NCBI GenBank assembly: GCA_003222535.1
Contig: QHWJ01000366.1
Location: forward strand, 1-34,850
From: Acidobacteriota bacterium
Lineage (GTDB): Bacteria > Acidobacteriota > Vicinamibacteria > Vicinamibacterales > CAVVIG01
Length of the DNA: 34,850 nt
Reading direction: 5' to 3'
The stretch's first letter is position 1, and each line of letters begins with the position of its first letter. Below, piece by piece: positions 1 to 34,850 of the stretch. Below the pieces are notes generated by a model, which was not told the origin of the DNA, did no database searches, and saw only the letters and a list, made by a program, of their open reading frames with translations. Made by a program: the position numbers and the translations under genes.

Positions 1-25
1 TACCAGAGATGTAATATCTGAATTC

Positions 26-1072
26 ATGATCACTCTTGATCGACGAAGCTTTCTGACCAGCGCCCTCGCTTCCCTGGGGCTCGCCGCGACCGCCGATGCT
101 CGGCGCCTGGCGGCCTTCGCGCAGGCGGCAGCTCCCGCCAGGCCGCACCGCATCGACGTGCACCATCATTTCGCGCCGCCGGCATGGGTCGCCGAGGTCA
201 AGGGCAGGCCGCTGCTTCAGACCGCGAATACGACCTGGACGCCGGCGAAGTCGATCGAGGACATGGATCGTGGCGGCGTCGCCGCCGCCATGGTGTCCAT
301 CACCAATCCGGGCCTGTGGTTCGGAGACAAGGCGGTCACGAGCCGCGTCACCCGCGCCTGCAACGAGTACGGGGCGAAGCTGGTGCAGGATCACCCCACG
401 CGGTTCGGGCTGTTCGCCGCGATGCCGCTGCCCGACGTCGATGCCACGTTGAAGGAGATCGTGCACGCTTATGAGACGCTCAAGGCCGATGGCATCGGCC
501 TGTTCACGAGTTACGGCGACACCTGGCTGGGCAACCCGGCCTACCGGCCGGTGATGGAGGAGCTCAACCGTCGGAAAGCCGTAGTCCATGTCCACCCCAC
601 TGCGGCCAATTGCTGCAGGAACCTCGACTACGCACCCGGCGTGGCGCCGGGAAGCATGGAGTACGGGACCGACACGACCCGCGCGATCATGGGCGTGACG
701 TTCAGCGGCGACGCGGCGCGCTTCCCCGACATCCGTTTCATCTGGTCGCATGCGGGCGGCACCGTGCCGTTCCTGGCGGGCCGCATCGACGGCGCGTCGC
801 GCACCGCCGGCGACCGCCTGCCCAACGGGTTCATGTACGAGTTGAAGAAGTTCTATTACGACCTGGCAGGCGCGGCCAATCCGGGCGCGGTGGCCTCGCT
901 GCTGAAGCTCGTCACGACGGCACAAGTCCTGTTCGGGACCGATTTTCCGCCAGGCGGGACCAGTTTCGATGTCGCCAGGGCGGTAGCCGGGTTGGGGTTC
1001 TTCAGCGAGAGCGACCTGCGTGCGATCGATCGCGACAACGCGGTGAAACTCCTGCCGAGGCTCGGGGGGTAA
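26..1072 (+). CDS. Tat-exported amidohydrolase (amidohydrolase_2 / ACMSD-like family)
   Basis: The 348-aa protein opens with a twin-arginine type leader (DRRSFL at residues 5-10, then a hydrophobic Ala/Leu stretch and an Ala-rich cleavage region near 32-36), so it is probably folded in the cytoplasm and exported. The mature part is a metal-dependent TIM-barrel hydrolase: the HxH motif is in DVHHHF (H46, H48), a later histidine is in VHVHP (H190), another in SHAGG (H242), and the catalytic or metal aspartate is in FGTDFP (D306). These match the amidohydrolase_2 group that includes aminocarboxymuconate-semialdehyde decarboxylase and related decarboxylases. The substrate cannot be told from sequence. 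The length is normal and the C-terminal NAVKLLPRL helix is the usual end of the family. It starts at ATG with no clear Shine-Dalgarno and converges on the next gene. Confidence 0.88.
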   Translation: MITLDRRSFLTSALASLGLAATADARRLAAFAQAAAPARPHRIDVHHHFAPPAWVAEVKGRPLLQTANTTWTPAKSIEDMDRGGVAAAMVSITNPGLWFGDKAVTSRVTRACNEYGAKLVQDHPTRFGLFAAMPLPDVDATLKEIVHAYETLKADGIGLFTSYGDTWLGNPAYRPVMEELNRRKAVVHVHPTAANCCRNLDYAPGVAPGSMEYGTDTTRAIMGVTFSGDAARFPDIRFIWSHAGGTVPFLAGRIDGASRTAGDRLPNGFMYELKKFYYDLAGAANPGAVASLLKLVTTAQVLFGTDFPPGGTSFDVARAVAGLGFFSESDLRAIDRDNAVKLLPRLGG

Positions 1073-1113
1073 GGCGACGAGACGCGAAAGAAGATCGCTT
1101 TGCGGTCCAGAGT

Positions 1114-2310
1114 CTACGTTCGTTTTCGGGCGAGGATTGTCACCCGGTAGGCGTTTTCGGCATTCAGGTTGATCAGCGCCACGAACGTTCGGCCTTCGTA
1201 GGTCCCGATCGTCGCCGACTGCGAGATCGCCGACACGTCCCACCCGGCGGGCAGCAGCACGGTGTTGCGCAAATCGTGGAGCGTGCGATCGAACACCAGC
1301 TCGCCGTTGATCAGCTTGTAGGCCGGATCCTGAATCGTTCCGGTGATCTTGAGGTGCGCGCTCTGCTTGTCGTCGACGATCGGCACGTCCAGCTTCACGA
1401 ACGTTGCGCTGCCTTCCCGGTCCGTCGAGAAGCGCTTCCCGGTATCCAGATCGATCACTCTCAGATCCTGCAGCGCCAGGTACGCGAGGGTGTCCAGCTT
1501 CGCCTTGCTGCCCTTGCGATAGTCGCTGTAGATCTGCTCGATCTTCACGCGGCCGGTGTCCGGCGCGTCGAGATCGTAGAGCGTCTTGATGTCGTCGAAG
1601 AACATGTCCGCGTCCTGTCGCGGCGTGAACGTCGCCGACGACTTGCGCGCGTGAATCGTCACGGGATTGCTCTGGCCGCTCGGGTTCGCGAACGCCAGCT
1701 TCAGCCGGCCATCCGCCGTCGTTGTCAGCTGCGCGGCGACATTCGACGAGATGAACGCGAACCCTTTCGGCAGCAGCACGCCGAGCCGGTAGCCGCTCAG
1801 GCTGCGGACCCAGACGATGTCGTCGCCGTGCATCGAGTAGGTCCGCGGATCCTTGTAGGTCTTGTAGATCAACACGCGGCCGACGCCGCCTGCGGGAACC
1901 GGCATCGGCAGCGTGGCGTGAATCGCGTGATTCTCCGGGTCGTTGCCCTCCTGCTGATACGTGAACTTCAGCGGTTTGCCGGTTCGCGGATCGTAGACTT
2001 CGACCCCGGACCCTTCGCTGCCGCCGCGAGTGGCGTTGACCAGCTCGGTGGCTCCGACACGGTTTTCCTCCGGCAGGAACCGGATGCGGAATTCCTGGCT
2101 GCCGGGCGCGAGCAGCGCGTACTCGGTGTAGGCGTCCTGCGTGAAGAGGCGCGTGAGCGGCGGCGTCGGCCTCAACGATCCGTCGGGATTCGCGCCGCCG
2201 GGAAACGGATTCGGCTCGCCGCCGCGACGCTGCGCCGCAAGCAGGACCGGGACGATCGCGAGAGCGCAGGCGAGGGGGCCGAGTGCTCGCGGGCGTGACA
2301 ACATCGGCAT
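1114..2310 (-). CDS. Secreted protein of unknown function
   Basis: The open frame continues further upstream, but the start is placed at the ATG at 2310 (a second ATG lies at 2304) because the product then begins with a good Sec signal: a short basic start (SRPRAL), a hydrophobic core and cleavage near LLAAQ. About 398 aa. The mature protein starts with a Gly/Pro-rich segment and continues as predicted beta-rich sequence without membrane spans. I do not recognise a family. It contains a segment (MFFDDIKTLYDLDAPD) followed by a region with alternating hydrophobic strands that could be an Ig-like or beta-sandwich domain. A palindromic repeat separates it from the next minus-strand gene upstream, so cotranscription is uncertain. 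Confidence 0.7.
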   Translation of the reverse strand: MPMLSRPRALGPLACALAIVPVLLAAQRRGGEPNPFPGGANPDGSLRPTPPLTRLFTQDAYTEYALLAPGSQEFRIRFLPEENRVGATELVNATRGGSEGSGVEVYDPRTGKPLKFTYQQEGNDPENHAIHATLPMPVPAGGVGRVLIYKTYKDPRTYSMHGDDIVWVRSLSGYRLGVLLPKGFAFISSNVAAQLTTTADGRLKLAFANPSGQSNPVTIHARKSSATFTPRQDADMFFDDIKTLYDLDAPDTGRVKIEQIYSDYRKGSKAKLDTLAYLALQDLRVIDLDTGKRFSTDREGSATFVKLDVPIVDDKQSAHLKITGTIQDPAYKLINGELVFDRTLHDLRNTVLLPAGWDVSAISQSATIGTYEGRTFVALINLNAENAYRVTILARKRT

Positions 2311-2340
2311 GGTCGACCAGTGTATCGCCGTTGTGCCCGT

Positions 2341-2400
2341 CCTGAGCGAGACGCTCATCCTTCGACAGTGGCTCAGGATGAGCGCGAGTCGAAGGGCCTG
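2341..2400. repeat. Palindromic intergenic repeat
   Basis: A 10-bp perfect inverted repeat, CGCTCATCCT at 2352-2361 and AGGATGAGCG at 2375-2384, surrounds a 13-nt loop, with further weaker pairing outside. The loop and flanks (TTCGACAG, GGCTCAGG, GAGTCGAAGG) resemble a palindromic element widespread between genes in many bacterial genomes. It lies between two minus-strand genes and has no T-tract, so it is called a repeat rather than a terminator. Confidence 0.6.
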
Positions 2401-2414
2401 TCCTGCGCGAGTGC

Positions 2415-2843
2415 TCAACGGCCGTTGGCCTGCGCGGCGAGCGGCCGCTTCAAGACGATCAGCGTGCCCTGCGGACCCGGCAGCTGCAATCCGGTCGTTT
2501 CCCAGCCGTCGAGGCCCGCCCTTGTCAACTCGAGGACCGGACTCTGTCCGGGACCGATCGTCACTTCCCGATACTGCCACTGCTGACGGGCCTGTCGGGC
2601 ATCGAAGACCGCCGGCGTCGCAATCGCCACGCTCGGTGTACCCGTGATCAGCACCTTCATCGTCGTGTCGCTCGAAATCTCCTTCAGGCTGATCGGAATG
2701 GCTTCGCCGGCCCCGCGATTCTGAATCCAGACTTTCCCTTGCGTCGGTTGGCCGGGATAGCTCTGGGCCGGAGCCGCGAGCGGCGTGGAGCCTCCCGTGA
2801 ACAACACACTTCCCAGAAGCAGGCTCGCGAGCGTCGTTCTCAT
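2415..2843 (-). CDS. Small exported protein of unknown function
   Basis: 142 aa with a clear Sec signal peptide (MRTT, a hydrophobic core ASLLLGSVLF, probable cleavage near the APAQS region). The mature part is small and beta-rich (GKVWIQNRGAGEAIPISL and ITGTPSVAIATP), without cysteines, membrane spans or known catalytic motifs. A ribosome binding site GGAG lies 8 nt before the ATG. The start codon overlaps the stop of the upstream minus-strand frame (ATGA overlap), suggesting translational coupling if that frame is real. I do not recognise a family. Confidence 0.7.
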   Translation of the reverse strand: MRTTLASLLLGSVLFTGGSTPLAAPAQSYPGQPTQGKVWIQNRGAGEAIPISLKEISSDTTMKVLITGTPSVAIATPAVFDARQARQQWQYREVTIGPGQSPVLELTRAGLDGWETTGLQLPGPQGTLIVLKRPLAAQANGR

Positions 2844-3163
2844 TTCTGACTCTCCTGTGTTGGTGGGATCGAAGGACGTCCACCCGCGTGCGGCTCGGGC
2901 GTCGCCTGAATTGCTGCGCCCGTGCCGAGCCGCTTCTTCGCCCGCGGCTCCGCCGCGGCGAGCGTCGAAGCCCGGATGCTGACGCCGTGCTCCGCCAGGG
3001 CACGGCTGACCCGCGGCCAGTTGGGGTTCACCGCCACGCTACCCGCGTCGACGATCGAACGCAAAGGCCGCAAACCACGCAAAGAGAATCTGTTACTCCG
3101 CGTTAGCGCGTTTTGCGTTCCAACGTCGCCGGCGGTCACGACGATCACGGTTTGAATCGGCAC
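2840..3163 (-). CDS. Possible small protein, partly made of repeat sequence
   Basis: 107-aa frame with a GTG start, ending in an ATGA overlap with the following exported protein. The N-terminus (MPIQTVIVVTAGDV) and the middle (VAVNPNWPRVSRALAEHGVSI) look protein-like, while residues around 15-35 (NALTRSNRFSLRGLRPLR) are encoded by an inverted repeat whose arms are GAACGCAAA (3057-3065) and TTTGCGTTC (3112-3120). The C-terminus is Pro/Gly-rich. Either a genuine gene has been invaded by a repeat in frame, or the frame is fortuitous. No family is recognised. Confidence 0.4.
   Translation of the reverse strand: MPIQTVIVVTAGDVGTQNALTRSNRFSLRGLRPLRSIVDAGSVAVNPNWPRVSRALAEHGVSIRASTLAAAEPRAKKRLGTGAAIQATPEPHAGGRPSIPPTQESQK
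3057..3120. repeat. Inverted repeat with AACGCAAA arms
   Basis: GAACGCAAA (3057-3065) is repeated inverted as TTTGCGTTC (3112-3120). Between the arms the left unit recurs imperfectly (GCCGCAAA and CACGCAAAG), so this is a degenerate short-unit repeat folded into a hairpin. It lies inside the doubtful minus-strand frame 2840-3163. Confidence 0.5.
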
Positions 3164-3189
3164 GGCTTCAGCTTACACTTGTCAGTGTG

Positions 3190-4053
3190 ATGAATACGCC
3201 GCGGGCCCTCACGCTCGTCGCCGTGGTTGTGGTCGGCGCCCTCCTGGTGACGTGGGCCGCCTCGAGGTACTCGCGTCGGGTCGATGGCTCTTCGCAGAAT
3301 GCGGGAGTCGAGGCGGAGGCCGGCGCGCCGTCGATCGGCGGCGGGCCGGTCACGCTGCGATTCTTCCGCAACCCGGCGGCCGCGCCGCGGTTCGCGGCCA
3401 GGGATCTCGAGGGACGCGAGGTGTCGTCGGCCTCTTTGCACGGCAAGGTTGTCATCGTCAACTTCTGGGCGACCTGGTGCGCGCCGTGCCGCGCGGAGAT
3501 TCCGGATCTCATCGCGCTCCAGAGCAAATACCGCGATCGCCTGCAAATCATCGGCATCTCGCAGGACGAAGCGCCGCCCGAGGTCGTGAAGCGGTTCGCC
3601 GCCGAGCACAGGATCAACTATCCCGTCGTTATGACGACGCCGGAGCTGGAGAAGACGTTCCCGGGAGTCAGCGCGCTGCCCACCTCATTCATACTCGATC
3701 GCGAGTCGCGCGTCGTGCAGAAGCACGTCGGCATGCTCACGGCGCGGACGACGGAATACGAGACGCGCGCGCTGGCGGGCCTGCCGGTCAACGCGTCGAT
3801 CGAAGAAGTGGATCCGTCGCAGGGGCTGAAGCTCGACCTCAGTAACGGCGCGCAGGCGATCACGATTCCCGGAATCGATCTCGCGTCGCTGCCGGCCGCC
3901 AGGCGCACCGAGGCGCTGCAGAAGCTGAACTCGCAGCCCTGCACCTGCGGCTGCGATCTCACGGTTGCGAAATGCCGCGTCGACGACCCGACCTGCGGCG
4001 TGAGCCTCCCGCTCGCCCGCCAGATCGTCCAGCAAATCGCCGGCTCGCAGTGA
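3190..4053 (+). CDS. Membrane-anchored TlpA/ResA-like thioredoxin with Cys-rich C-terminal tail
   Basis: 287 aa from ATG 3190 (a GTG directly before it is a possible alternative start). An N-terminal hydrophobic helix (about residues 6-24) anchors the protein with its thioredoxin domain outside the cytoplasm. The domain (about 75-195) carries VNFWATWCAPCRAEIP with the redox pair C97/C100 and the cis-proline region SALPTSF, as in TlpA/ResA/DsbE proteins that reduce disulfides for cytochrome c maturation or oxidative stress defence. After about 40 linker residues comes an unusual C-terminal module with five cysteines (CTCGC, KC, TC) in the pattern CxCGC-x6-C-x6-C, which is not part of the thioredoxin fold. 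No cytochrome maturation genes are adjacent, so the partner is unknown. It converges on the response regulator gene. Confidence 0.85.
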   Translation: MNTPRALTLVAVVVVGALLVTWAASRYSRRVDGSSQNAGVEAEAGAPSIGGGPVTLRFFRNPAAAPRFAARDLEGREVSSASLHGKVVIVNFWATWCAPCRAEIPDLIALQSKYRDRLQIIGISQDEAPPEVVKRFAAEHRINYPVVMTTPELEKTFPGVSALPTSFILDRESRVVQKHVGMLTARTTEYETRALAGLPVNASIEEVDPSQGLKLDLSNGAQAITIPGIDLASLPAARRTEALQKLNSQPCTCGCDLTVAKCRVDDPTCGVSLPLARQIVQQIAGSQ

Positions 4054-4069
4054 GCCGAAGCGTGGAATT

Positions 4070-4142
4070 GGTAAATTGGTCAGTTGGTAAGTTCGTAATT
4101 GATTGACCCGAATTTACCGACTCACCAACTGACCAACTCACC
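4070..4142. repeat. Octamer-based inverted repeat between convergent genes
   Basis: 8-bp units of the TTGGTNAR type run in one orientation from about 4063 to 4090 and in the other from about 4112 to 4146. The perfect core of the hairpin is GGTCAGTTGGT (4078-4088) with ACCAACTGACC (4124-4134). It fills the gap between the TlpA-like gene and the convergent response regulator, so it could act as a bidirectional terminator, although there is no T-tract. Confidence 0.55.
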
Positions 4143-4146
4143 AACT

Positions 4147-4782
4147 TCACATTTTCTGATCGGGGTTCCGCGCTTTGTTGCGGCTGATTTCGTCCAGCTC
4201 CGCGGACACGGTTGCGTAGCAGGCGGGGCAGATCCCGTGGCTGAACTGCGCTTCTGAGTGTTCGGCGATGTACCCTTCGACCTGCTGCCAGTACTGATCG
4301 TCGCCACGGATGCGCTTGCAGTAGCTGCAGATCGGCAGCAGCCCGTGGAGCTTCTTGACGTTCGACAACGCCGCCTGCAGCTCGGCGACGCGCTCGCCCA
4401 GCTTCTGCTGCAGGCCGAGGACGCGGACGCCCACGGCCACGCGCGCGCGCAGCTCCTCGGGATCGAACGGCTTGACGATGTAGTCGTCGGCGCCGGCGTC
4501 GAGGCCGGCGACCATGTCGCCGCGGCTTTCGCGCGCGGTGACGAGCAACAGGTACATGTTCGCGAGCGGCAGCTCCTGCCGCACGCGCCGGCACACGTCG
4601 GGGCCGTCCATCCCGGGCATCATCCAGTCGAGGATCGCGAGCGTCGGGTCGGTGGCCAATCGCAGACGGTCCCAGGCTTGCGCGCCGTCGACCACGAGCA
4701 TCGTGTTGTAATTCCAGCGCTGCAGCGTTCGGGCCAGGATTTCGCCCGTCACGGGATCATCTTCCGCGATGAGGATGTGCAT
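4147..4782 (-). CDS. Response regulator: REC domain plus CxxC...CxxC C-terminal module
   Basis: 211 aa. Residues 1-120 are a typical receiver domain: acidic pair D8/D9, phosphoacceptor D52 in [14 protein letters not shown]82 and K104 in VKPF. A coiled linker ([17 protein letters not shown]) follows, then a module reading [12 protein letters not shown] and HGICPACY, with the four cysteines arranged as two CxxC pairs. This module is recurrent at the C-terminus of bacterial signalling proteins; the cysteines could bind zinc, but its role is unproven. There is no DNA-binding or enzymatic output domain, so it may act by protein contact or as a phosphate sink. It is divergently transcribed from the hybrid kinase 77 bp away, its likely partner. 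Confidence 0.9.
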
Positions 4783-4795
4783 GCCCCGGGCGAAA

Positions 4796-4801
4796 AGTAT
4801 A
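4796..4801 (-). promoter_or_regulatory. Possible -10 element of the response regulator
   Basis: On the minus strand TATACT lies 14 nt before the regulator's ATG, which would give a very short leader. No convincing -35 hexamer is visible at 16-18 nt, so this rests on the -10 match alone. Confidence 0.3.
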
Positions 4802-4859
4802 CCCCTTCACAACGCTGACACATCGTGCTGGCCGTTTCGACGACAATGGACAGGAGCGC

Positions 4860-8447
<3,588 letters not shown>

Positions 8448-8647
8448 CGCCGCCAGATATTGCGCTTTTTCCCCTGTCCCTCCTCGGCTCTGATACAGAA
8501 GTGGAAGTCATCGGTCGGGTTTCGGGCATCGCTCGAGTGGATGCGCGCGATTCCCGCGCGAGGCACGGCGGACTGGAACGGCACGCCATTTGTAGAGCCG
8601 GTATGGCAAGCCATAAGGGTGAGGCAGCTCTGTCGCAGGGCACCTTC

Positions 8648-9592
8648 ATGCGTTCTGACGAACTGACGCCGACGGCCCCCCAGCCGCAGACTCGCAACGA
8701 GCTGGAGGCGTGGATCCGTGAACGGCTGAAGCTGCCGGCCGCGCTCGTGCGAGCGCTGCTCACCGCGATGGATGCCGTCTTCACGCGCCACGAGCGCGTG
8801 TGGCAGGAATCGAAGCAGGAGGCTATTCGCGCGCTGTCGGCCGCCTTTGCCGACAAGATGGCGCGCGTCCAGACCGAGCTCTCCGCCAAGGACGCGACCG
8901 TCAGCAGCATCTCGCGGTATTTCGAAGCGCTCGTCGCCGAGCTGACCGACAAGTCGAACCGCGATCCCAAGACGAAGCTGTTGAACCTCGGCCATTTCAT
9001 CGAGCAGCTCGAATCGTTTCTCGCGCTCGAGCAGCCGGGCAGATGGTGCGCGGTGGGGCTCGTCGACATCACGGGTTTCAAGTGGTACAACGACGCGCTC
9101 GGCCATGCGGCCGGCGATCGGATCATCGAGCGCGTCGCCGAGCTGCTGCGCGAGCAGGTGCGCTCGGACGATGTCCTCGCACAGGAGCGCCTCGGGCCGC
9201 GCTCTCCGGATCTGCACGCGCGCTTTGGCGGCGACGAGTTCTGCTTCCTGATCCCCGATCTGGACGAGTGCCACCTGGCGCACGCCGTCGCCGAGCGGTT
9301 CCGCGAAGCCGTAGAACACGACGACTGGACACAGGAGGATCGCCGGCTCGCGGTACACCCGGTGCGGGTGGACGTCGGCGTGGTCTGCCTCTGGATCGGG
9401 CGCGTGGCGGAGCGGCGATTCATCGCGCGCCGGCTGGCCGCGGATCTGATCGAGCGGGCGGATCTCCTGATGTACGAGGCCAAGAACGAACGCGCAAACC
9501 ACGTCCATCTGTTGCGCACGCGCATCGAGAACGGCGCGCTCGTCGACGTGCTCGACACCGACCCGCCGGCGGTGGAAGAACGCGAAGCTTAG
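8648..9592 (+). CDS. Diguanylate cyclase (GGDEF domain)
   Basis: 314 aa from the ATG at 8648 (GCAGGG upstream); ATG 8603 and a start near 8501 are possible in the same frame, but their extra residues look non-conserved. The N-terminal half is helical and coiled without membrane spans, so the protein is cytosolic. The GGDEF domain begins at about residue 115 (RDPKTKLLNLGHF, then DITGFKWYNDALGHAAGD) and has an intact active site FGGDEF (G194-F198), so it should make c-di-GMP from two GTP. RSPD sits five residues before GGDEF, matching the RxxD inhibitory site, which suggests product feedback. The stretch between the DALGH region and GGDEF is a little longer than usual. It follows the hybrid kinase on the same strand, but the roughly 200-bp gap makes a shared transcript uncertain. 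Confidence 0.92.
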   Translation: MRSDELTPTAPQPQTRNELEAWIRERLKLPAALVRALLTAMDAVFTRHERVWQESKQEAIRALSAAFADKMARVQTELSAKDATVSSISRYFEALVAELTDKSNRDPKTKLLNLGHFIEQLESFLALEQPGRWCAVGLVDITGFKWYNDALGHAAGDRIIERVAELLREQVRSDDVLAQERLGPRSPDLHARFGGDEFCFLIPDLDECHLAHAVAERFREAVEHDDWTQEDRRLAVHPVRVDVGVVCLWIGRVAERRFIARRLAADLIERADLLMYEAKNERANHVHLLRTRIENGALVDVLDTDPPAVEEREA

Positions 9593-9613
9593 GTGTTACA
9601 CTCCACACTTGGC

Positions 9614-9654
9614 GAGTTGGTGACTTGGTGAATTCATTCACCAACTGACAACTC
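9614..9654. repeat. Octamer hairpin after the diguanylate cyclase
   Basis: TTGGTGAA (9625-9632), a TTCA loop and TTCACCAA (9637-9644) form a perfect 8-bp stem that extends imperfectly outward to GAGTTG and CAACTC. The unit is the same TTGGTGA octamer as in the 4070-4142 repeat. Its position after the stop codon suggests a terminator role. Confidence 0.5.
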
Positions 9655-9681
9655 ATCACGTTCCTTCGTCAGCGCCGGTGT

Positions 9682-9758
9682 GGTGGGTGTAGCTCAACGG
9701 TTAGAGCGCCGGTCTGTGGCACCGGAGGCTGCGGGTTCGATTCCCGTCATCCACCCCA
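9682..9758 (+). tRNA. tRNA-His (anticodon GTG)
   Basis: A full cloverleaf: acceptor GTGGGTG pairs with CATCCAC (one G-T pair), the D arm has GCTC/GAGC, the anticodon arm CCGGT-CTGTGGC-ACCGG carries GTG, and the T arm is GCGGG-TTCGATT-CCCGT. The 3' CCA is encoded. A G precedes the acceptor stem opposite C73, the hallmark G-1 of tRNA-His. Confidence 0.96.
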
Positions 9759-9801
9759 ATCAACTGCTTGCACGGCCGCTACTTGCCGGTTGGGCAGAGA
9801 G

Positions 9802-10797
9802 TCACGACGTTCTTCGGCCTTTCAAGACGTCAACAACTTGGGGATTCACAACGTTGATGGGATTGCCCGCCACGTAGGCGTTGACCTGATCGAAGATATC
9901 CGAAAACTGGATTTCGTACTCGTCCCGCGTCACGTATCCGATGTGCGGTGTGCAGACAACGTTGTCCATTGTCAGCAGCGGGTGGCCCGGGTCTCGCAAC
10001 GGTTCGTCTTCGTAAACATCGATCGCGGCCATACCTGGCCGGCCCTGGCGCAAAGCATTGACAAGGGCACCGGCCTCAATCAGAGGCGCCCGGCTGGTGT
10101 TGACCAGCAACGCCGTGGGTTTCATGCACGACAGATCATCTCCGGTGACGATTCCCCGGGTTTCCTGTACCAGTCGCATGTGCAGAGAGATCACGTCACA
10201 GGATTCGAAGAACGCGCGCTTGCTTCGTGCCACCACATAGCCGTCGCTGCGCGCGCGCTGCAGCGATGGCTCGCGCGCCCACACTAGAACATTCATGCCG
10301 AAGGCTTTGCCATAGGCAGCTACCGTGGCGCCAATCCTTCCGTATCCATAGATTCCCAGCGTCCTGTCGTGAAGGCTGTTGCCCACCCCGATCTGCCACG
10401 TGCCGGCGCGAAGCGCGAACATCTGCTGAGGAATCTGACGCATGGCCGCAATGATCAAGCCCCAGGTCAGTTCTGCAGCGGCATAGGACGGACTGCCGGC
10501 ATGCTGATCGGACGAGACGATGACCCCGCGACGCGTACAGGCGTCGATGTCGATATGTGGGTACACGCTGCGCTGGCTGATGAGCCGCAGGGCGTCGAGG
10601 CGCTCGAGCAGCGGTTCGCGGATTTGCGTGCGCTCGCGAATCAACACCAGAACCTCAGTGTCCTCGAGACGCGCTGCGAGTGCGTCGACATCCTGGATGT
10701 GATCGTTCCAGACGGCCACCTCGTATCCGTCCAGCTTGCGAAAGCACCGGAGGGTACGAAGCGTGTCGAAATAGTCATCGAGAATCGAAACCTTCAC
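9802..10797 (-). CDS. D-2-hydroxyacid dehydrogenase (phosphoglycerate dehydrogenase-like)
   Basis: 331 aa, GTG start (GTGAAGGTT). A typical member of the NAD-dependent D-isomer 2-hydroxyacid dehydrogenases: a split substrate-binding domain at both ends and a central Rossmann domain with GYGRIG (residues 151-156). The catalytic triad is visible as R236 in [11 protein letters not shown]265 in YEDEPL and H285 in CTPHIGY. It would interconvert a 2-keto acid and a D-2-hydroxy acid with NAD(P)H. There is no ACT or regulatory domain, so it is not the long form of SerA, and the substrate cannot be assigned. It stands alone between tRNA-His and the envelope gene. No signal peptide is seen; the protein is cytosolic. 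Confidence 0.92.
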
Positions 10798-10864
10798 GGG
10801 AGATGACCTGCTTATCTGTGCATCGGTTGGAGCGGTCTAACGCGGCTGTGACCCTGTCGGGACT

Positions 10865-11026
10865 TTATCGCGGAGCTCCCGAGGGCAACAGCTGATTGAG
10901 CACCTTGCCATTCGCATCCAGGAACGTCAGACTCGACGAACCGTCCGCCCTCACTTCCATCACGATGCGTCTCCGGCCCTGTTGCAGATTCTTGCAGATT
11001 GACTGCCGCAATTCGAAATCAGCCAT
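10865..11026 (-). pseudogene. Probable C-terminal gene fragment fused to a repeat
   Basis: A 53-codon minus-strand frame ends in a protein-like sequence (RIVMEVRADGSSSLTFLDA, then NGKVLNQLLPSG) that resembles the C-terminal beta-strands of small secreted hypothetical proteins. Its first 15 or so codons are the degenerate GAARTCN/GCARTCT repeat that also supplies the start region of the opposite gene. I read it as the tail of a lost gene cut by the repeat; a genuine small protein is possible. Confidence 0.35.
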
Positions 11027-11051
11027 GGAAATCAGCAATCTGCAATGATGG
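11011..11051 (+). repeat. Heptad repeat (GAARTCN type) at the start of the TamB-Omp85 gene
   Basis: Degenerate 7-bp units (CGAAATC, GAAATCA, GCAATCT, GCAATGA) run into the first codons of the large gene: its ATGATGG start lies in the last unit. The final 24 bases (11028-11051) match 21 of 24 bases of 28271-28294, the end of the repeat after the ligase gene. Confidence 0.55.
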
Positions 11052-14000
11052 AGCGGATGGTCCCGCTCATCGGGCGGCGCCGGCTCGGCTGGATTGGTGT
11101 CGGAGGCGTCGCGCTGCTGCTCGCCGCACTCGCCGTGCTGCACGCGCCGCCGGTGCGGGCGCGCGTCCTCGTCTGGGTCCTTGCGCGCTCCAGCAGCGCG
11201 GGCGTGACGGTCGGCGCCGAGCACCTCGACTACAACCTCTTCACGTTGAGCGCGCGCGTTCGCGGCCTCACGGTCGCCGTGAATGGCGCGGCCGCCCAAC
11301 CGTTCTTCTCAGCCGAAGAGGTGCGCCTCGCCGGGGGCAGGCGTGCGCTTTTCGGTCTTGTCGATTTCGCTCACGTCGAGGTCGTGCGACCCAGGGTCGT
11401 GCTGGTTCGCGACGCCTCCGGCGCGCAGAACTGGCCGGTGTCTTCGTCAGACGCTGTGCGTGCCGCGCCGATAAACGTTCACATCGAACGGCTGCAGCTG
11501 ACCGGCCTGGAAGTCTCATGGCACGACGCGCGGGCAGATTCGGCTGTTGAGGCGCACGACCTCTCGCTCGATCTCGCCGCCACTGGAGGCGAGACCGCCG
11601 GACCGCTGCACCTGGCCGGCCCGATGCGGGTCCGGTGGCGCGACCGGGAGACGTCCGTCCGCTCGCTCGACGGTCGCCTGTCGTGGAACGACCGGGACCT
11701 GTCGATCGATCGCCTCCGCGCCGACTTGCCCGAAGGCGCCCTGCGGATCGATGCCCGCGTCGACGCGCTGCTGGGAGCGCCTCGCTTCGATCTCCTCGCG
11801 ACGACCGACATCGTCCTGGCGGCCATCGGCCCCTGGTTGCGCGTCGACAGCGGGCTGAAAGGCGTGCTCCACGCTGTCGCTCACGTGACGGGTCCCTCGT
11901 CCGCGGTGCAGACGAAGCTCACGGTGGCCGCTCGCGACCTGTCGGTCGCAGGGTCGCGGCCGATCACCGTCGACGCGACGGCTCGCGTCTCGGGCGACGC
12001 CGCCGAGATCACGACGCTGACCGCGCGAGTCGCGGACGGATCGCTGACCGGACGAGGCCGGGCGTCGCTTGGCCGCGGTCCGGGCTCCATGAGCCTGAGC
12101 TGGCAGCAGCTCGATCTGGCGACGCTGCTGGAGCCCTTCCTGGGCTCATCGATGACGATCCGGCCGGCCGCTCGCCTGAACGGCTCCCTCGAGGCCAGCT
12201 GGGCCACGCCTCGCCTGGAGGCGGTCACGCTTCGCGGCGAGAGCCGGATGCGCGCCCGCGATGATGCATCCACGGCATCCGCGATCCGCAATCCGCGATC
12301 CGCAATCCGCAATCCGCGATCCGCAATTCGTTCGGACCTGCCTCTCGACGGATCCATCGCACTCGATCTTCAGGGGCGACGCTGGACGCTGCGTGCGGAT
12401 CAGACGATCGACGGCAGCGCGCGGGTGTCTGGTGAGGTTGGCGGGATCCTGGACACGCGCGACTTGTGGAGATCGACGCTCGCCGGCGCCTTTCACACCG
12501 CCGCCGTTGACCTCGCCCGTCTGTCCCGGACGCTGGGGCGGGCGGGGCTGGGCGGAATCTCATCGACTCTCGGCGGTGAGGCACAAGCCGGGGTGACGCT
12601 CACGGGAACGCTCGGTGCGGCTCGAATGGAGGGCACGGTCGACGCGCACGATGTGCAATACGCGACGCTCCGGGGCGTGGCGGTCCACACCCGTATCGCC
12701 GTCACGCGCGCGGAGGTGCAGCTCGATCAGCTCGAGGTCCGCCTGGGCGAGAACACGGCGCGTGGCCGCGCGCGGCTCGTTCCGGGCTCCGGTCGGCTTG
12801 ATGTCGAGTTCGACGCGTTGCTTGGAAATGTTGCGATGCTGTCGAGCGCGCTCCCTGCCGTGGTCGATCCTGAAGGGAGCCTCGAGATCACGGGCAACGT
12901 GTCGGGCTCATGGACGACTCCGCGAGTCGCGGCGCACCTGACGACCGCCGGCTTGACGGCGGCCGGCCAGCGCGCCGACCGCCTCGAAGGCGACGTGAGT
13001 GTCGACGGCCGGACGATCTTCATCGACCACGTGCGGATCGAAAGCGAAGGTGGCCGGCTCGACGCCCGCGGTTCGCTCGACTTGACGAATCGAGCCTACG
13101 TGGTACACGCCGCGGCCGACAGGTGGCCGCTGCGCGACTCCGGTAGCGAGCGCTCTTCCCGCCTCCGCTCGCAGGAAAATCCAGCGAGCTTCGGCGAGGC
13201 TCGCCGAAGCGCCGGAGGCGCGAAGGCGGCAGACCGTCCCGGCACGTCGTTCGCCGCACGCGTGAGCGGCGAGGTCGATGGCGACGGTACATTCGAGAAC
13301 CTTGGCGGCCGCGGTCGACTCTCATTCGCCGATGCGGTGTGGGCGGGCATCGATCTCGGACCGATCGACGCGGCCGTCTCTGCCGCCGGACGGGACGTGA
13401 CGGCAACAGTCCGCGCGCCCGATCTGGCTCTCCAGGCGACGGGCAGCGCCGGCATCGATCCCGGCGGCACTCTATCGATCCATGCCCGGTGGGAGCCTGG
13501 CGATCTCGCGAAGATCGTGAGGCGGCTCGGATGGTCTCCGCCATTTCCGGTATCGGGCTCCGCCGCGCTCGCGGTGGACCTCACCAGCAGGCGCGGCGCA
13601 GCGGACGGCGTTCAAGCCGTTTCGCCGCTGAACGTCGCCGTCGCTCTCGATGCGCTCCAACTCGACATCGACGATCAGGCTGTACGGCTCAAGCAGCCGG
13701 CGACAATCGAGTATGACGGGACCGCAGACGCCGCGAAGGTGAGCAATGTGATCCTGGGCGCCGGGAGCTCGACGCTCTCGATCGCGGGAGCGCTGGGCGG
13801 GCCGGCATCGCCCGGCCTCGCCGCGACGCTCGAGGGATCGCTCGCGGACTTCGCATTCCTCCGACGATTCGTCGAGCCAAACGCAGGGGCGACCGGGAGT
13901 CGCACCGAACTCATGCCGTCAGGCACGATCGACGTCCGCCTCAACGCGACCGGGCCCCTGCGGCGGCCCATTGTTTCCGGAGTGCTGCGGCTGGCAGACG

Positions 14001-17000
14001 GCCGCCTTCCGCTCACGGCGACTGCCTCGATCACCAATCTCTCTGCGGCGGCGCGGTACGAGGCGGGTGTGCTGATCCTCGACAGCTTCAGCGGGGCGTT
14101 GCAGGGCGCCACGCTCGTCGCGTCCGGGCGGACGCCGGCCTCGTTCGTGCTCGATGGGATTCCTGCGCGATGGCGTGAGTGGGTGCCTGCCGCCGACGGC
14201 CCCGCACTGCTCCGGGCCCAGGTGCTCTCAATCACCCCGCAGGTTGCTGCTCCGTTCATCGACGCGTCGACGCTTGAAGCCATTGGCGGTCATGTCGACC
14301 TATCGGTCGAGCTCCAGGCCGACCGCCCCGCTCTCGAAGACCTTCGTGGATCGGTGACGCTGAGCCGCGCCGAGCTTTCGATCTCCGGCGTGTCGTTCGA
14401 CCAGCAGAAGCCGACGCGTCTCCTGCTCGGCGACGGACGCCTCGACATCGCCGATTGGCTGTGGGGGACAGGCGACCATCGTGTGACGCTCACCGGCGGC
14501 GCGACGCTTGCCGCGAATCCCGTTCTGGGCATCACCGCGACGAGCACGGTCGACTTGCGCCTCCTGAGCGTCTTCACGCGCTCGGCCAGCTTCGGGGGAC
14601 GCGCCGACACCGAGCTCCGCGTCGGCGGCACGCTCGATTCGCCGACTCTCGACGGCTACATCACGTTCGGCAATGGCGAGCTGCGCTTCGTCAACCCGCG
14701 AGTCATCGTGAGCGATCTGACGGGCACCATCACGCTGGCTCGCGACGCCGTGACGTTCGAACGGATCTGGGCCGGCGTCAACGGGGGGGAGGCGGAGGTC
14801 AGCGGCTCCGTGCGCCACCGGTGGTTCACGCCGCTCGACGGCGAAGTGATGCTCCGCAGCCGCGGCAGCGCCGTCGATCTCTACGGCTTGCGCGCCGAAG
14901 CCGACTCCGACCTCACGTTTCGAATCGAGCCGCGAGGGCCGATCGTTTCCGGCACCGTCAGCCTGACGCGCAGCGCGTATCGTGAGCCGCTCTCGCTGAC
15001 GGGCGGGCTGCTTCAGGCGCTGCAGGCTTCCTCTCGCGCCATCCAGGCCAGGACGTCCACGCCACTCGATCCGCTGCGGCTCGACGTGCGCGTGCTGACA
15101 CAGGACGACCTGCTCGTCGACAACAACTATGCCCGACTCGCCGTGAGCGCCGACGTGCGGCTCGTGGGAACCGTGGGACAGCCTGGATTGACAGGGCGTG
15201 CGATGCTCGCCGAGGGCGGCCTCGCCTTTTTCAGCGGCAACCGGTACCGCCTGGGCGATCAAGGCTCGATCGACTTCAGCAACGCGAACGCGATCGAGCC
15301 GAATCTCAACATCCGGGCGGTGACGCGCGTGGGCGACACGGAGATCACACTCACTCTGAAGGGCACGCCGGCGACGCTCCAGACCTCCCTGACCTCCGAC
15401 GATCCGCAGAAATCGCAGAGCGACCTCGTATCGCTGCTCGTGACGGGCCGGACGGCCGCCGAGGTGGGCAGCGCGGGATTGGCGTCGGGGAGCGGCGAAC
15501 TGCTCGGTTATCTGTCGGGCGAGCTGGTCGGCGCCGCGGGCCGCGCCCTGGGCCTCGACACGATCCGTGTCGAGCGCGGCCAATACGATCTGCGCTTCGA
15601 CGCCGGCCTCGTCGCGACCGAGACCGATCCCGGCTCACGCCTCACGGTCGGCAAGACCCTCGGACGTAATGTACAGGTCGTCTTCTCCCAGAGCCTTCGA
15701 CAGAGCGGTGGGCTGACGTGGATTGTGAGCTACGCGCCCCGGTCGAACATCGAGGTACGGATGGTGACGCTCGACGACGGCGATCGGATCTACAACGTTC
15801 AGCACGACCTCCTGTTCGGCGCGTCGAAGCCGGCCGTGCCTCGTGTCTCCTCGCCGCCGGCGCCGGGAGTCCGTTCCATTCGGATCTCCGGCGCCGCGTC
15901 CGACGAAGCCGCCCTTCGCTCACAACTGAAGCTCGCTGGCGGCGATCGCTTCAGCTTCTTCCGCTGGCAGGACGATCGTGAGCGGCTCGAAGCATGGTAT
16001 CGGAAGCGGGACCGTCTCACCGCGCATGTGACGACGAGGCGCGTCGCGGCCGAAGTGTCCGGCGTCGCGGGTACGGAGATCTCTTACGATGTTCAGCCAG
16101 GTCCCCACACCACGATCGTCGTGGAGGGCTTCGCGTTCCCGGATGCGGTCCTTGCGGCAATGAAGGCGGCATGGACGGGCGCGGTCGTGGACGCGTTCGT
16201 GACCGAGGAAGTCGCGACCATTGCTCGCGCCGATCTGGCGGACCGCGGCTTCATCCAGGCGTCGGTCGTCGCGACGCTCGCCAGCCCCTCACCAGACGAG
16301 AAACGGCTGCAGCTCACGGTCAATGCCGGACGACGATTCGGGACCCGCCGGATCGTGTTTCGTGGCAACCGGCACGTGCCAGGCGAGCGGCTGCGCGCCG
16401 TCATCGAGGATCAGCAGCTCGACCGCGCGGTCTGGCTGGATGGCGGCCGCGCGCGCGACGCGCTCGTGACGTTCTATCGCCGGGCGGGGTACCTCAACGT
16501 CTCGGTGCAAGTGGCCGCGATCGAGATCGCGGGCGACGCCGCCACGCGGCCCATCGACGTGGACGAGGGCGAGCTGTTCCACCTCCGCGAGATCAGCATC
16601 GAGGGCCTTCGCACCGCATCTGCGGACGATGTCGGAAAGACGTCCGGGCTTTTGCGCGGTGCTCCGTTTTCACAGGAGGCCATCGATCGCGCGCGCGTCG
16701 CGATCGGCGAGAGCCTGCGCAAGGTCGGCTTCAACGCGTCCGGCGTCACGTTGCGCGCCGGGGCCGTCGCGGATCGCCCCGAAGTCGACGTCGTCATCAG
16801 CGTCGAGGAAGGATCGCAACAACGACTGCGCGACATCGTCACTTCGGGCGCCACGCGGACGAACCCCGCGCTCATCAGCCGGGCGCTCAAGCTGGAGATC
16901 GGCCAGCCGGTGAACCTTTCCGAGTGGTACCGCGCGCGACGGCGGCTCTATGAAACCGGGGCGTTCCGCCGCGTCGACATCGAGCCCGAGCCGATCTCAC

Positions 17001-18220
17001 CCGACGACGGCACCGCTAAAGCGGTGCCCTACGTGGGCGCACTCGACGGCGGCACCGCTAAAGCGGCGCCCTACGTGGCCCCACCCGACGGCGGCACCGC
17101 TCAAGCGGCGCCCTCCGCGCCGCCCTACGTGACCGAGCAGCCGATGCGCGCCAGGGTCACGCTCGAGGAGTGGGTGCCCGTTCGCCTTCGCTACGGTCTG
17201 GAGCTGAACGACCAGTCGAAGGAATCGAGCGCGGCTCGCCTGCTCAGCCTCGAGCCTGCGGCCAGTGCAGGACGTGTATTCGGCCCCGGGCTGGCAAGCG
17301 ACCTCAGCATGCGCAACCTCTTCGGCCGCGCCGTCTCGGTGGGGCTCGCGGGCCGCTACACACGCGACTTTCGTGCCGCCCGCGCCTACGCCACCGCGCC
17401 GGCGGTGTTTGGCTTCCCGATCACGTCCAACATCTTCGTCACGCGCTCGCGCGAACAGGTCGGCGGAACCGACGGCGCGCGGAGGTTCGTCACCGACAAG
17501 AGCGGCTTGACGCTCGAGCAGCGGATTCGACCCGCGGAAAAAGTGGAGGTCGCGTACAGCTACGCGTTCGAACGCAACCATACGTTCGATCTCTTCGCCG
17601 ACCCTGAGGATCCCCTGGTTCTCGACATTCCGGTCAACGTGGCGCGTCTGGCATCGGCGGCAATCGTCGACATGCGCAACGATCGAATCGATGCCACCCG
17701 CGGGTGGCTGCTCCTGTCGGATCTCGAATACTCGCCGCCGTCGCTGGGGTCGGATCTGCGATTTGTGAAGTATCTGCTCCAGCAGCGCTACTACCGGACG
17801 GCCGGCCCCGTCGTCCTGGCCACCTCCGCGCGCCTCGGTCTCGCCACGGCGTTCGGCCAGAATCTGCTTCCGCAGGAGCGCTTTTTTGCCGGCGGCGGGA
17901 ACAGCGTGCGGGGCTACGGCGAAGACGAACTGAGCCCGAACGACGCCTTCGGCCCGGTCGGCGGGAACGCGCTGGTCGTGCTGAACCTGGAAGTGCGCTT
18001 TCCGGTGTTCAAGATCGTCCGCGGCGTCAGCTTCTTCGACGCCGGGCGCGCCTTCGACACCGTCGGACACGTCGCGTTGACGGATCTCTCGTCGGGAACC
18101 GGCGCGGGCGTTCGCATCCAGACACCGATTGCGTTGATCCGCATCGACTATGGGGTGCCGCTGGACAGAGCCGTGCCGCGTCGCGCCCGGTGGTTTTTCT
18201 CGGTCGGCCAGGCGTTCTGA
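11045..18220 (+). CDS. TamB-Omp85 fusion: inner-membrane-anchored TamB bridge joined to POTRA domains and a BamA/TamA-like barrel
   Basis: 2391 aa in one frame. Residues about 10-34 form an uncleaved membrane anchor (IGVGGVALLLAALAVL). From there to about 1590 it is AsmA/TamB-like repetitive beta sequence, ending in a recognisable TamB C-terminal domain (GGLAFFSGNRYRLGDQGSI; LTVGKTLGRNVQVVFSQSL). A short linker is followed by about five POTRA-like segments (about 1607-1985; for example IVFRGNRHVPGERL and IVTSGATRTNPALI) and an Omp85 barrel (about 2045-2391) with the loop-6 motif VRGY (2288-2291, in GGGNSVRGYGED) and a terminal phenylalanine as in outer-membrane beta-signals. In other bacteria TamB (phospholipid transport, autotransporter assembly) and TamA/BamA are separate proteins; here the chain would span the whole envelope. 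In-frame repeat insertions occur at residues about 411-428, 704-727 and 1987-2023. ATG 11045 or 11048 is the start. No frameshift is seen. Confidence 0.93.
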   Translation: MMERMVPLIGRRRLGWIGVGGVALLLAALAVLHAPPVRARVLVWVLARSSSAGVTVGAEHLDYNLFTLSARVRGLTVAVNGAAAQPFFSAEEVRLAGGRRALFGLVDFAHVEVVRPRVVLVRDASGAQNWPVSSSDAVRAAPINVHIERLQLTGLEVSWHDARADSAVEAHDLSLDLAATGGETAGPLHLAGPMRVRWRDRETSVRSLDGRLSWNDRDLSIDRLRADLPEGALRIDARVDALLGAPRFDLLATTDIVLAAIGPWLRVDSGLKGVLHAVAHVTGPSSAVQTKLTVAARDLSVAGSRPITVDATARVSGDAAEITTLTARVADGSLTGRGRASLGRGPGSMSLSWQQLDLATLLEPFLGSSMTIRPAARLNGSLEASWATPRLEAVTLRGESRMRARDDASTASAIRNPRSAIRNPRSAIRSDLPLDGSIALDLQGRRWTLRADQTIDGSARVSGEVGGILDTRDLWRSTLAGAFHTAAVDLARLSRTLGRAGLGGISSTLGGEAQAGVTLTGTLGAARMEGTVDAHDVQYATLRGVAVHTRIAVTRAEVQLDQLEVRLGENTARGRARLVPGSGRLDVEFDALLGNVAMLSSALPAVVDPEGSLEITGNVSGSWTTPRVAAHLTTAGLTAAGQRADRLEGDVSVDGRTIFIDHVRIESEGGRLDARGSLDLTNRAYVVHAAADRWPLRDSGSERSSRLRSQENPASFGEARRSAGGAKAADRPGTSFAARVSGEVDGDGTFENLGGRGRLSFADAVWAGIDLGPIDAAVSAAGRDVTATVRAPDLALQATGSAGIDPGGTLSIHARWEPGDLAKIVRRLGWSPPFPVSGSAALAVDLTSRRGAADGVQAVSPLNVAVALDALQLDIDDQAVRLKQPATIEYDGTADAAKVSNVILGAGSSTLSIAGALGGPASPGLAATLEGSLADFAFLRRFVEPNAGATGSRTELMPSGTIDVRLNATGPLRRPIVSGVLRLADGRLPLTATASITNLSAAARYEAGVLILDSFSGALQGATLVASGRTPASFVLDGIPARWREWVPAADGPALLRAQVLSITPQVAAPFIDASTLEAIGGHVDLSVELQADRPALEDLRGSVTLSRAELSISGVSFDQQKPTRLLLGDGRLDIADWLWGTGDHRVTLTGGATLAANPVLGITATSTVDLRLLSVFTRSASFGGRADTELRVGGTLDSPTLDGYITFGNGELRFVNPRVIVSDLTGTITLARDAVTFERIWAGVNGGEAEVSGSVRHRWFTPLDGEVMLRSRGSAVDLYGLRAEADSDLTFRIEPRGPIVSGTVSLTRSAYREPLSLTGGLLQALQASSRAIQARTSTPLDPLRLDVRVLTQDDLLVDNNYARLAVSADVRLVGTVGQPGLTGRAMLAEGGLAFFSGNRYRLGDQGSIDFSNANAIEPNLNIRAVTRVGDTEITLTLKGTPATLQTSLTSDDPQKSQSDLVSLLVTGRTAAEVGSAGLASGSGELLGYLSGELVGAAGRALGLDTIRVERGQYDLRFDAGLVATETDPGSRLTVGKTLGRNVQVVFSQSLRQSGGLTWIVSYAPRSNIEVRMVTLDDGDRIYNVQHDLLFGASKPAVPRVSSPPAPGVRSIRISGAASDEAALRSQLKLAGGDRFSFFRWQDDRERLEAWYRKRDRLTAHVTTRRVAAEVSGVAGTEISYDVQPGPHTTIVVEGFAFPDAVLAAMKAAWTGAVVDAFVTEEVATIARADLADRGFIQASVVATLASPSPDEKRLQLTVNAGRRFGTRRIVFRGNRHVPGERLRAVIEDQQLDRAVWLDGGRARDALVTFYRRAGYLNVSVQVAAIEIAGDAATRPIDVDEGELFHLREISIEGLRTASADDVGKTSGLLRGAPFSQEAIDRARVAIGESLRKVGFNASGVTLRAGAVADRPEVDVVISVEEGSQQRLRDIVTSGATRTNPALISRALKLEIGQPVNLSEWYRARRRLYETGAFRRVDIEPEPISPDDGTAKAVPYVGALDGGTAKAAPYVAPPDGGTAQAAPSAPPYVTEQPMRARVTLEEWVPVRLRYGLELNDQSKESSAARLLSLEPAASAGRVFGPGLASDLSMRNLFGRAVSVGLAGRYTRDFRAARAYATAPAVFGFPITSNIFVTRSREQVGGTDGARRFVTDKSGLTLEQRIRPAEKVEVAYSYAFERNHTFDLFADPEDPLVLDIPVNVARLASAAIVDMRNDRIDATRGWLLLSDLEYSPPSLGSDLRFVKYLLQQRYYRTAGPVVLATSARLGLATAFGQNLLPQERFFAGGGNSVRGYGEDELSPNDAFGPVGGNALVVLNLEVRFPVFKIVRGVSFFDAGRAFDTVGHVALTDLSSGTGAGVRIQTPIALIRIDYGVPLDRAVPRRARWFFSVGQAF
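12277..12325. repeat. Heptamer array ATCCGCR x7 inside the TamB region
   Basis: Seven consecutive 7-bp units (ATCCGCG or ATCCGCA) are read in frame as an SAIRNPR peptide repeat at residues about 411-428 of the fusion protein. Three heptamers equal 21 nt, so the peptide repeats every seven residues. The segment differs from the surrounding beta-strand pattern and looks like an inserted intergenic-type repeat. Confidence 0.75.
13155..13226. repeat. Nested palindromic element inside the TamB region
   Basis: The inner perfect arms GCTTCGGCGAG (13188-13198) and CTCGCCGAAGC (13200-13210) flank a single G. The outer arms GCCTCCG (13161-13167) and CGGAGGC (13213-13219) pair as well, with CTTC/GAAG beyond. 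It encodes a charged, Ser/Arg/Gly-rich insert (SSRLRSQENPASFGEARRS) at residues about 704-727 that breaks the beta-repeat sequence. Confidence 0.6.
17009..17112. repeat. Three REP-like palindromes in frame before the Omp85 barrel
   Basis: Three copies of an 8-bp stem with a 4-nt loop: GGCACCGC-TAAA-GCGGTGCC (17009-17028), GGCACCGC/GCGGCGCC (17051-17070) and GGCACCGC/GCGGCGCC with TCAA loop (17093-17112). The first two are directly followed by CCTACGT; after the third the same CCTACGT comes only at about 17124-17130, behind an interposed CTCCGCGCCGC. They encode three DGGTAKAAPYV-like peptides (residues about 1987-2030) in the linker between the last POTRA segment and the barrel. The copy at 19024-19047 belongs to the same family. 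Confidence 0.75.
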
Positions 18221-18222
18221 TT

Positions 18223-18843
18223 CTAGTCTCTGCCGCCGAGCGTCCTCATGATCGACTGCACCTCGGGACGCTCAGGCGCCTGAGGCGCCAGCTTGAGGAA
18301 CAGGTCGAAATGCTGCGCCATGAGGTCGATCCGCTTCACCTTGGAATACGCGATGCCGGCGTAGTAGTGCGCGTACGCGAACGCGGGATCCAGCTGGGTA
18401 GCCCGATCGAAAGCGGCCGCTGCTTCGGCCATATCCCGCCGCGCGCTCAGCGCGAGACCCCGTTGGAAGTGCGCTTCGGGCAACGATTCGCCCTGGGCGA
18501 CGGCCTGGTCCGCGGCGTCCACAGCGCCTTGCGCGTTCGATCCGAGCAGCGCGATGGCCGATCGGCCGATGTGACTCCAGGGATCCTGATCGCTCAGCGC
18601 CGCGAGCTGCTGGTACGCCCCGCGCGCCTCGTCTTTGCGGGCAAGTTTCTCCTGGCTTCTGGCCACGAGATAGGTGACGCGAGACTGGTCGTCGGCCGCC
18701 GCCGCGCCGCCGGCCAGCTCGACGACCTGCTGATATTTGCCGGCATCGAACAACTTGCGCAGATCCGTCACGCTCTGAGGCGACGCCGAGGGGGCGAACG
18801 TGATGGTCAAAGCAATCGCCAGCGTCGAAGTCCATATGCTCAT
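18223..18843 (-). CDS. Secreted tetratricopeptide-repeat protein
   Basis: 206 aa with a Sec signal peptide (MSIWTSTLAIALTITFAPSA, cleavage near SASPQS). The rest is made of TPR-like helical hairpins: DLRKLFDAGKYQQVVELA, the AHFQRGLALSARRDMAEAAA unit and FAYAHYYAGIAYSKVKRIDL, followed by LFLKLAPQAPE. Such proteins are periplasmic or outer-membrane scaffolds for protein contacts. Its stop codon lies only 2 bp beyond the end of the convergent TamB-Omp85 gene. TPR partners of Omp85 machines exist (the BamD type), but the opposite orientation and lack of a lipobox give no direct support for that role here. Confidence 0.85.
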   Translation of the reverse strand: MSIWTSTLAIALTITFAPSASPQSVTDLRKLFDAGKYQQVVELAGGAAAADDQSRVTYLVARSQEKLARKDEARGAYQQLAALSDQDPWSHIGRSAIALLGSNAQGAVDAADQAVAQGESLPEAHFQRGLALSARRDMAEAAAAFDRATQLDPAFAYAHYYAGIAYSKVKRIDLMAQHFDLFLKLAPQAPERPEVQSIMRTLGGRD

Positions 18844-18881
18844 GCGTCACTCCTGATGTCGTGCGTCTGACGGATTAGGTA

Positions 18882-19013
18882 CACCTGACCTACGCGACCT
18901 ACCTGACCTACCCGACCTACCCGACCTACCCGACCTACCTGACCTACTTGACCCACCCGACCTACCCGACCTACCCGACCTACTTGACCTACCTGACCGA
19001 CCTGACCGACCTG
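18882..19013. repeat. 9-bp tandem repeat array (TACCYGACC), about 14.5 copies
   Basis: Fourteen 9-bp units plus a partial one, mostly TACCCGACC or TACCTGACC with variants TACTTGACC, CACCCGACC and GACCTGACC. It fills most of the gap between the TPR gene and the ExeA-like gene (both on the minus strand). There are no spacers, so it is a minisatellite, and a candidate for copy-number variation. Confidence 0.9.
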
Positions 19014-19023
19014 TTATTCGTCC

Positions 19024-19047
19024 GTAGGGCCCCGCTTCAGCGGGGCC
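19024..19047. repeat. REP-like palindrome downstream of the ExeA-like gene
   Basis: GGCCCCGC (19028-19035), TTCA loop and GCGGGGCC (19040-19047), preceded by GTAG. Read on the minus strand it is GGCCCCGC-TGAA-GCGGGGCC followed by CTACG, the same design as the three coding copies at 17009-17112. It lies 15 bp after the stop of the minus-strand ATPase gene and could stop transcription, though no T-tract follows. Confidence 0.65.
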
Positions 19048-19061
19048 GTCCCTCGACAGCC

Positions 19062-20732
19062 TCAGCGCGACCCCGCGCTCGTCGAGGGATCGACGTCGGC
19101 GGGTGGAGGGATTGGCGGGAGCGGCACCGCCAGCCGGCGGATCGGTCCGCCCGGCACAGGCGGCACCCTCTCCCACTGGATGATCGTCCGCGCGACGTCG
19201 GCGCGAAACACCCAGAGCGCTGCGCCTGCGCCGATCAGCATGAACGCGATCAACACGAGCACGGTCAAGAGCGCCCGCAGGATCCCTCGCGGCCCGGCGA
19301 CCGACTGCTTCAGATCGAGATCCCCGGCGGCGGCTTCGACCAGCGCGCCGTCGATGACGCTCGTCGACGTCTCGTGTCCGCGCGACAGCGCCCGATCGCA
19401 GAGTATGTTCACGACGCCCGGCACGCCATGCGACAGCTCGTGAATCCGCGAGCACGCGTCCTCGTCGAATTCGACGCGCGGGCTGACGCCGGCCGACGCG
19501 AGGCGATGCATTACGTAGCCGCTGATCTCGCCGGCCGCGAGCGGTCCGAGCTCGCAACGGGCGGCCACGCACTCGTTGAGCCGCTGCAGCTCCGGGCGTT
19601 TCAGCAGCGCCGTGAGGCCGGGCCGGCCGACGAGCACCACATGCAGCAGCCGAGAGTCGCGACCGGCCGCGGTGACGACTCCGATCTCGTCGATCACGCC
19701 GACCGGTAGATCATGGGCGTCGTCGACGACGAGGACGGCGCTCGCCTGCAGGGGGACGAGGGATTCGAGGAACGATCCAAGCGCGGTGGTCAGCACCTCG
19801 CGGCTGACGTTCGCCGCGGCGAGGTCGGCGCGCGCGATCACCCCGAAGTCGACGAGCACGGTCTTCAACAAATCGTCAACCGACAGAAAAGGCTCGAGCG
19901 ACAGCGACGTCAACGTACGGCGATCGAGATCCTGGATGACGGCGCGACAGAGCGTCGTCTTGCCCATGCCGGGTTCGCCGGTGAGGAGCGCGATGCCGTC
20001 GCGCCGGCGGATCGCCCCCAGCAACTCTGTGGTCACCCCCTGGTTGGATGCGCAGCGATAGAGGAACTTCGGATCGGTCGACGGACTGAACGGCGTCTCG
20101 TGCAAGTCGTAGAGCGTTTCGTCGATCGGCGGATCGAGCCGCCGTGGCGGCATGTCACGCGCCGGCCGGACGTGCGGGAGCTGCGGACCGGGCCGGGTAC
20201 CGATGATCGGTCCCGGCGGGCGGACTGCTTCGAGCAACATCGGCGGAATGAGATCGAGCGCGCCGCGCGCGGGGCGCACGGAACCGTGCGGCGCGCCCAA
20301 TGGCGATGGCGGCGCGGACGGACGCGCCGGCTCAGCGGCCTCCGGGCGCGCGGATCTCCCGTGTGGGAGCGGCCGTAGTAACGTGTCGTCGACGGGATCG
20401 AGGCCGCGATCGAGATCGTTGAGGCCGGCGGCAAAGATCGGGTCCCAGACGAACGAACGTCGATCCACCTCGGACAACCTGCCAGGTGGCAGCGCGGACG
20501 CGGGGGCGGGCTCTGCTGGCGGACGAGTGGATACCGGACGTTCGGGGGGCGGGTGTACGGGCGGCTTCGAGGCGCGTGATGTCGGGAGAGATGGCGCCGC
20601 TGCGATCTCGACGGACTGATGCTCGACGGACTGATGATCGTCGTCGGGGACGAGGCCGAGATCGAGATCGTTCAGGCTGTCGACAAAGCCCGGGTCGTCA
20701 GCGAGCGACCGTTTGTTGTGCGGATCCTTCAC
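19062..20732 (-). CDS. ExeA/GspA-type AAA ATPase with disordered N-terminus and one membrane span
   Basis: 556 aa, GTG start. Residues 1-205 are Pro-rich and probably disordered. Then comes the typical ExeA entry motif (LHETPFSPSTDPKFLY) and an AAA domain with Walker A GEPGMGKTT (K258) and Walker B AVLVVDDAHD, followed by sensor-like LHVVLVGRPGL. A hydrophobic helix near residues 475-497 (LLTVLVLIAFMLIGAGAALW) anchors the C-terminus, with a short Pro-rich tail outside. Family members help assemble type II secretion or pilus components at the cell wall, but no secretin or pilin gene is near. The N-terminus carries a motif repeated twice (residues 13-32 and 97-116), DPxFxxxLNDLDxGLxPxDD. The product is inner-membrane bound with the ATPase in the cytoplasm. 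Confidence 0.88.
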   Translation of the reverse strand: MKDPHNKRSLADDPGFVDSLNDLDLGLVPDDDHQSVEHQSVEIAAAPSLPTSRASKPPVHPPPERPVSTRPPAEPAPASALPPGRLSEVDRRSFVWDPIFAAGLNDLDRGLDPVDDTLLRPLPHGRSARPEAAEPARPSAPPSPLGAPHGSVRPARGALDLIPPMLLEAVRPPGPIIGTRPGPQLPHVRPARDMPPRRLDPPIDETLYDLHETPFSPSTDPKFLYRCASNQGVTTELLGAIRRRDGIALLTGEPGMGKTTLCRAVIQDLDRRTLTSLSLEPFLSVDDLLKTVLVDFGVIARADLAAANVSREVLTTALGSFLESLVPLQASAVLVVDDAHDLPVGVIDEIGVVTAAGRDSRLLHVVLVGRPGLTALLKRPELQRLNECVAARCELGPLAAGEISGYVMHRLASAGVSPRVEFDEDACSRIHELSHGVPGVVNILCDRALSRGHETSTSVIDGALVEAAAGDLDLKQSVAGPRGILRALLTVLVLIAFMLIGAGAALWVFRADVARTIIQWERVPPVPGGPIRRLAVPLPPIPPPADVDPSTSAGSR

Positions 20733-21048
20733 CGTGACCAGTTATACCTGCAATCGCGAGTCCGGGGAGTTGGGTGACGTCGGCTGTGGTTCGAATCGGC
20801 ACCGGCTGTTCCGAGGCGGGGCACTCGGACGCAACTCCGGGCAGAACAAGGACGTAGCTCAGATACGGCTGGTCAAAAAGGATGTTATTGTCATATAAAC
20901 GAACACATAAGATGTTTAACCCAACCGGACACAAATCTTCGTAACTACCTCATTACGTGGCACTTGATTACAAAGTTGACAATTGGCGTCAGAGTTGCTT
21001 CAAGTTGCACGGGGCAGACGTCTGGACGTCCGCCTTACTCAGGACAAG
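20733..21048. other. AT-richer divergent intergenic region
   Basis: No gene is seen. The part from about 20878 to 20985 is clearly richer in A and T than its surroundings (ATTGTCATATAAACG, AAGATGTTTAAC), which suits promoters for both divergent genes. No strong sigma-70 pair with good spacing was found. A sigma-54-like element at 20983-20999 is listed separately. Confidence 0.5.
20983..20999 (+). promoter_or_regulatory. Sigma-54-like -24/-12 promoter before the GNAT/HD-GYP genes
   Basis: TTGGC at 20983-20987 and TTGCT at 20995-20999 place GG and GC exactly 10 nt apart, as required for a -24/-12 promoter. The bases between are not consensus (GTCAGAG). Transcription would start near 21010, 39 nt before the ATG. 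No enhancer-binding site was identified. Confidence 0.35.
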
Positions 21049-21654
21049 ATGGCTGATCCGGTCGCAGACAAAACGACGTGGCGCAAGGAGCTACCGGCGC
21101 TGGCGGGCCGGATGGTCACCCTTCGCGAGCCGGTGGCGCAGGACCTCGGGCCGCTGGTCGATCTCCTTTCGCTGGGCGACGCGAGCCGCTTCGGCCTCGA
21201 CGAGGACGTGTCCGAGGTCAGTGTCCTTGCGCTCCTCGACCGCGTCGTGCGCGAGCGCGCGAGCGGACTCGCCTTCGCCTATGTCATCACCTTGAGCGGT
21301 GCGCGCACGGTCGTCGGCCTGATACACGTGCGCCAGCTCGATCCGTCGTTCGAAGCCGCCGAGTGGGACTGGACGATCGCACCGTCGGCGCGGGGCCGGG
21401 GCATCTTCATCGAAGCGGCGCGGCTCGTGGGCTCGTTTGCGTTCGGACCGATCGGTGCGCGCCGGCTCGAGGCACGCGTCCTGCTGCAGAACGGCCGCGC
21501 CAGCGGCGCGCTCCGCAAGCTGGGCGCCGTGCAGGAAGGCGTCCTGCGGCGTTCGGTCCGGCGAGACGGCGAGTACTTCGACCAGGTGCTGTGGTCGATC
21601 CTGAAAGAGGACTGGGGCGAGCACTGGGTCCCAACGGCTCCGCGCGTCCACTGA
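21049..21654 (+). CDS. GNAT-family N-acetyltransferase (RimJ/RimL-like)
   Basis: 201 aa from ATG 21049, with AGGA a few bases upstream. The fold is recognisable from VTLREPVAQDLGPLVDLL at the N-terminus, the beta4 strand (AEWDWTIAPSARGRGIF) with the acetyl-CoA loop RGRGIF, and the NGRASGALRKLGAVQEGVLR segment typical of RimJ/RimL-type enzymes that acetylate an alpha-amino group or a small substrate. The substrate is unknown. The stop overlaps the start of the next gene (TGATG), so the two are translationally coupled and probably work in one transcript, an odd partner for a c-di-GMP enzyme. Confidence 0.88.
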   Translation: MADPVADKTTWRKELPALAGRMVTLREPVAQDLGPLVDLLSLGDASRFGLDEDVSEVSVLALLDRVVRERASGLAFAYVITLSGARTVVGLIHVRQLDPSFEAAEWDWTIAPSARGRGIFIEAARLVGSFAFGPIGARRLEARVLLQNGRASGALRKLGAVQEGVLRRSVRRDGEYFDQVLWSILKEDWGEHWVPTAPRVH

Positions 21655-24143
21655 TGACCGAGCTCCCACGCCCTGCTCGCCTCTATGTCGCCGCCGTCAT
21701 TGCCGTCGGCGTGACGCTGCTCGGCGTGCAGCTGCCCCGCGCGCTGTTCGCGCAACCGGTTCTCTTCCTCGCGCTCCTGCTGCTCTCGTCGATGACGGCC
21801 TCGCTCAAGGTCTCTCTTCCGCTGACGACGAGCGGCTCGACGATGTCGGTGTCGTATGCGGTCGATTTCGCGTCGCTGCTGCTGCTGGGTGCGCACGAAA
21901 CCATGCTCGTCGCGGCGGGCAGCGCGTTCAGCCAGTGTCACCTGAACAGCAGGGCACGCAACCCGCTGTACCGGACGCTTTTCAGCGTGGCGTCGCTCGT
22001 GATCACGGTGCAGGCCTCCGGGCTGGCGTTCCAACTCCTCGGCGGCACGCAGTCGGCGATGTCGTTCACGACGCTGGCGCGTCCGCTCGTCGGCGCCGCG
22101 ACCATGTACTTCCTGCTGAACACGGGACTGGTGGCGACCGCGATCGCGCTCTCCACGCGCACTTCGATCATCAACACCTGGCAGGACAACTTCCTCTGGA
22201 GCGCGCCGAGCTACTTCGTCGGCGCCGGCTCTGCGGCGCTCGCGGCGTCGTTCGTCGAGCACGCCGGCTACTGGGTGGCGCCGCTCACCTTCGCACCGCT
22301 CTACCTCACCTACCGCACCTACAAGGTCTACATGGGCCGCATCGAGGACCAGCAGCGGCACGTGCAGCAGACCTCCGATCTGAATCTGTCGACGATCGAG
22401 GCGCTTGCGCGTGCGATCGACGCCAAGGATCAGACGGCGCAGATGCACATCCGCCGCGTGCAGGTGTACGCGACGGCCCTCGCGAGGGCCTGCCACCTCT
22501 CGGAGGCCGAGATTCAGGGCGTCAAGACGGCCGCGCTGCTGCACGACATCGGCAAGCTGGCGGTCCCCGAGCACATCCTGTCGAAGCCGGGACCGCTCAC
22601 GCAGGAAGAGTTCCAGAAGATCCGCATTCATCCGCAGGTGGGCGCGGAAATCATCGCCGCCGTTCCATTCCCGTACCCGGTCGCGCCGCTGATCATGAGC
22701 CATCACGAACGCTGGGACGGCAAAGGCTATCCGCAGGGGCTCGCGGGCGAGAGTATTCCGCTCGGCGCCAGGATTCTCACCATCGTCGACTACTACGATG
22801 CCGTGACGACGGAGCGCCCGTATCACAAGGCGCTGACGAGTGAGAGCGCGATCGGGCTTCTGAGGCACGAGTCGGCGCGCGCGCTCGATCCGAAACTGGT
22901 CCCGCTGTTCATCGAGATGCTGCCGTCGCTGGTCGCCGAGCTCGGCCCCGACGAGCGCGTGGTCGAGGACGCGGCACCGGTTGCCGCACAGCCCGGGTCG
23001 ACCTCCGTGGGCCTCGTCGCGGCGGGCGCCCCCAACGCGTTCGAGAACATCGCCCTCGCGCACCGGGAGATCTACGCGCTGTACGAAATCGCCCAGTCGA
23101 TGGGCACCAGCCTCGGCGTGTCGGACACGATGGCGCTGATCTCGTCGAAGCTGTCGAAGATCGTGTCGTGGTCGGGCTGCTCGCTCTTCCTTCACCAGCC
23201 CGAGACCGATTCGCTGAAGTGCCGCTTCGCGGTCGGAGTCGACGCCCCGAAGCTGCTGAATGCGACGCTGAAGGTCGGCCACGGCCTGTCCGGCTGGGTG
23301 GCGCGCAACGAGCGCACGATCATCAACGGGAACCCGCGCGTCACCTTCGAGGCGGTCGGCCTCAGCCAGAACATCTCGCTCAACTCGGCCGTCGTCTGCC
23401 CGCTGCATTTCAACGACGCGTTCATCGGCTGCCTCGCGCTGTACCACGTCGAGCCGAATCACTACACCGAGGATCATCGCCGACTGCTCGAACGGATCGC
23501 CGAGCAGGCGGGCGCCGTGATTCACAACTCGATCGTCTTCGAGCAGACGCAGGAAGACTCGCTCACCGATCCGCTGACGGGGCTGCCGAATCGGCGGTCG
23601 ATGTTCGTCCAGCTGTCGCGCGAGCTCGCGCGCGCGGAGCGCCTCAAGAGCGAGATCGCGATCATCGTCATGGACATCGACGGGTTCAAGGCGATCAACG
23701 ACACCTACGGCCACAACGTGGGCGACCACGCTCTGCGCGAGGTCGCCGCGGCGCTCCAGGGCGCGCTGAGGCCGTACGACTTGTGCGTGCGCTACGCGGG
23801 CGACGAGTTCATCGTGGTGCTGGCGGACTGCTCACGCGAGGCGGCCGACCTGAAGCGTCGCGAGCTGCAGGCCCGCATCGCGGAAATCCGGGTCGACGTG
23901 CGCGCGGGCAAGCGCCTGCGCCTCGGCGCAAGCGCAGGCGCGGCCGTGTTCCCGCACGACGGCACGACGTACGAGGAGCTGCTCGCCGACGCCGATCATC
24001 TGATGTACCGCGACAAGGCCGCACGCCGTCAGCACGCGTCGCCGCCGCTCGCCGTCGATCCCCCGGACTTCATCGCGGCCGGGATCTTCGACCCGAACGT
24101 CCACGGCCGACCGGCGGTCCCGCTCCCACAGACGCTGGCCTAG
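21654..24143 (+). CDS. Membrane HD-GYP / GAF / GGDEF protein (bifunctional c-di-GMP candidate)
   Basis: 829 aa; start ATG 21654, overlapping the preceding stop. Residues about 8-220 form some six membrane helices. The HD-GYP domain (about 245-415) has HD at H297-D298 (LLHDIGKLAVP), HHERWDGKGYPQG (G358-Y359-P360) and the later ARILTIVDYYDA and ERPYHKAL motifs, all that is needed for a c-di-GMP phosphodiesterase. A GAF domain (about 460-640) follows. The C-terminal GGDEF domain (about 640-800) has DPLTGLPNRR, MDIDGFKAINDTYGH and the active-site variant AGDEF (A715-F719), a substitution found in some active cyclases. RPYD five residues upstream matches the inhibitory I-site. Opposing activities in one chain suggest a switchable or allosteric enzyme; which is active here cannot be told. 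Confidence 0.93.
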   Translation: MTELPRPARLYVAAVIAVGVTLLGVQLPRALFAQPVLFLALLLLSSMTASLKVSLPLTTSGSTMSVSYAVDFASLLLLGAHETMLVAAGSAFSQCHLNSRARNPLYRTLFSVASLVITVQASGLAFQLLGGTQSAMSFTTLARPLVGAATMYFLLNTGLVATAIALSTRTSIINTWQDNFLWSAPSYFVGAGSAALAASFVEHAGYWVAPLTFAPLYLTYRTYKVYMGRIEDQQRHVQQTSDLNLSTIEALARAIDAKDQTAQMHIRRVQVYATALARACHLSEAEIQGVKTAALLHDIGKLAVPEHILSKPGPLTQEEFQKIRIHPQVGAEIIAAVPFPYPVAPLIMSHHERWDGKGYPQGLAGESIPLGARILTIVDYYDAVTTERPYHKALTSESAIGLLRHESARALDPKLVPLFIEMLPSLVAELGPDERVVEDAAPVAAQPGSTSVGLVAAGAPNAFENIALAHREIYALYEIAQSMGTSLGVSDTMALISSKLSKIVSWSGCSLFLHQPETDSLKCRFAVGVDAPKLLNATLKVGHGLSGWVARNERTIINGNPRVTFEAVGLSQNISLNSAVVCPLHFNDAFIGCLALYHVEPNHYTEDHRRLLERIAEQAGAVIHNSIVFEQTQEDSLTDPLTGLPNRRSMFVQLSRELARAERLKSEIAIIVMDIDGFKAINDTYGHNVGDHALREVAAALQGALRPYDLCVRYAGDEFIVVLADCSREAADLKRRELQARIAEIRVDVRAGKRLRLGASAGAAVFPHDGTTYEELLADADHLMYRDKAARRQHASPPLAVDPPDFIAAGIFDPNVHGRPAVPLPQTLA

Positions 24144-24197
24144 CAGCCCGTGGTGAGAGTCTGGCGTCGCAACGAGACGGGCGAGGCGCCCCGGGGT

Positions 24198-24285
24198 CCC
24201 CAACGCGGCAGCCGCGTTGGAGTGGGGCGGGGATGCATCGCCCGTCGAACGGGGTCCCCAGCGCGGCAGCCGCGCTGGGGGCCCC
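24198..24285. repeat. Two tandem GC-rich palindromes
   Basis: Copy one: CCAACGCGGC (24200-24209), A, GCCGCGTTGG (24211-24220). Copy two: CCCCAGCGCGGC (24256-24267), A, GCCGCGCTGGGG (24269-24280). Both are preceded by GGGGTCC, so they are copies of one element about 56 bp apart. They follow the HD-GYP/GGDEF gene and may end its transcript. Confidence 0.65.
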
Positions 24286-24319
24286 GAATGCAGTCAGACT
24301 TTCACCACGGGCTGCTTAG

Positions 24320-24352
24320 GAAGTCTGAAGTCTGAAGTCTGAAGTCTGAAGC
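24320..24352 (+). repeat. Heptamer array GAAGTCT x4
   Basis: Four perfect GAAGTCT units (24320-24347) and a degenerate fifth, ending 14 bp before the GTG start of the oxidoreductase. The unit is shared with the arrays at 25783-25806 and 28247-28294. Confidence 0.85.
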
Positions 24353-24365
24353 TACAATAAACAAC

Positions 24366-25076
24366 GTGCAGAAAGACGACCTCGTCGAGCGCCGGCAGAC
24401 GTACATCCAACGACAAATCGAGCTCGACCCAAAGGCCGTGAACGTCGAGCTCGCGGACCGGCGGCCGCAAGGAACCGGCCCGGCCAACCGGCACGGCATG
24501 CCCCGGCTGCCCGTGGGACAACACGAAGTCAGGAACTGGCCGGTGCTCGACCTCGGCGTGCAGCCGGCCGTCCCGCTCGAGACCTGGAAGCTCGAAGTGG
24601 GCGGCCTCGTCGACAATCCGTTCACGTTGAACTGGGAACAGTTCCTCGCGTTGCCGCAGGCCGAGGACGTCAGCGACTTCCATTGCGTGACGACATGGAG
24701 CCGGTACGACAATCACTGGCGCGGCGTGCGGTTCAGGACGGTTGCCGAGCTCGCGATCCCCAGGGAGGATGCCAAGTTCGTGCTGTGCACCGGCTACGAC
24801 TTCATGCCGGGCACTCACATTCCCTACACTGTCAACGTGCCCCTCGCGCGCGCCGTCGACACTGACGTGCTGCTCGTGCATACGTGGGAAGGCGAGCCGC
24901 TGCCCCGCCAGCACGGCGGTCCCTGCCGCATGATCACGCCGAAGCTCTACGCATGGAAAGGGGCGAAGTGGATCCGCAAGATCGACTTTCTCGCGAAGGA
25001 CAAGAAGGGATTCTGGGAAGTGCGGGGCTACTCGAACTCCGCGGAACCGTGGTTCAACGATCGGTACGCGACGTAG
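24366..25076 (+). CDS. Molybdopterin-dependent oxidoreductase (sulfite oxidase-like)
   Basis: 236 aa with a GTG start. This is the single-domain sulfite oxidase-like family: GQHEVRNWPVLDLG near residue 51, WKLEVGGLVDNPFTL as the domain entry, then DFHCVTTWSRYDNHWRGV with C107, the conserved cysteine that ligates the molybdenum, and HGGPCRMITPKLYAWKGAKW as the cofactor-binding end. There is no Tat or Sec signal, so unlike periplasmic MsrP it should be cytosolic. No heme partner (MsrQ-type membrane protein) or dimerisation domain is encoded nearby. The substrate is unknown. The start codon follows the GAAGTCT array directly, so the array occupies the place of the usual leader and ribosome binding site. 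Confidence 0.9.
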   Translation: MQKDDLVERRQTYIQRQIELDPKAVNVELADRRPQGTGPANRHGMPRLPVGQHEVRNWPVLDLGVQPAVPLETWKLEVGGLVDNPFTLNWEQFLALPQAEDVSDFHCVTTWSRYDNHWRGVRFRTVAELAIPREDAKFVLCTGYDFMPGTHIPYTVNVPLARAVDTDVLLVHTWEGEPLPRQHGGPCRMITPKLYAWKGAKWIRKIDFLAKDKKGFWEVRGYSNSAEPWFNDRYAT

Positions 25077-25470
25077 GAGGAGCAACGGAGCCAGCGGCCA
25101 TGGTGCCCGCCGCGCGTTTTCCAGCGCAGTTGGGTGGAGCGGCCGCCGATCGAGACAGACCAGAAGCGGCAGCGTCTCCGCCGCGTGTGCGTCGGCGGAT
25201 GTCAGATGTGGAGCGCGCGGCGACTCCAAGGTAGTCGAGAGTCGCTGGTCCCTGCCAGCGGGGCTCACCAACCGCCGACGTCGATGTTCAAAGAGAACCT
25301 CGGCACATGGTAGACTCATCCGGACCTGAAGAAAACGTCGGAGTGTCCGACTCCAGCCGGACTCGTAGAACGATTGCAGAGCTGATTCGAATCTGCGACC
25401 ATTGGTGCAAACTGAATCAGTTCACGACGTCCCCTGGGCGGACGGATAGGAGTTGTTGGAGACACGCTCT
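25077..25470. other. Intergenic region without recognised gene
   Basis: About 390 bp between the oxidoreductase and the DUF2934 gene. Short open frames run through it but none resembles a protein. Near its end are a small hairpin GGAGT-GTCCG-ACTCC and an operator-like palindrome AACTGA-A-TCAGTT (25410-25422) about 50 bp before the next start codon. Confidence 0.5.
25410..25422. promoter_or_regulatory. Short palindrome, possible operator of the DUF2934 gene
   Basis: AACTGA, a central A and TCAGTT form a perfect 6-bp inverted repeat upstream of the small gene at 25471. The size suits a dimeric regulator, but there is only one copy in the window, so the call is weak. Confidence 0.25.
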
Positions 25471-25773
25471 ATGGCCAAACGCACACCCGCGAGATCGCAA
25501 ACAAACGATGACGTCACCGAGACGCAGGCTCAATCGAAGGTCCCGCGCTCGCGAGCCAAGGCCGACGTGCCTGGATCGGACGTGATCGGCACTTACCCCG
25601 GCGTTGAAAGTGTCCGACAGCACGCCGACTCACGCTCCATGGCCTATGAGCCGAGCGAAGAAGAGATCCGCATGCGCGCCTACCAGCGCTATCTGCAGCG
25701 GGGCGGCAGTCACGGGACGGAGTTCGAGGACTGGCTCGAGGCCGAGCGGGAGCTGAAACGCTCGAAAGCTTGA
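25471..25773 (+). CDS. DUF2934 family protein
   Basis: 100 aa from ATG 25471, with GGAG 9 nt upstream. An in-frame TTG at 25453 is less likely. The N-terminal half is basic and Lys/Arg/Thr-rich (MAKRTPARSQTNDDVTETQ), probably disordered. The C-terminal part has the DUF2934 signature: EEEIRMRAYQRYLQRGGSHG followed by EFEDWLEAERELKR. The function of this small family is unknown; it is common in soil Acidobacteria and Proteobacteria. It has no signal peptide. A heptad repeat starts within 10 bp after the stop codon. Confidence 0.8.
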   Translation: MAKRTPARSQTNDDVTETQAQSKVPRSRAKADVPGSDVIGTYPGVESVRQHADSRSMAYEPSEEEIRMRAYQRYLQRGGSHGTEFEDWLEAERELKRSKA

Positions 25774-25782
25774 ACGTCGAGG

Positions 25783-25806
25783 TTCGAAGTCCGACGTCTG
25801 ACGTCT
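25783..25806 (+). repeat. Heptad repeat after the DUF2934 gene
   Basis: TTC then GAAGTCC, GACGTCT, GACGTCT. It begins 10 bp after the stop codon and opens with TTCGAAGTC exactly like the array at the end of the ligase gene. Confidence 0.6.
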
Positions 25807-25962
25807 GGCGCGGAGCCTCCGGGAGGGATCGATCGTCCGGTGTGTGAACACCCGGATTGAGTTGTACACGGCAAGTGCGCCAGCGCGGCCGAATCTGCAT
25901 GCTGCACGCGAGGGACAAGTCGCCCGTCACGCTCGAATGCGTCTGGGTCCGCGACGGTCATT

Positions 25963-26069
25963 CAACTCTCAAGGCTCACCTGTCGACTCTCAACGCTCAA
26001 CGTTCGGCAAGTGCGACCGGGCCGGCGCATGCGGTCGCCAGTCCGTGAGAGTTGTGCCCTTGAGAGTTG
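25963..26069. repeat. Inverted repeat with 12-bp arms
   Basis: CAACTCTCAAGG (25963-25974) and CCTTGAGAGTTG (26058-26069) are perfect reverse complements about 83 bp apart. The interior has related units (GACTCTCAACGCTCAACG, GTGAGAGTTG), so several alternative hairpins can form. Confidence 0.6.
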
Positions 26070-26133
26070 AGCGGTGAGAGCTCGATTCCGCCCCCGCGGG
26101 ACTGAAACCTGACCGCCAAACTGATAGCGTGAC

Positions 26134-28272
26134 ATGCACCCGCTTCTGCAGCCGATGCTCGCGTCGCTGGCCGAGGCGCCGCTCGACGACCCTCAGCTCG
26201 TCTACGAACCGAAGTACGACGGCATCCGGGCGATCGCGGAGATCGCGCCGAAGGGACGCGTGCGTCTCTGGTCGCGGCTCGGCAACGAGAAAACCCGCCA
26301 GTTCCCGGAGATCACCGCCGCGCTCGAGACGTGGGCGCGAACGCGCAACGAACTGCTCGTGCTCGACGGCGAGATCGTCGCGCTCGACGGCACGGGCGAG
26401 CCGACAGGCTTTCAGCAGCTTCAAGGCCGAATCCACGTGATCGATCCGGACGCATCCCGCGCGGCCGGCCGCTCCCGCACTTCCCGCACCTCCCTCCCCC
26501 CCAGCCCTGCCAGCCCCAGCTCCCCTGCTGTGGCCTTCATCGCCTTCGACCTCCTGCGCAACGGCCGGACGGACTTTCGCGATCGTCCTCTCGTCGAGCG
26601 CCGCGCCGCGCTCGAACGGGTGTTCGGCCGTACGGGATCGCCGCTCCTGCGCCTCAGCCACATCGTCCGCGGCGACGGACGAGCGCTGTTCAAGCAGGCG
26701 ATGGAGCGCGGCTGGGAAGGGTTGATCGCGAAGCACGCGCTGTCGCTGTACAAGTCGGGCAAGCGCTCCCCCGATTGGCGCAAGCTCAAGATCCTGCGCG
26801 AACAGGAGTTCGTCGTCGGCGGATGGACCGAGCCGCGCCAGATGCGCGCGTACTTCGGCGCGCTCCTGCTCGGCGTGTACGAGGGCAAGGACCTCGTCTA
26901 CGTGGGCCACTCGGGCACGGGCTTCACCGAGCGCGAGCTCGCGCGCGTGATGAAGCGGCTCGAGCCGCTCGAGACGAACGAGTGTCCGTTCAGGAGCCGG
27001 CCGAAGACGAACGAGCGGCCGCATTGGGTCCGCCCGGAGCTCGTCGTGCAGATCAGGTTCACCGAGTGGACAGCCGACGCGAAGCTCCGACATCCCGTTT
27101 ACCTCGGTCTACGGGATGACAAAAAGCCGACAGGCGTGACGCGGGAAGAGCTCGTCCCGGTTCGGAGTTCAGCACTCGGCGTTCATGGTTCTGATGCCGG
27201 ACGCCAGGCGCCGACCCGGAACGCTGAACGCGTGAACGCCGAACGAAAGACTCCCGAACGCAGAACCAGAAGCGGACCCGGCATCCTGAACCCCGAACCC
27301 GGGACCCAGATGCTGCTCGATCAACTGGCGGAGCTGGAGAAGGCCCGCCGCGACGGTGTGCTCGCGCTCCCCGGTGGCGACCGGCTGAGCGTCACGAACC
27401 TGCATAAGGTTTTCTGGCCGAAGCAAAAGCTGACGAAGGGCGATCTCTTCCGCTATTACGTCCGCGCCGCGCCCTTCGTGTTGCCGGCCGTCACCGATCG
27501 GCCGCTGGTCATGAAGCGCTTCCCCAACGGCATCGCGGCAGCGCCGTTCTATCAGCACCGCGCCCCGGAGGTGCCCCCCGGCGTGCGCACTCAAGTCGTG
27601 AGCGGCGTTGAAAAGAGGCCGCAGATCGTCGGGGGCGACCTGAAGACGCTGTTGTACATGACGCAGCTCGCGGCAATCTCGCAGGATCCGTGGTTTTCGC
27701 GCGTGGACCACCCGGAGTTCGCCGACTACGCCGCGTTCGACCTCGATCCAGCCGAGGGCGTCGCTTTCCCGCGCGTGCTCGATGTGGCCCGCTGGATTCG
27801 TGACGAGCTCGATATGCTTGGCGCCATCGGCGTGCCGAAGACGTCGGGCTCCGACGGCCTCCACATCTACATCCCGCTTCCGCCGGGCACGCCGTACGAC
27901 GCGGGGCTGCTCTACTGCCAGATCGTCGCCACCGTCGTCGTGCAGAAGCATTCGAAGGTCGCCACTATCGAGCGCAGCGTCGCCGCGCGGGGCACGCGCG
28001 TCTACATCGATTGCCTGCAGAACGTTCCGGGCAAGACGCTCGCAACCGCCTACAGCGCGAGGGCGAGCGCATACGCCGGTGTGTCGACGCCGCTGGGCTG
28101 GCAGGAGATCGACGCGGGGTTCGATCGCACGGCTTTCACGATCGAAACCGCGCCATCTCGATTCGAAGAGGCTGGTGATCTGTGGGCGTCGCTCAAGAAG
28201 TCGAAAGGCGTGGACCTCGAGAGGGTCACACGATACGCAAGGAAAGTTCGAAGTCGGAAGTCGGAAGTCTGA
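26134..28272 (+). CDS. ligD: LigD-type ATP-dependent DNA ligase with polymerase/primase domain
   Basis: 712 aa, two catalytic domains in the order ligase-polymerase. The ligase part (about 1-340) has the adenylation motif EPKYDGIRA with nucleophile K27, DGEIVALD, and EGLIAKH, then an OB-fold (VYVGHSGTGFTE). The polymerase part (about 415-700) has VTNLHKVFWP, MKRFPNGI, the metal pair D536/D538 in FDLDP and SGSDGLHIYIPL. There is no phosphoesterase domain. Known LigD proteins work with Ku in non-homologous end joining; no Ku gene lies in the window. Two low-complexity inserts interrupt it: Ser/Pro-rich at residues about 105-132, and a linker (about 343-392) encoded by degenerate GAACGC-type repeats. 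The stop codon sits inside a GAAGTCN array, so the last residues (SRKSEV) are repeat-encoded. Confidence 0.92.
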   Translation: MHPLLQPMLASLAEAPLDDPQLVYEPKYDGIRAIAEIAPKGRVRLWSRLGNEKTRQFPEITAALETWARTRNELLVLDGEIVALDGTGEPTGFQQLQGRIHVIDPDASRAAGRSRTSRTSLPPSPASPSSPAVAFIAFDLLRNGRTDFRDRPLVERRAALERVFGRTGSPLLRLSHIVRGDGRALFKQAMERGWEGLIAKHALSLYKSGKRSPDWRKLKILREQEFVVGGWTEPRQMRAYFGALLLGVYEGKDLVYVGHSGTGFTERELARVMKRLEPLETNECPFRSRPKTNERPHWVRPELVVQIRFTEWTADAKLRHPVYLGLRDDKKPTGVTREELVPVRSSALGVHGSDAGRQAPTRNAERVNAERKTPERRTRSGPGILNPEPGTQMLLDQLAELEKARRDGVLALPGGDRLSVTNLHKVFWPKQKLTKGDLFRYYVRAAPFVLPAVTDRPLVMKRFPNGIAAAPFYQHRAPEVPPGVRTQVVSGVEKRPQIVGGDLKTLLYMTQLAAISQDPWFSRVDHPEFADYAAFDLDPAEGVAFPRVLDVARWIRDELDMLGAIGVPKTSGSDGLHIYIPLPPGTPYDAGLLYCQIVATVVVQKHSKVATIERSVAARGTRVYIDCLQNVPGKTLATAYSARASAYAGVSTPLGWQEIDAGFDRTAFTIETAPSRFEEAGDLWASLKKSKGVDLERVTRYARKVRSRKSEV
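27161..27310. repeat. Degenerate short repeats encoding the ligase-polymerase linker
   Basis: Units of GAACGCN or GAACCCN type (CGGAACGCTGAACGC, GTGAACGCCGAACG, CTGAACCCCGAACCC) and their complements occupy the linker between the two LigD domains. Codon phase is kept, but the encoded peptide is arbitrary and Arg/Pro-rich. It looks like intergenic repeat DNA tolerated in a flexible linker. Confidence 0.55.
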
Positions 28273-28294
28273 AGTCAGCAGTCTGCAATGCTGG
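28247..28294 (+). repeat. Heptad repeat array overlapping the ligD stop codon
   Basis: TTC followed by GAAGTCG, GAAGTCG, GAAGTCT, GAAGTCA, GCAGTCT and GCAATGCTGG. The TGA of the ligase gene (28270-28272) lies in the third unit. The last 24 bases match 11028-11051 at 21 positions. Confidence 0.8.
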
Positions 28295-28303
28295 GACTGA
28301 GAT

Positions 28304-28380
28304 TGGTGCGCCCGACAGGGTTCGAACCTGTGGCCTACAGCTCCGGAGGCTGTCGCTCTATCCAGCTGAGCTACGGGCGC
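28304..28380 (-). tRNA. tRNA-Arg (anticodon CCG)
   Basis: On the minus strand: acceptor GCGCCCG pairs with CGGGCGC, D arm GCTC/GAGC, anticodon arm ACAGC-CTCCGGA-GCTGT with CCG, T arm ACAGG-TTCGAAC-CCTGT, encoded CCA end. All stems are complete. Confidence 0.96.
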
Positions 28381-28397
28381 GCAGTGACGCGGACCGT

Positions 28398-28406
28398 AGT
28401 CTAGCA
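28398..28406 (-). promoter_or_regulatory. Extended -10 element of tRNA-Arg(CCG)
   Basis: TGCTAGACT on the minus strand, 18 nt before the tRNA, fits an extended -10 (TGn-TAGACT). It closely resembles TGCTAGAAT before tRNA-Lys. The -35 is weak. Confidence 0.35.
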
Positions 28407-28447
28407 GGTCTTGCGGCCGCATATAAACTGACCGCTGGAGGCACGAC

Positions 28448-29815
28448 GTGAGGTTCTCTTTCGCGCTCATCGCGACAGTCGCGGTCCTCTCGACCCACGC
28501 GCCGGCACAGAGCACGGGTGTGACCGCCGCGGAGTTTCAGGCGCGGCGAACGGCGCTGGCGAAAGCCATCGGCACCGACGCGGTGTTCATTGCGTTCTCG
28601 CCCCTGCCCGCGCGCCGTACCGGCGACGTCGACTGGCCGTTCCGTCAGGAAGACAACCTTCTGTATCTGACCGGGATGAACGAGCCCGACACGACCCTCG
28701 TCCTGCTCCCGGGCGAGCGCGATCACCACGAGTTGATCTTCGCGCGCGATCGCGATCCGGCCACCGAGGCGTGGACCGGCAGGATCATGTCGAGGGACGA
28801 AATCACGGCAGCCAGCGGCCTCTCGGAGGTGGCGACGTCCGGGCAGTTCAACAACTTCGTCGACCTGCTGATGCAGGGCCGCGGGTGGGGCGCCGTCCCG
28901 GCGCCGGACCGCTACTATGCGGCGCCGGGAATGCCGTCGTTCCTCGCCGCCGTGCGGGGCGGGCGTGCCCAGGTGTGGCTCGTCCTCGAGGACCGCGCCG
29001 GCGCGACGGCCCTGTCGCGCGAGCAACAGTTCGCGGACCAGATGCGGCGGCGCTATCCGGAGGTGAAGTTCCGCGACGCCTCGCCGCTGCTCCACGCGAT
29101 GCGCGAAATCAAGAGCGCGGCCGAGCTCGCCTTGATCCAGCGCGCCGTGGACATCACGTCCGAGGCACAGAAGGCGGCGATGGCTCGCGTCCTCACGGCG
29201 ACGCGCGAGAGCCAGGTCCAGGCCACGATCGAATTCACTTTTCGCAACCTCGGCGCGTGCTGCTGGGCGTTTCCGTCGATCGTCGCCGCGGGAAGAAACG
29301 CGACGACCCTGCATTACGAGAGCAATAACGATCCGATCGTGCGCGGCGGCCTGCTCCTGACCGACATCGGCGCGGAGGTCGAGGGCTACTCCGCCGACGT
29401 CACGCGAACCTATCCGGCCGGCGGGAGCTTTTCCGCCGACCAGCTCGCCATCTACGACGCCGTCTTCGCCGCGCAGAACGAGGCCCTCCCGCTCATGCGC
29501 CCCGGCCGGAAGTTCATCGAGGTGCACAACACGGCGCTCGACGTCGTCGGCCGCGAGCTCCTCAAGCTCCGGCTCGTGACGAGGAACACGCCGGAGCAGG
29601 CGCGCCTCTATTTGTTTCACGGTACCGGACATCCGCTCGGCCTCCAGACGCACGACGTCTACGATCGGACGAGAACGTTCGAGCCCGGCATGGATGCGCG
29701 CCGCCGTGACGCGCTACGGGGGCATCGGCGTCCGGATCGAAGACGATGTGCTGATTACCGCGGGCGAGCCGAAGATGCTGTCCGAGGCTGCGCCACGCGC
29801 AGCGCGCGAGATTGA
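28448..29815 (+). CDS. Xaa-Pro aminopeptidase-like (M24B), broken near its C-terminus
   Basis: 455-aa frame with a GTG start and a Sec signal peptide (residues 1-20, cleavage near APAQS). The N-terminal creatinase-like domain (DWPFRQEDNLLYLTGMNEPD) and most of the pita-bread metallopeptidase domain are normal: metal aspartates in LLTDIGAEVEGYSADVTRTY, and histidine in FHGTGHPLGLQTHDVYD. After FEPGMD (about 29690) the sequence turns into Arg-rich nonsense. The expected continuation, including the EPG segment with a metal-binding glutamate, is missing, and the last conserved strand (GIGVRIEDDVLIT) is found in the +1 frame directly downstream. A deletion plus frameshift, or an assembly error, has therefore removed one metal ligand and displaced another; as read the enzyme should be inactive. 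Confidence 0.85.
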   Translation: MRFSFALIATVAVLSTHAPAQSTGVTAAEFQARRTALAKAIGTDAVFIAFSPLPARRTGDVDWPFRQEDNLLYLTGMNEPDTTLVLLPGERDHHELIFARDRDPATEAWTGRIMSRDEITAASGLSEVATSGQFNNFVDLLMQGRGWGAVPAPDRYYAAPGMPSFLAAVRGGRAQVWLVLEDRAGATALSREQQFADQMRRRYPEVKFRDASPLLHAMREIKSAAELALIQRAVDITSEAQKAAMARVLTATRESQVQATIEFTFRNLGACCWAFPSIVAAGRNATTLHYESNNDPIVRGGLLLTDIGAEVEGYSADVTRTYPAGGSFSADQLAIYDAVFAAQNEALPLMRPGRKFIEVHNTALDVVGRELLKLRLVTRNTPEQARLYLFHGTGHPLGLQTHDVYDRTRTFEPGMDARRRDALRGHRRPDRRRCADYRGRAEDAVRGCATRSARD

Positions 29816-29834
29816 GAGGCTGATGAAGCGATGA
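29694..29834 (+). pseudogene. Out-of-frame C-terminal end of the M24 peptidase
   Basis: In the +1 frame relative to the peptidase the DNA reads RAAVTRYGGIGVRIEDDV, then LITAGEPKMLSEAAPR and EIERLMKR with a stop at 29832-29834. This is the normal end of Xaa-Pro aminopeptidases, with the metal-ligand Glu in RIEDD, so the frame was lost between about 29685 and 29705. Confidence 0.8.
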
Positions 29835-29909
29835 CGAAAGGTTTATGATCGAGCGCGCGCTCGTTGGCTGAACGGTCTCGCTCGTCTTGCGGGTTGAAGC
29901 GATCGCAAT

Positions 29910-32267
29910 TCATCTCGCACGGGGTGCAGACGGGGTACGGAATGTAGCGCGACCGTCACCCAGGCCCGCGCCCGCCGCCGCGACGCTGCCCGTCGGATCC
30001 ACCTTCAGTACCTTTACCAGCACCGTCGCATAGCCCTCCTCCGCCGATGATCTGGCCGATCCGACAATCGCGAAGTCACCGTGTGCCTCGAACGCGATGT
30101 CATTCGATGCGGCGAAGACCCTGTTGCCATTGGCGTCGATGATCTCGGCGCGGGCAAAGACGTAATCGTCCGCGCCCGGCGGAACGCCCGCATCGTCGAT
30201 CGACACGCGCAGCCGGGCGGCCGGCCCGGCGGTCGCGACGCTGTGGCGGGCAACCTCGCGGCCGCCGATATAGGCCACCGCGAGCAGCATTCCAGGCTGG
30301 AAGCGGCCGGCGGCGAACCGCAGCGGTGGATGCCGCAGCCTGTCCGACAGGGCGTCACGCGCCGGCGTTTTCTTCCCAAGGCTTCGGCCATTCAGGAAAA
30401 GCTCCACCTGCTCGGCATTGGTGAAGACACGAACCGTGGGGCCGGAGCCTTTCTGCCAATGGCTGGCGATATGAACCATCGGGCCGCCGTCGAACAGCGG
30501 CGAGCGCTCCTCCGCGTCGCGTTGGCTGCGAAAGAACCAGTAGGCGAACTTGGGCAGCCGCTCGATGCTCATGACGCCCGATGTCTCGAGATCGTCGGCA
30601 TCGCCGCGATTGTAGTCGAACATCACCCAATAGGCGTCGGCGAAGGCGGGGACACGCAGATTGTCGTTATGGGCTTCCTGCACATTGGTCGCCTGTTGCA
30701 GGAGCCGTGCTTCACCGCTGCCGAGCGTCTGGCGCGACGAGCGATCGCCGGCCTTCAGGGTGGACCAGCCGTGCTGGTTGATGCCTGCATTCTGGTCATA
30801 GTATTCCCAGTCACCATATTCCGAGACGACATAGGGCCGGCCGGGTTCCTCATAATGCTGCAACCGGTGCTGCCGCGCCTGCAGGAAGATGTCGAAGCCG
30901 TTCTTCTGCCAGCCCGCCGACCAGGCCTGGTCGCCCGGATATTCCTGATGCACCACGCGATCGAATTGGCGGACCAGATCCTCGGGCATCCGGGTCTCGT
31001 TGAGCGAACACTCCCATGCGATGACGCTCGGATGGTTGCGGTCTCGCCGGATCATGTCGCGACAGGTGTCGATCGCCTGCGCACGGAAGGCCGGGCCGGG
31101 GTTGAAATACTGCCAGCCGGGAATGGCGTCGAGCAGCACCAGCCCCAGTTCGTCGGCTGCGGCCATGAAGGCGGGCGAATGCGGGTAATGCGACAGGCGG
31201 ACATAGTCGAAGCCCGCTTCCTTGATCCTTTTGGCGTCACGATAGTCGGCCTGCGGCGACAGCGCGTAGCCGATATAGGGATATTCCTGATGCCGGTTGA
31301 CGCCGTGCAGGAACATGCGTTCGCCATTGATGCTGAACCCCGTCTTGTCGATGGCGATGCGACGGATGCCAATACGCGTTTCAGCGCGGTCGATGTCGCC
31401 CTCACCGCTGGAGACGGTGGTGACAAGCCGGTACAGGTTGGGGTGACGCGGCGACCAGAGCGCCGGGTTGTCGAGGACGATCCGCAACTGGCTCCGTTCT
31501 GTGACGCTCCCGGCAGGGGTGAGGGCGCCGTGGGCCTCGCCGACCTTCCGCTCGCCGAGGTAGAGTTCGTGCATAACCTGCGCGCGCGCCGTCCCGCGCC
31601 CTGCATTGCCTATATCGGCGGCGATCGACACCACCACCCGCTCCCTGGTCGCTTCGGGATAGGTCACGAACAGCCCGCCGCCGGCAATCCGTCCAGCGAG
31701 CATTTCGTCGGTCAGGTGGACCGCTGGCTTCACCATCAGGCGCACACCCCGATAAAGCCCTCCATAGCTGTTGAAGTCCAGTTCCCTGAGCGGCCTGGGA
31801 CCCGTGACGACATTGTCGCGATTGTCGAGGCGGACGAGCAGGCGGTTCGTCCTGCCATGGGCAAGATGCGGCGACAGGTCGACCGTGAACGGCAGATACC
31901 CGCCCTGATGCCGCGCGATGAGGCGGCCGTTGAGGCTGACCTCAGCGACATTCATCGCCGCCTCAAACCGCAGCAGGACGGTCTTGGCGCGCCAGGCGCC
32001 CGGCGCGTTGAAGCGCTTTTCGTAGAAAGCGATGCCCTGCCACTGGTTGTCGACCACGCGCGACTCGATGCGCGTGGTGTGGGGAAGCGTCACCATGTCC
32101 CATCGCGCGTCGGCCGGCGGGGCGGCGGGTACCGTCCGATCGTCGATTCGGATGAAGCGCCAGCCGCCGTTGAACGGCACGTCGCGGGCCGCCACCTGGC
32201 CGGCCGAGAACAGCGCGACTGTCCAGGCGAGCAGCAGGCGGGCGAAGGGCGAGGACCGTCGCGACAT
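29910..32267 (-). CDS. Secreted glycoside hydrolase family 2 (beta-galactosidase-like)
   Basis: 785 aa from ATG 32267, preceded by AGGG at 7 nt; an in-frame TTG at 32285 is less likely. A Sec signal peptide (SRRSSPFARLLLAWTVALF, cleavage near QVAA) directs export. The layout is GH2: sugar-binding jelly-roll (FNGGWRFIRIDD; GGYLPFTVDLSPHL), Ig-like domain (ALWSPRHPNLYRLVTTV), TIM barrel (FSINGERMFLHGVNRHQEYP) with acid/base E424 in SLNETRMP and nucleophile E483 in VVSEYGDWEY, then further beta domains to the end. The linkage and sugar are not certain; exo-acting beta-galactosidase or a related activity is likely. Its DNA looks less GC-rich than its neighbours, with words such as CATATTCC and GATATAGG, which hints at acquisition. 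No transporter or regulator accompanies it. Confidence 0.9.
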   Translation of the reverse strand: MSRRSSPFARLLLAWTVALFSAGQVAARDVPFNGGWRFIRIDDRTVPAAPPADARWDMVTLPHTTRIESRVVDNQWQGIAFYEKRFNAPGAWRAKTVLLRFEAAMNVAEVSLNGRLIARHQGGYLPFTVDLSPHLAHGRTNRLLVRLDNRDNVVTGPRPLRELDFNSYGGLYRGVRLMVKPAVHLTDEMLAGRIAGGGLFVTYPEATRERVVVSIAADIGNAGRGTARAQVMHELYLGERKVGEAHGALTPAGSVTERSQLRIVLDNPALWSPRHPNLYRLVTTVSSGEGDIDRAETRIGIRRIAIDKTGFSINGERMFLHGVNRHQEYPYIGYALSPQADYRDAKRIKEAGFDYVRLSHYPHSPAFMAAADELGLVLLDAIPGWQYFNPGPAFRAQAIDTCRDMIRRDRNHPSVIAWECSLNETRMPEDLVRQFDRVVHQEYPGDQAWSAGWQKNGFDIFLQARQHRLQHYEEPGRPYVVSEYGDWEYYDQNAGINQHGWSTLKAGDRSSRQTLGSGEARLLQQATNVQEAHNDNLRVPAFADAYWVMFDYNRGDADDLETSGVMSIERLPKFAYWFFRSQRDAEERSPLFDGGPMVHIASHWQKGSGPTVRVFTNAEQVELFLNGRSLGKKTPARDALSDRLRHPPLRFAAGRFQPGMLLAVAYIGGREVARHSVATAGPAARLRVSIDDAGVPPGADDYVFARAEIIDANGNRVFAASNDIAFEAHGDFAIVGSARSSAEEGYATVLVKVLKVDPTGSVAAAGAGLGDGRATFRTPSAPRAR

Positions 32268-32390
32268 TACGATACCCTGGCTCAAAATAATACACTCCGG
32301 CTCCGTCCGGATGACTCATCAGGAGAGAAAGACTAAAGGAGTGAGGACGAGGGTACGGAGGGCCTCGCTCGGAAGAACTTATCGCGGCGG

Positions 32391-32415
32391 CAGGCGGCGC
32401 CGGATGCGCCGCCTG
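32391..32415 (-). terminator. Hairpin after the dienelactone hydrolase gene
   Basis: CAGGCGGCGC (32391-32400), CGGAT loop and GCGCCGCCTG (32406-32415) form a perfect 10-bp stem 21 bp downstream of the minus-strand stop codon. No T-run follows, so it would be a weak or Rho-assisted terminator. Confidence 0.5.
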
Positions 32416-32436
32416 ATGCAGACGAATCTGACGCCG

Positions 32437-33339
32437 CTACGCGAGCGCGGTCTTGTAGAGCGCGACCAGTTTGCCCCAGGCCCGCTCCGCGTCAGGCTTG
32501 CTGTAGATCGGCTTTCCGTTCTGGAGCGGCATGTCCGGGACGCACCAACCGTGGAGGGCCTCGGGATAGACTTCGATCTCCGCCGGCACCTTTGCCGCGG
32601 CAAACGCCTCGCGCAGCTTGTTCTTCGCATCGGGCTGGCGCATGTCGTCGTTCGACGCCACCCCGAAATACATCCGTGCCTTGATTTTCGGCGCGAGCAG
32701 GTGCGGACTCGCGGGCGTGTCGGTCACCAGTCCCCCGCCGTGGAACGACGCGCCCGCACCAATTCGATCCGGCGACGCGGCGGCGGTCCTCACCACGAGC
32801 GGGCCGCCCATACAATAGCCCTGCGTGCCAATCTTCCTGGCTTTGTCGACCGGCGCCTGCGCATCGAGGAACGCAATGCAGGCCACCGCATCCTTCTCTG
32901 CCGCACCCGGCGCGTTGATCGACGCCATCAGCGGCTGCAGCTTGGCCATGTCAGCTGGATTCTGGAAGCTGAAGGACGACGGATCCTGAATGACGGGCGC
33001 CTTCGCCAGCCGATAAAAGGGATTGGGTACGAGGACTGAATAGCCTTCGGCCGCAATGCGCCTGGCGATGTCGCGCATCGACGGCCGCAACCCGAACGCG
33101 TCGGGCCAGATCAGCACGCCCGGATGTGCGCCGCTTGCGGGATGAATGAACGCCGCATCGCACACGCCGTCGGAGGTCTTCACCTCCACATGAGTCTCGA
33201 CGACCGGCAGGTCCGCGGCCGACGCGGACCCGGCGGCGGCGGCAAGGCCCGCGGCCAGGGACATGGCGACGAAGTCGCGTCGCGACAGGTCGTTCGCCGT
33301 CTCGATGTTCCCGTTCTGATCCTGTTTCTCATCAGCCAT
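32437..33339 (-). CDS. Tat-exported dienelactone hydrolase family protein
   Basis: 300 aa. The ATG at 33339 is chosen because AAGGAG lies 7-8 nt upstream and because the protein then opens with a twin-arginine signal (LSRRDFVAMSLAAG, then an Ala-rich stretch to ASAAD near residue 42). The alpha/beta-hydrolase has the dienelactone hydrolase hallmarks: nucleophile C176 in GTQGYCMGG, the acid in GVASNDDMRQP and the histidine in EALHGWCVPD. Family members hydrolyse dienelactones in chlorocatechol breakdown or other small esters and lactones; export suggests a different, extracytoplasmic substrate. No aromatic degradation genes are nearby. Confidence 0.9.
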   Translation of the reverse strand: MADEKQDQNGNIETANDLSRRDFVAMSLAAGLAAAAGSASAADLPVVETHVEVKTSDGVCDAAFIHPASGAHPGVLIWPDAFGLRPSMRDIARRIAAEGYSVLVPNPFYRLAKAPVIQDPSSFSFQNPADMAKLQPLMASINAPGAAEKDAVACIAFLDAQAPVDKARKIGTQGYCMGGPLVVRTAAASPDRIGAGASFHGGGLVTDTPASPHLLAPKIKARMYFGVASNDDMRQPDAKNKLREAFAAAKVPAEIEVYPEALHGWCVPDMPLQNGKPIYSKPDAERAWGKLVALYKTALA

Positions 33340-33628
33340 CGTTCGTCTCCTTGTTGGCGCACCGTTTCGTCGGCACGCGGCATCAGCCTCCGTTTCGAAC
33401 GCACCGGACCCGTGGGCGCGTCCGCGCGTGCTCACACCATCGGCGGGCTCGCGCGTCCACGGTGATGATCGCACCGGTGAGATGGCTGGCGCGCGGCGAT
33501 GCCGCCCCCCGCTGATACCTCCCCGCGTCGCTTCTGCATGTATGCCCTCACTCACGCGGGGCGCCTTCGTCAACCGGGATTGATCGCGAGGACACGAACG
33601 CGTCTGGTCGCGTACGCACTCGCCAGAC
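33340..33628. other. Intergenic region without recognised gene
   Basis: About 290 bp upstream of the dienelactone hydrolase. It should contain that gene's promoter, but no clear -35/-10 pair was found. Adjacent sequence from 33629 on is a recombinase relic, so part of this stretch may be the eroded upstream portion of the same element. Confidence 0.4.
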
Positions 33629-33853
33629 GTGCAACGGGCCGGGAAGAATCTGCGCGCGCGGCTGAAGGATTGGCGCGCGATGCTCCGACGGCACGGGCCA
33701 GTTGCGCGCCAGATGCTCGCGAAGTTGAACGACGGGCGGCCTACGTTCACAGCCCGACATCGAGCAGCGATTCTACAGGTTCTCCGGGACAGCGACGCTC
33801 GGAAACTTGCTGACCGGGCAGGTCTCCGAGAACGACGCGGTTGGACCGTTGGT
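33629..33853 (+). pseudogene. Relic of a serine site-specific recombinase (C-terminal end)
   Basis: Frame one (33629 to about 33752) reads LRARLKDWRAMLRRHGPVAR then QMLAKLNDGRPTFT, and the next frame (from 33753) continues PDIEQRFYRFSGTATLGNLL then TGQVSEN. Joined, these match the C-terminal end of large serine recombinases (the DWRxLLRR...ARQxLxKLLxGRxxFTP...YRFxGxxTLxxLLxG pattern). A single-base shift near 33752 separates the halves, the catalytic N-terminus is absent, and the frame runs into the tRNA. It is a dead remnant of a mobile element beside tRNA genes. Confidence 0.65.
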
Positions 33854-33854
33854 A

Positions 33855-33931
33855 TGGCGCGCCCGGAGGGACTCGAACCCCCGGCCTACAGGTTCGAAGC
33901 CTGCCGCTCTATCCAACTGAGCTACGGGCGC
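33855..33931 (-). tRNA. tRNA-Arg (anticodon TCG)
   Basis: Minus-strand cloverleaf: acceptor GCGCCCG with CGGGCGC, D arm GCTC/GAGC, anticodon arm GCAGG-CTTCGAA-CCTGT (one G-T pair) with TCG, T arm GGGGG-TTCGAGT-CCCTC region, encoded CCA. It is divergent from tRNA-Lys 137 bp away. Confidence 0.95.
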
Positions 33932-33944
33932 ACACAGTGCGTCC

Positions 33945-33950
33945 ATTCTA
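33945..33950 (-). promoter_or_regulatory. -10 element of tRNA-Arg(TCG)
   Basis: TAGAAT on the minus strand, 13 nt before the tRNA, so the transcript would start close to the mature 5' end. The same hexamer serves tRNA-Lys in the other direction. The -35 is not clear. Confidence 0.35.
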
Positions 33951-34008
33951 TCGCGCGACCGCGCAAGAGCGATCACCGCGCGCGGGATCGTGAGCCAGCC
34001 CGTCGCTA

Positions 34009-34017
34009 TGCTAGAAT
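34009..34017 (+). promoter_or_regulatory. Extended -10 element of tRNA-Lys
   Basis: TGCTAGAAT is a good extended -10 (TGn followed by TAGAAT), 51 nt before the tRNA. The -35 region (TCGTGA) is poor, as is usual with extended -10 promoters. Confidence 0.4.
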
Positions 34018-34068
34018 CGCGTTTCTGCCCCGGCGCGATTCCGCGCGCCGATCACCCGTGCTTCCCGC

Positions 34069-34144
34069 GGGCCGGTAGCTCAATTGGCAGAGCAGCAGAC
34101 TCTTAATCTGCGGGTTGTGGGTTCGATTCCCACCCGGCTCACCA
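34069..34144 (+). tRNA. tRNA-Lys (anticodon CTT)
   Basis: Acceptor GGGCCGG pairs with CCGGCTC (one G-T), D arm GCTC/GAGC, anticodon arm GCAGA-CTCTTAA-TCTGC with CTT, T arm GTGGG-TTCGATT-CCCAC, encoded CCA. Confidence 0.96.
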
Positions 34145-34229
34145 TCGAATCAAGAACTTAGCCGAATTTGTCGGCGACGTTTGGTACGGCGTCAACGGAT
34201 GGCGGGTCTATGCCGTCTAACCGATCCGC

Positions 34230-34850
34230 ATGGATAACCCGGTCGGCGCCATCCGTTACGCGATCCGTCAATTCCGTCTCTCACCCGTCTTCACTGCCTC
34301 GGCCGTCCTGACGCTCTCGCTCGGCATCGGCGGCACAACCGCGATCTTCACACTGATCCACGCGGTCATGCTGCGCTCGCTCCCGGTCGCCGACCCGGAA
34401 CGCCTCTACCGCGTCGGCGACGGCGACAACTGCTGCGTCCAGGGCGGACCGCAGGATCGCTGGGGCATGTTCTCGTACCCGCTCTTCCAACGCCTCAAAG
34501 CCGAAGCGCCCGAGTTCGAACAACTGACCGCCTTCCAGGCCGGCGGCTTCCGCGTCAGCGTCCGCCGGCCCGGCGTGGACGTCGCCGCGCGCTCGCTCCG
34601 GACGGAATACGTCACCGGCGACTACTTCACGACCTTCGGCATCGGCGCCTTCGGCGGCCGCGTCTTCACCGCAGACGACGACACGCCGGCGTCGCCGCCC
34701 GTCGTCGTGATCAGCCATCACTCGTGGGAAGCGATCTACGGCGGCGATCAATCGCTCGTCGGCCAGACGCTCGTCATCGAAGGCCACCCGTTCACGGTCG
34801 CCGGCGTGGCGCCGCCGGGCTTCTTCGGCGATACGCTCCGCAACAATCCG
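34230..34850 (+). CDS. ADOP-family ABC transporter permease (MacB/FtsX-like), N-terminal part
   Basis: 207 codons are present and the gene runs off the window. The N-terminus is typical of the acidobacterial duplicated orphan permeases: MDNPVGAIRYAIRQFRLSPV, a first membrane helix with LTLSLGIGGTTAIFTLIHAV, then LRSLPVADPERLYRVGD and the periplasmic MacB_PCD domain (LRTEYVTGDYFTTFGIGAFG; VVVISHHSWEAIYGGD; LVIEGHPFTVAGVAPPGFFG). Full-length members are about 800 aa with eight membrane helices. They probably act with a separate MacB-like ATPase in export or resistance; no ATPase gene is visible up to the edge. Confidence 0.93.
   Translation, partial: MDNPVGAIRYAIRQFRLSPVFTASAVLTLSLGIGGTTAIFTLIHAVMLRSLPVADPERLYRVGDGDNCCVQGGPQDRWGMFSYPLFQRLKAEAPEFEQLTAFQAGGFRVSVRRPGVDVAARSLRTEYVTGDYFTTFGIGAFGGRVFTADDDTPASPPVVVISHHSWEAIYGGDQSLVGQTLVIEGHPFTVAGVAPPGFFGDTLRNNP

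Follow-up and report, generated by a model that had tools for sequence, protein, structure and literature searches.

TamB, a lipid-groove protein, and the Omp85 outer-membrane barrel are normally two proteins that come into contact in the space between the two membranes of the envelope. It is debated whether TamB and an Omp85 barrel work together directly, and also whether TamB's cargo is lipid, protein, or both. Here we ask whether an Acidobacteriota bacterium encodes both in one chain of 2391 residues, as an earlier note on this DNA had claimed, and if so, what such a chain might do. (Positions refer to the window, which is the whole stretch of 34,850 nucleotides that was analyzed.)

A TamB-Omp85 fusion in one reading frame

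The claim of a single chain is borne out by the open frame and by the order of its Pfam domains. According to the list of open reading frames and their translations, a stop-free frame of 2391 codons with an ATG start lies on the forward strand (11045..18220, or 2391 amino acids plus the stop). All features of the gene given below are on this strand. Pfam finds all three of the families that were looked for in this same frame: TamB (PF04357; residues 1246-1573, at 14780..15763; E = 3.9e-32, 112.4 bits vs. a gathering cutoff of 22.4), POTRA (PF07244; four stretches from residue 1609; E = 1.1e-27, 96.9 bits vs. a cutoff of 21.3), and Omp85 (PF01103; residues 2091-2391; E = 7.4e-40, 137.9 bits vs. 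a cutoff of 24). The N-terminal region is DUF748/AsmA-like, but this match is weak (residues 16-181, at 11090..11587; E = 4.4e-12, under its gathering cutoff).

The Omp85 half also has the VRGY motif of Omp85 loop 6 (residues 2288-2291, at 17906..17917) and a terminal phenylalanine, and both had been claimed along with the POTRA segments and the barrel. With a barrel above the cutoff, POTRA domains, and VRGY, the protein has the features of the Omp85 superfamily. But unlike the two-component TAM complex, in which TamA and TamB are separate subunits, it is a single frame. No stop codon or frameshift was found at residues 1590-1610, either in the assembly or in over 50 homologs, and GC3 is even across the junction (0.80-0.83). 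The protein has no cysteine. The earlier note had also described a long TamB-like beta region that includes the TamB C-terminal domain; this holds, but we adjusted its limits, so that TamB ends near residue 1591 and a linker follows at about 1592-1607.

Conservation of the fusion

We then examined the relatives of this bacterium. First, we searched the 20 nearest genomes with the junction-spanning residues 1401-1983. Nine of them have a single fused frame (32-43% identity, mostly 2200-2400 amino acids). Second, in roughly 75 of the 193 genomes of the class, the TamB C-terminal domain and the POTRA span lie in one stop-free frame. Third, in a profile survey of the phylum, at least 81 of the 396 genomes sampled have a fused, stop-free frame (mostly of 2000-2450 amino acids). 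This lower bound counts only matches that cover almost the whole 587-position profile without a stop or a change of frame. The same architecture thus recurs among the relatives. A pattern search and a four-sequence alignment gave named relatives from the Vicinamibacterales and from other Acidobacteriota, all metagenome-assembled genomes. This affiliation puts the window in the Acidobacteriota, probably in the class Vicinamibacteria.

Could the fusion be an artifact, in which a sequencing error deleted a stop codon and so merged two neighboring genes? The genome is a draft in 450 contigs, and another of its contigs (C385) encodes a 1370-residue TamB and then a 979-residue Omp85 as two distinct genes, the stop of the first overlapping the start of the second. 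But the many fused homologs, whose junctions are orthologous, rule this out. They include genomes that are single contigs: one of 5.985 Mb (G247), whose fused locus (L099; 2068 amino acids) was confirmed with Pfam, and one of 4.11 Mb (G491; locus L100). Because the same fused frame is found in so many relatives, we conclude that the fusion is real, and we give the artifact almost no chance of being correct.

The fusion is absent from many members of the same family and order, which means that the lineage can do without it. For the most heavily sampled families in the 396-genome survey (f26 and f38), no full-length fused match is among the matches listed. Our guess is that this may be why work on reference genomes missed the fusion.

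Some individual loci deserve comment. Genome G119 has two different fused genes (L028 and L038), so the fused family also has paralogs. In genome G023 (L105:4263-10809), the N-terminal part of TamB may sit in another frame than the remainder, which may be a frameshift or a true break within TamB. A 4.6-kb contig with a fused gene (L068) is labelled Dehalococcoidia and is probably a mis-binned Acidobacteriota contig. Finally, L120 was considered as a fusion because it has one long frame, but its two domains are in different frames, so we classified it as split.

The split copies are paralogs

The genome with the fusion also encodes the split pair on C385 and, on another contig (C310), a canonical BamA (411.5 bits vs. 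the TIGR03303 cutoff of 297.15). The split pair was also present in all 7 of the fused-gene relatives whose second locus was examined. In the barrel tree and in the TamB tree, the fused copies cluster apart from the split copies, and the split halves carry more POTRA sequence than the fusion does, which also argues against an artifact. The split tamB-omp85 pair is therefore a paralog of the fusion, and finding separate genes in the same genome does not refute the fusion. Homologs encoded as two genes in close relatives had been put forward as a result that would count against it, but the orthologs are fused and the separate copies are paralogs. Because both the split pair and the canonical BamA are retained, the fusion is an additional system and not a replacement.

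A single origin of the main-family fusion is possible. The concatenated tree puts the whole set of 58 main-family fusions to one side of a single branch, but the support is weak (39, or 63 in a 27-row tree), so a single origin is not demonstrated. Two loci from family f41 (L118:2080-9396 and L119:2696-9901, with Pfam domains) have a different fusion, of TamB to a longer, split-type set of POTRAs. L118 even passes the BamA cutoff (337.8 vs. 297). An AU test rejected the grouping of these two loci with the main family (p = 0.00026, with 27 rows of a full set of 76 that were chosen after viewing the larger tree, and with LG+G4 without a mixture model). This implies that the fused state exists in two or more separate groups, either because fusion happened more than once or because of fission.

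A possible resemblance of the N-terminal half to bridge-like lipid transfer proteins

AlphaFold models give, in order, a membrane helix, a groove of about 90 strands, the C-terminal strands of TamB, a 16-residue linker, five POTRAs, and a 16-strand barrel. The N-terminal 1200 residues were modelled with 23 homologs (pLDDT 81.7, pTM 0.50). In this model, one membrane helix and a second helix accompany beta-strands in repeated groups, with short helices between the groups. The membrane helix (residues 12-32, at 11078..11140) is an AsmA/TamB-type anchor and is followed by an HxPxVR motif; a hydrophobicity scan of the protein finds just one strongly hydrophobic 19-mer, residues 14-32. A single N-terminal membrane helix and then a beta-rich groove is the layout of TamB proteins. 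The score for the TamB equivalog (NF047952) is far below its cutoff (34.3 bits vs. 825), and so is the score for the split-copy TamB on C385 (26.2 bits vs. 825).

By AlphaFold and the fold search, the long amphipathic groove (residues 54-1451, at 11204..15397) may have a continuous fold of the bridge-like lipid-transfer (chorein/Vps13) type. It is similar to LPD-3 (Z 10.2, rmsd 9.7, 275 aligned), the Vps13 N-terminus (Z 8.5, rmsd 5.5, 181 aligned), E. coli TamB from the TamAB complex (Z 7.6, rmsd 6.3, 193 aligned), and Atg2 (Z 7.5, rmsd 5.0, 123 aligned), although all of these Z scores are middling. Foldseek put ApoB100 and LPD-3 on top. Independently of the fold search, we tested whether the strands have two faces. 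Across residues 50-1500, the two-faced hydrophobicity is 2.62, compared with 1.53 in shuffles, and none of 2000 shuffles reached the observed value. By the same test, the last TamB strands lack this property. Vps13, Atg2, LPD-3/BLTP1, and the bacterial AsmA-like proteins YhdP, YdbH, and TamB share a long amphipathic beta-groove with an anchor at one end. We know of no bridge-like lipid transfer protein with the acceptor-membrane barrel in the same chain.

The gene for this half also contains an in-frame array of ATCCGCA heptamers (window 12277-12327), which is RNPRSAIRNPRSAIR in the protein. A 19-mer from the array (ATCCGCAATCCGCAATCCG) has 48 copies genome-wide.

The TamB tail and the linker

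Next to the junction, AlphaFold and the homologs delimit a set of terminal helices and beta-strands (residues 1458-1591, at 15416..15817) that ends in YNVQHDLLF. These residues are the counterpart of the pseudosubstrate domain of E. coli TamB (PMC12800296) and end in a beta-signal-like strand. In E. coli, the pseudosubstrate strands are the end of TamB, while in the fusion the chain continues into the POTRAs and the barrel. Most of the main fused family has the beta-signal-like pattern Y-x-x-R-H-x-x-x-F-G-G in this last strand. The flexible linker that follows (residues 1592-1607, at 15818..15865) corresponds to 10-44 variable residues in the main fused family (median 18; 60 aligned rows), and then POTRA 1 begins. 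Some VIA-align matches of the C-terminal model to barrel-only structures begin at model residues 321-351, within the TamB tail. This would fit with TamB strands at the seam of the barrel, but we did not count it as evidence.

Neither the fused protein nor its homologs have a hydrophobic segment or an export signal between TamB and the POTRAs. In contrast, a signal-peptide-like start is common among split Omp85 proteins. Given the lack of an export signal ahead of the POTRAs, the Omp85 half appears to rely on the N-terminal helix for export, and it would reach the periplasm only behind that helix. (The Omp85 half as a separate product of an internal start was considered and is ruled out, as there is no export signal near the linker.)

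Alternatively, the chain could be a precursor that is exported whole and then cut in its proline/alanine-rich linker to give an ordinary TamB-Omp85 complex. The fusion would then serve stoichiometry and export only. The linker is short, flexible, and poorly conserved, and the preceding strand retains an end that looks like a beta-signal and could suit a free C-terminus. But the aligned linkers of the fused homologs show no conserved cleavage motif. Also, if the two halves worked apart, then fission should be common, and none of the orthologous loci that we read is split at the junction. We consider a precursor to be improbable and prefer an intact chain.

The Omp85 half is BamA-like

In the model of the C-terminal part (pLDDT 79, pTM 0.61), AlphaFold places POTRA 1 at residues 1608-1684 (15866..16096), POTRA 2 at 1688-1760 (16106..16324), POTRA 3 at 1767-1840 (16343..16564), POTRA 4 at 1846-1921 (16580..16807), and POTRA 5, with a repeat insert, at 1925-2042 (16817..17170). 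The 16-strand barrel, which Pfam, AlphaFold, and the fold search all identify, occupies residues 2046-2391 (17180..18217). The best fold relatives in the fold search and Foldseek are SAM50, BamA, and TamA (Z 22-24). E. coli BamA matches model residues 413-1194 (Z 23.2, 671 aligned, rmsd 12.9), and P. aeruginosa TamA matches 572-1197 (Z 22.8, 518 aligned, rmsd 5.9). The fused protein misses the curated cutoffs for both BamA (TIGR03303; 196.6 bits vs. 297.15) and TamA (NF047950; 99.3 bits vs. 625).

The earlier note had named TamA or BamA as the usual partner of TamB. TamA is ruled out by the five POTRAs (TamA has three) and by the lower score for TamA than for BamA. Five POTRAs and a 16-strand barrel are the architecture of BamA, as seen in both the AlphaFold model and the fold match, and we conclude that the Omp85 half is BamA-like.

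The insert in POTRA 5 is in frame (16998..17114), comprises 2.8 copies of a 42-bp unit, and forms a disordered loop. The unit holds the palindromic repeat GCACCGCT(A/G)AAGCGG(T/C)GCCCTACGT, which has about 135 copies in the genome, compared with 0 in the reversed control. This repeat is a REP-like element inside coding sequence.

Proposed function

Starting from the domain order, its conservation over the phylum, and the coexistence with the split pair and a canonical BamA, all of which can be read from the genomes, we propose that the fused chain serves as a bridge for lipids, which leads from the inner to the outer membrane and is covalently docked to its own BamA-like barrel. We have moderate confidence in this proposal. 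Helix 12-32 would be both an uncleaved export signal and an inner-membrane anchor, as in TamB and AsmA proteins, and the remainder of the chain would enter the periplasm via Sec. That the helix is uncleaved is suggested by the absence of a second export signal; if so, then the chain would span the whole envelope, from the inner-membrane anchor to the outer-membrane barrel. We infer that the cargo is lipid and that the C-terminal strands of TamB, just before the linker, would gate the chain's own POTRAs or barrel in cis. The tether would render this docking permanent and unimolecular. A similar role is played by the TamB tail in the hybrid barrel of E. coli TamAB, but there the two are separate proteins. 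The fusion keeps the parts for a hybrid barrel, but its TamB end is tied to POTRA 1. We are evenly divided as to whether the fusions make up a conserved class of lipid bridges that cross the envelope as a single chain, with the TamB tail of each gating its own barrel in cis.

The fusion might instead work mainly in TAM-like protein assembly, with the groove and the POTRAs guiding precursors of outer-membrane proteins and with lipid transfer secondary or absent. The five POTRAs and the best score with the BamA model favor this, the groove's Z scores of 7-10 are middling, and TamB has also been tied to protein assembly. PMC11341756 describes TAM as catalyzing outer-membrane protein assembly in vitro. 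However, the canonical BamA (411 vs. 297 bits) and the split TamB-Omp85 pair are already encoded elsewhere in the genome, and almost all of the TamB half is amphipathic, which fits lipid tails. Overall, we think that a main role in protein assembly is unlikely, though less so than a cleaved precursor, and we favor the lipid bridge. The fusion probably carries a subset of the lipid or protein traffic beside the split pair.

The persistence of a covalent fusion across a phylum is a strong argument, of the "Rosetta stone" kind, that TamB and Omp85 act as a unit. The fusion also fixes their order and geometry: 10-44 residues separate the TamB tail from POTRA 1, and this constrains models of the hybrid barrel. 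As a single gene with 1:1 stoichiometry, it is an object for structure determination, and it poses a puzzle of biogenesis, in that the C-terminus of a chain anchored in the inner membrane would fold as an outer-membrane barrel. The fusion is a natural test case for direct handover of lipids or proteins from TamB to such a barrel. As for the lipid-conduit model, which it had been said to test, the fusion supports the model but does not by itself test it.

Comparison with known systems

The closest system is TamAB from E. coli and other Pseudomonadota, which shares the anchored TamB groove, the C-terminal strands, the POTRAs and Omp85 barrel, and the span across the envelope (PMC12800296). In E. 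coli, the last strand of TamB pairs with beta-1 of TamA inside a hybrid barrel, TamB binds PE and PG, and its groove holds lipid-like density (PMC12800296). But TamAB is two proteins, with tamA before tamB and three POTRAs in TamA, while the fusion is one chain with TamB first and five POTRAs.

In Borrelia/Borreliella, a BamA-type, five-POTRA Omp85 is combined with TamB, as in the fusion, and TamB strands are modelled as completing the BamA barrel (PMC13382580, PMC11361582). Unlike the fusion, those proteins are separate and non-covalent. Within the Acidobacteria, Heinz et al. 2015 described an operon of tamB and a second BamA, some with seven POTRAs (PMC4494059). These are the same two families in the same phylum, and the copy on C385 fits this description. 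But the genes of that operon are separate, the partner may carry seven POTRAs, and C385-type copies are apart from the fusion in trees. The text of that paper does not contain "fusion" or "fused."

Heinz and Lithgow 2014 divided Omp85/TpsB proteins into ten subfamilies and likened WD40-Omp85 to a BamA-BamB fusion (PMC4104836), which is a precedent for a partner-like domain ahead of an Omp85 barrel. The main text of PMC4104836 does not name a TamB (DUF490) domain among its ten Omp85 architectures. We found no report of a TamB-Omp85 fusion in the open-access literature that was searched, which included reviews and recent papers on structures, and the fusion is apparently undescribed.

Gene neighborhood

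Upstream of the fused gene are a tRNA and a gene for a 2-hydroxyacid dehydrogenase. On its 3' side, a gene for a TPR protein (18223..18843, reverse strand) is convergent with it and almost touches it. This TPR family adjoins the fused gene in 24 loci, and 22 of the 24 members are downstream and convergent. The TPR protein is a possible functional partner, although it is outside any operon with the fused gene. Just beyond the TPR gene (window 18883-19013) is a 36-bp tandem repeat with 9-bp subunits (ACCTGACCT).
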